A program made the position numbers and the translations under genes. A DNA stretch of 64,000 bases from an uncultured Oscillospiraceae bacterium (lineage in GTDB: Bacteria > Bacillota > Clostridia > Oscillospirales > Oscillospiraceae): positions 26,710 through 90,709 of the forward strand of contig CAJFNY010000065.1 of the NCBI GenBank assembly GCA_904395865.1, written 5' to 3'. The notes below the pieces were generated by a model. The model searched no databases, was not told where the DNA came from, and saw only the letters and a program-made list of their open reading frames with translations. Below, in pieces: positions 1 to 64,000 of this stretch. Position 1 is the stretch's first letter, and each line of letters begins with the position of its first letter.

Positions 1-1
1 G

Positions 2-307
2 GTGGACCAGCTGCGGCGGGTGCTGTCGGCCAACGTCCATGCGGCGCTGGACTTCTTCCGGTCCATTCCCGGCGTCTCAGCGGCGACGCCGCAGGCCACG
101 TATATGGTGTATCTGGACTGCACCGGCTGGTGCGCTGCCCACGGCGTGACCATGGACGAGCTGCAGAAACGGGGCACCGACGTGGGTGTGGCGTGGCAGG
201 ACGGCCGGCCGTTCGGCGGCGCGTGCCACATCCGGATGAACCTGGCGCTGCCTGCCAGCCGCGTCCGGGAGGCGCTGGACCGGCTGGCCCGGTACGTGTT
301 CCGCTGA
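2..307 (+). CDS. C-terminal fragment of a class I/II aminotransferase (MalY/PatB cystathionine beta-lyase-like), truncated by window edge
   Basis: ORF reaches window start; C-terminal aminotransferase-like sequence (GVAWQDGRPFGGACHIRMNLALP). Confidence 0.7.
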   Translation: MDQLRRVLSANVHAALDFFRSIPGVSAATPQATYMVYLDCTGWCAAHGVTMDELQKRGTDVGVAWQDGRPFGGACHIRMNLALPASRVREALDRLARYVFR

Positions 308-425
308 GACCCCGCTTTTCGGGCGGAAATCCGGCCGCAACCGCCGGTTGACAAAGTTCCAACCGCTGCGTTCTTGCGGAAACCGCCCCCGGCGGGCTAC
401 AATCCCGGCGAAAGGAGCGCGTACC

Positions 426-1175
426 ATGACATTTTCTGAAAAACTCATCGATCTCCGCCGCCGCCGCGGCCTCTCCCAGGAGCAGCTGGCCGACCGGCTG
501 GGCGTCACCCGCCAGTCGGTCAGCAAGTGGGAGTCGGCCGCTGCCATGCCGGAGGTGGCGAAGCTGGTGGCCCTCTCGGAGCTGTTCGGCGTCTCGGTGG
601 ACTATCTGGTCAAGGAGTCGGCCGACGCGCCGGAACCGCCGGCGGAGCCGGCCGTCACCCTGCCGGCCGACGGCCGCCGCCTCCGCCGCACCCTGGACGA
701 GGCCCTGGGCGTCTACAGCTTCACGAGCCGCTGCAGAATCTGCGGCCTGCCGCTGGTGGCAATCCGGTTCTCCCACGCCCGCTGGCCCAGCCGCAGCAGC
801 ACGGCCGTCGGCATCGTGGCCATCGGGAACTTCGCCGTGGGCGTCGTCAGCATCGGACTCATGTCCGTGGGCGTGTTCTCCCTGGGCTTCATCGCCCTGG
901 GGCTGCTGGCCCTGGGCGCCGTCTCCCTGGGCGGCCTTGCTCTGGGGGCCACGGCCGTGGGAATCTGGGCCTTCGGCGCCTCGGCCGTGGGCGCCCGGCT
1001 GGCCGTGGGCGCCGCGGCGGCCGGCCATGTGGCTGTAGGCGTCGACGCCGGGGGCGCGCACACCCTGCTTCTGGCCGGCCAGTCCGCCGGAGATGTGGCC
1101 CGCTTTCTGGCCGACAGCGGCGTCTGGCCCCCCGTTGCCGCCGTTGCCCGGCTCCTGCTGGGCATGTTCCGCTGA
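426..1175 (+). CDS. XRE-family HTH regulator fused to a hydrophobic AhGxx pentapeptide-repeat domain
   Basis: ATG 426 with upstream AAAGGAG; N-terminal HTH (LSQEQLADRLGVTRQSVSKWE); about 12 tandem G-x-x-[AS]-[ILVF] units. Confidence 0.85.
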   Translation: MTFSEKLIDLRRRRGLSQEQLADRLGVTRQSVSKWESAAAMPEVAKLVALSELFGVSVDYLVKESADAPEPPAEPAVTLPADGRRLRRTLDEALGVYSFTSRCRICGLPLVAIRFSHARWPSRSSTAVGIVAIGNFAVGVVSIGLMSVGVFSLGFIALGLLALGAVSLGGLALGATAVGIWAFGASAVGARLAVGAAAAGHVAVGVDAGGAHTLLLAGQSAGDVARFLADSGVWPPVAAVARLLLGMFR

Positions 1176-1226
1176 GGCAGGACCCCGCGCCGGGGCTGCC
1201 GCCGCAGGTATCTCTCAAATGTATCA

Positions 1227-1266
1227 CAGCGCCGCCTGCCGCATTCCGCGGCAGGCGGCGCTGTTT
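1227..1266 (+). terminator. Intrinsic terminator-like hairpin
   Basis: CAGCGCCGCCTGCCGC-attcc-GCGGCAGGCGGCGCTG followed by TTT. Confidence 0.6.
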
Positions 1267-1303
1267 CCATGCGGGCGGCTGTGCCGTCCGGCTGAAGGCA
1301 GGC

Positions 1304-1546
1304 TCAGGAGAGGCCCAGCAGCCAGTTGGCGGTGACGCCCAGAGCCTCCGCCAGCAGCGGAAGCTCAAAGTCCGGCACCACCCGCTTGCCGGTCTCGATG
1401 CGGCTGATGGCCATCTGCCCCATCTGGAGGCCGGTCAGCTGCATGCGGGCAGCCAGCTCCTCCTGAGACAGACCGGCGCGGATCCGGGCTTCCCGGATCC
1501 GCGAACCAGAGATGTTGCATTGTCCATTCAGCGTATATAAGCGCAT
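1304..1546 (-). CDS. Small XRE-family transcriptional regulator
   Basis: MRLYTLNGQCNISGSRIREARIRAGLSQEELAARMQLTG...; GGAGG upstream of ATG at 1546. Confidence 0.8.
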   Translation of the reverse strand: MRLYTLNGQCNISGSRIREARIRAGLSQEELAARMQLTGLQMGQMAISRIETGKRVVPDFELPLLAEALGVTANWLLGLS

Positions 1547-1743
1547 GGCAGTTCCTCCGTTACTCATCATTTGCATATTTCATGTTGACAATACCACTGT
1601 GCTATGCGAAAATTATAAAAATGATGATTAACCGGAAAATCTCTGGTTTTAATTTTCGGTGAATTATGCGAAAGATGATTAAATTGGAAATCATCTCCTG
1701 CTCCGGACGGTGTCCGGCACCGAATCCTGAGGAGGAATGCACC

Positions 1744-2516
1744 ATGAAAACGAGACTTCCCGTGTGGCTGCTGCTTCTGGCGCTGCTGCTGTCCGCGCTG
1801 CCAAATGCCGCTGCGGCGCCGGCAGCGGCGCCCGCCGACACGGGCTGGTATATCCCGGGGTCATCCGAGTTCCGGCTGGAGACCGCCGATCAGCTGGCCG
1901 GCCTGGCGCGGCTGGTCAACGACGGGACGGAGGACTTCGCCGGAAAGACCGTCGTACTCGGTGCGGACGTGACCCTGAAAGGCCCATGGACGCCCATCGG
2001 GACGGCGGCCTGGGCCCCGGCGGAGGCGGCTGCAGGAAGGCTGGCGGCCGGCAGCTATGAGGTACGGATTGCCGCCAGCAACGCGGCCGGCCGCTTCTGC
2101 AGTACGGCGGCCGTCGTGACGGTGGAGACGGAGACGCGGCCGAGGCCGGCCCGTGCCCGTTCGCCGACGTGTCGGAGGACGACTGGTTCCGGGACGCCGT
2201 GACCCTGGCCGCGTCCTTCGGCTGGCTGCGGGGGTATCCCGACGGGGATTTCCGGCCGGACGCCGCGATCCGTCGCAGCGAGACGGCGGCCGTGGTGAAC
2301 CGGATGGTGAACCGGTCGCCGGACCGGGCGTGGATTCGGGCCCATTCTGAAGCGCTGCAGTTTTACCCCGACGTGCTGCCGGTGCACTGGGCGTATGCGC
2401 AGATCCAGGAGGCGGCCAACGGCCACAACTTCGTGCCCCGGCCGGCGGGCGAGCGGTGGACCGGGCTGTGGGAACGGCCTGGGAGCGGCGAAATTCGCTC
2501 CGCTTTACGCGGCTGA
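1744..2516 (+). pseudogene. Degenerate S-layer-homology (SLH) domain surface protein (frameshifted, internally deleted)
   Basis: Signal peptide MKTRLPVWLLLLALLLSALPNAAAA in one frame; SLH motif FADVSEDDWFRDAVTLAASFGWLRGYPDGDFRPDAAIRRSETAAVVNRM continues in another frame from about 2157. Confidence 0.7.
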
Positions 2517-2582
2517 CCGGTGGAAAAGTCCTCCCTTTTTATGGTATGATATCCCTGAGAGAGAAAAAGGGAGGCGTTCCTC

Positions 2583-3611
2583 ATGGAGGAGAACCGCCGC
2601 GAATACGGCATCGACCTGGTCAAGACGCTGGCGGCGGCCGGTGTCATCGTCACTCACATTGCCGCCAGCTTCGGCGACGTGTACGGCATCCCCCAGTGGT
2701 TCCAGACGCAGCTCTGGGCGTCGCTGGCGCGGACGTGCGTGCCGCTGTTCCTGCTGTGCACCGGCGCGCTGCTGCTGCCGCCGGAGCGTCCGCTGACGCT
2801 GCGGAAGCTCTGGGGCCGCAGCCTGCCGCGGCTGGTGCTGGCCATGTATTTCTGGGCCATGTTCTACCTGGTATACGACCTGGCGACGGCCGGGAGGCTG
2901 TCGGCCGCCGCGCTGTGGCAGGGGATGAAGGAGGTCCTGCTGCTGAAGCAGGAGTTCCACCTGTACTATCTGCACATGGCGCTGCTGGTGTACGCCCTGC
3001 TGCCGCTGACGCGGCTGCTGACGGCGCCCGGCCGGGAGACGGAGCTGCGGTACGCCCTGGCCCTCTGGGCCGCACTGGGGATCGTGTTCCCCACAGTGAA
3101 GCACTTCTGGCCGTTCACGCTGCTGGACGGCGTGCCGATGCAGTGGATGCTGAACATGACGTGGGCCGCCTCGGGCTACTGCCTGCTGGGGTACGTGCTG
3201 CACCGCCGCCCGCTGCGTCCGGCTGCGGCCTGGGGGCTGCTGGCCGGCGGCCTGGCGCTGACGTATTTCGGCACGTGGGGGCTGTCGGACGCGGCGGGAA
3301 AGACGGTGCTGCACCTGCAGTCTGGCATGACCGTCGGCCCGGCGCTGATGGCCGCCGGCGCGTTCTGCCTCTGCCTCCGCGTCCGGCGGCCGCGCCGCGG
3401 CGCCTGGCTCGTGACGGACCTGGGCAGGGCCTCTTTCTGCATCTATCTCGTCCACGTGCCGTTCTACCGGGCCGTGCTGCCGGTGCTCCACGCCATCTGG
3501 GCCCCGCGGCTGGTGACGATTCCGGCGGCAACTCTGGCGGTGCTGGTGCCGTCGTTTCTCGTGTGGCTGGTGCTGCGGCGCGTGCCGTGGGTGCGGCGGT
3601 GGCTGATCTGA
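2583..3611 (+). CDS. Acyltransferase family 3 membrane protein
   Basis: MEENRREYGIDLVKTLAAAGVIVTHI... multiple TM segments; RBS GGGAGG. Confidence 0.8.
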   Translation: MEENRREYGIDLVKTLAAAGVIVTHIAASFGDVYGIPQWFQTQLWASLARTCVPLFLLCTGALLLPPERPLTLRKLWGRSLPRLVLAMYFWAMFYLVYDLATAGRLSAAALWQGMKEVLLLKQEFHLYYLHMALLVYALLPLTRLLTAPGRETELRYALALWAALGIVFPTVKHFWPFTLLDGVPMQWMLNMTWAASGYCLLGYVLHRRPLRPAAAWGLLAGGLALTYFGTWGLSDAAGKTVLHLQSGMTVGPALMAAGAFCLCLRVRRPRRGAWLVTDLGRASFCIYLVHVPFYRAVLPVLHAIWAPRLVTIPAATLAVLVPSFLVWLVLRRVPWVRRWLI

Positions 3612-3674
3612 CCTGCGGCGGGCGATCTGTCGCTGCAAAAAAGCCCGAACGGAGAGAAAAATCCCGGAAAGCCG

Positions 3675-3703
3675 TTGACTTTTCCGACTGTGACGGGTAG
3701 AAT
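3675..3703 (+). promoter_or_regulatory. Sigma-A promoter of T-box/alaS
   Basis: TTGACT-N17-TAGAAT. Confidence 0.7.
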
Positions 3704-3707
3704 AGGC

Positions 3708-3936
3708 TTCAGACACGAAAATGCGATGATGAAGCCAGCCGCAGCGCAGGCGTCCGCAGCGAGGGGGAACGGGTGCAAGCCCCCGACGGCCGGACTGCGG
3801 CAGCCACTTCGGAGCAGGCCGCGACGAGCGGCCCGGCCCATCCCCGATACCGGATGGCTGAGACGCCGGGTTCCCCGGCAATCAGGGTGGTACCGTGGAG
3901 CTGCTCCGCCCCTGACGCGCGTCAGGGGCGGTTTTC
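3708..3936 (+). ncRNA. T-box leader (alanyl-tRNA synthetase)
   Basis: Conserved AGGGTGGTACCGTGG (3884-3898) followed by terminator CCGCCCCTGAC-gcgc-GTCAGGGGCGG-TTTT, directly upstream of alaS. Confidence 0.9.
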
Positions 3937-4037
3937 TGTGACGGAAGCGGCCGATCGTGCGGTGCTGTTCGCCCGGGCGGAGCTGGCCGCCGGGCTGGAA
4001 GGCTGTGGAAAAACCTGTTGGGAGGTTTGATAACTTT

Positions 4038-6704
<2,667 letters not shown>

Positions 6705-6721
6705 GAAAGGAGCGTGCCGAC

Positions 6722-7060
6722 ATGGCCGATTGTCTGTTCTGCGGAATTGCGGCGGGGGAGATCCCGTCCACGAAGGTGTATGAGGACGACCTCTGCGTTG
6801 CCTTCCAGGACATCTCGCCCCTGGCGCCGACCCACTTCCTGGTGGTGCCGCGGAAGCACCTGGCCTCTGCCGCCGCGGTGACGGAGGAGGATGCGGCGCT
6901 GGTGGGCCACATCTTCGCGGTCATCGCGAAGCTGGCGGCGGAGCAGGGCTTCGCCGACGGCTACCGGGTCGTCACCAACGTGGGCGCCCTGGCCGGCCAG
7001 ACGGTGCACCACCTGCACTTCCACGTCCTCTCCGGCAAGGAGCTGGGCTCGTTCAACTGA
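6722..7060 (+). CDS. HIT family protein
   Basis: MADCLFCGIAAGEIPSTKVYED...; HIT motif HHLHFHVL. Confidence 0.93.
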   Translation: MADCLFCGIAAGEIPSTKVYEDDLCVAFQDISPLAPTHFLVVPRKHLASAAAVTEEDAALVGHIFAVIAKLAAEQGFADGYRVVTNVGALAGQTVHHLHFHVLSGKELGSFN

Positions 7061-7074
7061 GACGGAAGCACAGA

Positions 7075-7105
7075 AGCGCCGCCCCCCGCAGGGGCGGCGC
7101 TTTCT
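7075..7105 (+). terminator. Intrinsic terminator between convergent genes
   Basis: AGCGCCGCCCC-ccgca-GGGGCGGCGCT-TTCT. Confidence 0.7.
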
Positions 7106-7108
7106 GCA

Positions 7109-7384
7109 TCACAGCACGAATACTGCCACGGCCCACAGCACCGAGGCGCTCAGGGCGCCCAGCAGCGCGTGGAACAGCGGCCGGAGCCGGCGGCCCAGCG
7201 CGCGGCCGCCGGTGATCTGCGTGCGCAGATACGTGTCGGCCGCCTGCCGCGCCTGGCGCAGCAGCGCTTCCCCGGTGACGGCTCCGTCGTCGTCCCGGTC
7301 CCGGAGAATGAAGATCGCCTGATCGAACGGCCCCCGCTCCGGCGGCCGCACGACGATCACCTGTTTCGAAATGCCCTTCACCAT
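7109..7384 (-). CDS. Small hypothetical protein with C-terminal TM segment
   Basis: MVKGISKQVIVVRPPERGPFDQAIFILRD...; AAAGGAGG RBS. Confidence 0.7.
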   Translation of the reverse strand: MVKGISKQVIVVRPPERGPFDQAIFILRDRDDDGAVTGEALLRQARQAADTYLRTQITGGRALGRRLRPLFHALLGALSASVLWAVAVFVL

Positions 7385-7586
7385 GGCAGTACCTCCTTTT
7401 TCTGGCAACGGTAGCGTACCCCGGTCCGGCGCGCCGTATACATCGGAAGCGGAAGGGTTTTCCGGAGGCCGGCGTGCGAAGCCCTCTGTACACGGGGCGG
7501 GCCGTGTGATATACTGAGGGCGGGAACGAACACCCCTGCAGCTTCGTCCCGATCTGCAGAGCGCAAAAAACAGAGGAGGGAGTTCC

Positions 7587-8219
7587 ATGAGAACGACTTG
7601 GAAATATCTGACCGTCGCGGCCCTGCTGGCGGCGCTGCTGGCCGGCTGCGCAGCCGGAACGGAGACGACGCCGCCGGCCGAAGACCCCGAGGCCACGGAG
7701 CCGGCCGCCGACCCGGCAACGGAGAGCGGTGAGACCACCGACGGTGAAACTGCCGACGGCGAGGAAGCGGAGACGACGCCGGACATCGCCGTCGTGGAGG
7801 AGATGACCGTGACGCTGTACCTGCCCAACGACACGGCCGACGGCTTCGTGGAGACGGAGGAGACGGTGGGGGGCGACGCCCAGGCCATCGTCGACGCACT
7901 GATCGCCCACGGGGCTGTGCCGGAGGGGACGGCGGTGCTGGACTTCTCCCTGGACGACAACGGCACCGAGACGACCGACGGCGAGACCGTCTCCTACGAG
8001 GCCGGGGACACGCTCCACATCGACCTGGACGTGTCGGCGGAGTTCCAGACGGGCCTGTCCGGCATGGGCACGTCGGGTGAGACGATGATGCTCGGCAGCC
8101 TGGTCAACACGCTGCTGACGGCCTACAACGCCGACACCATCACCGTCACCGTGGCCGGCGCCCCGCTGGAGACGGGCCACAACATCTACGACGAGCCGCT
8201 GACCTTCATAGAGCCGTAA
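7587..8219 (+). CDS. Lipoprotein with GerMN-like domain
   Basis: Lipobox LLAGCAAG; VTLYLPNDTADGFVETEETVGG...IVDALIAHGAVPEGT. Confidence 0.75.
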   Translation: MRTTWKYLTVAALLAALLAGCAAGTETTPPAEDPEATEPAADPATESGETTDGETADGEEAETTPDIAVVEEMTVTLYLPNDTADGFVETEETVGGDAQAIVDALIAHGAVPEGTAVLDFSLDDNGTETTDGETVSYEAGDTLHIDLDVSAEFQTGLSGMGTSGETMMLGSLVNTLLTAYNADTITVTVAGAPLETGHNIYDEPLTFIEP

Positions 8220-8225
8220 TAAACG

Positions 8226-8260
8226 ACCGGCCCGCTGCTTTTTGCAGCGGGCCGGATTTT
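8226..8260 (+). terminator. Intrinsic terminator
   Basis: CGGCCCGCTGC-ttttt-GCAGCGGGCCG then TTTTT. Confidence 0.75.
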
Positions 8261-8282
8261 TGCGCCGGGGTGCAGCCCGCGC

Positions 8283-9380
8283 CTACGGCAGCAGCGTGAA
8301 CCGCAGCAGCACCGGGTTGTGGTCGCTGGCGGCGAAGCCGGCGTCCAGATTCTCGGCCTCGGCCAGGACGTTGTCCGACGCCAGGAAGCCGTCCAGCACG
8401 GCCGTGTAGTTGACGCCCGGCGTGTACGGCAGGTCGGTGCTGCGGCACGTGGCCACCTGATGGCCGTTGGCCGCCGTCACCACCCGGAAGCCCTCCGGCA
8501 GCCGCGCCTCGTCGAAGGGGCACACCCACTCGGGCACCTGCTGCTGCGACGGGAAGGCCGTCTCTGTGCCGCCCAGGGCGTGGTTGAAGTCGCCGCCCAC
8601 CAGGACGTAGTTGCCCGCCGCGTACTCGGCCTCCAGGAAGGCGCACAGCGTGTCCATCTGCGCGGCGCGGACGGTGCCGCCCTCGTCGTACGCCGACATG
8701 TGGGAGTTCACCAGCACCAGCTCCCGCCCATTGTCCACCGGCAGCCGCAGCACCGCGAAGCACCGGTCCAGGTCGAAGAACTTCGTGGGGAAGGACTCGT
8801 CCACCGGGTAGCTGCGCCGCTCCGCTGCGTCCACCCGGCGGGAGCTGAGGGTCAGCAGGCCCGACTGGACGCGCCCGTGGGGCTTCGTCACCGGATAGAA
8901 CAGGTAGGCCGAGTGGAAGTTGCTGGCGTACACGGCTCCATGGTCCGGATACGCCGCCCGGTACGCCGCGGCCATGTCCACGTGGTAGCTGCGGTCGGCG
9001 TCGGTGTCCACCTCCTGGAGCAGCAGGAAGTCCGGCGCCAGGGGCTGCAGCGTCTCCAGCTGGGCGGCCAGATTGGCCTCCACGGCCGCGCGGCCGGCTG
9101 CCCGGGACATGGTGCCCCGGACGGCCGTGCCGTCGGCCATGGTGCCGCTGTCCATGAAGAAGGAGAAGTCCCGGTTGTACGCGCCGAAGCCCACGTTCCA
9201 CGTGACGGCCGTGTACGCCGTCCCGGCCTCCACCGGCGCCGACGCCGGCTGCGCCACCTCCAGCGCCTGCCCGTCGGGGATGCGCTCGTACTGCACCGTC
9301 AGGTACACGGCGTATCCGCTCACCAGCAGGATCAGCAGCGCCGCCGCGGCGCCCAGGACGATCAGCAGCTTTCGAATCAT
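8283..9380 (-). CDS. Endonuclease/exonuclease/phosphatase family protein (membrane-anchored)
   Basis: N-terminal [30 protein letters not shown] motifs. Confidence 0.85.
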
Positions 9381-10495
9381 CGGTGTTCCCTCCACTCTGC
9401 GGCCAGCGCCAGCAGCCGCGCCCGGTCGTTTTCCGCCGGATGGTCCAGCACGTGGTCCAGCAGCCGGCGCAGCAGCGCGCCGGTCTCCGGCCCGCGGCCC
9501 AGGTCCCGGCCGGTGACGGCCAGCTGGGCGAGGGTCACGCAGCGCCCCGAGGCCTGCAGGGCCGCCAGCGGGGCCTCGCTGCCGTTCATGCGGCAGACGC
9601 ACGCCGCCGTCTCCCAGCCGGCCCGGGCCACCAGGCGGGCCAGAGCCTCGCCGTCCGGCGCCGGCTGCCATTCCGCGGCTGCGGCGGTGCACAGCCGCAG
9701 CGTCTGCCGGTCCAGCCGCAGGGCCTCCGGCCGCAGCGCCGGCAGCGCCGCCAGCAGGGAGGCCCACCGGGCGCACCGCTCCGGCAGGCAGCGGGGCGGA
9801 AAGGCGCCGGCGCCGCCGGGCGCCGCGCCGAAGGCCCGGAGCATGCCCAGCTCCGCCATCTCCAGTGCCGCTTCCGGCCGGGGGGAGAGGAGCGCCTTTT
9901 CCAGCTCGTCCCGCACCCGCTCGGCCGACAGCCGGGCGCACAGGGGCGCGCAGGCGGCCATGGCCGCCGCCGTGGCCGGTTCCACCGAAAAGCCCAGCTG
10001 CGCCGAAAACCGCACGGCCCGCAGCATCCGCAGCGCGTCCTCGGAGAAGCGCCGCGCCGGGTCGCCCACGGCCCGGAGAATGCCGGCCGTCAGGTCGGCC
10101 CGGCCGCCGAAGGGGTCGGTCAGCCGCCCCCGCAGGTCCAGGGCCATGGCGTTGACCGTGAAGTCCCGCCGGGCCAGGTCGCCTTCCAGGTCGTCCACGA
10201 AGGCGACGGCGTCGGGCCGCCGGCCGTCGGAGTAGCCGGACTCGGTGCGGAACGTTGTGACTTCGCACGGGACGCCGTCCTGGAGCACTGTGACGGTGCC
10301 GTGGCGGACGCCGGTGGGCATCGTCCGCGGGAAGAGGGCTGCCACCTGCTCCGGCCGGGCGGCGGTGGCCACGTCGTAGTCGTGGACCGGCCGGCCCAGC
10401 AGCAGGTCCCGGACGCAGCCGCCCACCAGCACCGCCCGGAAGCCCGCCGCCTCCAGCGTCTGCAGCACCGTCCGCGCCGCCGAGGATGCGTCCAT
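9377..10495 (-). CDS. cca: CCA tRNA nucleotidyltransferase / poly(A) polymerase family
   Basis: [30 protein letters not shown]...[12 protein letters not shown]...[21 protein letters not shown]. Confidence 0.9.
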
Positions 10496-10544
10496 GCCCG
10501 TCCCTCCCTCCGTTGGCTTTCTGCCGGATTTCCCCAGATTTTTC

Positions 10545-10573
10545 TTGTCAGCCGTGTCTTTCCGTATTATAAT
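10545..10573 (+). promoter_or_regulatory. Sigma-A promoter of murC
   Basis: TTGTCA-N17-TATAAT. Confidence 0.7.
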
Positions 10574-10623
10574 AAGTCCCTGGCACCGTTGCAATCCCAA
10601 AATCTCAGTCGGGAGGAAACCTT

Positions 10624-11991
10624 ATGGCAAAGTACAATCCCCGGATCGGCGAATATCTCCGCCCCGGCCGGCGCATCCACCTGGTGGGCATCGGCGGCGT
10701 CTCCATGCGGCCGCTGGGCCTGGTGCTGCGCGGCATGGGCGTGGACATCTCCGGTTCGGACATGAGCGAGTCGGCCTCCACGGCCGACCTGATTGCCAAG
10801 GGTGTCCCGGTCACCATTGGCCACCGGGCCGCCAACATCGACGGCGCCGAGGCTCTGATCCGCACGGCCGCCGTCCACAACGACAACCCCGAGATCGCCG
10901 CGGCCCGGGCCAAGGGCATCCCGATCTTCGAGCGGGCCCAGGCGTGGGGGCACATCATGAAGTCGTACCGCCGGGCCATCTGCGTCGCCGGAACCCACGG
11001 CAAGACGACCACCACTTCTATGGTGACGCACATCTTCATGGAGGCGGCCGCCGACCCGACGGTGATGATCGGCGGCTTCCTGCCCCTGCTGGGGGCGGGC
11101 CACCGGGTGGGCGGCGGCGATACGATCATCATGGAGAGCTGCGAGTACTGCGACTCGTTCCTGAACTTTTTCCCCACCATCGCCGTGATCCTCAACGTGG
11201 AGGCCGACCACCTGGACTACTTCCGCGACCTGGCCGACGTCCAGCAGTCGTTCCGGGACTTCGCGCGGCTGGTGCCGGCCACGGGCCGCGTCATCGCCAA
11301 CGGCGACGACCCCAACACCGCCGCGGCCCTGGAGGGGCTCCAGTATCTGACCTTCGGTCTGGGGGAGCACTGCGTCGTCCGGGCCGTCCGCTGCTCGCCC
11401 GACTGGCGCAGCTTCGACGCCGTCTGCGGCGGCGAGCCGTACGGCCACTTCGAGCTGGGCGTCCTGGGCGAGCACAACGTGCGCAATGCCCTGGCGGCCA
11501 TCGCCGTGGCCTGGTACTGCGGCATCGACGGGGAGACGGCCGCCCGCGGCCTGGCGTCGTTCCACGGGGCCGGCCGCCGGCTGGAGTTCAAGGGCACATT
11601 CCACGGCGCCGACATCTACGACGACTACGCCCACCACCCCGGCGAGCTCCACGCGCTGCTGTCGGCCGTGCGCTCCATGGGCTACCGGCGGATCGTCTGC
11701 GCCTTCCAACCCCACACGTACAGCCGCACCCACGCGCTGTTCGGCGATTTCGTCCGGGAGCTGCGGCAGGTGGACCAGCTGGTCCTGGCGGAGATCTACG
11801 CCGCCCGGGAGCAGAACACCCTGGGCATCTCGTCGGCCGACCTGGCCGCGGAGATCCCCGGCGCCGTGTTCTGCGAGACGCTGCCGCAGGTCACGGACTA
11901 CCTCCGCAGCCAGGCGCGCCCCGGCGACGTGATCCTGACCGTCGGCGCCGGCGACATCTACAAGGCCGGCGAGGCGCTGCTGGAGCCGTAA
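10624..11991 (+). CDS. murC: UDP-N-acetylmuramate--L-alanine ligase
   Basis: IHLVGIGGVSMRPLGLVLRGMG..., AGTHGKTTTTSM, DDYAHHPGEL. Confidence 0.93.
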   Translation: MAKYNPRIGEYLRPGRRIHLVGIGGVSMRPLGLVLRGMGVDISGSDMSESASTADLIAKGVPVTIGHRAANIDGAEALIRTAAVHNDNPEIAAARAKGIPIFERAQAWGHIMKSYRRAICVAGTHGKTTTTSMVTHIFMEAAADPTVMIGGFLPLLGAGHRVGGGDTIIMESCEYCDSFLNFFPTIAVILNVEADHLDYFRDLADVQQSFRDFARLVPATGRVIANGDDPNTAAALEGLQYLTFGLGEHCVVRAVRCSPDWRSFDAVCGGEPYGHFELGVLGEHNVRNALAAIAVAWYCGIDGETAARGLASFHGAGRRLEFKGTFHGADIYDDYAHHPGELHALLSAVRSMGYRRIVCAFQPHTYSRTHALFGDFVRELRQVDQLVLAEIYAAREQNTLGISSADLAAEIPGAVFCETLPQVTDYLRSQARPGDVILTVGAGDIYKAGEALLEP

Positions 11992-12077
11992 CCTGCCAAC
12001 CCTTCCGGCCCGGAGGCGGCTTGCCTCCGGGCCTTTTGTGCCTGGTCGGACTTTTTCTGAGGCGGCCCGGCGGGGCG

Positions 12078-12106
12078 TTGCGCCCGGCGGGCAAAGATGG
12101 TACAAT
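12078..12106 (+). promoter_or_regulatory. Putative promoter upstream of comEC
   Basis: TTGCGC-N17-TACAAT with extended TGG element. Confidence 0.5.
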
Positions 12107-12278
12107 AGGCCCGGAACCGCGCAAAACGCGGCGGCGCGCAGGGCGCGCCTCGTTCTCCGCCGCCGGCGGAGGACACCGGGCTTGTACCACCGTATTCCGA
12201 CCGGCTGCGCCGGGATCCTGCCGGCAGGGCCGGAAGATACGGTGGAATCGTCCCGCAGACTGGCCGGGAGGTGGGCGC

Positions 12279-14522
12279 GTGCGGAGGCTGGCTTGGTTTT
12301 CCGGAGGCTTCTGCGCCGCGGCGCTGGCCGCGGCGCTGGCGTGGCCTGCGGCCTGGATCCTGGCGGCAGCGGGCGCCGCCGCGGGGCTGTGCGCGCTGCT
12401 GCGCCGCAGCTGGCTGCCGCGGGCCGTGATCCTCTGCCTGGGCCTCTGCGCCGGATGCCTGTGGTGCGGCGTGTGGGCCGCCCGGCAGCTGCCGGCTCTG
12501 GCAGCGTGGGACGGCCGGACGGCGGCGCTGACCGTCGAGGCCTCCGGCTACAGCCGCGCCACGGCGTACGGCACCGCCACTGATGCGGTGCTGACCCTGG
12601 ACGGCCACCGCCACCGGGCCGTGGTGTACGGTGGGCCCGATGTGCAGCTCCGCCCCGGCGACCGGATCACCGGCACCATGGCCCTGGCGGCCACCGACGG
12701 CACCTGGGGCAGCGAAACCGTCTACCAGGCGTCCCGCGGCGTGGACTTCACGGCCTCTCTGGCGGCCGGCTGCACCGTGGAGCCGGCCGCGTCGGTGCCC
12801 CTGCGGTACGCGCCGGCCGTCCTGGCCCACCGGCTGGAGTCGGTGCTGCTGGAGCTGCTGCCGCCCGACGAGGGCGGCTACGCCGCGGCGCTGCTGACCG
12901 GCCGGCGGGACGGGATCTCCGACCGGCTGGACGGGCAGCTCCGCCGCTCCGGGACGCTCCACGTGGTGGCCGTCTCGGGCATGCACGTCTCGATCCTGAC
13001 GGCCGCCCTGCTCCTGCTGCTGGGGAACCGCCGGCGCCTGGGGGCGCTGGTGGCCCTGCCGCTGATCTGGTGCTTTTCGCTGGCCGTGGGCATGACGGCC
13101 TCGGTCGTCCGCGCGGCGGTGATGCAGACGGTGCTGCTGCTGGCGCCGATCCTCCGGCGGGAGAACGACCCGCCCACGTCGCTGCTGGCGGCCCTGATGG
13201 TGCTGGTGCTGCCGAATCCGCGGGCCGTGCTGGACGTGGGGCTGCAGCTGTCGTTCGCGTCGGCGGCGGGGCTGCTGCTGTTCTCCCGGCGGTGCTACGG
13301 CGCCCTCTGCGCGCCGCGGCCGGTCCGGCGGCTGCTGAAAAGCCCGGCGGGGCTCGTGCTCCGGCCGGTGCTGGCCGGCGTCGCCGCCTCCGTGGCCGTG
13401 CTGCCGCTGACGATGCCGCTGAACCTGCTGTATTTCGACGCCTGCTCCCTGGCTGCGCCTCTGAGCAGCGCTCTGATCGTGCCGCTGATCCCGGCGGCCT
13501 TCGTGCTGACGGTGGCCACGGCCGCTCTGGGCCTGGGCTGGCTCCCGGCGGCGGCCGTCCTGGCCGTGCCGCTGCAATGGCTGCTGGCGCTGCTGATCGG
13601 GCTGACCCGGTGGATTGCCGGGCTGCCCTTCGCATCCCTCTCCGCCGGCAGCGGCTACCAGCTGGCCTTCCTGGCCGGGGTGTACGGCATCCTGCTGGCG
13701 GTGCTGCTGGCCCGAAAACCGCTGCGCCCGGCCGTGCCCGCCGGCTGCGCCGTCAGCCTGTTCTGCCTCTGCCTGCTGCTGAGCTCGCTGGAACTGGACG
13801 CGGCGCAGCTGTCGGTGACAGTCCTGGACGTGGGTCAGGGCCAGTGCATCTACGCCGAGTCCAAGGGCGCCTCAGCCGTGTACGACTGCGGCGGCGACGG
13901 CGACCCGGCCGGGACGGCCTTCCAGTTCCTCCAGGACCGGGGCCGCTTCTCCGTGGACTTTCTGGTGGTCAGCCACTACGACGCCGACCACGCCGGCGGC
14001 GTGGCCGAGCTGCTGCGCCTGGTGGAGGTGGGCGCAGTCTACCTGCCGGCGACGCCCGACGAGGCCGGCCGTCAGGCCGAGATCCTGGCGGCCGCCGCCG
14101 AAACCGGGACGGCCGCCGTTTTCCTCACTGCCGACACGGCGCTGCCCTTCGGCGCGGCCGCCGTGACGCTGCTGGCACCGGTGCGCCCGACGGACGGCAA
14201 CGACGGCAGCGTCGCGGCCCTCTGGCAGTCGGCCGGCTTCGACGTACTGCTGACCGGCGACCTGAGCGCGGAGGCGGAGGAAGCGCTGCTGGCCGCCCAT
14301 CCCATGGCGGCCGTGGAGGTCCTGGTGGCCGGCCACCACGGCGCCGCGTCCACCACCGGCCCGGCGCTGCTGGCGGCGCTGGAGCCGGAGACCGTGCTGA
14401 TCTCCGTGGGCGCCGGCAACGGGTACGGCCATCCGGCGCCGGAGACCCTGGCCCGCCTGGCCGAGGCCGGCGCGGCCGTCTACCGCACGGACCAGTGCGG
14501 CAACATCACCGTCAGGAGGTGA
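12279..14522 (+). CDS. comEC: ComEC/Rec2 DNA-internalization competence protein
   Basis: GTG start; VVAVSGMHVSIL competence domain; MBL-like C-terminus (VLDVGQGQCIY...SHYDADHAGG). Confidence 0.9.
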   Translation: MRRLAWFSGGFCAAALAAALAWPAAWILAAAGAAAGLCALLRRSWLPRAVILCLGLCAGCLWCGVWAARQLPALAAWDGRTAALTVEASGYSRATAYGTATDAVLTLDGHRHRAVVYGGPDVQLRPGDRITGTMALAATDGTWGSETVYQASRGVDFTASLAAGCTVEPAASVPLRYAPAVLAHRLESVLLELLPPDEGGYAAALLTGRRDGISDRLDGQLRRSGTLHVVAVSGMHVSILTAALLLLLGNRRRLGALVALPLIWCFSLAVGMTASVVRAAVMQTVLLLAPILRRENDPPTSLLAALMVLVLPNPRAVLDVGLQLSFASAAGLLLFSRRCYGALCAPRPVRRLLKSPAGLVLRPVLAGVAASVAVLPLTMPLNLLYFDACSLAAPLSSALIVPLIPAAFVLTVATAALGLGWLPAAAVLAVPLQWLLALLIGLTRWIAGLPFASLSAGSGYQLAFLAGVYGILLAVLLARKPLRPAVPAGCAVSLFCLCLLLSSLELDAAQLSVTVLDVGQGQCIYAESKGASAVYDCGGDGDPAGTAFQFLQDRGRFSVDFLVVSHYDADHAGGVAELLRLVEVGAVYLPATPDEAGRQAEILAAAAETGTAAVFLTADTALPFGAAAVTLLAPVRPTDGNDGSVAALWQSAGFDVLLTGDLSAEAEEALLAAHPMAAVEVLVAGHHGAASTTGPALLAALEPETVLISVGAGNGYGHPAPETLARLAEAGAAVYRTDQCGNITVRR

Positions 14523-14526
14523 GCCC

Positions 14527-15570
14527 TTGGCGCGGAAAGCTCCGGCCGCCAATGCGGCGTATCAACAACTGAAATCCGACCTGAAGGCCGGCACCCTCGG
14601 CTCGTGCTACATTCTCTACGGCGAGGAGGCGTACCTGCGGGAGTACTACCTGGACCGCATGCGCAAAAAGCTCCTGGACGGGCCGGCCGAGGCGTTCAAC
14701 TACCACCGCTTCCGCCGGGAGGACCTGGACTGGGACGCGGTGGCCGAGGCGGTGGAGGCCATGCCCATGCTGGCCGAGCGCACCGTGGTGGAGGTGGACG
14801 ACGTGGACCTGTACCGGGAGCCGGAGGCCGCCCGGGAGAAGCTCATCGCCATCCTGGACGACCTCCCGGACTACTGCTGCCTGATCTTCGTCTACGACAC
14901 GGTGGACTTTACCCAGGACAAGCGGCTGAAGAAGCTCCACAAGGCCCTGGAGCGGGCCCAGTGCGTGGAGTTCCGCCGCCAGAGCGGCGCGGAGCTCCGG
15001 GCGTGGATCCAGCGCCAGGCCCAGCGGGGCGGCAAGACCATGGACAACGCCGTGGCCGACCATCTGGCCTTTCTGACCGACGGCTCCCTGAGCAGCCTCT
15101 CCTCGGAGGTGCAGAAGCTGACGGCCTACGCCGCCGGCCCGGCCATCACCCGCCAGGACGTGGACGCCGTGGTGGAGCCGACCCTGACGGCCGTCAGCTT
15201 CGACATCTCCAACGCCCTGGCCGACGGCGACTACGACCGGGCCCTGGCCAAGCTCCGGGACCTGCTGGCCATGCAGCAGGACGAGACGCTGCTGCTGGGT
15301 GCCATCTCGGCTCAGATGCGGCGGCTGCTGTACGCCCGGATCCTCGGCGAGCACGGCAAGGGCGCCGACCAGCTGGCGTCCCTCTGCGGCATGAGCGAGT
15401 ACGGCGCGCGCCTGACCGTCTCGGCCGCCCGGCGGCTGCCGACGGAGCGGTGCGCCCGGGCCGTCACGGCCTGCCTGGAGGCCGACCGGCAGCTGAAGAC
15501 GTCCGCCGGCGACGGGCCGCGGATCCTGGAGCTGCTGCTGGTGCGCCTGGCCCAGGAGGCGGAGCCGTGA
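14527..15570 (+). CDS. holA: DNA polymerase III subunit delta
   Basis: TTG start after AGGAGGTGAG; YILYGEEAYLREYYLDRMRKKLL... HolA family. Confidence 0.88.
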   Translation: MARKAPAANAAYQQLKSDLKAGTLGSCYILYGEEAYLREYYLDRMRKKLLDGPAEAFNYHRFRREDLDWDAVAEAVEAMPMLAERTVVEVDDVDLYREPEAAREKLIAILDDLPDYCCLIFVYDTVDFTQDKRLKKLHKALERAQCVEFRRQSGAELRAWIQRQAQRGGKTMDNAVADHLAFLTDGSLSSLSSEVQKLTAYAAGPAITRQDVDAVVEPTLTAVSFDISNALADGDYDRALAKLRDLLAMQQDETLLLGAISAQMRRLLYARILGEHGKGADQLASLCGMSEYGARLTVSAARRLPTERCARAVTACLEADRQLKTSAGDGPRILELLLVRLAQEAEP

Positions 15571-16166
15571 TCCGCGTCCGCCAGGCCATCGTCGTGGAGG
15601 GGCGGTACGACCGGAACACCCTGCGCCAGCTGGTGGACGCGCCGATCTTCGAGACCGGCGGCTTCCGCGTCCTCAAGGACCGGGAGCTGCTGGCCCTGCT
15701 GCGGCGGGCCGCCGAGCGCCGGGGGCTCATCATCCTCACCGACTCCGACGGCGCCGGCTTCGTGATCCGCAGCTTCCTCAGGGGCGCCCTGCCCAGGGAC
15801 CGGGTGCTCCACGCCTACATCCCCGACGTCTACGGCAAGGAGCGCCGCAAGCGCGCCCCGGGCAAGGAGGGGAAGGTGGGCGTGGAGGGCATGCCGCCCC
15901 AGGTGCTGCTGGAGGCCCTGCGGGCTGCCGGCGCCGACATCGAGGGGGAGGACGACGGCCGCCCGGCCGGCGAGCTCCTGACGAAGGCCGACCTGTTCGA
16001 CCTGGGCCTCTCGGGCCGGCCCGACAGCGCCGCCCGCCGAAAGGCCCTTCAGGCGCGGCTGCGCCTGCCGGAGCACCTGAGTGCCAACGCGCTGCTGGAG
16101 GCGCTGAACCTGCTGTTCACCCGCAGGGAATTTTTCGCGTATTACGAAGGAGAAACCGATGATTGA
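15567..16166 (+). CDS. RNase M5-like TOPRIM protein
   Basis: AIVVEGRYDRNTLRQLV...LIILTDSDGAGFVIRSFL TOPRIM motifs; overlaps holA stop. Confidence 0.8.
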   Translation: MIRVRQAIVVEGRYDRNTLRQLVDAPIFETGGFRVLKDRELLALLRRAAERRGLIILTDSDGAGFVIRSFLRGALPRDRVLHAYIPDVYGKERRKRAPGKEGKVGVEGMPPQVLLEALRAAGADIEGEDDGRPAGELLTKADLFDLGLSGRPDSAARRKALQARLRLPEHLSANALLEALNLLFTRREFFAYYEGETDD

Positions 16167-18051
16167 TATATCCGTGAAGGATCTGGTCAAGTCGTACGAC
16201 GTGGATGAAAACCTGCTGGACGGCCTGACCTTCGACGTCAACGAGGGGGAGCGGGTGGCGATCCTCGGCCGCAACGGCGCCGGAAAGACGACGCTGTTCA
16301 GGATCCTCACCGGGGAGATCGGCTACGACAGCGGCGAGATCCGCATCGCCGCCGGCCGGCGGATGGGGCTGATCTCCCAGATCCCCAACTACCCGGAAGC
16401 GTACACCGTGGAGGACGTGCTGCGCACGGCCTTCCGGGAGCTGGAGGCCCTGCGGCGGAAGCTGCAGGCCCTGGAGGCGCAGATGACCGGCGACGATTCG
16501 CCGGCCCTGCTGCGGCAGTACGACGAGCTGTCGGCCCGCTTCGCCGCCGGCGGCGGATATGAGACCGACGTGGAGACGGACAAGACGTGCAACGGCCTGG
16601 GCATTCCGGCCGACATGCGGGCCCGCCGGTTCTCCGAGCTGTCCGGCGGCGAAAAGACCCGGGTCAACCTGGCCCGGCTGCTGCTGGAAAAGACGGACAT
16701 CCTGCTGCTGGACGAGCCCACCAACCACCTGGACCTGAAGAGCGTCGAGTGGCTGGAGGCGTACCTGCTGCGGTTCAAGGGGACGGTGCTGACCATCTCC
16801 CACGACCGGTACTTCCTGGACCGGGTGGTCCAGCGGGTCATTGAGCTGCGGGGCGGGAAGGCCGAGTTCTACAGCGGGAACTACTCGTTCTACGTCCAGG
16901 AGAAGGAGGCCCGCTACCAGCTTCAGCTGCGCCAGTACGAGCAGGAGCAGGCGAAGCTGAAGCAGCTGGGGTACACCCTGGAGCGCATGAAGGGCTGGGG
17001 CATCAACAACCGCACCCTCTACCGCCGGGCCATGTCCATCCAGCACCGGATGGAGCGCATCGAAAAGACGGAGCGGCCGACGAAGGAACGCACCCTCTCG
17101 GTGCGCTTCGCCGAGAAGGAATTCCACGGGGACGAGGTGCTGTCCATCCGCGGCCTCTCCAAGAAGTTCGGCGACCGGACGCTGTTCTCCGACGTGGAGC
17201 TGCTGGTGGAGGGCGGCCAGCGCATCGCCTTCCTGGGGGACAACGGCACCGGCAAGTCCACGTTCCTGAAAATCCTCCTGGGGGAGGAGGCGCCCACCGC
17301 CGGCCGGCTGCGGTTCGGCCCGTCGGTGCGGACGGCGTACCTGCCCCAGATCATCCGCTTCGCCCACCCGGAGCGCAGCCTGCTGGACACGATGCTCTAC
17401 GAGAAGAACTGCTCCACCCAGGAGGCCCGGGACCGGCTGGGCGCGTTCCTGTTCCAGGGGGAGGACGTGTTCAAGCCCGTGGCCAGCCTGTCCGGCGGTG
17501 AGCAGTCCCGGCTGCGGCTGTGCATGCTCATGGACGAGAAGATCAACTTCCTGATCCTCGACGAGCCCACGAACCATCTGGACATCGCCTCCCGGGAGTG
17601 GATCGAGGCGGCCCTGGACGATTACGAGGGCACGCTGCTCTTCGTCTCCCACGACCGGTACTTCGTCGACCGGTTTGCCACCCGCGTCTGGGAGCTGCGG
17701 GAGGAGAAGATCTTCGACTACCCCTTCGGCTACGAGAAGTACCGGGCCATCCGGGAGCGGGAGCTGCAGCAGGCCCCGCCGCCCGCCGCCCCGGTGAAGG
17801 AGAAGAAGCCGCCCCGGGTCAGGACGCCCGGCGGCACCAAGGAGCTGGAGAAGCAGGTGGCCCGCCTGGAGCGGGAGATTGAGAAGCAGGAGGCCGCCGT
17901 GGCCGCCTGCGACGAGGCCATCGCCGCCTCCGCCAGCGACTATCAGGCCCTGGCCGCGGCCATGGCCGAGAAGGAGCAGGCCGAGGCCGTCCTGGCCGAC
18001 CTGTACGGCCGGTGGGAGGCCGCGTCGGAGGAACTGGAGGCCCGGTCGTGA
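16159..18051 (+). CDS. ABC-F family ATP-binding protein
   Basis: Two ABC domains (GRNGAGKTT, GDNGTGKST; two LSGGE signatures), C-terminal coiled coil. Confidence 0.93.
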   Translation: MIDISVKDLVKSYDVDENLLDGLTFDVNEGERVAILGRNGAGKTTLFRILTGEIGYDSGEIRIAAGRRMGLISQIPNYPEAYTVEDVLRTAFRELEALRRKLQALEAQMTGDDSPALLRQYDELSARFAAGGGYETDVETDKTCNGLGIPADMRARRFSELSGGEKTRVNLARLLLEKTDILLLDEPTNHLDLKSVEWLEAYLLRFKGTVLTISHDRYFLDRVVQRVIELRGGKAEFYSGNYSFYVQEKEARYQLQLRQYEQEQAKLKQLGYTLERMKGWGINNRTLYRRAMSIQHRMERIEKTERPTKERTLSVRFAEKEFHGDEVLSIRGLSKKFGDRTLFSDVELLVEGGQRIAFLGDNGTGKSTFLKILLGEEAPTAGRLRFGPSVRTAYLPQIIRFAHPERSLLDTMLYEKNCSTQEARDRLGAFLFQGEDVFKPVASLSGGEQSRLRLCMLMDEKINFLILDEPTNHLDIASREWIEAALDDYEGTLLFVSHDRYFVDRFATRVWELREEKIFDYPFGYEKYRAIRERELQQAPPPAAPVKEKKPPRVRTPGGTKELEKQVARLEREIEKQEAAVAACDEAIAASASDYQALAAAMAEKEQAEAVLADLYGRWEAASEELEARS

Positions 18052-18791
18052 GGGGGCGGCTGTGGGCCGGCGCGGCGCTGCTGGCCGTGGGCCTGGCCGT
18101 CAGCCTTCTGCCGTGGGACACGCTGTTCTCCGGCCTGACACTGATGGGCTTCGGCGTCCTCTGCCTGGCGGACCGGTTTTTCGAGAAGCACGGATGGAAA
18201 CGGGGGTGGCGGAGGTTGACGTGGGGCATCGGCATCGCCGTGTTCGTGCTCCTGGCGGGCGGCATGACGCTGGTGGGCCTGGGCGGCCGCAGCCAGTGGG
18301 ACGCGGCGCGCCAGTCGGAGTACGCCGTCGTCCTGGGCGCCCAGATCCGCGGCGACGACCCGTCGCCCACCCTGGCCCGCCGCCTGGAGGTGGGGCTGCA
18401 GTACCTGCAGGAGAACGCCGGCGGCATCCTGATCGTCTCCGGCGGCCAGGGGCCCGACGAGGACCGGACCGAGGCGTCGGTCATGTACGACTATCTGGAA
18501 GCCCGGGGCGCCGACATGACCCGGGTGTACCGGGAGGAGGACTCCCACAACACCCGCCAGAACCTGGAGAACTCCGCGGCCCTGGCCGCCTCCCTGGGGA
18601 TTGACCCGTCGTCGCCGACGATCATCTCCAGCGAGTACCACCTCTGCCGCGCCAAATACATCGCGTCCACCCTGGGGCTGACGCCGTCGGCTCTGGGCAG
18701 CGAGACGACGCCGTGGCTTCTGAAGGCCAACTATCTGCTGCGGGAGGTCTTTGCCTTCGTCAAGGCCTGGGCCGTGGCCGGCCGGCTGTGA
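18048..18791 (+). CDS. YdcF family (DUF218) membrane protein
   Basis: VVLGAQIRGDDPSPTLARRLEVGLQYL...IIVSGGQG; GTG start overlapping upstream stop. Confidence 0.85.
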   Translation: MRGRLWAGAALLAVGLAVSLLPWDTLFSGLTLMGFGVLCLADRFFEKHGWKRGWRRLTWGIGIAVFVLLAGGMTLVGLGGRSQWDAARQSEYAVVLGAQIRGDDPSPTLARRLEVGLQYLQENAGGILIVSGGQGPDEDRTEASVMYDYLEARGADMTRVYREEDSHNTRQNLENSAALAASLGIDPSSPTIISSEYHLCRAKYIASTLGLTPSALGSETTPWLLKANYLLREVFAFVKAWAVAGRL

Positions 18792-18800
18792 GCGGCGGCG

Positions 18801-19346
18801 CTACACGTCCAGGTCGGACGGATACCGGTCGTCGATGAGCGTGTAGGGGAGGCCGTGCCTGCGGCACATGTCCAGGAAGTGCGCGTTGTCCGCCAGCACG
18901 GCCTCCAGCGTGCACGCCGTGTCGTCCAGGCGCCGTTCGATGACGTTGGCGTACCGCCGGATGTCGGAGAAGTGCTCCAGAACGTAGCGCCGGCTCATGA
19001 CGAGGCAGCGGTAGCGGATCTCCCGGCGCTCCGCCTCCGAGAAGTCCTGCTGCCAGGAGAACGGGATGTAGCAGCCCTCCACCACCAGGTGCTGCCGGTT
19101 CTCCAGGGCCGTCCGGACGATCTCCCGCGCGATCGGCCAGAGGTACGCCTCCAGCGCCCGGTCGTCCTCGGGCGTCAGCGCGGTGTTCCCGCTCCGGATC
19201 AGCCCCATTTTCAACAGGTCCAGGGACAGGTACGGGTAGCCGTACCGCTCCAGAAGCCGCTGCGCCAGCAGCGTTTTGCCGGTGTGCGACGCGCCCGTCA
19301 GCAGGATAATCAAAGGGATCCCATCCTTTCCGTTTTCTGCTGCCAT
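18801..19346 (-). CDS. P-loop kinase/AAA family ATPase (start uncertain; TTG at 19313 has a better RBS)
   Basis: Walker A GASHTGKT; IVRTALENRQHLVVEGCYIPFSW. Confidence 0.7.
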   Translation of the reverse strand: MAAENGKDGIPLIILLTGASHTGKTLLAQRLLERYGYPYLSLDLLKMGLIRSGNTALTPEDDRALEAYLWPIAREIVRTALENRQHLVVEGCYIPFSWQQDFSEAERREIRYRCLVMSRRYVLEHFSDIRRYANVIERRLDDTACTLEAVLADNAHFLDMCRRHGLPYTLIDDRYPSDLDV

Positions 19347-19390
19347 GATACCACGGGCCGCGGCGGAACGCCAGCCCCGGCCGGCGTATC

Positions 19391-19419
19391 TTGACTTTCC
19401 GCCCCGGGCAGACTACAAT
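19391..19419 (+). promoter_or_regulatory. Sigma-A promoter of mrp-like gene
   Basis: TTGACT-N17-TACAAT. Confidence 0.7.
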
Positions 19420-19468
19420 AGTTACAATGACTATTCTGCGCCACCGGCGCAAAAGGAGCGCAAGCATC

Positions 19469-20296
19469 ATGAGTGAATCGTGCAACGGCAACTGCTCGTC
19501 CTGCGGCAGCGCCGACTGCGGCAGCCGCACCCAGGAGAGCCTGCTGGCCGCGGCCAACCCCAAGTCCAGCGTCCGGAAGGTCGTGGCCGTCGTCTCCGGC
19601 AAGGGCGGCGTGGGCAAGTCCACGGTGACGTCCCTGCTGGCCACGGCCCTGAGCCGCCGCGGCCGCCGCGCCGCCATCCTGGACGCCGACATCACCGGCC
19701 CGTCCATCCCCAAGGCCTTCGGCGTCACCGAGTGCCGCGAGGCCACCGAAGACGGCATCGTCCCGGCCATCAGCGACGGCGGCGTCCAGATCATGTCCAT
19801 CAACCTGCTGCTGGACGACGAGACGTCCCCGGTCCTCTGGCGCGGCCCCATCCTGGCCGGCGCCGTCAAGCAGTTCTGGACGGACGTCATCTGGGAGGAC
19901 GTGGACTGCCTGTTCGTCGACATGCCCCCCGGAACGGGCGACGTGCCGCTGACCGTGTTCCAGTCCCTGCCCATCGACGGCGTCATCGTCGTGGCCACGC
20001 CCCAGGATCTCGTCTCCATGATCGTGGCCAAGGCCGTGAACATGGCGAAGATGATGAACGTCCCGGTGCTGGGCTTCGTGGAGAACTACAGCTACTACGA
20101 GTGCCCCGACTGCGGGAAGCGGGTGGAGCTGTTCGGCAGGAGCCATCTGGATGAGCTGGCCATGGAGACGGGCATTCCGATCCTGGCCCGGCTGCCCATC
20201 GACCCGGCCGTGGCGGCCCTGGTGGACCAGGGGCGGATCGAGGAGGCCGACGTGCCCGCCCTGACTCCGGCGGTGGACCGGGTGGAGAAGCTGTAA
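19469..20296 (+). CDS. Mrp/NBP35 family iron-sulfur carrier ATPase
   Basis: GKGGVGKSTVTSLLA, DADITGPSIPKAF, CPDCGK; Cys-rich N-terminus CNGNCSSCGSADCG. Confidence 0.93.
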   Translation: MSESCNGNCSSCGSADCGSRTQESLLAAANPKSSVRKVVAVVSGKGGVGKSTVTSLLATALSRRGRRAAILDADITGPSIPKAFGVTECREATEDGIVPAISDGGVQIMSINLLLDDETSPVLWRGPILAGAVKQFWTDVIWEDVDCLFVDMPPGTGDVPLTVFQSLPIDGVIVVATPQDLVSMIVAKAVNMAKMMNVPVLGFVENYSYYECPDCGKRVELFGRSHLDELAMETGIPILARLPIDPAVAALVDQGRIEEADVPALTPAVDRVEKL

Positions 20297-20301
20297 TACC
20301 G

Positions 20302-20340
20302 GATCCCCGACGGCGTTCCGCTGCCGGGGATCGTTTTCTC
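20302..20340 (+). terminator. Intrinsic terminator
   Basis: GATCCCCG...CGGGGATC then GTTTTC. Confidence 0.6.
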
Positions 20341-20356
20341 TGGCGGTCCGGTGGAA

Positions 20357-20390
20357 TTTTACGGAAATTTTACAGAGAAATCCGTAGTAT
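20357..20390 (+). promoter_or_regulatory. Putative Pho-box-like promoter of ppx-ppk
   Basis: TTTTACG-N4-TTTTACA direct repeat (11-bp period), TAGTAT 10 bp downstream. Confidence 0.4.
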
Positions 20391-20473
20391 CCTGCCGAAA
20401 TCTGTAGTATGATATCATAAGAGGATTCTGCCACCGCATCGGGCGGTGCGAGAAAGAGGGAAGTGCGTACTTT

Positions 20474-21376
20474 GTGAAATGCGCAGTCATTGACATCGGC
20501 TCCAACTCCATGCGCCTGTCGGCCTACGACGCGGACGCGGATTCGTTCCGCGTCCTGTTCAGGGAGAAGGTTATGGCCGGCCTGGCCGGCTACGTGGACA
20601 ACGGCCGGCTCAACTATGAGGGCATCGCCTGCGCCTGCGCCGGGCTGCAGAAGTTCCGCTGCCTGCTGGACCTGCTGCAGATCGACCGGGTCTCCGTGTT
20701 CGCCACGGCGTCGCTGCGGAACGTGGCCAACACCGAGCAGGCCGTCCGGGAGATCGAGGCGGCCACGGGCTTCGCCGTGGAGGTGATCTCCGGCGAGGAG
20801 GAGGCCCTGCTGGGCTACCGCGGCGCCATGCGGGAGCTCTCCATGACCGAGGGCGTGTTCGTGGACATCGGCGGCGCCAGCACCGAGGTAGCCGCCTTCC
20901 GGGACGGGCAGCTGCTCCGCGCCCGGAGCTACCCGGTGGGCTCGCTGAAGCTCTACCGCGAGTGTGTCCGGAAGATCCTGCCCGGCCGCGGCGGCCTGGA
21001 GCGGATCGCCCGGCGGCTGCGGGAGGAGCTGCCGGCCGACGTGCCGGCCCCGGCCCCCGGCGGCCGCCTGGCCTGCGTCGGCGGGACGGCCCGGGCGGCG
21101 CTGCGGTTCGCCCGGAAGGTCTACGGCCTGCCCGAGAGCTGCCATGCCTTTTCCGCCCTGCAGCTGGAGACGCTGTGCGACGCCCTGTGCAGGTGCGACC
21201 GGGCCGCCATCGACCTGCTGCTCAAGACGGAGCCGGAGCGGATCCACACGGCGATCCCCGGCATGCTGATCCTGCGCTGCCTGGTCCGCCGCTTCGACGC
21301 GGCGGAGCTGGTGGTCAGTCAATACGGAGTGAGGGAGGGATACCTGTGTCAGCGGATTCTGACAAGTCTGTCGTGA
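20474..21376 (+). CDS. ppx: Ppx/GppA family exopolyphosphatase
   Basis: VIDIGSNSMRLSAYD...EEALLGYRGA...FVDIGGASTEV. Confidence 0.88.
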   Translation: MKCAVIDIGSNSMRLSAYDADADSFRVLFREKVMAGLAGYVDNGRLNYEGIACACAGLQKFRCLLDLLQIDRVSVFATASLRNVANTEQAVREIEAATGFAVEVISGEEEALLGYRGAMRELSMTEGVFVDIGGASTEVAAFRDGQLLRARSYPVGSLKLYRECVRKILPGRGGLERIARRLREELPADVPAPAPGGRLACVGGTARAALRFARKVYGLPESCHAFSALQLETLCDALCRCDRAAIDLLLKTEPERIHTAIPGMLILRCLVRRFDAAELVVSQYGVREGYLCQRILTSLS

Positions 21377-23505
21377 GGGACTACAGCTATACCCAGAACC
21401 GTGAGCTCAGCTGGCTGCGGTTCAACCGCCGTGTCCTGGAGGAGGCGGCGGATCAGACGGTGCCGCTGCTGGAGCGGATGAAGTTCATCTCCATCTTCAC
21501 CAGCAATCTCGACGAATTCTTCATGGTGCGGGTGGGCAGCCTCTTCGACCTGTCCACCATGTCCCCCGATGAGATCGACAACAAGTGCAACATGACCCCC
21601 AGCCAGCAGCTGGAGCGGATCTACGAGACGATCCCCGAGCTGGTGGCCCTGAAGGACCAGCTGTTCGCCACGGTCAGCTCCCAGCTGGAGGACCTGGACA
21701 TCTGCGACCTGGGCCGGCGGGAGCCGCTGCCGGACGAGAAGAAGTTCATCGGCCAGTATTTCAAGGCCAAGATTCTGCCCATCCTCTCGCCGCAGATCGT
21801 CGACAGCCACCACCCGTTCCCGCACCTGGCCAACAAGGCCCTCTACATCGCCGCCCTGCTCCAGGACAAGAAGGGCGGCCACTCCCTGGGCCTGATCCCC
21901 GTGCCGGACGCGCTGCCGCCGTTCATCACCATGCCGGACCACCCGACCCACTTCATCCGCATGGAGGACATCGTCCTGACGTACGCGCCGACGCTGTTCG
22001 GCAGCTACAAGCCGGTGAGCACCTGCGTCATCTGCGTCACCCGCAACGCCGATATCAGCTACGACGAGGAGAAGTTCGACGACGCCGACACCGACTTCCG
22101 CAACCGCATGAGCAAGCTGCTGAAGAAGCGCTCCCACCTGGCCATCGTCCGGCTGGAGATCGGCGGCGAGGCCGACGGCGACTTCCTGAAGCTGCTCAAG
22201 CGCCGCATCAACGTCCAGGACCACCAGATCTACACCGACCGCGCGCCTCTGGACATGAAGTACGTCTACGCCCTGGAGCGGGCGCTGCCGGCCGACAAGG
22301 TCACGCCCCTGGTGTTCACGCCGTACACGGCCCGCTGGCCCGAGGATCTCGACCAGAGCCGCGGCATGATCGAGCAGATCCGGCAGAAGGACCGGATGCT
22401 GTTCTTCCCCTTCGACAAGGTCGACCCGTTCCTGCGGCTTCTCAGCGAGGCCGCCGAGCGGGAGGACGTGGTCTCCATCAAGATCACCATCTACCGCCTG
22501 GCCTCCTCGTCGAAGATCGCCCACGTCCTCTGCCGCGCCGCCGAGAACGGCAAGGAGGTCACGGTGCTCATGGAGCTCCGCGCCCGGTTCGACGAGGCCA
22601 ACAACATCTCCTGGTCCCGCCTGCTGGAGGACGCCGGCTGCCGCGTGATCTACGGCGTGGAGGACTTCAAGTGCCACAGCAAGATCTGCCTGATCACCCT
22701 CCGCCAGGGCGACCAGCTCCACTATATCACCCAGATCGGCACCGGCAACTACAACGAAAAGACGAACACCATGTACACCGACCTGAGCCTCATGACGGCC
22801 GCCGAGGACATCGGCGCCGACGGCACGGTGTTCTTCCAGAACATGCTGGTGGGCAACCTGGAGGGCGAGTACGACCAGCTGCTGGTGGCTCCGGTGGGCA
22901 TCAAGAAGAACCTGCTGCGGCGCATCGACCGGGAGATCGCCAAGGGGCACGACGGCTATATCTGCATCAAGGCCAACTCCATGACGGAGCGCGAGGTCAT
23001 CGACAAGCTGGAGGAGGCGTCCTGCGCCGGCGTGCAGATCCAGCTGATCCTCCGCGGCATCTGCTGCCTGCGGCCGGGCATCCCCGGCAAGACGGAGAAC
23101 ATCCACGTGACGAGCATCGTCGGCCGCTTCCTGGAGCACGCGCGGATCTACTGCTTCGGCCGCGGGGACGACGCCGAGCTGTTCATCGCCTCGGCCGACC
23201 TGATGACCCGGAACCTGAACCGGCGGGTGGAGATCGCCTGCCCCGTCCGGGACCGGGATCTGAAGCAGATGCTCCTGACGATCCTCCACACCGAGCTGGC
23301 CGACAACGTCAAGGCCAGCAGCCTGCAGCCCGACGGCAGCTACTTCCGGAAGCACAGCGCCACGTCCCACGTGGACAGCCAGATCTACTTCATGGAGCAC
23401 ACGCTCCACACGGCGCCGCCCCCGGCGCCGGAGACGCCGGCCCCGCCGCCGAAGCGCGGCCTGCTCCACGCCCTGCGCCGCCTGCTGGGCGAAAAGGAAG
23501 GCTGA
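21346..23505 (+). CDS. ppk1: Polyphosphate kinase 1
   Basis: NRELSWLRFNRRVLEEA...LYFIsIFTSNLDEFFMVRV-type N-terminus (RMKFISIFTSNLDEFFMVRV); ARFDEANNISWSRLLEDAG. Confidence 0.95.
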   Translation: MSADSDKSVVRDYSYTQNRELSWLRFNRRVLEEAADQTVPLLERMKFISIFTSNLDEFFMVRVGSLFDLSTMSPDEIDNKCNMTPSQQLERIYETIPELVALKDQLFATVSSQLEDLDICDLGRREPLPDEKKFIGQYFKAKILPILSPQIVDSHHPFPHLANKALYIAALLQDKKGGHSLGLIPVPDALPPFITMPDHPTHFIRMEDIVLTYAPTLFGSYKPVSTCVICVTRNADISYDEEKFDDADTDFRNRMSKLLKKRSHLAIVRLEIGGEADGDFLKLLKRRINVQDHQIYTDRAPLDMKYVYALERALPADKVTPLVFTPYTARWPEDLDQSRGMIEQIRQKDRMLFFPFDKVDPFLRLLSEAAEREDVVSIKITIYRLASSSKIAHVLCRAAENGKEVTVLMELRARFDEANNISWSRLLEDAGCRVIYGVEDFKCHSKICLITLRQGDQLHYITQIGTGNYNEKTNTMYTDLSLMTAAEDIGADGTVFFQNMLVGNLEGEYDQLLVAPVGIKKNLLRRIDREIAKGHDGYICIKANSMTEREVIDKLEEASCAGVQIQLILRGICCLRPGIPGKTENIHVTSIVGRFLEHARIYCFGRGDDAELFIASADLMTRNLNRRVEIACPVRDRDLKQMLLTILHTELADNVKASSLQPDGSYFRKHSATSHVDSQIYFMEHTLHTAPPPAPETPAPPPKRGLLHALRRLLGEKEG

Positions 23506-23517
23506 ACGATCCCCATA

Positions 23518-23547
23518 CCCGGCCGGCATCTGCCGGCCGGGCTTTTC
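23518..23547 (+). terminator. Intrinsic terminator
   Basis: CCCGGCCGGCA...TGCCGGCCGGG-CTTTTC. Confidence 0.7.
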
Positions 23548-23572
23548 GGTTTCCGCGGGCGGCAGAAGGGCG

Positions 23573-23601
23573 TTGTATTTTCCGGGGAGTTCGTGTAAAA
23601 T
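23573..23601 (+). promoter_or_regulatory. Putative promoter
   Basis: TTGTAT-N17-TAAAAT. Confidence 0.5.
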
Positions 23602-23696
23602 GAGGGGGAAACTCCGTCCGGGCCGCACAGCGGCGGCCGGCGCCTCATAGGATGGGAATGGAATCCAAAGACGTCCTGTGAGAGGAGGTGCCCCGG

Positions 23697-24074
23697 ATGG
23701 TGTGGCAGGTGGTGGCCTGCGTCCTGGCGACGGCAGGCCTGGTTCTCTTTGCCTGGTGCCTGATCGGCTCGTTTCTGCTGCCGGTGGCCGGGCGGAATCT
23801 GACGGTGGTGTATCGTGCCCGCGGCGACGCGCCGGACCTGGAGCAGGCGGTCCGGAGTCTGGCCTGGCTGCGGGGCACCGGCATGGTTGACGTGCCGCTG
23901 CAGATCGTCGACTGCGGCATGGAGCAGGCGGCCCGGCAGCGGGCCGAGCGGCTGGCCCGGGCCCACCCGTTCATCCAGGTGGTGCCCGCGCCGGCGGCAC
24001 AGGGGGAGGAAGCGTGTGGAAGATCAGGAGATCCTCCGCGGCAGCGTGGAGACGGTGATCTATCAGAACGATGA
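23697..24074 (+). CDS. Small membrane-associated hypothetical protein overlapping recD2 start
   Basis: MVWQVVACVLATAGLVLFAWCLIGSFLLPVAG TM; AGGAGG RBS. Confidence 0.65.
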   Translation: MVWQVVACVLATAGLVLFAWCLIGSFLLPVAGRNLTVVYRARGDAPDLEQAVRSLAWLRGTGMVDVPLQIVDCGMEQAARQRAERLARAHPFIQVVPAPAAQGEEACGRSGDPPRQRGDGDLSER

Positions 24075-26223
24075 GAACGGCTACGCCGTCCTGCGGTTCC
24101 GCACCGAGGCCGGCGAGACCGTCACGGTCGTGGGCACCATTCCCATGACGGCCGTGGGCGAGCGGCTGGCCGTGGCCGGCCGCTGGCGCAGCCATCCGGC
24201 GTACGGCCGCCAGTTTGAGGCCGAGTTCCTGGAGCGGCTCATGCCCGAGAGCGCGGCGGACATCCTGGCGTATCTGTCGTCCCGGGCCCTGAAGGGCATC
24301 GGCGCCGTCACCGCCCGGCGGATCGTGGACGCCTTCGGCGACCGTTCGCTGGAGGTCCTGGAGAACGAGCCGGAGCGGCTGGCGGAGCTGCCGGGCATCT
24401 CCCCGCGGAAGGCCCGGGAGATCGGCGCGAGCTTCCGCCGCCAGGTGGGCGTCCGGCGGCTCATCGAGTTCCTGTCGGCCCATCACCTGCCGCCGGAGCT
24501 GGCGCTGCGGCTCTACCGGGCCTACGGCGATCTGGCCGTGGAGGCCGTTCAGGACGATCCGTACCTGCTGACGGAGGGATATTTCGGCGCGTCCTTCTCG
24601 GCGGTGGACGCCTTCGCCCTGGAGCTGGGCGTGGACGGCGACGACGAGCGCCGCGTGGAAGCCGGCCTCTGCTTTGAGCTGCGCCACAATCTGACGAACG
24701 GCCACACGTTCCTGCCGGTGCCGAAGCTGGCCGACGCCGCGGCGCAGCTGCTGAGCCTGGAGCGCCCGGTGATCGAGGCCGGCCTCGGCCGCCTGCGGGA
24801 GCAGGGGCGCATCGTGCTGGACCATCTGGCCGGCCTGGACGTCTGCTACCTGCCGGAGCTGTATGAGGCGGAGACGTACGTGGCGGAGCGGGTGCTGGCC
24901 ATGGCGGCCGACCCGCCGGACGTGCCCCGGGATCTGCCGCGGGTGGTGGCCGAGGTGGAGGCGGACAAGCACCTGACGTACGCCGGGCAGCAGCGGGAGG
25001 CCATCGCCGTCGCCACTGCCAGCCGGATCTGCCTGCTGACCGGCGGCCCCGGCACCGGCAAGACGACGACGCTGGACGGCATCCTCGACATGTTCGACCG
25101 CATGGGCCTGGAGGCCCGGCTGGCCGCCCCCACGGGCCGGGCCGCCAAGCGCCTGACGGAGCTGACCGGCCGCGAGGCGGCCACGATCCACCGGCTGCTG
25201 GAGGCCCAGTTCGACCCGGAGAGCGGCGCCATGGTCTTCGTCCACGATGAGGACGACCCCCTGGACGCCGACGCCCTGGTGGTGGACGAGGGCTCCATGG
25301 TGGACCTGTCGCTGATGCAGTCCCTGCTGCGGGCGCTGCCGGAGGGCTGCCGCCTGGTGCTGGTGGGGGACCCGGACCAGCTGCCGTCGGTGGGGCCCGG
25401 GAACGTGTTCTCCGACCTGATCCGCAGCGGCACGGTGCCCACGGTGCGCCTGACGGAGATCTTCCGCCAGGCCCGGGAGAGCCTGATCGTCATGAATGCC
25501 CACGCCGTCAACCAGGGGCAGATGCCCGACCTGCGGCAGAAGGACCGGGATTTCTTCTTCCTGCGCCGCCGCACGGCCCGGGACGTGGCCGACACCGTCT
25601 GCGACCTGTGCGCCCGGCGGCTGCCGGTGAACCTGGGCATCCCGCCGGCGGAGATCCAGGTGCTCTCGCCCACCCGCCGGCAGGAGGCCGGCACCGGCAA
25701 CCTGAACCGGCGGCTCCAGGCCGTCCTGAATCCGCCGGCGCCGGACAAGCGGGAGAAGCCCCACGGCGATTTTTTGTTCCGCGAGGGCGATCGGGTGATG
25801 CAAATCCGGAACAACTATGATATACTATGGAAGAAGTCCGGCCAGGCCGGCGCCGGCGTGTTCAACGGAGACCTGGGCGTCATCCAGGCCATCGACCACG
25901 CCGAGGAGACGCTGACCGTCGCCTTCGACGACGACAAGGTCGCCCAGTACGGCTTCGACATGCTGTCGGAGCTGGAGCTGGCGTACGCCATGACGGTCCA
26001 CAAGAGCCAGGGCAGCGAGTACCGCGCCGTGATTCTCGCGGTGTGGCAGGGCTCGCCGTACCTGCTGACCCGCAGCATCCTCTACACGGCCATCACCCGC
26101 GCCCGGCAGCTGCTGATTCTCGTGGGCAGCGAGGACGTGATCGCCGCCATGACCGCCAACGACCGCCAGCAGCGGCGGTACAGCGGCCTGAAGCTGCGGC
26201 TGCAGAAGGGAAGCCGGCCGTGA
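24016..26223 (+). CDS. recD2: SF1B helicase RecD2
   Basis: VEDQEILRGSVETVIYQNDENGYAVLRF...; LLTGGPGTGKTTTLDGIL; LAYAMTVHKSQGSEY. Confidence 0.95.
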   Translation: MEDQEILRGSVETVIYQNDENGYAVLRFRTEAGETVTVVGTIPMTAVGERLAVAGRWRSHPAYGRQFEAEFLERLMPESAADILAYLSSRALKGIGAVTARRIVDAFGDRSLEVLENEPERLAELPGISPRKAREIGASFRRQVGVRRLIEFLSAHHLPPELALRLYRAYGDLAVEAVQDDPYLLTEGYFGASFSAVDAFALELGVDGDDERRVEAGLCFELRHNLTNGHTFLPVPKLADAAAQLLSLERPVIEAGLGRLREQGRIVLDHLAGLDVCYLPELYEAETYVAERVLAMAADPPDVPRDLPRVVAEVEADKHLTYAGQQREAIAVATASRICLLTGGPGTGKTTTLDGILDMFDRMGLEARLAAPTGRAAKRLTELTGREAATIHRLLEAQFDPESGAMVFVHDEDDPLDADALVVDEGSMVDLSLMQSLLRALPEGCRLVLVGDPDQLPSVGPGNVFSDLIRSGTVPTVRLTEIFRQARESLIVMNAHAVNQGQMPDLRQKDRDFFFLRRRTARDVADTVCDLCARRLPVNLGIPPAEIQVLSPTRRQEAGTGNLNRRLQAVLNPPAPDKREKPHGDFLFREGDRVMQIRNNYDILWKKSGQAGAGVFNGDLGVIQAIDHAEETLTVAFDDDKVAQYGFDMLSELELAYAMTVHKSQGSEYRAVILAVWQGSPYLLTRSILYTAITRARQLLILVGSEDVIAAMTANDRQQRRYSGLKLRLQKGSRP

Positions 26224-26927
26224 AGGGGCCGGCCGTCTGGCTGCTGGATCTGCTGTACCCGTCCAAGTGCGTGATGTGCCGGCGGCTCCTCCGGCGCGAC
26301 GAGCGGGACGTGTGCACGGCCTGCCTGCGGGCGCTGCCGCTGTACGGCGGCAATCCGGCGCCGGGGCCCTGGTGCCGCGGCGCCGTGGCGGCCCTGCGGT
26401 ATGAGGGCGACGTCCGCTCGTCGCTGCTGCGCTTCAAGTTCGGCGGGATGGAGCAGTACGCCGGCTGCTACGGCCGGCTTTTGGCGGCGGCCTGTGAGCG
26501 GCTGCCCCTGGAGGAGATCGACGCCGTCACCTGGGTGCCCGTCAGCCGCCGCCGGCGGCGGAAGCGGGGATACGATCAGGCGCGCCTGCTGGCCGCGGCC
26601 CTGGCCCGGGAGCTGGGGAAGCCCCTGGTGCCGGCGCTGCGCAAATGCCGCGACAATCCGCCCCAGTCCTCACTGGAGGAGGCGGCCCGCCGCCGGGCCA
26701 ATGTGCTGGGGGCCTACCGGGTCCTGCCGGCCTGCGCCGGGAAGCGGCTGCTGCTGGTGGACGACATCCGCACCACCGGCGCCACCCTCGACGAGGCGGC
26801 CCGGGTGCTGCTGACCGGCGGCGCCGGGGCGGTCTGGCAGGCCGTCCTGGCGGCCCGGCCGGATGGCGCGCCGCGGCAGAAGGGCGGCCCGAATACTGAC
26901 GAAGCGATGGGTGTGACAGAATGCTGA
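26220..26927 (+). CDS. comF: ComF family protein (phosphoribosyltransferase-like)
   Basis: CVMCRRLL...CTACL zinc-finger-like; RKRGYDQARLLA; LLLVDDIRTTGATLDE PRPP motif. Confidence 0.88.
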   Translation: MKGPAVWLLDLLYPSKCVMCRRLLRRDERDVCTACLRALPLYGGNPAPGPWCRGAVAALRYEGDVRSSLLRFKFGGMEQYAGCYGRLLAAACERLPLEEIDAVTWVPVSRRRRRKRGYDQARLLAAALARELGKPLVPALRKCRDNPPQSSLEEAARRRANVLGAYRVLPACAGKRLLLVDDIRTTGATLDEAARVLLTGGAGAVWQAVLAARPDGAPRQKGGPNTDEAMGVTEC

Positions 26928-27952
26928 AATTTTCACGGGATCTGGGAATCGATCTGGGCACGGCCAACGTGCTGGTCTACGAGGAGGGCCGCGGCATCGT
27001 CCTGCGGGAGCCCTCCGTGGTGGCGGTGGACAAGAACACCGGCAAGGTGCTGCAGGTGGGCGCCGCCGCCAACAACATGCTCGGCCGCACCCCCGGCAAC
27101 GTGGTGGCCCTGCGGCCGCTGCGGGAGGGCGTCATCTCCGACTACGAGATGACGGAGAAGATGCTGGCCCAGTTTATGAAGAAGGTCCAGCGCCTGGCGG
27201 TCGTCAAGCCGCGGGTGGTGGTCAGCGTGCCCAGCGGCATCACCGAGGTGGAGGAGCGGGCCGTGATCCAGGCCACCATGGAGGCCGGCGCCCGGCGGGT
27301 GTACCTGATCGAGGAGCCCTTCGCCGCGGCCCTGGGGGCGGAGATGGACCTGGAGCGCCCCGGCGGCCACATGGTCGTGGACGTGGGCGGCGGCACCACG
27401 GACATCGCGGTGCTGACCATGAACGACGTGGCCGTCTCCTCGTCGCTGAAGGTGGCCGGCCAGGCGTTCGACGAGGCGGTCGTCCGCTACGTCCGCCGGC
27501 GGCACAATGTGCTCATCGGGCCCAACGCCGCCGAGGAGGCGAAGATCACCATCGGCTGCGTCTACGAGCGGGGGCAGGAGGTCTCCATGCTCGTCAAGGG
27601 CCGGGACCTCAAGACCGGCCTGCCCAAAGAGGTGCAGATCAGCTCGGCGGAGCTGCTGGAGGTGTTCAAACGGCCGGCCCGGCAGATCGTGGACGAGGTG
27701 CTGGCGGTGCTGGAGCAGACGTCGCCGGAGCTCGTCTCGGACATCTCCCAGAACGGGATCGTCCTCACCGGCGGCGGCAGCCAGCTCTGGGGCTTCCCGC
27801 AGCTGCTGGCCGAGCGGACGGGCATCGCCTGCAGCCTGGCCGACGACGCCGACTCCTGCGTGGCCCTGGGCTGCGGCAAGAGCCTGCGATGGATCAATCA
27901 GATGCAGGAGGGCACCATAAACCTGGCCCGCCGGAAGCTGATGAAGGAGTAA
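26921..27952 (+). CDS. mreB: Rod-shape determining protein MreB/Mbl
   Basis: RDLGIDLGTANVLVYEEGRGIVLREPSVVA...DVGGGTTDIAV. Confidence 0.95.
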   Translation: MLKFSRDLGIDLGTANVLVYEEGRGIVLREPSVVAVDKNTGKVLQVGAAANNMLGRTPGNVVALRPLREGVISDYEMTEKMLAQFMKKVQRLAVVKPRVVVSVPSGITEVEERAVIQATMEAGARRVYLIEEPFAAALGAEMDLERPGGHMVVDVGGGTTDIAVLTMNDVAVSSSLKVAGQAFDEAVVRYVRRRHNVLIGPNAAEEAKITIGCVYERGQEVSMLVKGRDLKTGLPKEVQISSAELLEVFKRPARQIVDEVLAVLEQTSPELVSDISQNGIVLTGGGSQLWGFPQLLAERTGIACSLADDADSCVALGCGKSLRWINQMQEGTINLARRKLMKE

Positions 27953-27962
27953 TAAAATGCAG

Positions 27963-27990
27963 CGCGCGGGGCGCGGCCCCGCGCGTTTTT
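27963..27990 (+). terminator. Intrinsic terminator
   Basis: CGCGCGGGG-cgcgg-CCCCGCGCG-TTTTT. Confidence 0.8.
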
Positions 27991-28025
27991 GTACGTCCGC
28001 GGATTGGTACGGTAAGGAGGATGGT

Positions 28026-29393
28026 ATGGAACTCAACCGAAAATTCGGACTCGTGACGGCCGTCTGCATGGTGGTGGGGACGGTCATCGGCTCGGGCGTC
28101 TTTTTCAAGGCCCAGACCATCCTCGTGCTCACCGGCGGCGACCTGCCCCTGGGCATTCTGGCCTGGGCGCTGGGCGGCAGCATCATGCTCATCTGCTCGC
28201 TGGCCTTCGCCGTCCTGGCCACCCGGTACGAGAAGGTCAACGGCCTGGTGGACTACGCCGAGGCCACCGTCGGCAAGGGCTACGCCTACTTCATCGGCTG
28301 GTTCTCGGCGGTCATCTACACGCCGACGCTGACGTCGGTGCTGGCGTGGCTGTCGGCCCGGTACACGCTGGTCTTTCTGACGTCCCTGAATCCCGCCCTG
28401 GCGGCCGACCCGGTGGCCGGGCCGGAGTGCATGGTGCTGACGCTGTTTTACCTCTGCCTGGCGTACGCCGTCAACACCCTGGGGCCGAGGCTGGCCGGCA
28501 AGCTCCAGGTTTCGACGACGGTGGTGAAGCTGATCCCCCTGTGCCTTATGGCCGTGGTGGGGACGATCTACGGCCTGACCCACGGGATTACTCAGACCAA
28601 CTTCGCGGCAGCTCCGGTGCCGACGGCCTCCGGGAACCCGCTGTTCGCGGCCCTGGTCTCCACGGCCTTTGCCTACGAGGGGTGGATCATCACCACGTCC
28701 ATCAACGCCGAGCTGCGGGATGCCCGGCGCAATCTGCCCCGGGCGCTGATCCTCGGCGCGCTGATCGTCGTGGGCGTGTACGTGGCCTACTACGTGGGCG
28801 TGGCCGGCGGCGTCCCCACGCAGATGCTCATGGAGCAGGGCGCGTCGGTGGCCTTCACGACGGTGTTCGGCAGTGTGTTCGGGAGCATTCTCAACCTGTT
28901 CGTGGCCGTCTCCTGCCTGGGCACCACCAACGGGCTGATGCTCGGCTGCATCCGCGGCTTTTACGCCCTGGCGGTCCGCGGCCAGGGGCCGCGGCCGAAG
29001 ACCTTTGCGTCGGTGGACCGGGTCACGAATCTGCCGGCCAACTCTGCCGCGGCCGGCCTGGCGGTGACGGCCGCCTGGTTCGTGTTCTTCTATCTGGCCC
29101 AGCTCTCGTCCAGCCCGGACGCCTGGCTGGGGCCGCTGGCGTACGACAGCTCCGAGCTGCCGATCATCACGCTGTACGCCCTCTACCTGCCGATCCTCGT
29201 GATGTTCATGGTCCGGGCCCGGCAGCTGGATCCGGTCCGGCGCTTCGTCATCCCGGTGCTGGCCTGCGGCGGCAGCTGCTTCATGATCGTCGCCTGCATC
29301 TACGCCCACGGCGTCAGCAATCTCTGGTACCTGCTGATGTTCGCCGTCATCATGGCCGTCGGCATGCTCTTCTACCGCCGGCAGAAGGACTGA
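28026..29393 (+). CDS. APC family amino acid permease
   Basis: FGLVTAVCMVVGTVIGSGVFFKAQTIL; 12-TM-like. Confidence 0.88.
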   Translation: MELNRKFGLVTAVCMVVGTVIGSGVFFKAQTILVLTGGDLPLGILAWALGGSIMLICSLAFAVLATRYEKVNGLVDYAEATVGKGYAYFIGWFSAVIYTPTLTSVLAWLSARYTLVFLTSLNPALAADPVAGPECMVLTLFYLCLAYAVNTLGPRLAGKLQVSTTVVKLIPLCLMAVVGTIYGLTHGITQTNFAAAPVPTASGNPLFAALVSTAFAYEGWIITTSINAELRDARRNLPRALILGALIVVGVYVAYYVGVAGGVPTQMLMEQGASVAFTTVFGSVFGSILNLFVAVSCLGTTNGLMLGCIRGFYALAVRGQGPRPKTFASVDRVTNLPANSAAAGLAVTAAWFVFFYLAQLSSSPDAWLGPLAYDSSELPIITLYALYLPILVMFMVRARQLDPVRRFVIPVLACGGSCFMIVACIYAHGVSNLWYLLMFAVIMAVGMLFYRRQKD

Positions 29394-29405
29394 CGAACGA
29401 AACGA

Positions 29406-29440
29406 AGCCCCTCCGGCCTTCGGCCGGAGGGGCTCATTTT
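29406..29440 (+). terminator. Intrinsic terminator between convergent genes
   Basis: AGCCCCTCCGGCC-ttc-GGCCGGAGGGGCT, CATTTT. Confidence 0.75.
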
Positions 29441-29444
29441 GCTG

Positions 29445-31052
29445 TTATTGTTCGGCCTTCGCCGGCCGCCGGAGGAAGCCGGCGTAGACCAGCATGGCCG
29501 CGATGGACCAGAAGTACGCCATCATATACGGCTCCTCGAAGATGTTCTCAAAGTAACAGTGCACCAGCACGCCGCACAGCCCGGCGAACATGCCCGCGCA
29601 CAGCGGGAAGAGGCTCCGCGTCCGGCTCTGCTCCTTCCGCTTCCAGCCGCGGCCCGTGCGGTACAGCACCCGCAGCCCGGTGAACAGCAGCGCCAGCAGC
29701 AGCAGAATGAAGCAGGTGAAGCCCACCCAGCCCATCTCCACGAGGATCTTCAGGTAGTAGTTGTCCACGTAGAAGTAGGAGATCCACTTGTAGATCTGGT
29801 GCTGCATGGCCACGGCGCCGCCGAACATGCCCAGGCCGAAGCCGAACACCGGGCTCATGTTCAGGTAGCTCATGGCGATGGTCCACCGGCTGCCGCGGCC
29901 GCCGTTGTTGGTGGAGGCGGCGAACTCCGGCGTCAGCAGATAGCCGATGCGGCTGGCTACGAACGGCAGGAACAGCGCGCACACCAGCGCCACGCACATG
30001 AGCGCCAGCAGCCGCCGGTCCACCAGCAGCGCGAAGATCAGAATCACTACGGCCATGGCCATCCACGCGCCGCGGGACATGGTGAACAGGCACGCAAAGC
30101 ACATGCAGAACGTCACGAGCCAGAAGAACAGCTTCGCCTTCCAGTTCCGGACGTAGTAGGCGAGGCCCGCGGCCATGGGCGCAAAGAGCACCATGAAGTC
30201 GCCCATGATGTTGGGGCTGCCGAAGATCGAGTAGACGCGGGTGCGCACGTCGGCCTCGGCCTGGTCGGTCCAGTTGGAGGGGATCGGCACGGCCACGATA
30301 TACTGGTAGATGCCGTGGAGCGAGATCAGGAACGCCGCCAGCACCAGCACCAGATACAGCCGGATCAGATCCCGGTCGTCCCGGATCAGGCGGGAGATCA
30401 GATAGAACCACACCATGTACTGCACCGTGGCCCGATAGCCGCTGACGGCAATGGAGAAGAACGGGCTGACCACGAACATCAGCGCCAGACCGACGCCCAC
30501 GAACAGGAACACCGGCGTGTCCATGGGATTGACCCGGGGCGTCAGGGGCTGCGGCGCGCGCATCCGGTCGTAGAGCACCCACAGCACGGCCAGCAGCATC
30601 AGGCACTCGTCCCACACCGACGGCAGCACCGGCAGCGTCAGCACGTCCCGGAGCGCGTAGTCGATCAGGCAGTAGAGCCCCACGGCCGTCAGCACGAAGG
30701 CCGTCAGCCCCCCGCGGAACAGCCAGCCCAGGATCCGGCTGCTGCGGCCGCAGCGGAAGACGGCGCCGTAGATCCGGTACACCAGGCTGCTGCGCACCGC
30801 CGGCATGAGCACCTGGCCGAAGCGCCACAGCACCCGGTTCCACCAGGCCAGCAGCCGCGTCACGGCGGCGGAGCGGCTCGTCCCGTCGGAGCAGCCCAGG
30901 ATCCGGGCGCCGATGCGGTGCGTCCGGGACGCCCGGAAGGATGCGCCGATCCGCAGCCCAAGCCGCCGCAGGCCGCTCCCGCGCCAGCACACGGCGATGG
31001 CCATGCACAGCCGCCACAGGAGGCTGCCATGCAGCACGTCAGCCATTCTCAT
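29445..31052 (-). CDS. O-antigen ligase (Wzy/WaaL-like) family membrane protein
   Basis: Polytopic; IFGSPNIMGDFMVLFAPM, FTMSRGAWMAMAVV, GFGLGMFGGA motifs typical of the family. Confidence 0.8.
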   Translation of the reverse strand: MRMADVLHGSLLWRLCMAIAVCWRGSGLRRLGLRIGASFRASRTHRIGARILGCSDGTSRSAAVTRLLAWWNRVLWRFGQVLMPAVRSSLVYRIYGAVFRCGRSSRILGWLFRGGLTAFVLTAVGLYCLIDYALRDVLTLPVLPSVWDECLMLLAVLWVLYDRMRAPQPLTPRVNPMDTPVFLFVGVGLALMFVVSPFFSIAVSGYRATVQYMVWFYLISRLIRDDRDLIRLYLVLVLAAFLISLHGIYQYIVAVPIPSNWTDQAEADVRTRVYSIFGSPNIMGDFMVLFAPMAAGLAYYVRNWKAKLFFWLVTFCMCFACLFTMSRGAWMAMAVVILIFALLVDRRLLALMCVALVCALFLPFVASRIGYLLTPEFAASTNNGGRGSRWTIAMSYLNMSPVFGFGLGMFGGAVAMQHQIYKWISYFYVDNYYLKILVEMGWVGFTCFILLLLALLFTGLRVLYRTGRGWKRKEQSRTRSLFPLCAGMFAGLCGVLVHCYFENIFEEPYMMAYFWSIAAMLVYAGFLRRPAKAEQ

Positions 31053-31548
31053 CGACGATCTCCACCGAGGTGACGGTGCCGGTGAACTCAATGTCCACGG
31101 TCTTGACGATGTGGGACTTGCCCACGCGGACCTCCTGGGAGCCGACCGCGTAGGCGTTGGCGGCCCGGGAGACCTTCGTCTCGATGGTGAAGCGCAGGTC
31201 GCGGGCGCTGGGGTCCTCCACCTGCAGGGCGTTGCCGTCGGCGTCCACGACGGTCTCCATGTGCGGCTCAATGACGCAGTCGGTCACGTAGCCGTCCAGC
31301 AGGTCGCCGTTGCTCATCAGCTGGCCGCCGATGTCGGCCACGGCGCCCTCGGCGGCGTCGGGGTTGACGTTGGCGCAGACCACTTCATACCGCAGCGTGG
31401 CGGCGTTGCTGTTGATGGCTTCGGTGACGGCGCTGCCGCCCAGCTTCCAGGCCACGGCGGCCACGCCGGCGACGATCACCAGCACCACGATCAGGTCGAT
31501 CAGATTGACCTTGCCGAACAGCTTGCCTTTTTCGTCCAGGATTTTCAC
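31039..31548 (-). CDS. DUF4330 domain protein
   Basis: VKILDEKGKLFGKVNLIDLIVVLVIVAGVAAVAWKL; GTG start with AGGAGG. Confidence 0.75.
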   Translation of the reverse strand: MKILDEKGKLFGKVNLIDLIVVLVIVAGVAAVAWKLGGSAVTEAINSNAATLRYEVVCANVNPDAAEGAVADIGGQLMSNGDLLDGYVTDCVIEPHMETVVDADGNALQVEDPSARDLRFTIETKVSRAANAYAVGSQEVRVGKSHIVKTVDIEFTGTVTSVEIVDENG

Positions 31549-31717
31549 GTGATTTCCTCCTAAGAATGCGCATTTTTCGGATTCAGGCTTGATTCCGGCG
31601 GGCAAGTATACTATCATGACATTGCTCCGGCGCGGGAAAAACCGCAGCGGCGGTTTCTTCGATAGATTATACCGGATTTTCCCGGTTTCCACAAGAACCT
31701 TTTCGGGGAGTGCGTCT

Positions 31718-33934
31718 ATGAAAATCATCCATCTCATCTCCGGCGGCGACGTAGGCGGCGCCAAGACCCATGTGCTGTCCCTGCTGGAGGGCCTTGGGCG
31801 GACGGAGCAGGTGCGTCTCGTCTGCTTCATGGAGGGGCCCTTCGCCGCCGAGGCGCGGGCGCTGGGCATCGACACGGTCATCCTGTCCAGCCGCAACGTG
31901 CTGCGGGTGGTGTCCGCCCTGGCCGGGGAGATCAACGGCGGCGGCTACCAGGTGGTCCACTGCCACGGCGCCCGGGCCAATCTGATCGGCGCGCTGCTGC
32001 GGCCGCGGATCCGCGTGCCCGTCGTCACCACCGTCCACTCTGACTACCGGCTGGACTATCTGGGCCGCCCGCTCCACCGACTGACGTACGGCACCATCAA
32101 CTCTGTCTGCCTGCGGCGGATCCCGTACCACATCGGCGTGTCCAACGCCATGGCGGAGCTGCTGATCTCCCGGGGCTTCGACCCGCAGACCATGTTCTCC
32201 ATCTACAACGGCGTCCGCTTCGCCGATGCGCACCCGGCCATGGACCGGGCGGCGTACCTGCGGTCGGTGGGCCTGGAGGCGGGGCCGGACACGGTGGTGT
32301 TCGGCATTGCGGCGCGGCTCTCGGCGGTGAAGGACGTGGCGACGCTGATCCGCGCCTTCGCCGCCGCCGTCCGGCAGGCGCCGTCCATCCGCCTGCTGAT
32401 CGCCGGCGATGGCGAGCAGGCCGCCGAGCTGCGCCGGCTGGCCGGCGAGCTCTGCCCGGAGGGGACCGTAATCTTCGCCGGCTGGGTCTCGGATATGGAC
32501 AGCTTTTACGGCGCCATCGACGTCAATACGCTCACCAGCCTGTCCGAGACGTTCCCGTACGCCCTGACCGAGGGCGCCCGCTTCCGCTGCCCCACGGTGG
32601 CCTCCCGGGTGGGCGGCGTGCCCGACCTGATTGAGGACGGCGTCACCGGGCTGCTGTTCGAGCCGCGGGACGCCGAGGGCCTGGCCGCCTGCCTGCTGCG
32701 CCTGGCCGGGGACCCGGCCCTGCGGGCGCGGCTGGGCGAAAGCCTGTACGAGCGGGCCCGGCGGGACTTCTCCGCCGAGGCCACCGTGGAGCGGCAGAAG
32801 GAGATCTACCGGGTGCTGCTCCGCCGGGCCGACCGCCCGGCCCGGAAGCGGGACGGCGTCCTGATCTGCGGCGCCTACGGCAAGGGAAACGCCGGTGACG
32901 ACGCCATTCTCGACGCCATCATCGGCCAGATGCGCCACATCGACCCGGACCTGCCGCTGTACGTCCTGACCAGGACGCCCCGGGAGACGAAGATCCGCTA
33001 CCGGATCGGCGCGGTGTATACCTTCAATGTGCCCGGCTTTCTCCGGATCATGCGGCGCACGCGGCTGTATCTCAACGGCGGCGGCAGCCTGATCCAAGAC
33101 GTGACGAGCACCCGCTCCCTCCGGTACTACCTGCTGAGCATCCGCTGCGCCAGGGCCACCGGCAACCGCGTGCTCATGTACGGCTGCGGCATCGGGCCGG
33201 TGAACCGTCCGGCCAACGTCCGCCGGGCGGCCCGGACCATCGACGCCTGCGTCGACGCCGTGACCCTGCGGGAGGACACCTCCCGGGAGGAACTGCGGCG
33301 CATGGGCGTGACGCAGCCCGAGATCCGCGTCACCGCCGACCCGGCCCTGCTGCTGGAGCCGGCGCCCACCGAGCGGGTGGACGGCTGGTTCCTGCGCCAC
33401 GGCCTGGACCCGGCGGGGGCGTACGTGCTGTTCGTCCTGCGGCCGTGGGAGGGCTTCGATCAGCGGGCGGCCGCCTTCGGCCGCGCCGCCGCCGAGCTCC
33501 GGGACCGCACCGGCGCGCAGCCGCTGTTCCTGGCCCTGGAGCCGGGCCGCGACCTGCCGGCCTGCCGGCAGGCCGCCGAGGCCGCCGGCGGGGACTGCCC
33601 GGTGCTGCCGGTGCCGGACGACGGCCGGCTCATCGTCGGCGTTCTGGGGCGGATGCAGGCCGTCGTCTCCATGCGGCTCCACGCGCTGATCTTCGCGGCC
33701 GCCGCCGGCACGCCGGTGGTGGGCGCGGTGTACGACCCGAAGGTGCGCGCCTTCCTGGACTACCTGGGCAAGCGCCACTACCTGCCTCTGGATCAGGTGA
33801 CGGCCGACGGCCTGGTGGCCGCCGTGGAGGAGGCCGTGGCCGACGGCGGCAACGACCAGACCGCCGTGGCGCAGCTGCGCGCCCTGGCGGCGGAGAACGA
33901 GGCCATGGCCCGGAAGTTTTTGGAGGAAGCATGA
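31718..33934 (+). CDS. Fusion: GT4-family glycosyltransferase + polysaccharide pyruvyl transferase (CsaB-like)
   Basis: N-half MKIIHLISGGDVGGAKTHVLSLL...GVRFADAHP...; C-half GVLICGAYGKGNAGDDAILDAII...LNGGGSLIQDVTSTRSLRYYL...SMRLHALIFAAAAGTPVVG. Confidence 0.88.
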   Translation: MKIIHLISGGDVGGAKTHVLSLLEGLGRTEQVRLVCFMEGPFAAEARALGIDTVILSSRNVLRVVSALAGEINGGGYQVVHCHGARANLIGALLRPRIRVPVVTTVHSDYRLDYLGRPLHRLTYGTINSVCLRRIPYHIGVSNAMAELLISRGFDPQTMFSIYNGVRFADAHPAMDRAAYLRSVGLEAGPDTVVFGIAARLSAVKDVATLIRAFAAAVRQAPSIRLLIAGDGEQAAELRRLAGELCPEGTVIFAGWVSDMDSFYGAIDVNTLTSLSETFPYALTEGARFRCPTVASRVGGVPDLIEDGVTGLLFEPRDAEGLAACLLRLAGDPALRARLGESLYERARRDFSAEATVERQKEIYRVLLRRADRPARKRDGVLICGAYGKGNAGDDAILDAIIGQMRHIDPDLPLYVLTRTPRETKIRYRIGAVYTFNVPGFLRIMRRTRLYLNGGGSLIQDVTSTRSLRYYLLSIRCARATGNRVLMYGCGIGPVNRPANVRRAARTIDACVDAVTLREDTSREELRRMGVTQPEIRVTADPALLLEPAPTERVDGWFLRHGLDPAGAYVLFVLRPWEGFDQRAAAFGRAAAELRDRTGAQPLFLALEPGRDLPACRQAAEAAGGDCPVLPVPDDGRLIVGVLGRMQAVVSMRLHALIFAAAAGTPVVGAVYDPKVRAFLDYLGKRHYLPLDQVTADGLVAAVEEAVADGGNDQTAVAQLRALAAENEAMARKFLEEA

Positions 33935-35079
33935 AGCAGATCGTCTGTCTCGCCACGTCTCCGTGGTATCCGATTCCCACGCGCAAGCAGCAGGTCATGC
34001 GCCGGCTGCACGACGCGGAGGTGCTGTATTTCGACCCGGCCGTCTCCCTGCTGGCGCCGCTGAAGGACCGCTCCGCGGCCGAAAAGCTCCGGGCCTGGAA
34101 GGCCCCCGGCCAGAAGGTCACGGACCACGTGACGGTCTACGGCCTGCCGCCGGTGTGGCCCTTTTACAACAAGTACCGCTGGATCAACCGCCGGAACCAG
34201 CGCCGGGCCGCCGCCTGGATCCGGCAGGTGATGGAGCGGCACGGCTTCGAAAAGCCGGTGCTCTGGGTGTACTCGCCGGTCTGCGCCGATCTGGTGGAGC
34301 ACGTGCCCCACAGCGCCCTGGTCTACGACTGCGTCGACCGCCACTCGGCCTACGGCGGCCTCATGGATCCGGCCCTGGTGGACCGGATGGAGCTGGAGCT
34401 GGCGGCCAGGTGCGACATGGTGTTCGCCACCGCCGAGCCCCTCTGCCGGCGGCTCCGGGAGGCCAACCCCCGGGCGGCCTTCATCCCCAACGGCGCCGAC
34501 GACGCGCTCTTCCGTCAGGCGGCCAGTCCGCGGCCGCTGCCGGCGGATCTGGCGGACGTGCCCGAGCCGCGCCTGGGCTTCGTGGGAGCGCTGCAGCGGT
34601 GCATCGAGTACGGCTGGGTGGAAAACGCGGCCCGGCGCAACCCCGGGTGGAGCTTCGTGTTCATCGGCGGGGAGAAGCCCGGCGTGGACCTGTCGGCCCT
34701 GAAGGCCCTGCCCAACGTCAGCTTCCTGGGGCTCAAGCCCCATGAGACGCTGCCGGACTACCTGGCCAATTTCCAGGTCCTGCTGAACCTGTTCGACGAC
34801 AGCGACCTGAGCCGCGACGTCAGCCCCCTGAAGTTCTACGAGTACCTGGCCACGGGTAAGCCCATCGTCTCCACGCCGCAGCCGGCGCAGGTGCAGGCGT
34901 ACGCGTCCATCATCCAGATCGCCCGGTCCGCCGACGAGTTTGCCGACCGCTGCGCCGAGGCCCTGGACGACACCGCGCCGGAGCGCACGGAAGCCCGCCT
35001 GGAGGCCGGCCGCCGCAGCTCCTGGGACGCCCGGGTGGGGGAGATGGAAGAGACCCTCCGCGCCATGGGCATTCTGTAA
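33931..35079 (+). CDS. Glycosyltransferase (TuaH-like)
   Basis: ATSPWYPIPTRKQQVMRRL...VYDCVDRHSAY...SPLKFYEYLATGKPIVST. Confidence 0.8.
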   Translation: MKQIVCLATSPWYPIPTRKQQVMRRLHDAEVLYFDPAVSLLAPLKDRSAAEKLRAWKAPGQKVTDHVTVYGLPPVWPFYNKYRWINRRNQRRAAAWIRQVMERHGFEKPVLWVYSPVCADLVEHVPHSALVYDCVDRHSAYGGLMDPALVDRMELELAARCDMVFATAEPLCRRLREANPRAAFIPNGADDALFRQAASPRPLPADLADVPEPRLGFVGALQRCIEYGWVENAARRNPGWSFVFIGGEKPGVDLSALKALPNVSFLGLKPHETLPDYLANFQVLLNLFDDSDLSRDVSPLKFYEYLATGKPIVSTPQPAQVQAYASIIQIARSADEFADRCAEALDDTAPERTEARLEAGRRSSWDARVGEMEETLRAMGIL

Positions 35080-35101
35080 ACCGAATCCGTACCGCCGCCG
35101 G

Positions 35102-35137
35102 GCGGCCTGCAGAGACGTGCAGGCCGCCCGGCCTTTC
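35102..35137 (+). terminator. Intrinsic terminator
   Basis: GGCGGCCTGCA-gagacg-TGCAGGCCGCC then CTTTC. Confidence 0.6.
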
Positions 35138-35150
35138 GTTGACCGTAACA

Positions 35151-35164
35151 CGAACATACGTTCA
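35151..35164 (+). promoter_or_regulatory. Putative LexA/DinR SOS box
   Basis: CGAACATACGTTCA matches Gram-positive LexA consensus CGAACRNRYGTTYG at 13/14; lies just downstream of TTGACC. Confidence 0.6.
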
Positions 35165-35234
35165 AAAATAGCGAAAACAGCGGAAAACCCCGCGGAGCTG
35201 CCAAATTTTTCACGGGAAAAATTCGCCGCGGGGA

Positions 35235-35263
35235 TTGCAATCTTTGGAAAGAGCATGTATAGT
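35235..35263 (+). promoter_or_regulatory. mraZ/dcw promoter
   Basis: TTGCAA-N17-TATAGT. Confidence 0.6.
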
Positions 35264-35333
35264 ATAGCTAAGTGGAGCGCCAGGGATAAGAAATGGTGTG
35301 AAGTGGAAAGCCTGCGGAAAGGGGGGACGGCCC

Positions 35334-35750
35334 ATGTACGGAAAGTACCGGCATTCGGTGGATCCGAAGGGCCGTCTGTTCGTTCCGGCCAAGCTCCGTG
35401 ACGAGCTGGGCGAGTCGTTCTACGTGACGCTGGGGCTGGACCACTGCCTGTCCGTCTACACCGAGGCCGGCTGGCAGAGCATCCTGGAGCGGTACAACGC
35501 GCTGCCCATGTCCCAGGCGCGGAAGATGCGCTTCCTCTTTGCCAACGCGGCCCGGTGCGAGCCGGACCGGCAGGGGCGCTTCCTGATCCCGGCGGAGCTC
35601 CGGCAGTACGCCGGCCTGGGCCAGGACGTGACGTTCATCGGCCAGGGCAACCACGCCGAGATCTGGGACACGGCGGCCTATGAGGCGCTGGAGCAGGAGA
35701 CGCTGACGCCGGAGAACCTGGCGGCGGCCATGGAGGAGCTGGGCTTCTGA
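35334..35750 (+). CDS. mraZ: Transcriptional regulator MraZ
   Basis: MYGKYRHSVDPKGRLFVPAKLRDELG... Confidence 0.96.
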   Translation: MYGKYRHSVDPKGRLFVPAKLRDELGESFYVTLGLDHCLSVYTEAGWQSILERYNALPMSQARKMRFLFANAARCEPDRQGRFLIPAELRQYAGLGQDVTFIGQGNHAEIWDTAAYEALEQETLTPENLAAAMEELGF

Positions 35751-36682
35751 TGGAATTCAACCACGTGTCCGTCCTGCTGGACGAGTGCCTGGAGGCGCTG
35801 GCCGTCCGGCCGGACGGCATCTATCTGGACGGCACCCTGGGCGGCGCCGGCCATTCGGCGGAGATTGCCCGCCGCCTGACGACGGGCCGCCTCATCGGCG
35901 TCGACCGGGATCCGACGGCGTTGGCCGCCGCCGCAGAGCGCCTGGCCCCGTGGAAGGATCGGATCACCCTGGTGCACGACAATTTCCGCAACCTGGGCGC
36001 CATCCTGGACCGGCTGGAGCTTCCGGCCGTGGACGGGATGCTGCTGGACCTGGGCGTCTCGTCACCCCAGCTGGACGACGGGGCCCGGGGCTTTTCCTAC
36101 CTGGCCGACGCGCCGCTGGACATGCGGATGGACCGCGGCGCATCGCTGACGGCGTGGGAGATCGTCAATCACTGGCCCCGGGAGGAGCTGCGGCGCATCC
36201 TCTGGGAGTACGGCGAGGAGCGGTACGCGCCGCAGATCGCCGCGGCCATTGACCGGCGCCGCGCCGCGTCACCCATCGACACGACGCTGCAGCTGGTGGA
36301 CGTGATCCGCAGCGCCATGCCGCCCCAGGCCCTGCGGGAGAAGCAGCACCCGGCCAAGCGCACGTTCCAGGCCATCCGCATCGCCGTCAACGATGAGCTG
36401 GCCGCCGTGGGGGATGCGATGGCGGCGGCGGTGCCCCGGCTGCGGCCGGGCGGCCGGCTGGCGGTGATCACGTTCCACTCCCTGGAGGATCGGATCGTCA
36501 AGAACGCCCTGCAGGCTGCGGCCCGGGGCTGTGTCTGCCCGCCGGATTTCCCGGTCTGCGTCTGCGGCAGGAAGCCGCAGGTCCGCATGCTGACCAGGAA
36601 GCCCATCGTCTCCGGCTCTGCGGAGCTGGAGCGCAACCCACGCGCCCGGAGCGCCAAGCTCCGTGTGGCGGAGAAGCTTTGA
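35750..36682 (+). CDS. rsmH: 16S rRNA (cytosine1402-N4)-methyltransferase
   Basis: MEFNHVSVLLDECLEAL...YLDGTLGGAGHS. Confidence 0.96.
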   Translation: MEFNHVSVLLDECLEALAVRPDGIYLDGTLGGAGHSAEIARRLTTGRLIGVDRDPTALAAAAERLAPWKDRITLVHDNFRNLGAILDRLELPAVDGMLLDLGVSSPQLDDGARGFSYLADAPLDMRMDRGASLTAWEIVNHWPREELRRILWEYGEERYAPQIAAAIDRRRAASPIDTTLQLVDVIRSAMPPQALREKQHPAKRTFQAIRIAVNDELAAVGDAMAAAVPRLRPGGRLAVITFHSLEDRIVKNALQAAARGCVCPPDFPVCVCGRKPQVRMLTRKPIVSGSAELERNPRARSAKLRVAEKL

Positions 36683-36715
36683 GTGCAGCGACATTCGGAA
36701 AGGAAGCTGGCCACG

Positions 36716-37252
36716 ATGGCAGAGTATCAGAACGCGCGGGTTCCCCGCTATGAGACGAACGGCTCGGCCGCATACGACCTGCGGCGGTACGGCAGCGCTG
36801 CGCCCCAGCGGGCGCCGGGACGGGGGCTGCCGGAGGAGCGGCGCCGTCCGGCGCCGGTCCGGCGTGTCCGGGCCAAGCTGGCCGTTGCGCCGTTCGCGGT
36901 GCTCGGCATGGTGGCCGTGATGGGGATGCTGATCCTGGTGGTGTTCAGCTACGTCCGGCTCTACGAGGCCAAGTCCCAGGTGGGGCAGCTGACCGAGGAG
37001 CTGACGACGCTCCAGCAGGAGCAGGACGCGCTGACCTCGGAGTATGAGAGCAAGATCGACCTGGTGGCCATTGAGGAGCGGGCACGGGCCATGGGCATGG
37101 TTCAGCCCACGTCCGTTCAGACCGTCTACCTGGACCTTTCCGGAACCGACCGGGCGGAGGTGCTGCAGGAGGAGGAGGCCTCCGGACCGCTGGCGTCGCT
37201 GCTGGAGGCGTTCCGCTCCAGCGTGGAGAGTCTGGTGTCATACCTGTCCTGA
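36716..37252 (+). CDS. ftsL: FtsL-like division protein
   Basis: Single TM and coiled coil; position between rsmH and PBP. Confidence 0.7.
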   Translation: MAEYQNARVPRYETNGSAAYDLRRYGSAAPQRAPGRGLPEERRRPAPVRRVRAKLAVAPFAVLGMVAVMGMLILVVFSYVRLYEAKSQVGQLTEELTTLQQEQDALTSEYESKIDLVAIEERARAMGMVQPTSVQTVYLDLSGTDRAEVLQEEEASGPLASLLEAFRSSVESLVSYLS

Positions 37253-37416
37253 TGGGACACATATAGTATTTTGCAGGAAAGTATGGTACAATAGCTCCGA
37301 TACCGGCCTTTGGGCCGCGGGGCCGGCAGTACCGCGGTGCGGAAGCGAGCATGGGCGGCAGGTTGACCTTCCGCCCATGTTTCCGATTCCGCCCCCGGAC
37401 ATCCACAGGAGGGAAT

Positions 37417-39768
37417 ATGGCAAAGCAAACCCCATTCCGCCGGCAGAAGCGTCCTTCCGGCGACGTCCGCGAGGAGGCCAACCGCACCATCCTTCGCCGG
37501 ACGACGGTCGTCATGGTCATTGCGGTGCTGCTGTTCGTGCCGCTGGCGGCGACGCTGTTCCAGCTGATGATCGTGGACCACGACCAGTATACGCAGATGG
37601 CCATCAGCAACCAGACCCGCAGCACGTCCGTCAGCGCCGACCGCGGCGTCATCTACGACCGGAACATGAACATCCTGGCCACCTCGGTTTCGGTGGAAAA
37701 CGTGTTCCTGGATCCCAATGAGATCGCCACCAAGGAGCAGGACCTGGCTCTGATCGCCTCGGGGCTTTCGGAGATCCTGGACGTGGAGGAGAGCTTCATC
37801 TACGAGCAGGCGGCCGACACCACCATGCGCTACAAGGTTATCCGCCGGAAGATCGACAGCGACCTGGCCCAGCGGGTGCGGGACTTCATCAACGACAATG
37901 AGCTCCGGGGCATCTATCTGGAGCCGGACACCCAGCGCACGTATCCCTACGGCACCCTCTGCGCCCAGCTGCTGGGCTTCACGCGGGATGACAACGTGGG
38001 CGCCGAGGGCATCGAGGCGTACTACGACTCGTACCTCCAGGGCACGGCCGGTGAGATCATCACCACCAAGGGCAACAAGGGCTCGGAGATGCTCTACACG
38101 TACGAGAAGTACTACGACGCCTCCGACGGTGACAGCCTCGTGCTGACCATCGACTCCACGGTCCAGTATTACCTGGAGAAGAATATGGAGACGGCCATTG
38201 AGAAGTACGACGTCCTCAACGGCGCCTTCGGCATCGTGGCCGACGTGAACACCGGGGAGATCCTGGCCATGGCCACCATGGGCAGCTACGACCCCAACAA
38301 CTATCTGGAGATCTACGATACCTCCGTCAACGAGGAGCTTACGGCTCTCTACCAGGAGGCCCTGCTGCAGCCGGAGGGTTCGACGGCGTATGAGGAGGCC
38401 ATGGAGGCGTACAACAGCGCGCTGGTGGAGGCGCGGCTGCACCAGTGGCGCAACCGTGCAGTGTCCGACGGCTATGAGCCCGGCTCCACCTTCAAGCTCA
38501 TCACGCTGGCCGCCGCCCTGGAGGAGGGGGCCGTGGACCTGGATGACACGTTCTACTGCGGCGGCCAGGCCGACTTCGCCGGCCGTGAGCAGACGCTGCA
38601 CTGCTGGAAGGCTGAGGGCCACGGCACCCAGACCACCGGCGAGGCGCTGGAAAACTCCTGCAACATTGCATTCGCCAACATCGGCCTTGCGCTGACCGGC
38701 GAAAACCTTTATAATTACGTCCGGGATTTCGGCCTGCTGGAAAAGACGGGCATCGACCTGCCCGGCGAAGGCGAGGGCTTCTTCTACGGTCTGGACAAGT
38801 TGAACCCCGCGGTGTCCGGCGGCATCAGCAACACCATCTCCGCCGCCTTCGGCCAGACGTTCAAGGTCACGCCGATCCAGCTGGTCCGCGCCATCTCCGC
38901 CGTCGTCAACGGCGGCTACGTGGTGGAGCCGTACGTCGTCAGCCAGATCGTCGACGACGCCGGCAACGTGGTGCAGCAGAACGAGCGCACCGTCGTCCGG
39001 CAGGTCATCAGTGAGGAGACCTCGGCCACCATGTGCCAGCTGATGGAGAACGTCGTCACCCAGGGCACGGCCGGCAACGCCCAGGTGGCCGGCTACCGCA
39101 TCGGCGGCAAGACCGGCACCTCCGAGAAGATCGACGTGTTCGACGAGAACGGCGTTATGGTGGAGGACAAGATCGTCTCCTTCGTGGGCGTGGCGCCCAT
39201 CAACGATCCCCAGTACATCGTCCTGGTGGCGCTGGACACCCCGTCCACCGAGACCGGCATGTACATCTCCGGCGGCATCATGGCCGCCCCCACGGTCCGG
39301 GACGTGTTCTCCGACATCCTGCCGTATCTCGGCGTGGAGCCGGACTACAGCGACGACGACATCGACAAGGTCAGCGTCACCGTCCCGAATGTGACGGGCA
39401 TGACCGAGGCGGAGGCGTCCGCGGCTCTGTCCGACCGCAGCCTGACGTACCGTGTCGTGGGCGACGGCGCCACTGTGACCGGCATGATTCCCGCCGCCGG
39501 CGCGTCGGTGCCCGGCGCGTCCGAGATCATCCTCTACATGGGGTCAGAGGTGCCCACGGACCGCGTCACCGTGCCGGACTTCACCGGCATGAGCGTGTCC
39601 CAGGCGAACCAGGCCGCCTCCGACAGCGGGCTGTATATTCTGGCCAAGGGCACCAACACCACCGGCAGCAACGTCAGCGTCACGTATCAGGATGTGACCG
39701 CCGGCTCGCAGGTGGAGCGCGGCACCATGATTACCGTGGAATTCACCGACCACAGCGCGCAGGATTAG
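37417..39768 (+). CDS. Class B PBP (SpoVD/Pbp2B-like) with two PASTA domains
   Basis: Transpeptidase motifs PGSTFK, ENSCN, GKTGTSEK; two PASTA repeats (VPNVTGMTEAEA, VPDFTGMSVSQA). Confidence 0.93.
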   Translation: MAKQTPFRRQKRPSGDVREEANRTILRRTTVVMVIAVLLFVPLAATLFQLMIVDHDQYTQMAISNQTRSTSVSADRGVIYDRNMNILATSVSVENVFLDPNEIATKEQDLALIASGLSEILDVEESFIYEQAADTTMRYKVIRRKIDSDLAQRVRDFINDNELRGIYLEPDTQRTYPYGTLCAQLLGFTRDDNVGAEGIEAYYDSYLQGTAGEIITTKGNKGSEMLYTYEKYYDASDGDSLVLTIDSTVQYYLEKNMETAIEKYDVLNGAFGIVADVNTGEILAMATMGSYDPNNYLEIYDTSVNEELTALYQEALLQPEGSTAYEEAMEAYNSALVEARLHQWRNRAVSDGYEPGSTFKLITLAAALEEGAVDLDDTFYCGGQADFAGREQTLHCWKAEGHGTQTTGEALENSCNIAFANIGLALTGENLYNYVRDFGLLEKTGIDLPGEGEGFFYGLDKLNPAVSGGISNTISAAFGQTFKVTPIQLVRAISAVVNGGYVVEPYVVSQIVDDAGNVVQQNERTVVRQVISEETSATMCQLMENVVTQGTAGNAQVAGYRIGGKTGTSEKIDVFDENGVMVEDKIVSFVGVAPINDPQYIVLVALDTPSTETGMYISGGIMAAPTVRDVFSDILPYLGVEPDYSDDDIDKVSVTVPNVTGMTEAEASAALSDRSLTYRVVGDGATVTGMIPAAGASVPGASEIILYMGSEVPTDRVTVPDFTGMSVSQANQAASDSGLYILAKGTNTTGSNVSVTYQDVTAGSQVERGTMITVEFTDHSAQD

Positions 39769-39793
39769 CGCGCAGCCAAGGAGGGACCTGCCT

Positions 39794-41242
39794 ATGAAAC
39801 TCGCCCAGCTGCTGGAGGGCATCCCCGTGCAGACGCTCCGGGCGGACCCGGAGCTGGAGATCACCGGCGTCAGCTACGACTCCCGCACCACCCGGCCGGG
39901 GGAGCTGTTCGTGGCCATTCCCGGCTTCGCCGCCGACGGCCACCGGTTCATCCCCATGGCCCTGGAGAAGGGCGCTGCCGCGGTGCTCTGCGAGCGGCCG
40001 CCGGAGGGGGAGACGCCGTACGTTCAGGTGCCCTCCGCCCGGGAGGCGCTGGCCGTGCTCGGCGCCAACTGGTTCGGCCATCCGGCCGACGGCCTGACCG
40101 TCGTGGGCGTCACCGGCACCAACGGCAAGACGACCGTCACTTACCTCCTCAAGACCGTCCTGGAGCGGGCTCTGGGCGCCCGGGTGGGCCTCATCGGCAC
40201 GATCCAGAACATGATCGGCGACGAGGCGCTGGACACGGAGCGCACCACGCCGGAGAACTTCGAGCTTCAGGCCCTGTTCGCCCGCATGCGCGACGCCGGC
40301 TGCACCCACGTGGTCATGGAGGTCTCCTCCCACGCTCTGGCGCTGCACCGGGTGGACTGCATCCCGTTCGCCGTGGGCGTGTTCACAAATCTGACCGAGG
40401 ACCACCTGGACTTCCACAAGACTATGGAGGCGTACCGCCAGGCGAAGGCCATCCTGTTCACCCGCTGCGGCACGGGCGTCATCAATCTGGACGACGATGC
40501 GGCCGATCGGATGATCGCCGACGCCCGCTGCCCCGTGACCACGTACGCCGTCCGGGCGGAGCACGCCGACCTGCGGGCCGAGGACATCGACCTGCAGGCG
40601 GACCATGTGGCCTTCACGGCAGCGGCCGGCGGCGCCCGCTGCCCGGTGCGGCTGGGGATTCCCGGCGGCTTCACGGTCTACAACGCCCTGGCGGTGCTGG
40701 GAGCGGCCATGGCCCTGGGCGTGGCCCTGCCGGACGCCGCCGCGGCCCTGGGGGCCGCCAGAGGCGTCAAGGGCCGGGTGGAGGTGGTGCCTACCCCCGG
40801 GAAGGACTACACCGTCCTCATCGACTACGCCCACACCCCCGACGGGCTGGAAAACGTCCTGCGGGCCGTCCGCGGCTTCTGCAGGGGGCGCGTCATCGCC
40901 GTGTTCGGCTGCGGCGGCGACCGGGACCCCATCAAGCGCCCCATCATGGGCCGCATCGGCGTGGAGGGCTCGGATCTGGCCGTCATCACCTCCGACAACC
41001 CCCGTACCGAGGACCCCGCCGCCATCATCCGCCAGATCGTGGCCGGCGTCGAGGGGACCGACCGGCCGTACGTCGTCATTGAAAACCGCCGGGAGGCCAT
41101 CCGCTGGGCCATGGACCATGCGCAGAAGGACGACATCATCGTCCTGGCCGGCAAGGGCCACGAGACGTACCAGATCCTGGGAACCGTCAAAACGCATCTC
41201 GACGAGCGCGAAGAGGTGGCAGCCCATCTGGCCGGCCGCTGA
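39794..41242 (+). CDS. murE: UDP-MurNAc-tripeptide synthetase
   Basis: GVTGTNGKTTVTYLLKTVLE...VLIDYAHTPDGLENVL... Confidence 0.93.
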   Translation: MKLAQLLEGIPVQTLRADPELEITGVSYDSRTTRPGELFVAIPGFAADGHRFIPMALEKGAAAVLCERPPEGETPYVQVPSAREALAVLGANWFGHPADGLTVVGVTGTNGKTTVTYLLKTVLERALGARVGLIGTIQNMIGDEALDTERTTPENFELQALFARMRDAGCTHVVMEVSSHALALHRVDCIPFAVGVFTNLTEDHLDFHKTMEAYRQAKAILFTRCGTGVINLDDDAADRMIADARCPVTTYAVRAEHADLRAEDIDLQADHVAFTAAAGGARCPVRLGIPGGFTVYNALAVLGAAMALGVALPDAAAALGAARGVKGRVEVVPTPGKDYTVLIDYAHTPDGLENVLRAVRGFCRGRVIAVFGCGGDRDPIKRPIMGRIGVEGSDLAVITSDNPRTEDPAAIIRQIVAGVEGTDRPYVVIENRREAIRWAMDHAQKDDIIVLAGKGHETYQILGTVKTHLDEREEVAAHLAGR

Positions 41243-41268
41243 GAGTTAGAGAGATAGGAGCGACGCAA

Positions 41269-42645
41269 ATGAAACCGACGAAGCTGAAGCAGATCGCCCT
41301 CTGGTGCGGCGGAGAGCTGGACTCCCGGTACGACGACGTGGAGGTCCTGGGCGTCTCCACCGATTCCCGGGAGGTCAAGCCGGGGCAGCTGTTCGTGCCG
41401 CTGGCGGGCAATCGGGTGGACGGCCACACGTTCATCGGCCGCGCCGTGGACAACGGCGCCGTGGCAGTGCTCAACGCCAAGGAAAAGCGCCCCTCTGACG
41501 TCCCGTATATCCAGGTGGACGACACGCTGCGGGCCATCGGCGCCATCGCCGCCGGCTACCGGCAGACCATGTCCGCCCGGGTGCTGGCCATCACCGGCAG
41601 CGTCGGCAAGACGACGACGAAGGAGATGCTGGCCGCCATCCTGCGCCGCCAGTACCGCACGGTCTGGACCGAGGGCAACCACAACAACAACCTGGGCCTG
41701 CCGCTCTCCGTCCTGGACATCGAGGCCGACACGGAGTACGCCGTCCTGGAGCTGGGCATGAGCCACGCCGGCGAAATGGCGTACCTGACGAAGATCGCCC
41801 GGCCGGACATGGCCATCTTCACGAACATCGGCACCATGCACATTGAGAACCTGGGCTCCCGGGAGAACATCCTCAAGGCGAAGCTGGAGATCCTCGAGGG
41901 CATGGGCCCCGACGGCGTCGTCCTCCTCAACGGTGACGAGCCGCTCCTGTGGAAGCTGCGGGATACGCTGCCCTTCAAGCACTACTACTTCGGCATCGAC
42001 AACATCGCCTGCGACGTCCGGGCCGCCCAGGTCCGCGGCGACGACAGCGGCGTCACCTTCCGGATCCTGGCCTTTGGCCGGGAGTACGAGGCCTTCGTGC
42101 CGCACAACGGCCAGCACACGGTCTATAACGCCCTGGCCGCCGCCGGCGCAGCCATGCTCTCCGGCGCCGCGCCGGAGCAGGTGGCCGCCGGCCTCCGCTC
42201 CTTCGAAAACACCGGCATGCGCCAGCAGATCTACGAGAAGAACGGCTTTACGATCATCGAGGACTGCTACAACGCCGGCCCCGAGTCCATGGCCGCCGCC
42301 CTGAACGTCCTGGGGGAGCGGAGCAGCCAGGGGCGGAAGATCGCCGTCCTGGGCGACATGCTGGAGCTGGGCTCCCTGGCCATGGCCGAGCACTACCGGA
42401 TCGGCCGCCTGGCCGTGGGCCGGTGCGACATTCTGCTGGCCTACGGCGTCAACGCCACCCGTGTCGTCACCGGCGCCGTCACCGGCGGCATGTCCCCCAA
42501 GCGGGCCATGTTCTTCGACGACCAGGACCAGCTGCTCCACGAGCTCCGGGCCGTGGCCCGGCCGGGGGACCTGCTGCTGTTCAAGGGCAGCCGCGGCATG
42601 AAGATGGAGCGGGTGCTCCGTCTGTTCCTCGAGAGCGAGGAGTGA
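41269..42645 (+). CDS. murF: UDP-MurNAc-tripeptide--D-Ala-D-Ala ligase
   Basis: ITGSVGKTTTKEMLAAIL, EDCYNAGPESMAAAL, LFKGSRGMKMERVL. Confidence 0.94.
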   Translation: MKPTKLKQIALWCGGELDSRYDDVEVLGVSTDSREVKPGQLFVPLAGNRVDGHTFIGRAVDNGAVAVLNAKEKRPSDVPYIQVDDTLRAIGAIAAGYRQTMSARVLAITGSVGKTTTKEMLAAILRRQYRTVWTEGNHNNNLGLPLSVLDIEADTEYAVLELGMSHAGEMAYLTKIARPDMAIFTNIGTMHIENLGSRENILKAKLEILEGMGPDGVVLLNGDEPLLWKLRDTLPFKHYYFGIDNIACDVRAAQVRGDDSGVTFRILAFGREYEAFVPHNGQHTVYNALAAAGAAMLSGAAPEQVAAGLRSFENTGMRQQIYEKNGFTIIEDCYNAGPESMAAALNVLGERSSQGRKIAVLGDMLELGSLAMAEHYRIGRLAVGRCDILLAYGVNATRVVTGAVTGGMSPKRAMFFDDQDQLLHELRAVARPGDLLLFKGSRGMKMERVLRLFLESEE

Positions 42646-42807
42646 TCCGGATTTCGAATCGGCTGCCTGACCGGAAGGCCTGCGCGCGCTGTGCGCACGC
42701 CGCCCCGGCCCACGATCGCCTGACGCGCCCGGCGCAGCGGAAACGCCCGGCTGTGCGCCGAAGGGCTTCCCGTGAGGGCGGAAAACTGTACTTCGGAGGA
42801 AACCGCA

Positions 42808-43824
42808 ATGGGCAACGCGCAATTTGAGACCGTCGGCCTGCCGCTTCTGACGGCCGCGGCCGCCTTCCTGGCGGCGCTGGTGCTGGGGAAGGCGTGCATC
42901 CCGATGCTGCGGCGGCTGAAGGCCGGCCAGGCCATCCGGGAGGTCGGCCCCAGCTGGCACAACACCAAGGCCGGCACACCCACCATGGGCGGCATCATCT
43001 TCATCGCGGCCGCCACGGCCGCGGCCGTGGTGCTGGGCTGGCCGCAGATGCGCCGGGGGCACTACGAGCACCTGTTCGTCCTGGGCTTCGCCCTGGTCTA
43101 CGGCATCATCGGCTTCCTGGACGACTACGTCAAGGTGAAAAAGAAGCGCAACCTGGGCCTGACGGCGCTCCAGAAGTTTGCCCTGCAGCTGGCCGCAGCG
43201 GCCTGCTACCTGGCGCTCCTCCGCTGGAGCGGCCACATGACGAACGATCTCTACATCCCCTTCACCAACGTCACCGTCCGCATTCCCTGGGTGGTCTACA
43301 TGGTCTTTGCCATGTTCGTCGTCGTCGGGTGCGTCAACGCCGTCAACCTGACCGACGGCATCGACGGCCTGGCGGCCGGCGTGACCATGCCGGTCATGGC
43401 CTTCTTCGCCGTGACGGCCGCCGTCTGGGGCGTGTTTGAGCGGAGCACGCTGGCCCTGGTGCCGGCGGCGCTGTTCGGCGGGCTGGGCGGCTTCCTCGTC
43501 TACAACTTCCACCCGGCCAAGGTGTTCATGGGCGACACCGGCTCCCTCTATCTGGGGGCGGCCGTGTGCGGCCTGGCCTTCGCGCTGGATATGCCGCTGA
43601 TCCTCGTGCTGGTGGGCCTGGTCTACATCCTGGAGACGGTTTCGGTCATCCTCCAGGTGGGCTACTTCAAGCTGACCCACGGGAAGCGGATCTTCAGGAT
43701 GACGCCGATCCACCACCACTTCGAGATGTGCGGGTGGAGCGAGGTCAAGATTTTCACCGTCTTTACCCTGATTACCCTGGTCTGCTGCACGGCGGCGTTT
43801 TTCGGCGTGCTGGGGCGGTACTGA
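42808..43824 (+). CDS. mraY: Phospho-MurNAc-pentapeptide-transferase
   Basis: GTPTMGGIIF, GFLDDYVKVKKKRNLGLTALQK, NLTDGIDGLAAGVT. Confidence 0.95.
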   Translation: MGNAQFETVGLPLLTAAAAFLAALVLGKACIPMLRRLKAGQAIREVGPSWHNTKAGTPTMGGIIFIAAATAAAVVLGWPQMRRGHYEHLFVLGFALVYGIIGFLDDYVKVKKKRNLGLTALQKFALQLAAAACYLALLRWSGHMTNDLYIPFTNVTVRIPWVVYMVFAMFVVVGCVNAVNLTDGIDGLAAGVTMPVMAFFAVTAAVWGVFERSTLALVPAALFGGLGGFLVYNFHPAKVFMGDTGSLYLGAAVCGLAFALDMPLILVLVGLVYILETVSVILQVGYFKLTHGKRIFRMTPIHHHFEMCGWSEVKIFTVFTLITLVCCTAAFFGVLGRY

Positions 43825-43849
43825 CCGGGGACGTGCCAAAGGAGGGGCC

Positions 43850-44995
43850 ATGGAAGCTGCCAAGCTGCAGACAAAGGAGCGAATCGTCGAGGACGAACGG
43901 GGCCTGCTGGACCTGCCGTTCCTGATTCTGACGGTCCTGCTGGTGGCCATCGGCGTGGTGATGATGTTCTCCGCCAGCTACGCCCGCGCCTATATGGAGG
44001 AGGAAGGCAACTCCACGTACTACTTCTTCCGCCAGGCCATGTTCGCCGGAGCCGGCATCGTCATCATGTGGATCGTCAGCCGCGTCAACTATCAGCTCTG
44101 GCGGCCGCTGGCGCCGGTGATCCTGCTGGGCTCCGTGGGCCTGCTACTGCTGGTGCCCTTCATCGGCATCGAGGAGGGCGGCGCCACCCGGTGGATCAGC
44201 CTGTTCGGCATCACCACCTTCCAGCCGTCGGAGATCGCCAAGCTGGGCGTGGTGCTGATGTTCGCGGCCATGATCTCGTCGTTCCGGGAGCGGATGCAGA
44301 CCTTCCGGTACGGCGTGCTGCCCTTTGCGGGCATCCTGCTCGTCATCGCCGGCCTGCTGGCCCTGGAGCCACACCTGTCGGCCACGCTGATCATCCTGGC
44401 CACCGGCGCGGCGATGATGTTCCTGGGCGGGACGCGGCTGCGCTGGTTCGGCCTGGGAATCCTGGTGGTCGGGGCGGCCGTGTTCCTCTATCTGCAGGTG
44501 TTCGGCTACGCCAGCGACCGGATCACCGCCTGGCTGGACCCGTTCTCCGACCCGTCCGACGACGGCTATCAGATCGTCCAGTCCCTCTACGCCATCGGCT
44601 CCGGCGGCCTCATGGGCCTGGGCTTCGGCCGCAGCCGGCAGAAGTACCTGTACCTGCCGGAGGAGCACAACGACTACGTCTTTGCCATCATCTGCGAGGA
44701 GCTGGGCTTCCTGGGCGCGATGCTCATCATTCTGCTGTTCGTGCTGCTCATCGTCCGCGGCTACTGGATTGCCATGCACGCCCGGGACCGGTTCGGTTCC
44801 CTGGTGGCCGCCGGCATCACGACGCTGCTGGCCCTGCAGGTGTTCCTGAACATCGGCGTCGTCAGCAACTTCCTGCCCGCCACGGGCATTTCGCTGCCGT
44901 TCTTCTCCTACGGCGGCACGGCGCTGCTGCTGCAGCTCTTCGAGATGGGCATCGTGCTGAACATCTCCCGCAGCAACCGCCGCAGCTTCCTGTGA
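43850..44995 (+). CDS. ftsW: FtsW/SpoVE lipid II polymerase (SEDS)
   Basis: VMMFSASYARAYM...FQPSEIAKLGVVLM...EEHNDYVFAIICEELGFLG...LPFFSYGGTALL. Confidence 0.93.
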   Translation: MEAAKLQTKERIVEDERGLLDLPFLILTVLLVAIGVVMMFSASYARAYMEEEGNSTYYFFRQAMFAGAGIVIMWIVSRVNYQLWRPLAPVILLGSVGLLLLVPFIGIEEGGATRWISLFGITTFQPSEIAKLGVVLMFAAMISSFRERMQTFRYGVLPFAGILLVIAGLLALEPHLSATLIILATGAAMMFLGGTRLRWFGLGILVVGAAVFLYLQVFGYASDRITAWLDPFSDPSDDGYQIVQSLYAIGSGGLMGLGFGRSRQKYLYLPEEHNDYVFAIICEELGFLGAMLIILLFVLLIVRGYWIAMHARDRFGSLVAAGITTLLALQVFLNIGVVSNFLPATGISLPFFSYGGTALLLQLFEMGIVLNISRSNRRSFL

Positions 44996-45011
44996 GCGGG
45001 GAGGGACGGCC

Positions 45012-46139
45012 ATGAACGTGATCTTCACCTGCGGCGGCACCGGCGGGCACATCAATCCGGCCATCGCCGTCGCCAAGCTCCTGCGGGAGCGGCGGCCCGG
45101 CTGGGGCATCCTCTTCGTCGGCGCCGAGGACGGCATGGAGCGCGACCTGGTCCCGCGGGAGGGCTTCCGGCTGGAGACGCTGACCATCTCCAACTTCCAG
45201 CGGAAGCTGACGCCGGCGGGCCTGTGGCACAATGTGAAAACGCTCCGCAACCTCCACAGTGCCTTCCGCAAGGCGGACCGGATCCTCGACGCCTTTCAGC
45301 CGGATGTCATCCTCGGCACCGGCGGCTACGCCAGCTATCCCACGCTCCGCCAGGGCGCCCGGCGCGGCATCCCCACGGCGGTGCACGAGGCCAACGCCGT
45401 CCCCGGGCTGACCACGAAGCTGGTGGCCAAACGGGCCGAACGGATCCTCGTGAACTTTGAGGAGAGCCGCCAGCAGTACGACAATCCGGAGCGCGTCGTC
45501 GTCACCGGCATGCCGGTGCGCCAGGAGTTCCTCTATACCTCCCGCGCCGGGGCGCGCCGGCAGCTGGGCCTGGACGGCCGGCCGCTGGTGGTCACGTACT
45601 GGGGCAGCCTGGGCGCCCGGGAAATGAACAAGAAAATCACCGCGCTGATGGCCCGGGAGATCGCCGACGGCGAGCCCTGGCAGCACGTCCACGCCACCGG
45701 CAGCTTCGGCTGGCGGTGGATGCCGGAATACGTGGCGGAGCACGGCGTCGACCTGAAGGTCCACCGGTCCATCGACATGCGTGAATACATCTACGACATG
45801 CCGCTGCTCATGGCCGCGGCCGACCTGGTCATCTGCCGCAGCGGCGCGTCCACCATCAGCGAGGTGGCGGCCTCGGGGACGCCGTGCATCCTCGTCCCGT
45901 CGCCCAACGCCACGGGCAACCACCAGGAGAAGAACGCCCGGATCCTGGAGGGCCGCGGCGCGGCCCTGGTGCTCCGGGAGAGCGACTGTGACGGAGACGT
46001 CCTCTACGAGGCCGCCCGGGACCTGCTGGCCGACCCGGCGCGCTGCGCGGCCATGCGCTCCGCCCTCCGGGCACTGGCCGTGGTGGACTCGGCCGAGCAG
46101 ATCTACGGCGTCCTGCTGGAGCTGGCAAAGACACGCTGA
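45012..46139 (+). CDS. murG: UDP-GlcNAc--lipid I GlcNAc transferase
   Basis: MNVIFTCGGTGGHINPAIAVAKLLRER...GTGGYASYPTL. Confidence 0.95.
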   Translation: MNVIFTCGGTGGHINPAIAVAKLLRERRPGWGILFVGAEDGMERDLVPREGFRLETLTISNFQRKLTPAGLWHNVKTLRNLHSAFRKADRILDAFQPDVILGTGGYASYPTLRQGARRGIPTAVHEANAVPGLTTKLVAKRAERILVNFEESRQQYDNPERVVVTGMPVRQEFLYTSRAGARRQLGLDGRPLVVTYWGSLGAREMNKKITALMAREIADGEPWQHVHATGSFGWRWMPEYVAEHGVDLKVHRSIDMREYIYDMPLLMAAADLVICRSGASTISEVAASGTPCILVPSPNATGNHQEKNARILEGRGAALVLRESDCDGDVLYEAARDLLADPARCAAMRSALRALAVVDSAEQIYGVLLELAKTR

Positions 46140-46199
46140 GGCCGGCCTCTGCATACGATGGGGTATCGAACGCGATGCCTGACGGATGCGGAGGGAACC

Positions 46200-47459
46200 A
46201 TGGAAGCATATGAGATCAGAGGCGGCCGCCCCCTGTCCGGTGCGGTGACGATCCACGGCGCCAAGAACAGCGCCCTGCCGATTCTGGCGGCCTGTGCCTG
46301 CATCAGCGGCACGTGCCGCATCGACAACTGTCCCGACATTGCCGACGTGGATACGGCCATCGCCATCCTCAGCCATCTGGGCTGCCGGGCCTGGCGGGAG
46401 GGCCGCGCCGTCCTGGTGGACGCCGCGGGCCTCTGCCGGTGCGACGTGCCCCAGGTCCTCATGGGCGGAATGCGCTCGTCGGTGCTGTTCCTGGGGGCGC
46501 TCCTGACCCGCTGCGGCAGCGCGGAGCTGGCCGCTCCCGGCGGATGCAGCCTGGGCTGCCGGCCCATCGACCTGCACCTGTGGGCCGCCGAGGCGCTGGG
46601 AGCGTCGTGGTGGTGCGAGGGGGAGCGGCTGCTGTGCCGGGCCGGCACCATGGCTGGCTGCCGGCTGGAGCTCCGGTGCCCCAGTGTCGGGGCCACCGAG
46701 AACGCGCTGCTCATGGCCCTGGGCTGCCCGGGGACGACGGTCATTGCCAACGCCGCCCGGGAGCCGGAGATCGCCGACCTGGTGCGCTTCCTGCGGGCCA
46801 TGGGCGCCCGTGTCACCGGAGAGGACACGGCGGAGCTCACCGTGGAGGGCTGCGCGCCCCTGCACGGCGGCGACTATCTGGTCATGCCCGACCGGATGGA
46901 GACGGCCACGTACCTGTGCGCCGTGGCCGGCTGCGGCGGGGAGCTGCTGCTCCGCGGCGCGCGGCCGGAGACCCTGGAGGCCGTCACCGACGCCCTGTCC
47001 CGGGCCGGCTGCCGGCTGGAGCGGGAGGCCGGCGGATTGCGCGCAGCGGCGCCGCCCCGGCTGCAGCCGCCCGGCTGCGTGATCACGCGGCCGTATCCCG
47101 GCTTTCCCACCGACGCCCAGGCGCCGCTGATGGCCGCAGTCATCCGGGCCGGCGGCACCACCGGCTTCGTGGAGACGATCTTCGAGAACCGGCTCCGCCA
47201 CGCGGAGCAGCTCTGCCGCCTGGGAGCCGACATCACCCAGTATGGCGCCCGCGCCGTGGTGCGGGGTGTCCGGCAGCTGCGGAGCACGGAGCTCTGCGCC
47301 ACGGATCTGCGCTGCGGGGCGGCGCTGGTCATCGGCGCGCTCCAGGCCGAGGAGGTCAGCCGCGTGACCGGCATCGGGCACATCCGCAGAGGATACGAGG
47401 ATCTGGCTGCGGGGCTGCGGGGCATCGGGGCGGACATCGCCCTGACCGCCGAGGCGTGA
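46200..47459 (+). CDS. murA: UDP-GlcNAc 1-carboxyvinyltransferase
   Basis: IRGGRPLSGAVTIHGAKNSALPILAA; catalytic loop PGGCSLGCRPIDLH (active-site Cys kept). Confidence 0.93.
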   Translation: MEAYEIRGGRPLSGAVTIHGAKNSALPILAACACISGTCRIDNCPDIADVDTAIAILSHLGCRAWREGRAVLVDAAGLCRCDVPQVLMGGMRSSVLFLGALLTRCGSAELAAPGGCSLGCRPIDLHLWAAEALGASWWCEGERLLCRAGTMAGCRLELRCPSVGATENALLMALGCPGTTVIANAAREPEIADLVRFLRAMGARVTGEDTAELTVEGCAPLHGGDYLVMPDRMETATYLCAVAGCGGELLLRGARPETLEAVTDALSRAGCRLEREAGGLRAAAPPRLQPPGCVITRPYPGFPTDAQAPLMAAVIRAGGTTGFVETIFENRLRHAEQLCRLGADITQYGARAVVRGVRQLRSTELCATDLRCGAALVIGALQAEEVSRVTGIGHIRRGYEDLAAGLRGIGADIALTAEA

Positions 47460-47493
47460 AGGCGCCGGATCCACGAAGGAGGTTCAAGTACGT

Positions 47494-48516
47494 ATGGCAA
47501 ACGGAAGAGACGGCAGACCGCCCCGGCGGCGGCCGGAGCAGCCGGCCGACCGCGACGGCGGCGCCCGGCAGCGGCCGGAGCGGCCTGCAGAGGACCGGCG
47601 GCGGAGGACGCCGCCCCCCGGCACCCGGCGGCGCAGGCCGCAGCCGGCCGATCCCCGGCAGCGCCCTGCGGCCCGGCCGGAGCGCACGGCCGATGCGGCC
47701 CGCCGGCGGGAACGGCCGCGGCGGCGGCGCGGCGGCAGCGTCCTGCTGCATCTGGTGGCGACGCTGCTGGTGGTGGCCGTGTTCCTCGTCTGCGTGGCCA
47801 TTTTCTTCCGCGTCCGGGAGATTCAGGTCCGCGGCAACGCCATTTATACGGCCGATCAGGTGATCGAAGCCTCCGGCCTGCAGACCGGGGACAATCTGGT
47901 GACGATCCGCCGGGGGCCTACGGCCGCGCGGATCATGGCGGCGCTGCCGTACGTGGAGTCGGCCCAGGTGGAGCGCGTCCTGCCGGATACGGTCGTCCTG
48001 ACGGTCACTGAGAGTGATGCGGTCTATCTCGTCACGGCGGAGGATGGGACAGGCTGGCTCATGAACAGCGCCGGACGCATGCTGGAGCAGGCCGACGTCA
48101 CGGCGGCCTCGTACCCGCGCCTGACCGGCGTCACCGCCCAGGCGCCGGAAGCCGGCGCCCAGATCGTCACGGAGGAGACGAGCAGCCTTGCCGCGGCACA
48201 GGCCGTGATGGAGCTGCTGGAGAGCACCGACTTCCTGGCGGAAATCGTGGAGATCGACGTGACGCGGTCGTACGACATCGTCCTCTGGTACGGTACCCGG
48301 TTCGAGATTCATCTGGGCACCACCGACCAGCTGGACTACAAGCTGCGCTACCTGACGGCCATCCTGGAGAGCGGCCAGCTGGAGAGCAGTCAGGTGTCCG
48401 AGGGCGGCGTCATCGATCTGACGCTGGAGGAGAACAACGTGGCCGGCTTCCGCCCGTGGAGCAGCACCCAGAATTTCACAGGGGAGAATTCGGAGGATTC
48501 CGGCACAAGTTCATGA
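47494..48516 (+). CDS. ftsQ: FtsQ/DivIB-type division protein with Arg/Pro-rich N-terminus
   Basis: TM followed by POTRA FRVREIQVRGNAIYTADQVIEASGLQTGDNLV. Confidence 0.88.
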   Translation: MANGRDGRPPRRRPEQPADRDGGARQRPERPAEDRRRRTPPPGTRRRRPQPADPRQRPAARPERTADAARRRERPRRRRGGSVLLHLVATLLVVAVFLVCVAIFFRVREIQVRGNAIYTADQVIEASGLQTGDNLVTIRRGPTAARIMAALPYVESAQVERVLPDTVVLTVTESDAVYLVTAEDGTGWLMNSAGRMLEQADVTAASYPRLTGVTAQAPEAGAQIVTEETSSLAAAQAVMELLESTDFLAEIVEIDVTRSYDIVLWYGTRFEIHLGTTDQLDYKLRYLTAILESGQLESSQVSEGGVIDLTLEENNVAGFRPWSSTQNFTGENSEDSGTSS

Positions 48517-48523
48517 AATTGTA

Positions 48524-48552
48524 TTGACCTTGCGGTATTTTCGCGTTAAAAT
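48524..48552 (+). promoter_or_regulatory. ftsZ promoter
   Basis: TTGACC-N17-TAAAAT. Confidence 0.65.
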
Positions 48553-48625
48553 AACTGCGTATCACGTAAAATGTGAATCTATACACTCCCGGTGTTGTGA
48601 GATAAATACATAGGAGGAAAGCCCC

Positions 48626-49711
48626 ATGGATGAAGTTTACAAGGATCGCGTCGTATCCATCAAAGTCATCGGCGTCGGCGGCGCCGGCAACAACGTGGTC
48701 AACCGGATGATTGCCAGCGGGATGTCGGGTGTGGAGTTCGTCGCTGTCAACACGGATAAGCAGGATCTCAACAAGTCCAAGTGCCCCAACAAGATCCAGA
48801 TCGGCGAGAAGCTGACCGGCGGCATGGGCGCCGGCTCCAAGCCGGACATCGGCAAGAAGTCGGCGGAGGAGAGCCGCGCGCTGATCGCCAAGGCCCTGGA
48901 GGGCACGGACATGGTGTTCATCACCGCCGGCATGGGCGGCGGTACCGGCACCGGCGCGGCCCCGATCATCGCCGACCTGGCCCACGAGTCGGGCATCCTG
49001 ACCGTCGGCGTCGTCACGAAGCCGTTCCGCTTCGAGGGCGCCAACCGGATGCGCCAGGCTGAGGCCGGCATCGCCGAGCTGTCGGAGAAGGTCGATGCGC
49101 TGATCATCATCCCCAACGACCGCCTCAAGTACGTCACCGACCAGAAGATCACCTTTGCCAACGCCTTCGGCATCGCCGACGACGTGCTCAAGCAGGCCGT
49201 CAACTCGATTTCCGAGCTGGTGGGCTACTCGGAGCGGGTCATCATCAACCTGGACTTCGCCGACGTGTCGGCCATCATGAAGGACGCCGGCCGCGCCCAC
49301 ATGGGCGTGGGCACCGCCTCCGGCCGCGACAAGGCCGAGCAGGCAGCCATGGCTGCCGTGGCCAGCCCCCTGCTGGAGACGTCCATCAACGGCGCCATGG
49401 GCGTCCTCATCAACGTCACCGGCTCGTCGGACCTGGGCCTGGACGACGTGGAGACGGCCGCCAACATCGTCATGGAGGCCGCCAACCCCGAGGCGAACAT
49501 CATCTTCGGCGCCGCCTTCGACGACAGTCTGGACGACGAGATGCGCGTCACGGTCATCGCCACCGGCTTCGACGAGGCCGCCGGCAAGAATCCCGTGAAG
49601 GGCACCGGCATGTTCTCCGTGGCCGGCGAGAAGGCCAAGACGGCCGCGCCCGCGCCCGCCAAGCTGGAGGACGACGACATCGACGCGCTGCTGAAGATCT
49701 TCGATAAGTGA
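48626..49711 (+). CDS. ftsZ: Cell division protein FtsZ
   Basis: [18 protein letters not shown]...[13 protein letters not shown]. Confidence 0.98.
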
Positions 49712-49734
49712 GCAAACCGGCGCGCAGCCGCTGT

Positions 49735-49769
49735 GGCCGGAACCCGTCAGGGTTCCGGCCGCGTTTTTC
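49735..49769 (+). terminator. Intrinsic terminator
   Basis: GGCCGGAACCC-gtca-GGGTTCCGGCC-GCGTTTTT. Confidence 0.8.
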
Positions 49770-49774
49770 CCACC

Positions 49775-49803
49775 TTTACTTTTACCGTTTAGAATGCTAA
49801 AAT
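49775..49803 (+). promoter_or_regulatory. Putative promoter of yerC-like operon
   Basis: TTTACT-N17-TAAAAT. Confidence 0.5.
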
Positions 49804-49852
49804 ATCAGCGGAGCCTGCCGGAGGGGCGGGCACTGACGATGGAGGTGTGACC

Positions 49853-50167
49853 GTGAACAACCGCAACAAGCGTTCTGATCCCGACAATGACCTGTACCGT
49901 GCTATCCTGCTGCTGCGGACGCCGCAGGAGTGCTACAATTTTTTTGTGGATCTGTGCACCGTCTCAGAGCTCAAGGCCATGGAGCAGCGCTTTGAGGTGG
50001 CGAAGCTCCTCAACGAGGGCATGATCTACAACGAGATCCTCGAAAAGACCGGCGCCAGCAGCGCCACCATCAGCCGCGTCAACCGCTGCCTGAACTACGG
50101 CACCGACTCCTACCGGGAGATCCTGGCCCGCCTGCGCGGCGGCGCGGCAGGGGAGACGGCGGAATGA
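49853..50167 (+). CDS. YerC/YecD family TrpR-related protein
   Basis: LYRAILLLRTPQECYNFFVDLCTVSELKAMEQRFEVAKLL. Confidence 0.9.
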   Translation: MNNRNKRSDPDNDLYRAILLLRTPQECYNFFVDLCTVSELKAMEQRFEVAKLLNEGMIYNEILEKTGASSATISRVNRCLNYGTDSYREILARLRGGAAGETAE

Positions 50168-50907
50168 GCGCCTATGAGGCGCTGGCCTCGTCGTACGACT
50201 GCCTGACGGAGGACGTGGACTACGAGGGCATGCTGGCCTTCCTGGAGACCCTGCTGGCACATCTGGGCCGCCGGCCGGAGACGGTGGTGGATCTGGCCTG
50301 CGGCACCGGCTCCCTGTCGCTGCTGCTGGTCGGCCGCGGCTACACCGTCACCAGCGTGGACGCCTCGCCGGAGATGCTCACCGAGGCGTACGGCAAGGCC
50401 GTGGAGCTGGAGGGGAACCGGCCGCTGTTCATCTGCCAGCGGATGGAGCGGCTGGAGCTGCCGGAGGCCGTGGACTGCGTCGTCTGCTGCCTGGACAGCC
50501 TGAATTACGTCACCGACCCGGCTGACTGCCGCGAGACGTTCCGGCGGGTGTACGAAAGCCTCCGTCCGGGCGGCGCATTCCTGTTCGACATCAACTCGGC
50601 TGAAAAGCTCCGCGGCCTCGACGGCCAGGTGTTCCTGGACGAGACCGACGACGTCTACTGTGTCTGGCGGGCGGAGTTCGACGAGGGGGAGCGCCGGTGC
50701 TACTACGGGATGGACCTGTTCCAGCGGGACGGCGACGTGTGGCGCCGGAGCTTTGAGGAGCACGTGGAATACGCCTACGAGGCCGGGGAGCTCCGCGCCT
50801 GGCTGGAGGCGGCCGGCTTCTCCCGGGTGGAGACGTTCGGAGACCGCCGGCTGGCGCCGCCGGAGCCCGGCGAGCAGCGCATCTATTTCGCAGCGATCAA
50901 GGAGTGA
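50164..50907 (+). CDS. Class I SAM-dependent methyltransferase
   Basis: VVDLACGTGSLSLLLVGRGYTVTSVDASPEML. Confidence 0.88.
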   Translation: MSAYEALASSYDCLTEDVDYEGMLAFLETLLAHLGRRPETVVDLACGTGSLSLLLVGRGYTVTSVDASPEMLTEAYGKAVELEGNRPLFICQRMERLELPEAVDCVVCCLDSLNYVTDPADCRETFRRVYESLRPGGAFLFDINSAEKLRGLDGQVFLDETDDVYCVWRAEFDEGERRCYYGMDLFQRDGDVWRRSFEEHVEYAYEAGELRAWLEAAGFSRVETFGDRRLAPPEPGEQRIYFAAIKE

Positions 50908-50912
50908 CGAGG

Positions 50913-51785
50913 ATGGATTATCTGGTCCGGGCCATGTCCCGGGACGGCTGCGTCAAGGCTTCGGCCATCACCAGCCGCGCCATCGTGGAGCGGGCACGGC
51001 AGATTCACAAAACGCTGCCCACGGCCACGGCGGCGCTGGGCCGCCTGCTGACGGCGGCCTCCATGATGGGCAATCTGCAGAAGGTGGACGACGGCTCCCT
51101 GACGCTGCAGATCAAGGGGGACGGCCCGCTGGGGACGCTCCTGGCCGTGTCCGACGCCGTGGGCAACGTCCGCGGCTACGTGACGAATCCGCAGGTGGAC
51201 GTGCTGGAGAAGCACCCCGGGAAGCTGGACGTGGGCGCCGCCGTGGGCCGCGGCATGCTGACGGTCATCCGCGACCTGCGGCTGAAGGAGCCGTACGTGG
51301 GCAGCGTGGAGCTGGTCTCCGGTGAGATCGCCGAGGACATCACCGACTATTTCGTGGAGAGCGAGCAGGTGCCCACGGCCTGCGCCCTGGGCGTTCTGGT
51401 GGGAGTGGACCAGAGCGTGCAGGCCGCCGGCGGCTACCTGCTGCAGCTGCTGCCCGGCGCGCCGGATTCGGTCATCGACCGGATCGAGGACGGCATCGCC
51501 GCCGCCGGCGCCGTCACGGCCCAGCTGGATGCCGGGCTGACGCCGGAGGATCTGCTGCGGCAGGTGCTGCCGGACTTCGAGCTGGAGTTCCTGGAGACGA
51601 CGCCAGTGGAGTACCGCTGCTACTGCAGCCGGGAGCGCGTCACGTCGACGCTCATCAGCCTGGGCCGGAAGGAGCTGCAGGAGATCGCCGACGGCGGCGA
51701 GGACGTCCACGTGGGCTGCCAGTTCTGCGACACGGACTACGTGTTCACGCCCGACCAGGTCCGGACGCTGCTGGCGTCGCTGTGA
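50913..51785 (+). CDS. hslO: Redox-regulated chaperone Hsp33
   Basis: DYLVRAMSRDGCVKASAI...; CYC...CQFC zinc ligands. Confidence 0.93.
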   Translation: MDYLVRAMSRDGCVKASAITSRAIVERARQIHKTLPTATAALGRLLTAASMMGNLQKVDDGSLTLQIKGDGPLGTLLAVSDAVGNVRGYVTNPQVDVLEKHPGKLDVGAAVGRGMLTVIRDLRLKEPYVGSVELVSGEIAEDITDYFVESEQVPTACALGVLVGVDQSVQAAGGYLLQLLPGAPDSVIDRIEDGIAAAGAVTAQLDAGLTPEDLLRQVLPDFELEFLETTPVEYRCYCSRERVTSTLISLGRKELQEIADGGEDVHVGCQFCDTDYVFTPDQVRTLLASL

Positions 51786-51809
51786 GCGCGCGGAAGCTGA
51801 AAAAAACGC

Positions 51810-51838
51810 TTGACATTCCGGCGGTGCTCTGGTACAAT
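51810..51838 (+). promoter_or_regulatory. tRNA operon promoter
   Basis: TTGACA-N17-TACAAT with extended TGG. Confidence 0.8.
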
Positions 51839-51902
51839 AAATCCCGTCGCTGATGCGTAAGCGTCAGACTTCGCGGGAAAGTCCTGAGTTTCCCGCCGAA
51901 AT

Positions 51903-51979
51903 GGCCCGGTGGTGCAGTCGGTTAGCACGCCAGCCTGTCACGCTGGAGGTCGACGGTTCGAGTCCGTTCCGGGTCGCCA
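51903..51979 (+). tRNA. tRNA-Asp (GTC)
   Basis: Cloverleaf with 7-bp acceptor stem, anticodon stem CCAGC-ctGTCac-GCTGG, CCA encoded. Confidence 0.96.
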
Positions 51980-51980
51980 T

Positions 51981-52008
51981 GAAAAGCTGAGCGCATGCTC
52001 AGCTTTTC
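51981..52008 (+). repeat. Perfect 12-bp inverted repeat between two tRNA genes
   Basis: GAAAAGCTGAGC-gcat-GCTCAGCTTTTC. Confidence 0.9.
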
Positions 52009-52012
52009 ATCT

Positions 52013-52088
52013 GCCTCTGTAGCTCAGTTGGTAGAGCAGGGGACTGAAAATCCCCGTGTCGTTGGTTCGATTCCGACCGGAGGCACCA
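52013..52088 (+). tRNA. tRNA-Phe (GAA)
   Basis: Cloverleaf; anticodon stem GGGGA-ctGAAaa-TCCCC; CCA encoded. Confidence 0.96.
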
Positions 52089-52130
52089 GCTCGTCGCAAG
52101 CGTCATATCGCTTGCGACGAGCTTTTTTAT
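52089..52130 (+). terminator. Intrinsic terminator of tRNA operon
   Basis: GCTCGTCGCAAGCG-tcatat-CGCTTGCGACGAGC-TTTTTT. Confidence 0.9.
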
Positions 52131-52225
52131 TTCATGACGAAGCGCAATCGCTCGCATCCTGCTGCTCCGCCTCGGCGCTGGGGACCGCCGTGCTCCCGCA
52201 CCGTTTTGCGTCCGGGGACGGCGGC

Positions 52226-52254
52226 TTGACATTCGGGCTGTGATCCTCTATGAT
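52226..52254 (+). promoter_or_regulatory. Promoter of M20 hydrolase
   Basis: TTGACA-N17-TATGAT. Confidence 0.7.
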
Positions 52255-52327
52255 CGATGGGAAACTGGAGATGCCGGTACGGTGTGCCGCTTTCGGGGGC
52301 TGTGCCGGCGTGGGAGGAGTGAGCGGA

Positions 52328-53647
<1,320 letters not shown>

Positions 53648-53826
53648 CCGCTCCGGCTGAAGGACGCGTGTGTGAAGGACGATTCCGCGGAGCAGCCCGG
53701 AGCACGCCTGTCCGCCATGCGTCCGGCCCCTCGGGCCGGACGCAAAGAGTTATCAGAAACTTCACAAAAATCGAGTTGATTTTTTGTGCAATCATGCTAT
53801 GATGGGGGCAGAAAGGAGGGAGTGAC

Positions 53827-53964
53827 ATGCGGGAAAACACGCTGTTGGAATCGCTGCGCCGCGGTGGCTGCTCCCAGCGGGACCTGGAGCTGGCCCGAAT
53901 GAGCCGCCTGGTGACTCTGGCCCTGGAGCAGGGCAGACAGAAGCAGCCCGCGCGGAAGCGCTGA
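53827..53964 (+). CDS. 45-aa hypothetical small protein (below the ORF-track cutoff)
   Basis: MRENTLLESLRRGGCSQRDLELARMSRLVTLALEQGRQKQPARKR; RBS AAAGGAGGG; upstream TTGATT-N16-TGcTATGAT. Confidence 0.6.
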   Translation: MRENTLLESLRRGGCSQRDLELARMSRLVTLALEQGRQKQPARKR

Positions 53965-54091
53965 GCGGGCACCGGACCTCACCAGCCAGGCGGAGCAGCT
54001 GCCGTCGGCTGGGTTTCTTTTTGCATACCTTCGCCGTGCGCGGGGCAACCTAGCGCCGAAGGCCGCCTTTGGCCGGAGGGGAGGGAGAGCC

Positions 54092-54226
54092 ATGGAGGAG
54101 CGCCGCCGGCCGCCGGAGCGCCCGCTGGGTGATATGGCCAGCCGCCGTACCGACCCCCAGGGCAGCTATACCGGTGTGCCCGTCGATCCCCGGGAGAAGC
54201 CCGTCCAGGACGCCGACGATTTATAA
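54092..54226 (+). CDS. 44-aa hypothetical small protein
   Basis: MEERRRPPERPLGDMASRRTDPQGSYTGVPVDPREKPVQDADDL; RBS GGGAGGGAG. Confidence 0.55.
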   Translation: MEERRRPPERPLGDMASRRTDPQGSYTGVPVDPREKPVQDADDL

Positions 54227-54233
54227 AGCAAGG

Positions 54234-54276
54234 ACAGGAGATGTGCCGCAGAGTTTCTCTGCGGCACATCTCCTGT
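54234..54276. repeat. Perfect 20-bp inverted repeat, 3-nt loop
   Basis: ACAGGAGATGTGCCGCAGAG-ttt-CTCTGCGGCACATCTCCTGT. Confidence 0.95.
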
Positions 54277-54289
54277 GTGAACGTGGACC

Positions 54290-54451
54290 TTACATCATGG
54301 TGTCGACGGCGTGGCACACGCTGCGCTTGACCCGGCGGGCGGCATTGTTGGCCGTCCGGTAGACGGCGGACCGCTTCGGAATCATCAACATGACGGCCGC
54401 GCCGGCCACCATGCCGGCGCCCAGGGTCACGGCAAAGCTCTTGACCTCCAT
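54290..54451 (-). CDS. 53-aa small membrane protein (YtxH-like)
   Basis: MEVKSFAVTLGAGMVAGAAVMLMIPKRSAVYRTANNAARRVKRSVCHAVDTMM; GGGAGGAGG RBS. Confidence 0.65.
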   Translation of the reverse strand: MEVKSFAVTLGAGMVAGAAVMLMIPKRSAVYRTANNAARRVKRSVCHAVDTMM

Positions 54452-54583
54452 CTGGCATCCTCCTCCCTTTCCCGAGGGTAGTATGTCCAGACGGCGGCGG
54501 GGCAGCCGAAGAAAATCTTTCCCGTGCCGCCGGCCTTTCCAACGGCGGCAGTTTATGCTACAATGGAAAAAACGGAGGGGGCG

Positions 54584-55483
54584 ATGGACGTGTCTGTGGA
54601 CGCACTGCAGAAGAAAATCCGCAAAACGAAAAATCCGGCGATCCTCTGCCTGGACCTGGCGGCGGAGCGGCTGCCGGAGCAGCTGGCGCCGCCGGAGGAG
54701 GGGCCGGCCGGCCGGGTCTGTGCCGCCGGCTCGCTGCTGCTGGGGGCGCTGGCCGGCGTGATGCCGGCGGTGAAGCTGAATACGGCGTACTTCGAGGCCC
54801 TGGGCCCCGCGGGGGCGGAGGCGCTGGCGCGGCTGTGCCGGCGGGCCCGGGCGCTGGACTACTACGTGATCCTGGAGCTGAACCGCTGCGACCCGGAGCC
54901 GGCGGCGGAGCTGCTGGCCCAGGCGTATTTCGGCAGCGCCGACCCGGCGGGCCCACCGCCGACGTGCGAGGCCGACGCCGTGGTGCTCTCCGCCTTCACC
55001 GGCAGCGACGGCGTCCGCCCGTACCTGGCCCGCTGCCGCACCCGCGGCAGGAGCGTCTTTCTCCTGGCGCGGACGGCCAACAAGTCGGCCCGGGAGCTGC
55101 AGGACCTGATCGCGGGAGACCGGGTGGTACACACGGTGGTGGCCGACCTGGCCATGCGCTGGAGCACGGACCTGTTCGGCCCCAACGGCTACTCCCAGGT
55201 GGGGCTGGTGGCCGGCCCGCCGTATGGCGACGCGCTGCAGCGGCTGCGCCGCCAGTACGACCGGCTGTTCCTGATCGTCCCGGGCTGCGGCGGGCCGGGC
55301 CTGCCGGTGCGGGACGCGCGGATGGCGTTCGACAAGTTCGGCCGCGGCGCGGCCGTGGAGGCGGTAAGTGTCACGGAGGCCTGGCAGCAGGCTGCCGCCG
55401 CGGGCGGCGACCTGGCGGAGGCGGCCCGGGCCGCCGCGGAGAAGCTGCGGGACCAGCTGGCCCAGTGGGTGCAGGTGATGTGA
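54584..55483 (+). CDS. Orotidine-5'-phosphate decarboxylase-like protein, predicted catalytically inactive
   Basis: Family II OMPDC-like fold by eye, but DxKRxDI motif reads ELNRCDP and C-terminal NSSRGI is absent. Confidence 0.7.
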   Translation: MDVSVDALQKKIRKTKNPAILCLDLAAERLPEQLAPPEEGPAGRVCAAGSLLLGALAGVMPAVKLNTAYFEALGPAGAEALARLCRRARALDYYVILELNRCDPEPAAELLAQAYFGSADPAGPPPTCEADAVVLSAFTGSDGVRPYLARCRTRGRSVFLLARTANKSARELQDLIAGDRVVHTVVADLAMRWSTDLFGPNGYSQVGLVAGPPYGDALQRLRRQYDRLFLIVPGCGGPGLPVRDARMAFDKFGRGAAVEAVSVTEAWQQAAAAGGDLAEAARAAAEKLRDQLAQWVQVM

Positions 55484-55484
55484 G

Positions 55485-56654
55485 ATGACGAGGATCTACA
55501 TCATTCGCCACGCCGAGGCGGAGGGCAATCTTTTCCGCCGCATCCACGGCCAGTACGACACGACGATCACCCCCCGCGGCCACCGGCAGATTGCCGCGCT
55601 GCGGGAACGCTTCGCGGAGGAGCCGGTGGACGCCTGCTACAGCAGCGACCTGGTGCGCACGCGCACCACGGCGCAGGCCATCTGGCTGCCCAAGGGGCTG
55701 CCGCTGCAGCTGGACGCGCGCTTCCGCGAGGTGCGCCTCGGCCGGTGGGAGGACCTGCCGTTCGGCCAGCTGGAGCGGGAGGATCCCGAGGAGCTGACCC
55801 GCTTCAGCAGAGACCCGCTGCACTGGCGGGTGGAGGGCGCGGAGACACTGGAGGAGTACGCCGGCCGCTTCCTGGCGGGGCTGCGGGACGTGGCCGAGCG
55901 GAATGACGGTCGGACGGCAGCCATTTTTTCCCACGGCTCGGTGATCCGCGCTATGCAGATGTACCTGTTTTACGGCCCGGACCGCATTCCGGAGATCGGC
56001 CACTGTGACAACACCGGCGTCAGCCTTCTGGAATACGAAAACGGAGCCTTCCGCGCCGTCTATCTCAATGACAGCGGCCACCTGACGCCGGAGCTGTCCA
56101 TCTTCACCCGGCAGAACTGGTGGCGGAAGGACGGAGCGCGGCGGGATGAGGACCTGTGGTTCCGCCCGCTGCGGGACGCAGCGGACTGGTATGCCGCCTG
56201 CCGCCGGGAGGCCTGGCAGACCATCTACGGCGAGGAGGCGCCCTTCGACGGCTACGCCTACTGGCGCAGTGCCGCAGATGCCGCCGGCAGCGAGCCGTGG
56301 TCCCTCTGCCAGGCCATGCTGGGGGACGAGCCGGCGGGGATCCTGCAGCTGAACCCGGAGCAGCTGCCGGCCGGGAACGCCGGGTGGATCTCGTTCCTCT
56401 ATCTGCTGCCGGCCTTCCGGGGCCGCGGCCTCGGCGTGCAGCTGGTGGGGCAGGCGGTGAGCTACTATCGGGCGAGGGGCCGCAGCTATCTGCAGCTGAG
56501 CGTCTCGCCGGAGAACGAAAAGGCCCTGGCCCTGTACCGGCGCTGCGGCTTCTGCGACGCCGGCTGGGTGCCGGGCCTCCGCGGCGACCTGCTGCTGATG
56601 GACTGGAACGGCGAGCTGACGCGGGACCTGCAGCCGGAGCTGCAGCCCGTGTAG
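55485..56654 (+). CDS. Fusion: histidine phosphatase (PGM-like) + GNAT N-acetyltransferase
   Basis: RHAEAEGN...SSDLVRTRTTAQ...SHGSVIR phosphatase; YLLPAFRGRGLGVQLVGQAVSYY...SPENEKALALYRRCGF GNAT. Confidence 0.88.
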   Translation: MTRIYIIRHAEAEGNLFRRIHGQYDTTITPRGHRQIAALRERFAEEPVDACYSSDLVRTRTTAQAIWLPKGLPLQLDARFREVRLGRWEDLPFGQLEREDPEELTRFSRDPLHWRVEGAETLEEYAGRFLAGLRDVAERNDGRTAAIFSHGSVIRAMQMYLFYGPDRIPEIGHCDNTGVSLLEYENGAFRAVYLNDSGHLTPELSIFTRQNWWRKDGARRDEDLWFRPLRDAADWYAACRREAWQTIYGEEAPFDGYAYWRSAADAAGSEPWSLCQAMLGDEPAGILQLNPEQLPAGNAGWISFLYLLPAFRGRGLGVQLVGQAVSYYRARGRSYLQLSVSPENEKALALYRRCGFCDAGWVPGLRGDLLLMDWNGELTRDLQPELQPV

Positions 56655-56681
56655 GACGGCGCCGGGGAGGCTGAAACTGCG

Positions 56682-56726
56682 GGCAGTCTGCCGAAAAGTC
56701 CCGAAACGGCTTTTCGGCAGACTGCC
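56682..56726. repeat. Perfect 17-bp inverted repeat between convergent genes
   Basis: GGCAGTCTGCCGAAAAG...CTTTTCGGCAGACTGCC. Confidence 0.9.
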
Positions 56727-56737
56727 CTGTGCAGCGG

Positions 56738-57049
56738 TTACGCCTGCATGCCGGCGCCCATGGCGTCGGTCAGCGGCTTGCGCGTGCGGCGCGTGGCGCG
56801 GCGGCTGTCGGTGGACCGGCGGCCGTCGTCGGACCGGCGGGTGGTGCCGTCGTCATCGTCCGTGAGGGTGCGGTTCGTGCCGTTGATCCGGCCGTCGTCG
56901 GTGGTGGACACGTTGCCGCGCCACTCCTCGGTCTGGCCGAAGGGCCGCGTGTCCTCCACCGCGTCGGTCACGTCCGCAACGGTGTTGGCGCAGGCCGTCA
57001 AGAGGGCGGCCAGAACCATCGCCGCCGCCATGGAAATTACACGTTTCAT
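56738..57049 (-). CDS. Putative small lipoprotein with charged, low-complexity body
   Basis: Lipobox LAALLTACAN; DDDDGTTRRSDDGRRSTDSRRATRRTRK. Confidence 0.65.
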   Translation of the reverse strand: MKRVISMAAAMVLAALLTACANTVADVTDAVEDTRPFGQTEEWRGNVSTTDDGRINGTNRTLTDDDDGTTRRSDDGRRSTDSRRATRRTRKPLTDAMGAGMQA

Positions 57050-57173
57050 CGGGACTCCTCCTGTCTTGCTCAATCTTGGGTTTCGGCTGCGCTTAGTATG
57101 GGGAAAATCCCGGCGATTACTCGGGATTTCTCCGGCTTTTCCCAAGGAAATTCCGGGAAATGAAAAAACGTGG

Positions 57174-57202
57174 TTGATTCTTCGTACGGCAGACGGTATA
57201 AT
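57174..57202 (+). promoter_or_regulatory. Ferredoxin-like gene promoter
   Basis: TTGATT-N17-TATAAT. Confidence 0.7.
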
Positions 57203-57244
57203 GATGGTTGTCTGAAAAACTGCGAATAAAGGGGAATTTTACAT

Positions 57245-57628
57245 ATGAAGCGACTGAGTGTCAAAAAGGGCGGCGTCTGCATGGCATGTCTGGAGTGCGT
57301 TCAGGCCTGCTCCAATGCGTTCTACAAGGAGTTCCATCCGGACAAGTCCTGCATCCAGATTGTGGAGAAGAACGGCGCCGCCAAGCCCAACACGTGCGTC
57401 CAGTGCGGCAAGTGCGCCAAGGTCTGCGAGGCCGGCGCCATCACCCAGAACGCCAAGGGCGTTTACACCATCAACAAGAAGCTGTGCACCCAGTGCGGTA
57501 AGTGCGCCGAGGTATGTCCGTTCCACGTGCTCGTGAAGGTGGAGGGGCAGCCGGCCTCCAAGTGCATCGCCTGCGGCATCTGCGTCAAGGCATGTCCCAT
57601 GGAGATTCTGGAGATCGTCGAGAAGTAA
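57245..57628 (+). CDS. 4Fe-4S ferredoxin-type protein with four CxxCxxCxxxC motifs
   Basis: CMACLECVQAC, CVQCGKCAKVC, CTQCGKCAEVC, CIACGICVKAC. Confidence 0.9.
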   Translation: MKRLSVKKGGVCMACLECVQACSNAFYKEFHPDKSCIQIVEKNGAAKPNTCVQCGKCAKVCEAGAITQNAKGVYTINKKLCTQCGKCAEVCPFHVLVKVEGQPASKCIACGICVKACPMEILEIVEK

Positions 57629-57659
57629 CCTGCTGAACTGCAAGCAAGTAAAGTCAGGA

Positions 57660-57687
57660 GCCGCCGCGGGAATCCGCGGCGGCTTTT
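57660..57687 (+). terminator. Intrinsic terminator
   Basis: GCCGCCGCGG-gaat-CCGCGGCGGC-TTTT. Confidence 0.8.
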
Positions 57688-57699
57688 GACGCGTTGCCA

Positions 57700-57728
57700 T
57701 TGCATGTGTGGCCAAATGCTGGTATAAT
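57700..57728 (+). promoter_or_regulatory. DEAD-box helicase promoter
   Basis: TTGCAT-N17-TATAAT with extended TGG. Confidence 0.7.
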
Positions 57729-57862
57729 AGCCGCAGAAAAAGCGCTTTGCGCGCCGGCCCCGGCGGCCGGATCCCTGTGAAGCCCCGCCGGGCCGGCACG
57801 GCCGCCGGCGGACGGGACGCTCTGCACAGAAAGGAAACTCAACGCAAAAGGATGGAAAAAGC

Positions 57863-59050
57863 ATGGCAGAAGACCAAGTGACGTTTCGGGACCTGGGCCT
57901 CTCCGAGGAGATTCTCCGGGCGCTGGAGGAGAAGGGCTACGGCTACCCCACCCGGGTGCAGGCGGAGGCCATTCCGCCGCTGATGGCGTGGAAGGACGTC
58001 ATCGCCAAGGCGCCCACCGGCACCGGAAAGACCTTCGCCTTCGGCATCCCGATGATCGAGCACACCGATGCCGAGTCCGAGGAGCTCCAGAGCCTGGTGC
58101 TGGCGCCGACCCGTGAGCTGGCCATTCAGATCTGCGACGAGCTGCGCAGCCTGCTCACGTACCGGAAGGGCATCCGCGTGGCGGTGGTCTACGGCGGCCA
58201 GCGGATCGAGACGCAGCTCAAGGCCCTGCAGAAGAAGCCGCAGATCGTCGTCGCCACGCCCGGGCGGCTCATGGACCACTACCGGCACAAAAATCTCCGG
58301 CTGGACAGGATTCAGACCGTCGTCCTGGACGAGGCCGACCGAATGCTGGACATGGGCTTTTTCAAGGATGTCACCGGCATCCTTGACAAGATCAAAAACA
58401 AGCGCAACATGGGCCTGTTCTCGGCCACCATCTCCCAGGAGGTCATGACCGTCAGCTGGATGTACCAGCGGGACGAGGTGGAGATCACCGTCCGCCCCGA
58501 GGCGGAGGATAAGCCGGACATCGACCAGTTCTCCATCACCTGCTCGCCCCTGGCCAAGACGGAGATGACCCTCCGGCTGCTGCGGACCCTGGGGTGTGAG
58601 CGGACCATCGTGTTCTGCAACACGAAGCACATGTGCCAGCGGCTCAGCGACGACCTGAAGCGCGCCGGCGTCAGTGTCGAGTGCATCCACGGCGACATCC
58701 GCCAGCAGCAGCGGGAGAAGAACATGCAGGCCTTCCGGGACGGCAAGGTCGCCGTCCTGATCGCCACCGACGTGGCCTCCCGCGGCATCGACGTGGATGA
58801 CGTGGACGTGGTGCTCAACTTCGACGTGCCCGAGGAGAACGAATACTATATCCACCGCATCGGCCGCACCGGCCGCGCCAAGAAGAAGGGCGCCGCCTGG
58901 TCCATCATCGGCACGTTCCCGGAGCAGGCCAAGCTGGATGAGATCGCCAAGTACTCCCACTTCACCATCCAGCCCATGAAGTTCAGCGACGAGGGCGAGC
59001 TGGTGGCCTGCGAGGTGCGCAAGCCCGTGGTGCGGAGGAAGTACCGTTGA
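57863..59050 (+). CDS. DEAD/DEAH-box RNA helicase
   Basis: APTGTGKT, PTRELA, DEADRML, SAT, HRIGRTGR. Confidence 0.95.
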   Translation: MAEDQVTFRDLGLSEEILRALEEKGYGYPTRVQAEAIPPLMAWKDVIAKAPTGTGKTFAFGIPMIEHTDAESEELQSLVLAPTRELAIQICDELRSLLTYRKGIRVAVVYGGQRIETQLKALQKKPQIVVATPGRLMDHYRHKNLRLDRIQTVVLDEADRMLDMGFFKDVTGILDKIKNKRNMGLFSATISQEVMTVSWMYQRDEVEITVRPEAEDKPDIDQFSITCSPLAKTEMTLRLLRTLGCERTIVFCNTKHMCQRLSDDLKRAGVSVECIHGDIRQQQREKNMQAFRDGKVAVLIATDVASRGIDVDDVDVVLNFDVPEENEYYIHRIGRTGRAKKKGAAWSIIGTFPEQAKLDEIAKYSHFTIQPMKFSDEGELVACEVRKPVVRRKYR

Positions 59051-59928
59051 ATGCCGCCCGGCGCCGCCTGCTGCTGCTCTGCTGCAGCCTGGGGGAGCCG
59101 GGGGCCCGGCCGCTGTCCGCGGCGGAGTACCACCGCCTGCGGCGGCAGCTGCTGGCGGTGCCGCCGGCCTGGCGGCCGGCGGATCCCCTGTCACCGGCGG
59201 GCCTGGCGGCGCTGGGCTGCGGCGGGGAGCTGGCGCTGCGGATTGCGGGGCTGCTCCGCCGGGAGGCTGTGCTGGACCGGTATCTGGCGGCCGGCGAACG
59301 GCTGGGGATCTACCCGGTCACGCTGCAGGACCGCGACTATCCGCCTGCGCTGCGCCGCCTGGAGGGGCCGCCGTGCTTCTTTGCCCGGGGGGAACGCAGG
59401 CTGCTGGCCGGGCCCTTCGTGGCCGTGGCCGGCGCCCGGAACGCCGGAGCGGCGGCGCTGCGCTTCGCGGCGCAGGTGGGGGAGCTGGCGGCCCGGGAGG
59501 GACTGGTGCTCGTCACCGGCGGCGCCCGGGGCGCTGACAAGGCCGCGCTGCTGGCCTGCCTGCGGGCCGGCGGCCGCTGCCTGACCTTCGTGCCGGATGC
59601 GCTGCGGGACCGCGGGGACCTGGAGCCCGGCGCGGACAGCCTGGCGCTGAGCGCTGAGGGGTATGACGCGCCGTTCACGGCGGCCAGGGCCCTGCAGCGG
59701 AATGTGTTCATCCACGCCATGGGGGAAAAGACGTTCATCGCCCAGACGGGCTTCGGCCGGGGCGGCACGTGGCGCGGCTCCATGGAGAACCTGCGCCGCG
59801 GCCTTTCGCGGCTGTATGTGTTGGACGACGGCTCCGCCGGCGCCGCGGCGCTCCTGCAGCGGGGCGCCCTGCCGGTGCGTCCGGCGGAGCTGGATACCCT
59901 GGCCGGCGACGGCCGGGGGACAAAATGA
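59047..59928 (+). CDS. Divergent DprA/Smf-like Rossmann-fold protein
   Basis: YPVTLQDRDYPPALRRLEGPPCFFARGERRLL...VAVAGARNAG...LVTGGARGADKAAL; TTG start. Confidence 0.65.
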   Translation: MNAARRRLLLLCCSLGEPGARPLSAAEYHRLRRQLLAVPPAWRPADPLSPAGLAALGCGGELALRIAGLLRREAVLDRYLAAGERLGIYPVTLQDRDYPPALRRLEGPPCFFARGERRLLAGPFVAVAGARNAGAAALRFAAQVGELAAREGLVLVTGGARGADKAALLACLRAGGRCLTFVPDALRDRGDLEPGADSLALSAEGYDAPFTAARALQRNVFIHAMGEKTFIAQTGFGRGGTWRGSMENLRRGLSRLYVLDDGSAGAAALLQRGALPVRPAELDTLAGDGRGTK

Positions 59929-59947
59929 CGAGACGGAGGAAACTTGT

Positions 59948-61789
<1,842 letters not shown>

Positions 61790-62132
61790 CGCGCAGAAAA
61801 ACTTCCCATCGCCGCATCCGCGGCGGATGCGGCAGCGGCTCAGGCTGTCGAACAACCGTTCCGGCCGAAGGATTCGGAGGGAGGGGATGTGTGCAGGGCT
61901 GCTCCGCAGAGCGTGCCGGAGCGCAACCGCCCGCTATGCGGGCGGCGCTTGGCGCGGAGGCGAAACCGTCAGGGTTCCCCTGCGCGTTCCATCAAACCCC
62001 AATTTGCAACTTTTTGAAGTTGCAAATTCGTGCTCAGCTTGTCAAAAAATCTCGTAAGAGATTTTTTGACAAGCTGAGCCGCCGCGAATGCGGCGGCGGC
62101 TTGCGCATATCGCTACATTTCGGAGGAAAGAT
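61790..62132. repeat. Intergenic run of strong hairpins
   Basis: Palindromes at 61811-61833, 61927-61945, 62001-62028 (12 bp), 62032-62079 (22 bp) and 62078-62097. Confidence 0.9.
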
Positions 62133-62777
62133 ATGTTCAAAGGTTTTTGCCCCGAAACCATCGACTTTCTCTGGGGCATCCGCCTCAACAACCGCAAGGA
62201 CTGGTTCGAGGCCCACAAGCAGGAATATCTGGAAACGCTTTACGAGCCCATGAAGGAGCTGGGTGCCCAGGTGTACGCGCCGCTGCAGGCGGCCGATCCG
62301 GGGCTGCAGCTCCACGTCTCCCGGATCTATCGCGACGCCCGCTACGCCCACGGTCTGCCGTACAAGGACAGCCTCTGGTTCAGCATCCGCCACGACCGCG
62401 GCTACTGGGGCGAGCATCCGTGCCTCTACTTTGAGGTGCTTCCGGAGTCGTACGGCTTCGGTTTCGGCCTGCCGTGGCCCCGGGCCGACGCCATGCAGGG
62501 CTTCCGGGAGGCCATTGCGGCCCGGCCGGAGCCGTTTCTGGAGCTGCTGGCGCAGACGGAGCGGGATACGGGCCTGGTGCTGTCCGGCGAGACGTACAAG
62601 CGGCCGCGGCCGTGCCCAGACCCGCGGCTGGTGCCGTATTTTCAGCTGAAGAATCTCCTGTGCTGCCGGGACATTCCGGTGGACGAGGGGCTGTTCTCCC
62701 CGGCGCTGGCCGACGAGGTGGCCGGCACGCTGCGCGGGCTGCTGCCGCTGTACCAGGAGCTTCAGAGATTTTTTTAG
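62133..62777 (+). CDS. DUF2461 family protein
   Basis: MFKGFCPETIDFLWGIRLNNRKDWFEAHKQEYLETLYEPM... Confidence 0.85.
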   Translation: MFKGFCPETIDFLWGIRLNNRKDWFEAHKQEYLETLYEPMKELGAQVYAPLQAADPGLQLHVSRIYRDARYAHGLPYKDSLWFSIRHDRGYWGEHPCLYFEVLPESYGFGFGLPWPRADAMQGFREAIAARPEPFLELLAQTERDTGLVLSGETYKRPRPCPDPRLVPYFQLKNLLCCRDIPVDEGLFSPALADEVAGTLRGLLPLYQELQRFF

Positions 62778-62820
62778 AAAAAGCTGCCGCCGGCGGAAGG
62801 CTCCGCCGGGTGCTCCCCGA

Positions 62821-62853
62821 GGAAAGCCGCGTACGCCGCGGCTTTCCGGCTTT
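62821..62853 (+). terminator. Intrinsic terminator
   Basis: GGAAAGCCGCG...CGCGGCTTTCC-GGCTTTT. Confidence 0.7.
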
Positions 62854-62967
62854 TGGCAAGGAAGCGGCGCTGAGATTTGCCAGGCGGGCCGCGGCGTGAA
62901 CGGCGCCCGCGCCGGCCATATTAGAAGGGGCGAATCTGCAACGCAAAGAAAGGGATGGGGAGCGAAT

Positions 62968-63969
62968 ATGAAACGATGGGATGTGAGAAGGCTGCTGCTG
63001 CTGCCGGCGGCAGCGCTGCTGCTGACAGGCTGGTGCGCCGCCGCCATGCCGGAGACGCTGGTGCCGGTGGGCTCCGCCGTGGGCATCCGCCTGGAGGCCG
63101 ACGGGCTGCTGGTGGTGGGCTTCGACGAAGAGGGTACGTCCCCTGCCCGGGCCGACGGCCTGCGCAAGGGCGACATCATTGAGACGGTGGACGGGCAGCC
63201 GGCCGAGAGCAGCCAGACGCTCCAGGCCCAGGTGGCGGCCAGCGGCGGCGCGCCGCTGGATGTGACGGTGGAGCGGGACGGCGAGACGCGGCATCTGACG
63301 CTGCATCCGGCCCGGACGGCCGGCACGTACCGCCTGGGCGTCAGCGTCCGGGACTCCATGGCGGGCATCGGCACCGTCACGTATTACAATCCGGCCGACG
63401 GCAGCTACGGGGCGCTGGGCCACGGCGTCAACGATCTGGAGACGCTCCGCCTGCTGCCGCTGGAGGATGGCGAAATTTTGCCAGCCAGCGTGGTGGAGGT
63501 GCGCCGCGGCCAGCGCGGCGCGCCGGGACTGCTGAAGGGCGCCTTCAACACCTCGGAGACGCTGGGGACGGTGGAGGCCAACACGACGCATGGCATCTTC
63601 GGCACGAGCCGGACGGCGCTGGGCTGCGGCGCGGCCGTCCCGGTGGCCGACCGGGGACAGGTCCACACGGGTACGGCTTCGATCCTGTCCAACGTCCGCA
63701 ACACGGACGTGGAGTCGTACACCGTGGAGATTCTGCGGCTCTACCCGACGGAGGATGCCAGCGGCCGGAATCTGCTGCTGAAAATCACCGATGAACGCCT
63801 GCTGCAGGCCACCGGCGGCATCGTCCAGGGCATGTCCGGCAGCCCGATTCTCCAGGACGGGAAGCTGATCGGCGCCGTGACCCACGTGCTGGTCAACGAC
63901 CCCACCTGCGGCTACGGCATTTTCATTGACAACATGCTCGAGACCGGAGAGGCCGCTCCTGCGGCCTGA
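62968..63969 (+). CDS. spoIVB: SpoIVB-type serine peptidase with PDZ domain
   Basis: PDZ region; YGALGHGVND and GMSGSPILQDGKLIGAVTHVLVNDP. Confidence 0.93.
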   Translation: MKRWDVRRLLLLPAAALLLTGWCAAAMPETLVPVGSAVGIRLEADGLLVVGFDEEGTSPARADGLRKGDIIETVDGQPAESSQTLQAQVAASGGAPLDVTVERDGETRHLTLHPARTAGTYRLGVSVRDSMAGIGTVTYYNPADGSYGALGHGVNDLETLRLLPLEDGEILPASVVEVRRGQRGAPGLLKGAFNTSETLGTVEANTTHGIFGTSRTALGCGAAVPVADRGQVHTGTASILSNVRNTDVESYTVEILRLYPTEDASGRNLLLKITDERLLQATGGIVQGMSGSPILQDGKLIGAVTHVLVNDPTCGYGIFIDNMLETGEAAPAA

Positions 63970-64000
63970 CGGCCGGCGGCCCGGCACACGATGGTGCCGG

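Follow-up and report, generated by a model that had tools for sequence, protein, structure and literature searches.

A protein encoded in the window, the stretch of 64,000 nucleotides analysed here, belongs to a clade of Oscillospiraceae OMP decarboxylase (OMPDC) relatives that have all lost the catalytic lysine, and the clade is best read as a PyrF pseudoenzyme of one origin. The OMPDC fold is kept, the essential catalytic residue is lost, the gene is under purifying selection, and the reaction is either covered by a family I pyrF (19 genomes) or stands without a pathway, with pyrB, pyrD, pyrE and pyrF absent (16 genomes). The parent of this pseudoenzyme clade is a textbook enzyme; a search of the open-access literature found no OMPDC pseudoenzyme or catalytically inactive OMPDC paralogue described. 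That this PyrF derives from a pyrF-pyrK-pyrD-HisPhos/GNAT operon and was kept for a role other than decarboxylation, by the mechanism proposed below, is a view that we put forward with evenly balanced confidence.

The OMPDC-like gene and its locus

The draft genome that contains the window is 2.37 Mb long and 87% complete, and the window is part of its contig C65. The OMPDC-like gene, a family II pyrF descendant without the catalytic Lys, occupies positions 54584..55483 of the forward strand (299 aa, ATG start) and is preceded by what reads as a strong Shine-Dalgarno sequence, GGAGGGGG, 2 nt before the ATG (54574..54581, +). Downstream lies a 389-aa HisPhos (branch 1)-GNAT fusion (55485..56654, +), which domain match and neighbourhoods identify as the gene that once followed pyrF-pyrK-pyrD in the ancestral operon; its start (55485) is 1 nt past the stop codon of the OMPDC-like gene. 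Upstream, a divergent small gene of 53 aa (54290..54451, −; MEVKSFAVTLGAGMVAGAAVMLMIPKRS...) is conserved in G003, a genome of the window genus, at L194:4682-4840 and marks the edge of the locus. A link to a defence system was rejected, PADLOC having given no match.

The window protein scores 132 bits against NCBIfam TIGR02127 (pyrF_sub2), above the cutoff of 110.6, which bears out the family II landmarks that a sequence-only reading of this DNA had pointed to; against Pfam OMPdecase it reaches 24 bits, under the gathering score of 27. Its AF2 model (pLDDT 88.9, pTM 0.90) predicts an intact (beta/alpha)8 barrel of the family II OMPDC type, as had been supposed, and in a Foldseek comparison with the PDB the top matches were all OMP decarboxylases (best 3r89, TMq 0.82).

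Residues are given in Methanothermobacter OMPDC numbering, on which we take the family II motifs to be correctly placed from general knowledge of the family. In the alignment, the catalytic motif D-x-K-R-x-D-I, expected as D-A-K-R-G-D-I, is replaced by ELNRCDP at E98-P104 (54875..54895, +), at exactly the position noted from the letters alone: the Asp70 equivalent is Glu, the Lys72 equivalent is Asn (N100) and the Asp75 equivalent (D103) is kept. The catalytic tetrad, previously described as eroded, is so only in part, as K64 (54773..54775, +), equivalent to the ribose and tetrad lysine Lys42, is retained along with D103, and the Lys72 equivalent is the one position of the four that is truly lost. 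Changes also affect the ligand contacts. In the loop-5 stretch RTANKSARELQDL (55070..55108, +) the Ser127 equivalent is Ala, the phosphate loop VPGYGAQG is replaced by VPGCGGPG (55277..55300, +) with Pro for the Gln185 equivalent, and the strand-8 loop GAAVEAVSVTE (55346..55378, +) stands in place of GAIVNSSRGIMC, with the Arg203 equivalent lost in an alignment gap; the suspected replacement of the C-terminal phosphate-binding loop is thereby confirmed. Only three of the ten UMP-contact residues are kept by alignment, and binding of UMP in the classical mode therefore appears unlikely for the window protein.

Compared with family II OMPDC (PyrF, TIGR02127; PDB 3r89, 3v75), the window protein is alike in fold, landmarks, ancestral operon setting and the Lys42 and Asp75 equivalents, but differs by the loss of the Lys72 equivalent, by Glu for the Asp70 equivalent, by the losses of the Ser127, Gln185 and Arg203 equivalents, and by the second PyrF in the cell. 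Hexulose phosphate synthase (HPS) and KGPDC are members of the OMPDC suprafamily that have taken new roles on the same barrel and retain D-x-K-x-x-D, whereas the clade is without this motif. The window protein had no NCBIfam match to the HPS/KGPDC families at E <= 1 and lacks the Lys of their metal/substrate site.

A Lys-less clade of one origin

Scanning 401 Oscillospiraceae genomes and retrieving the neighbourhoods yielded 24 rows with the catalytic Lys and 35 without it, the latter from 11 genera. The catalytic Lys is absent from all 35 clade members and present in all 24 relatives in the alignment, and the Lys-less rows form one clade with support 100/100, with and without order-level outgroup rooting. 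Their hosts are Oscillospiraceae, mostly gut and rumen metagenome-assembled genomes, and include Candidatus Avoscillospira and Faecousia. Motif loss confined to this strain, against which the sequence-only reading had cautioned, is thus not what we found: the loss extends over 35 genomes and has one origin, under purifying selection. The string ELNRCDP itself, whose conservation in orthologues the sequence-only reading had proposed to test, is peculiar to the window species; it is the loss of Lys that is clade-wide. The Lys position is occupied by Met in 20 of the 35 rows and by N, D, Q, G, A or S in the others, and the prevailing motifs are D-[ST]-M-R-G-D-[IV].

Conservation elsewhere in the pocket is uneven. 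S168, E171 and Q173 of the loop-5 stretch (55070..55108) are invariant in every Lys-less row, and the window genus has two invariant features, E-x-x-R-[CS]-D (six genomes) and the stretch S-A-R-E-x-Q-D, which are the places to seek the present role of the window protein; in g124, G207 and g1 almost no common polar pocket set is left. A new enzyme, also raised in the sequence-only reading, could be built on such residues if the kept Lys42, Asp70/Glu and Asp75 equivalents catalysed a different reaction, with a phosphorylated sugar or nucleotide as substrate, comparable to HPS and KGPDC. The conserved barrel with several of its pocket residues, selection as strong as on a real enzyme, and the fixation of E-x-x-R-[CS]-D across the window genus speak for this proposal. 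However, the Lys position drifts among seven residues, whereas known catalytic relatives keep D-x-K-x-x-D, and the near absence of a shared polar set in g124, G207 and g1 fits poorly with one conserved chemistry, so that we regard a new enzyme as unlikely.

Pyrimidine synthesis in the host genomes

Sixteen of the 35 Lys-less genomes, among them all seven g53 genomes (92-100% complete), encode no family I pyrF, no pyrE and no full-scoring pyrD or pyrB; their weaker pyrB and pyrD matches presumably come from paralogues, for example ornithine carbamoyltransferase or PreA. As upp is present in 15 of these 16 genomes, their UMP presumably comes from uracil salvage. The remaining 19 genomes carry a family I pyrF operon at another locus.

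The genome of the window (G000) is one of the latter. Its contig C26 harbours a full pyrC-pyrK-pyrD-pyrF-pyrE-pyrB operon with a canonical family I pyrF (FLDLKLHDIPNT, 209-217 bits), and the window gene is therefore not the sole pyrF of a prototroph, the other case of which the sequence-only reading had warned; the cell's PyrF is the separate, non-orthologous family I protein. A tree built from pyrD-F-E clusters the operons of the window genus (support 84/56 with G003 and 99/93 without it) and, like the gene tree, has G000 and its relative G001 as sisters, which makes binning contamination unlikely as the source of the contig C26 operon. PyrC and PyrK form a single 665-aa frame on this contig (L043:8604-10601, −); in G037 (L045) each has an ORF of its own.

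The family I operons of clade hosts are not one clade. Six changes are needed in the best tree and a single change occurs in 0% of bootstrap trees, although only two changes are forced by the starred branches and the number of gains is accordingly not fixed; this favours, without proving, repeated gain of the family I operon over one displacement. One ancestral family I displacement followed by losses is not favoured for the same reason, with the same reservation that two changes only are forced. An association between pocket erosion and the regained pathway is suggested by raw counts but is not significant in independent pairs. Two loci deserve mention on their own. G213 contains two different family I pyrD-pyrF-pyrE operons on its contigs C7 and C65 (L157, L158), and G005 encodes a second pyrE beside its operon copy (G005:C191:2074-2616) whose score resembles that of the ancestral type in Lys-bearing relatives; a relic is one possible explanation and contamination (6%) another.

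Operon history and selection

The gene order of the Lys-bearing relatives is pyrF-pyrK-pyrD-HisPhos/GNAT, and pyrD is found near downstream in 23 of their 24 rows (the exception is G160, see below). In the Lys-less rows pyrK-pyrD are missing at the locus, and in 29 of 35 the distance between the pyrF-like stop codon and the start of HisPhos/GNAT is −3 to +16 nt. The 1-nt spacing in the window, which the sequence-only reading had given correctly and taken as coupling, is what the loss of pyrK-pyrD from the ancestral operon left behind, and it is not evidence of a partnership with HisPhos-GNAT. The same tight spacing, in the window and across the clade, is what could suggest that the barrel assists the co-translated HisPhos-GNAT enzyme, either as a chaperone or as a subunit without catalysis of its own. 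Against this, both genes already shared one operon before pyrK-pyrD were lost, and either occurs without the other: no HisPhos/GNAT match accompanies the barrel in four g13 genomes, G213 and G423, and in G003 HisPhos/GNAT and the divergent small gene are present with no barrel between them. A dedicated partnership is weakened by this history and by these genomes, and a role of the barrel as protein partner is in our estimation decidedly unlikely.

Pairwise dN/dS was 0.016-0.08 among Lys-less and 0.018-0.053 among Lys-bearing proteins, pairs with runaway (saturated) dS being left out of the comparison; for G000 and its closest relative, for instance, dS is saturated (3.4). Omega = 1 was rejected in every pair (likelihood ratio at least 81), and the frame is open in all 35 Lys-less genomes sampled. 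For pathway-less members of g53 and g128 the ratio of OMPDC to HisPhos-GNAT divergence is 0.43-0.48, the same as in Lys-bearing genera; it is 0.8-1.2 in the window genus (about 1.2) and other operon-bearing lineages, with 1.4 in g124. The window-genus protein thus evolves faster than HisPhos/GNAT and under weaker constraint. Low dN/dS and the divergence ratios together indicate that the protein is functional clade-wide and that constraint has shifted or relaxed in some lineages, including that of the window.

A stranded pyrF that is merely slow to vanish would account for the absence of the gene from G003, the varying pocket motifs and the faster change relative to HisPhos/GNAT in the window genus. 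Yet pseudogene drift is rejected by dN/dS and the open frames, and a decaying relic is strongly disfavoured by the same open frames, by dN/dS of 0.02-0.08, with omega = 1 rejected throughout, and by one ancient origin spanning 11 genera; we consider it very unlikely. The idea of a repurposed rather than decayed protein is in this respect well supported.

A possible UMP binder

The DXKXXD core has been reported from OMPDCs of all organisms, and replacing its Lys in the yeast enzyme left activity undetectable (K93A) or lowered it more than 10^8-fold (K93C) (PMC12874384). The window protein passes the NCBIfam equivalog cutoff, which would be expected of an OMP decarboxylase still active with an altered motif. 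Considering the yeast variants, the canonical pyrF in the same genome and the pathway-less relatives that cannot make the substrate, we give residual decarboxylase activity virtually no credence.

In an archaeal family I OMPDC, the K72A variant lost about five orders of magnitude of activity and its UMP Kd was lowered about 10^5-fold (PMC12395307). The equivalents of Asp20, Lys42, Asp70, Asp75, Ser127, Gln185 and Arg203 are kept in 14 of the 16 pathway-less genomes by alignment. These otherwise intact contacts, together with the tighter UMP binding of K72A, suggest that a Lys-less OMPDC could bind UMP tightly, bearing in mind that the comparison is with a family I archaeal enzyme carrying Ala and that the clade mostly carries Met. 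A UMP binder is thus plausible for the clade, and for these 14 genomes a UMP sensor or buffer would be the simplest reading. The ligand-sensor role that had been suggested for the window protein itself appears weaker, because this protein has in addition lost the residues that contact phosphate and pyrimidine. The clade resembles the laboratory variants K72A and K93A in that the fold is kept and the catalytic Lys is absent, and differs from them in being natural, ancient and selected, in having Met (Asn in the window) instead of Ala, and in the additional pocket changes of the window genus.

In the order of events that we infer, an ancestor would have lost de novo pyrimidine synthesis, pyrK-pyrD would have dropped out of the pyrF-pyrK-pyrD-HisPhos/GNAT operon, and in PyrF the catalytic Lys would have given way to another residue, most often Met, for which AAG to ATG is one base change. 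Strong purifying selection would have preserved the protein for some task that is not decarboxylation, and several lineages, the window genus included, would later have gained a full pyr operon with family I pyrF and kept the old protein. A typical clade member may hold a pyrimidine mononucleotide, most simply salvage-derived UMP, without turnover, and the ligand-closed barrel could then act as a sensor or buffer. The pocket of the window lineage would have been altered further (phosphate Arg, Gln and pyrimidine-loop Ser gone), where UMP binding in the old way may no longer be needed. We offer only tentatively, as possible rather than probable, the full scenario of a stranded PyrF of auxotrophic gut Oscillospiraceae that became a tight UMP binder reporting or buffering salvage UMP, with the pathway regained later in several lineages through a family I PyrF and the pseudoenzyme kept and remodelled. 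PyrR, a UMP-responsive pyrimidine regulator with a PRTase fold, is a precedent for a pathway fold acting as a UMP-responsive regulator; its fold differs from the clade barrel. If UMP binding is true, the clade protein would parallel in nature the K72A variant made in the laboratory.

Annotation and related proteins

Five other Lys-less members scored 82-231 bits against TIGR02127, two of them under the cutoff of 110.6; the Lys-less proteins of auxotrophs at loci L089, L036 and L037 reached 200-231 bits against this PyrF equivalog. As most Lys-less members tested pass the cutoff, automatic annotation would label these as functional decarboxylases, and auxotrophs may therefore be credited with a decarboxylase that is absent, which would make gut metabolic models wrong. 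Two further pseudoenzyme relatives, L196 (G040) and L197 (G042), share about 27-30% identity and have an unrecognisable catalytic motif, with HisPhos/GNAT still next in G040; to judge by such sequences, the clade probably reaches beyond what profile searches detect.

A selected, long-lived, single-origin clade without the catalytic Lys is a natural test of what the OMPDC barrel does without catalysis, and graded intermediates are available, from G160 with Lys through DTMRGDI and DSMRGDV to ELNRCDP. G160 (L078, g15) encodes a Lys-bearing family II pyrF with DAKRGDM and SASRSI at a locus from which pyrK-pyrD are gone, in a genome with no pyrE, and apparently represents an independent lineage in which this process has gone less far.
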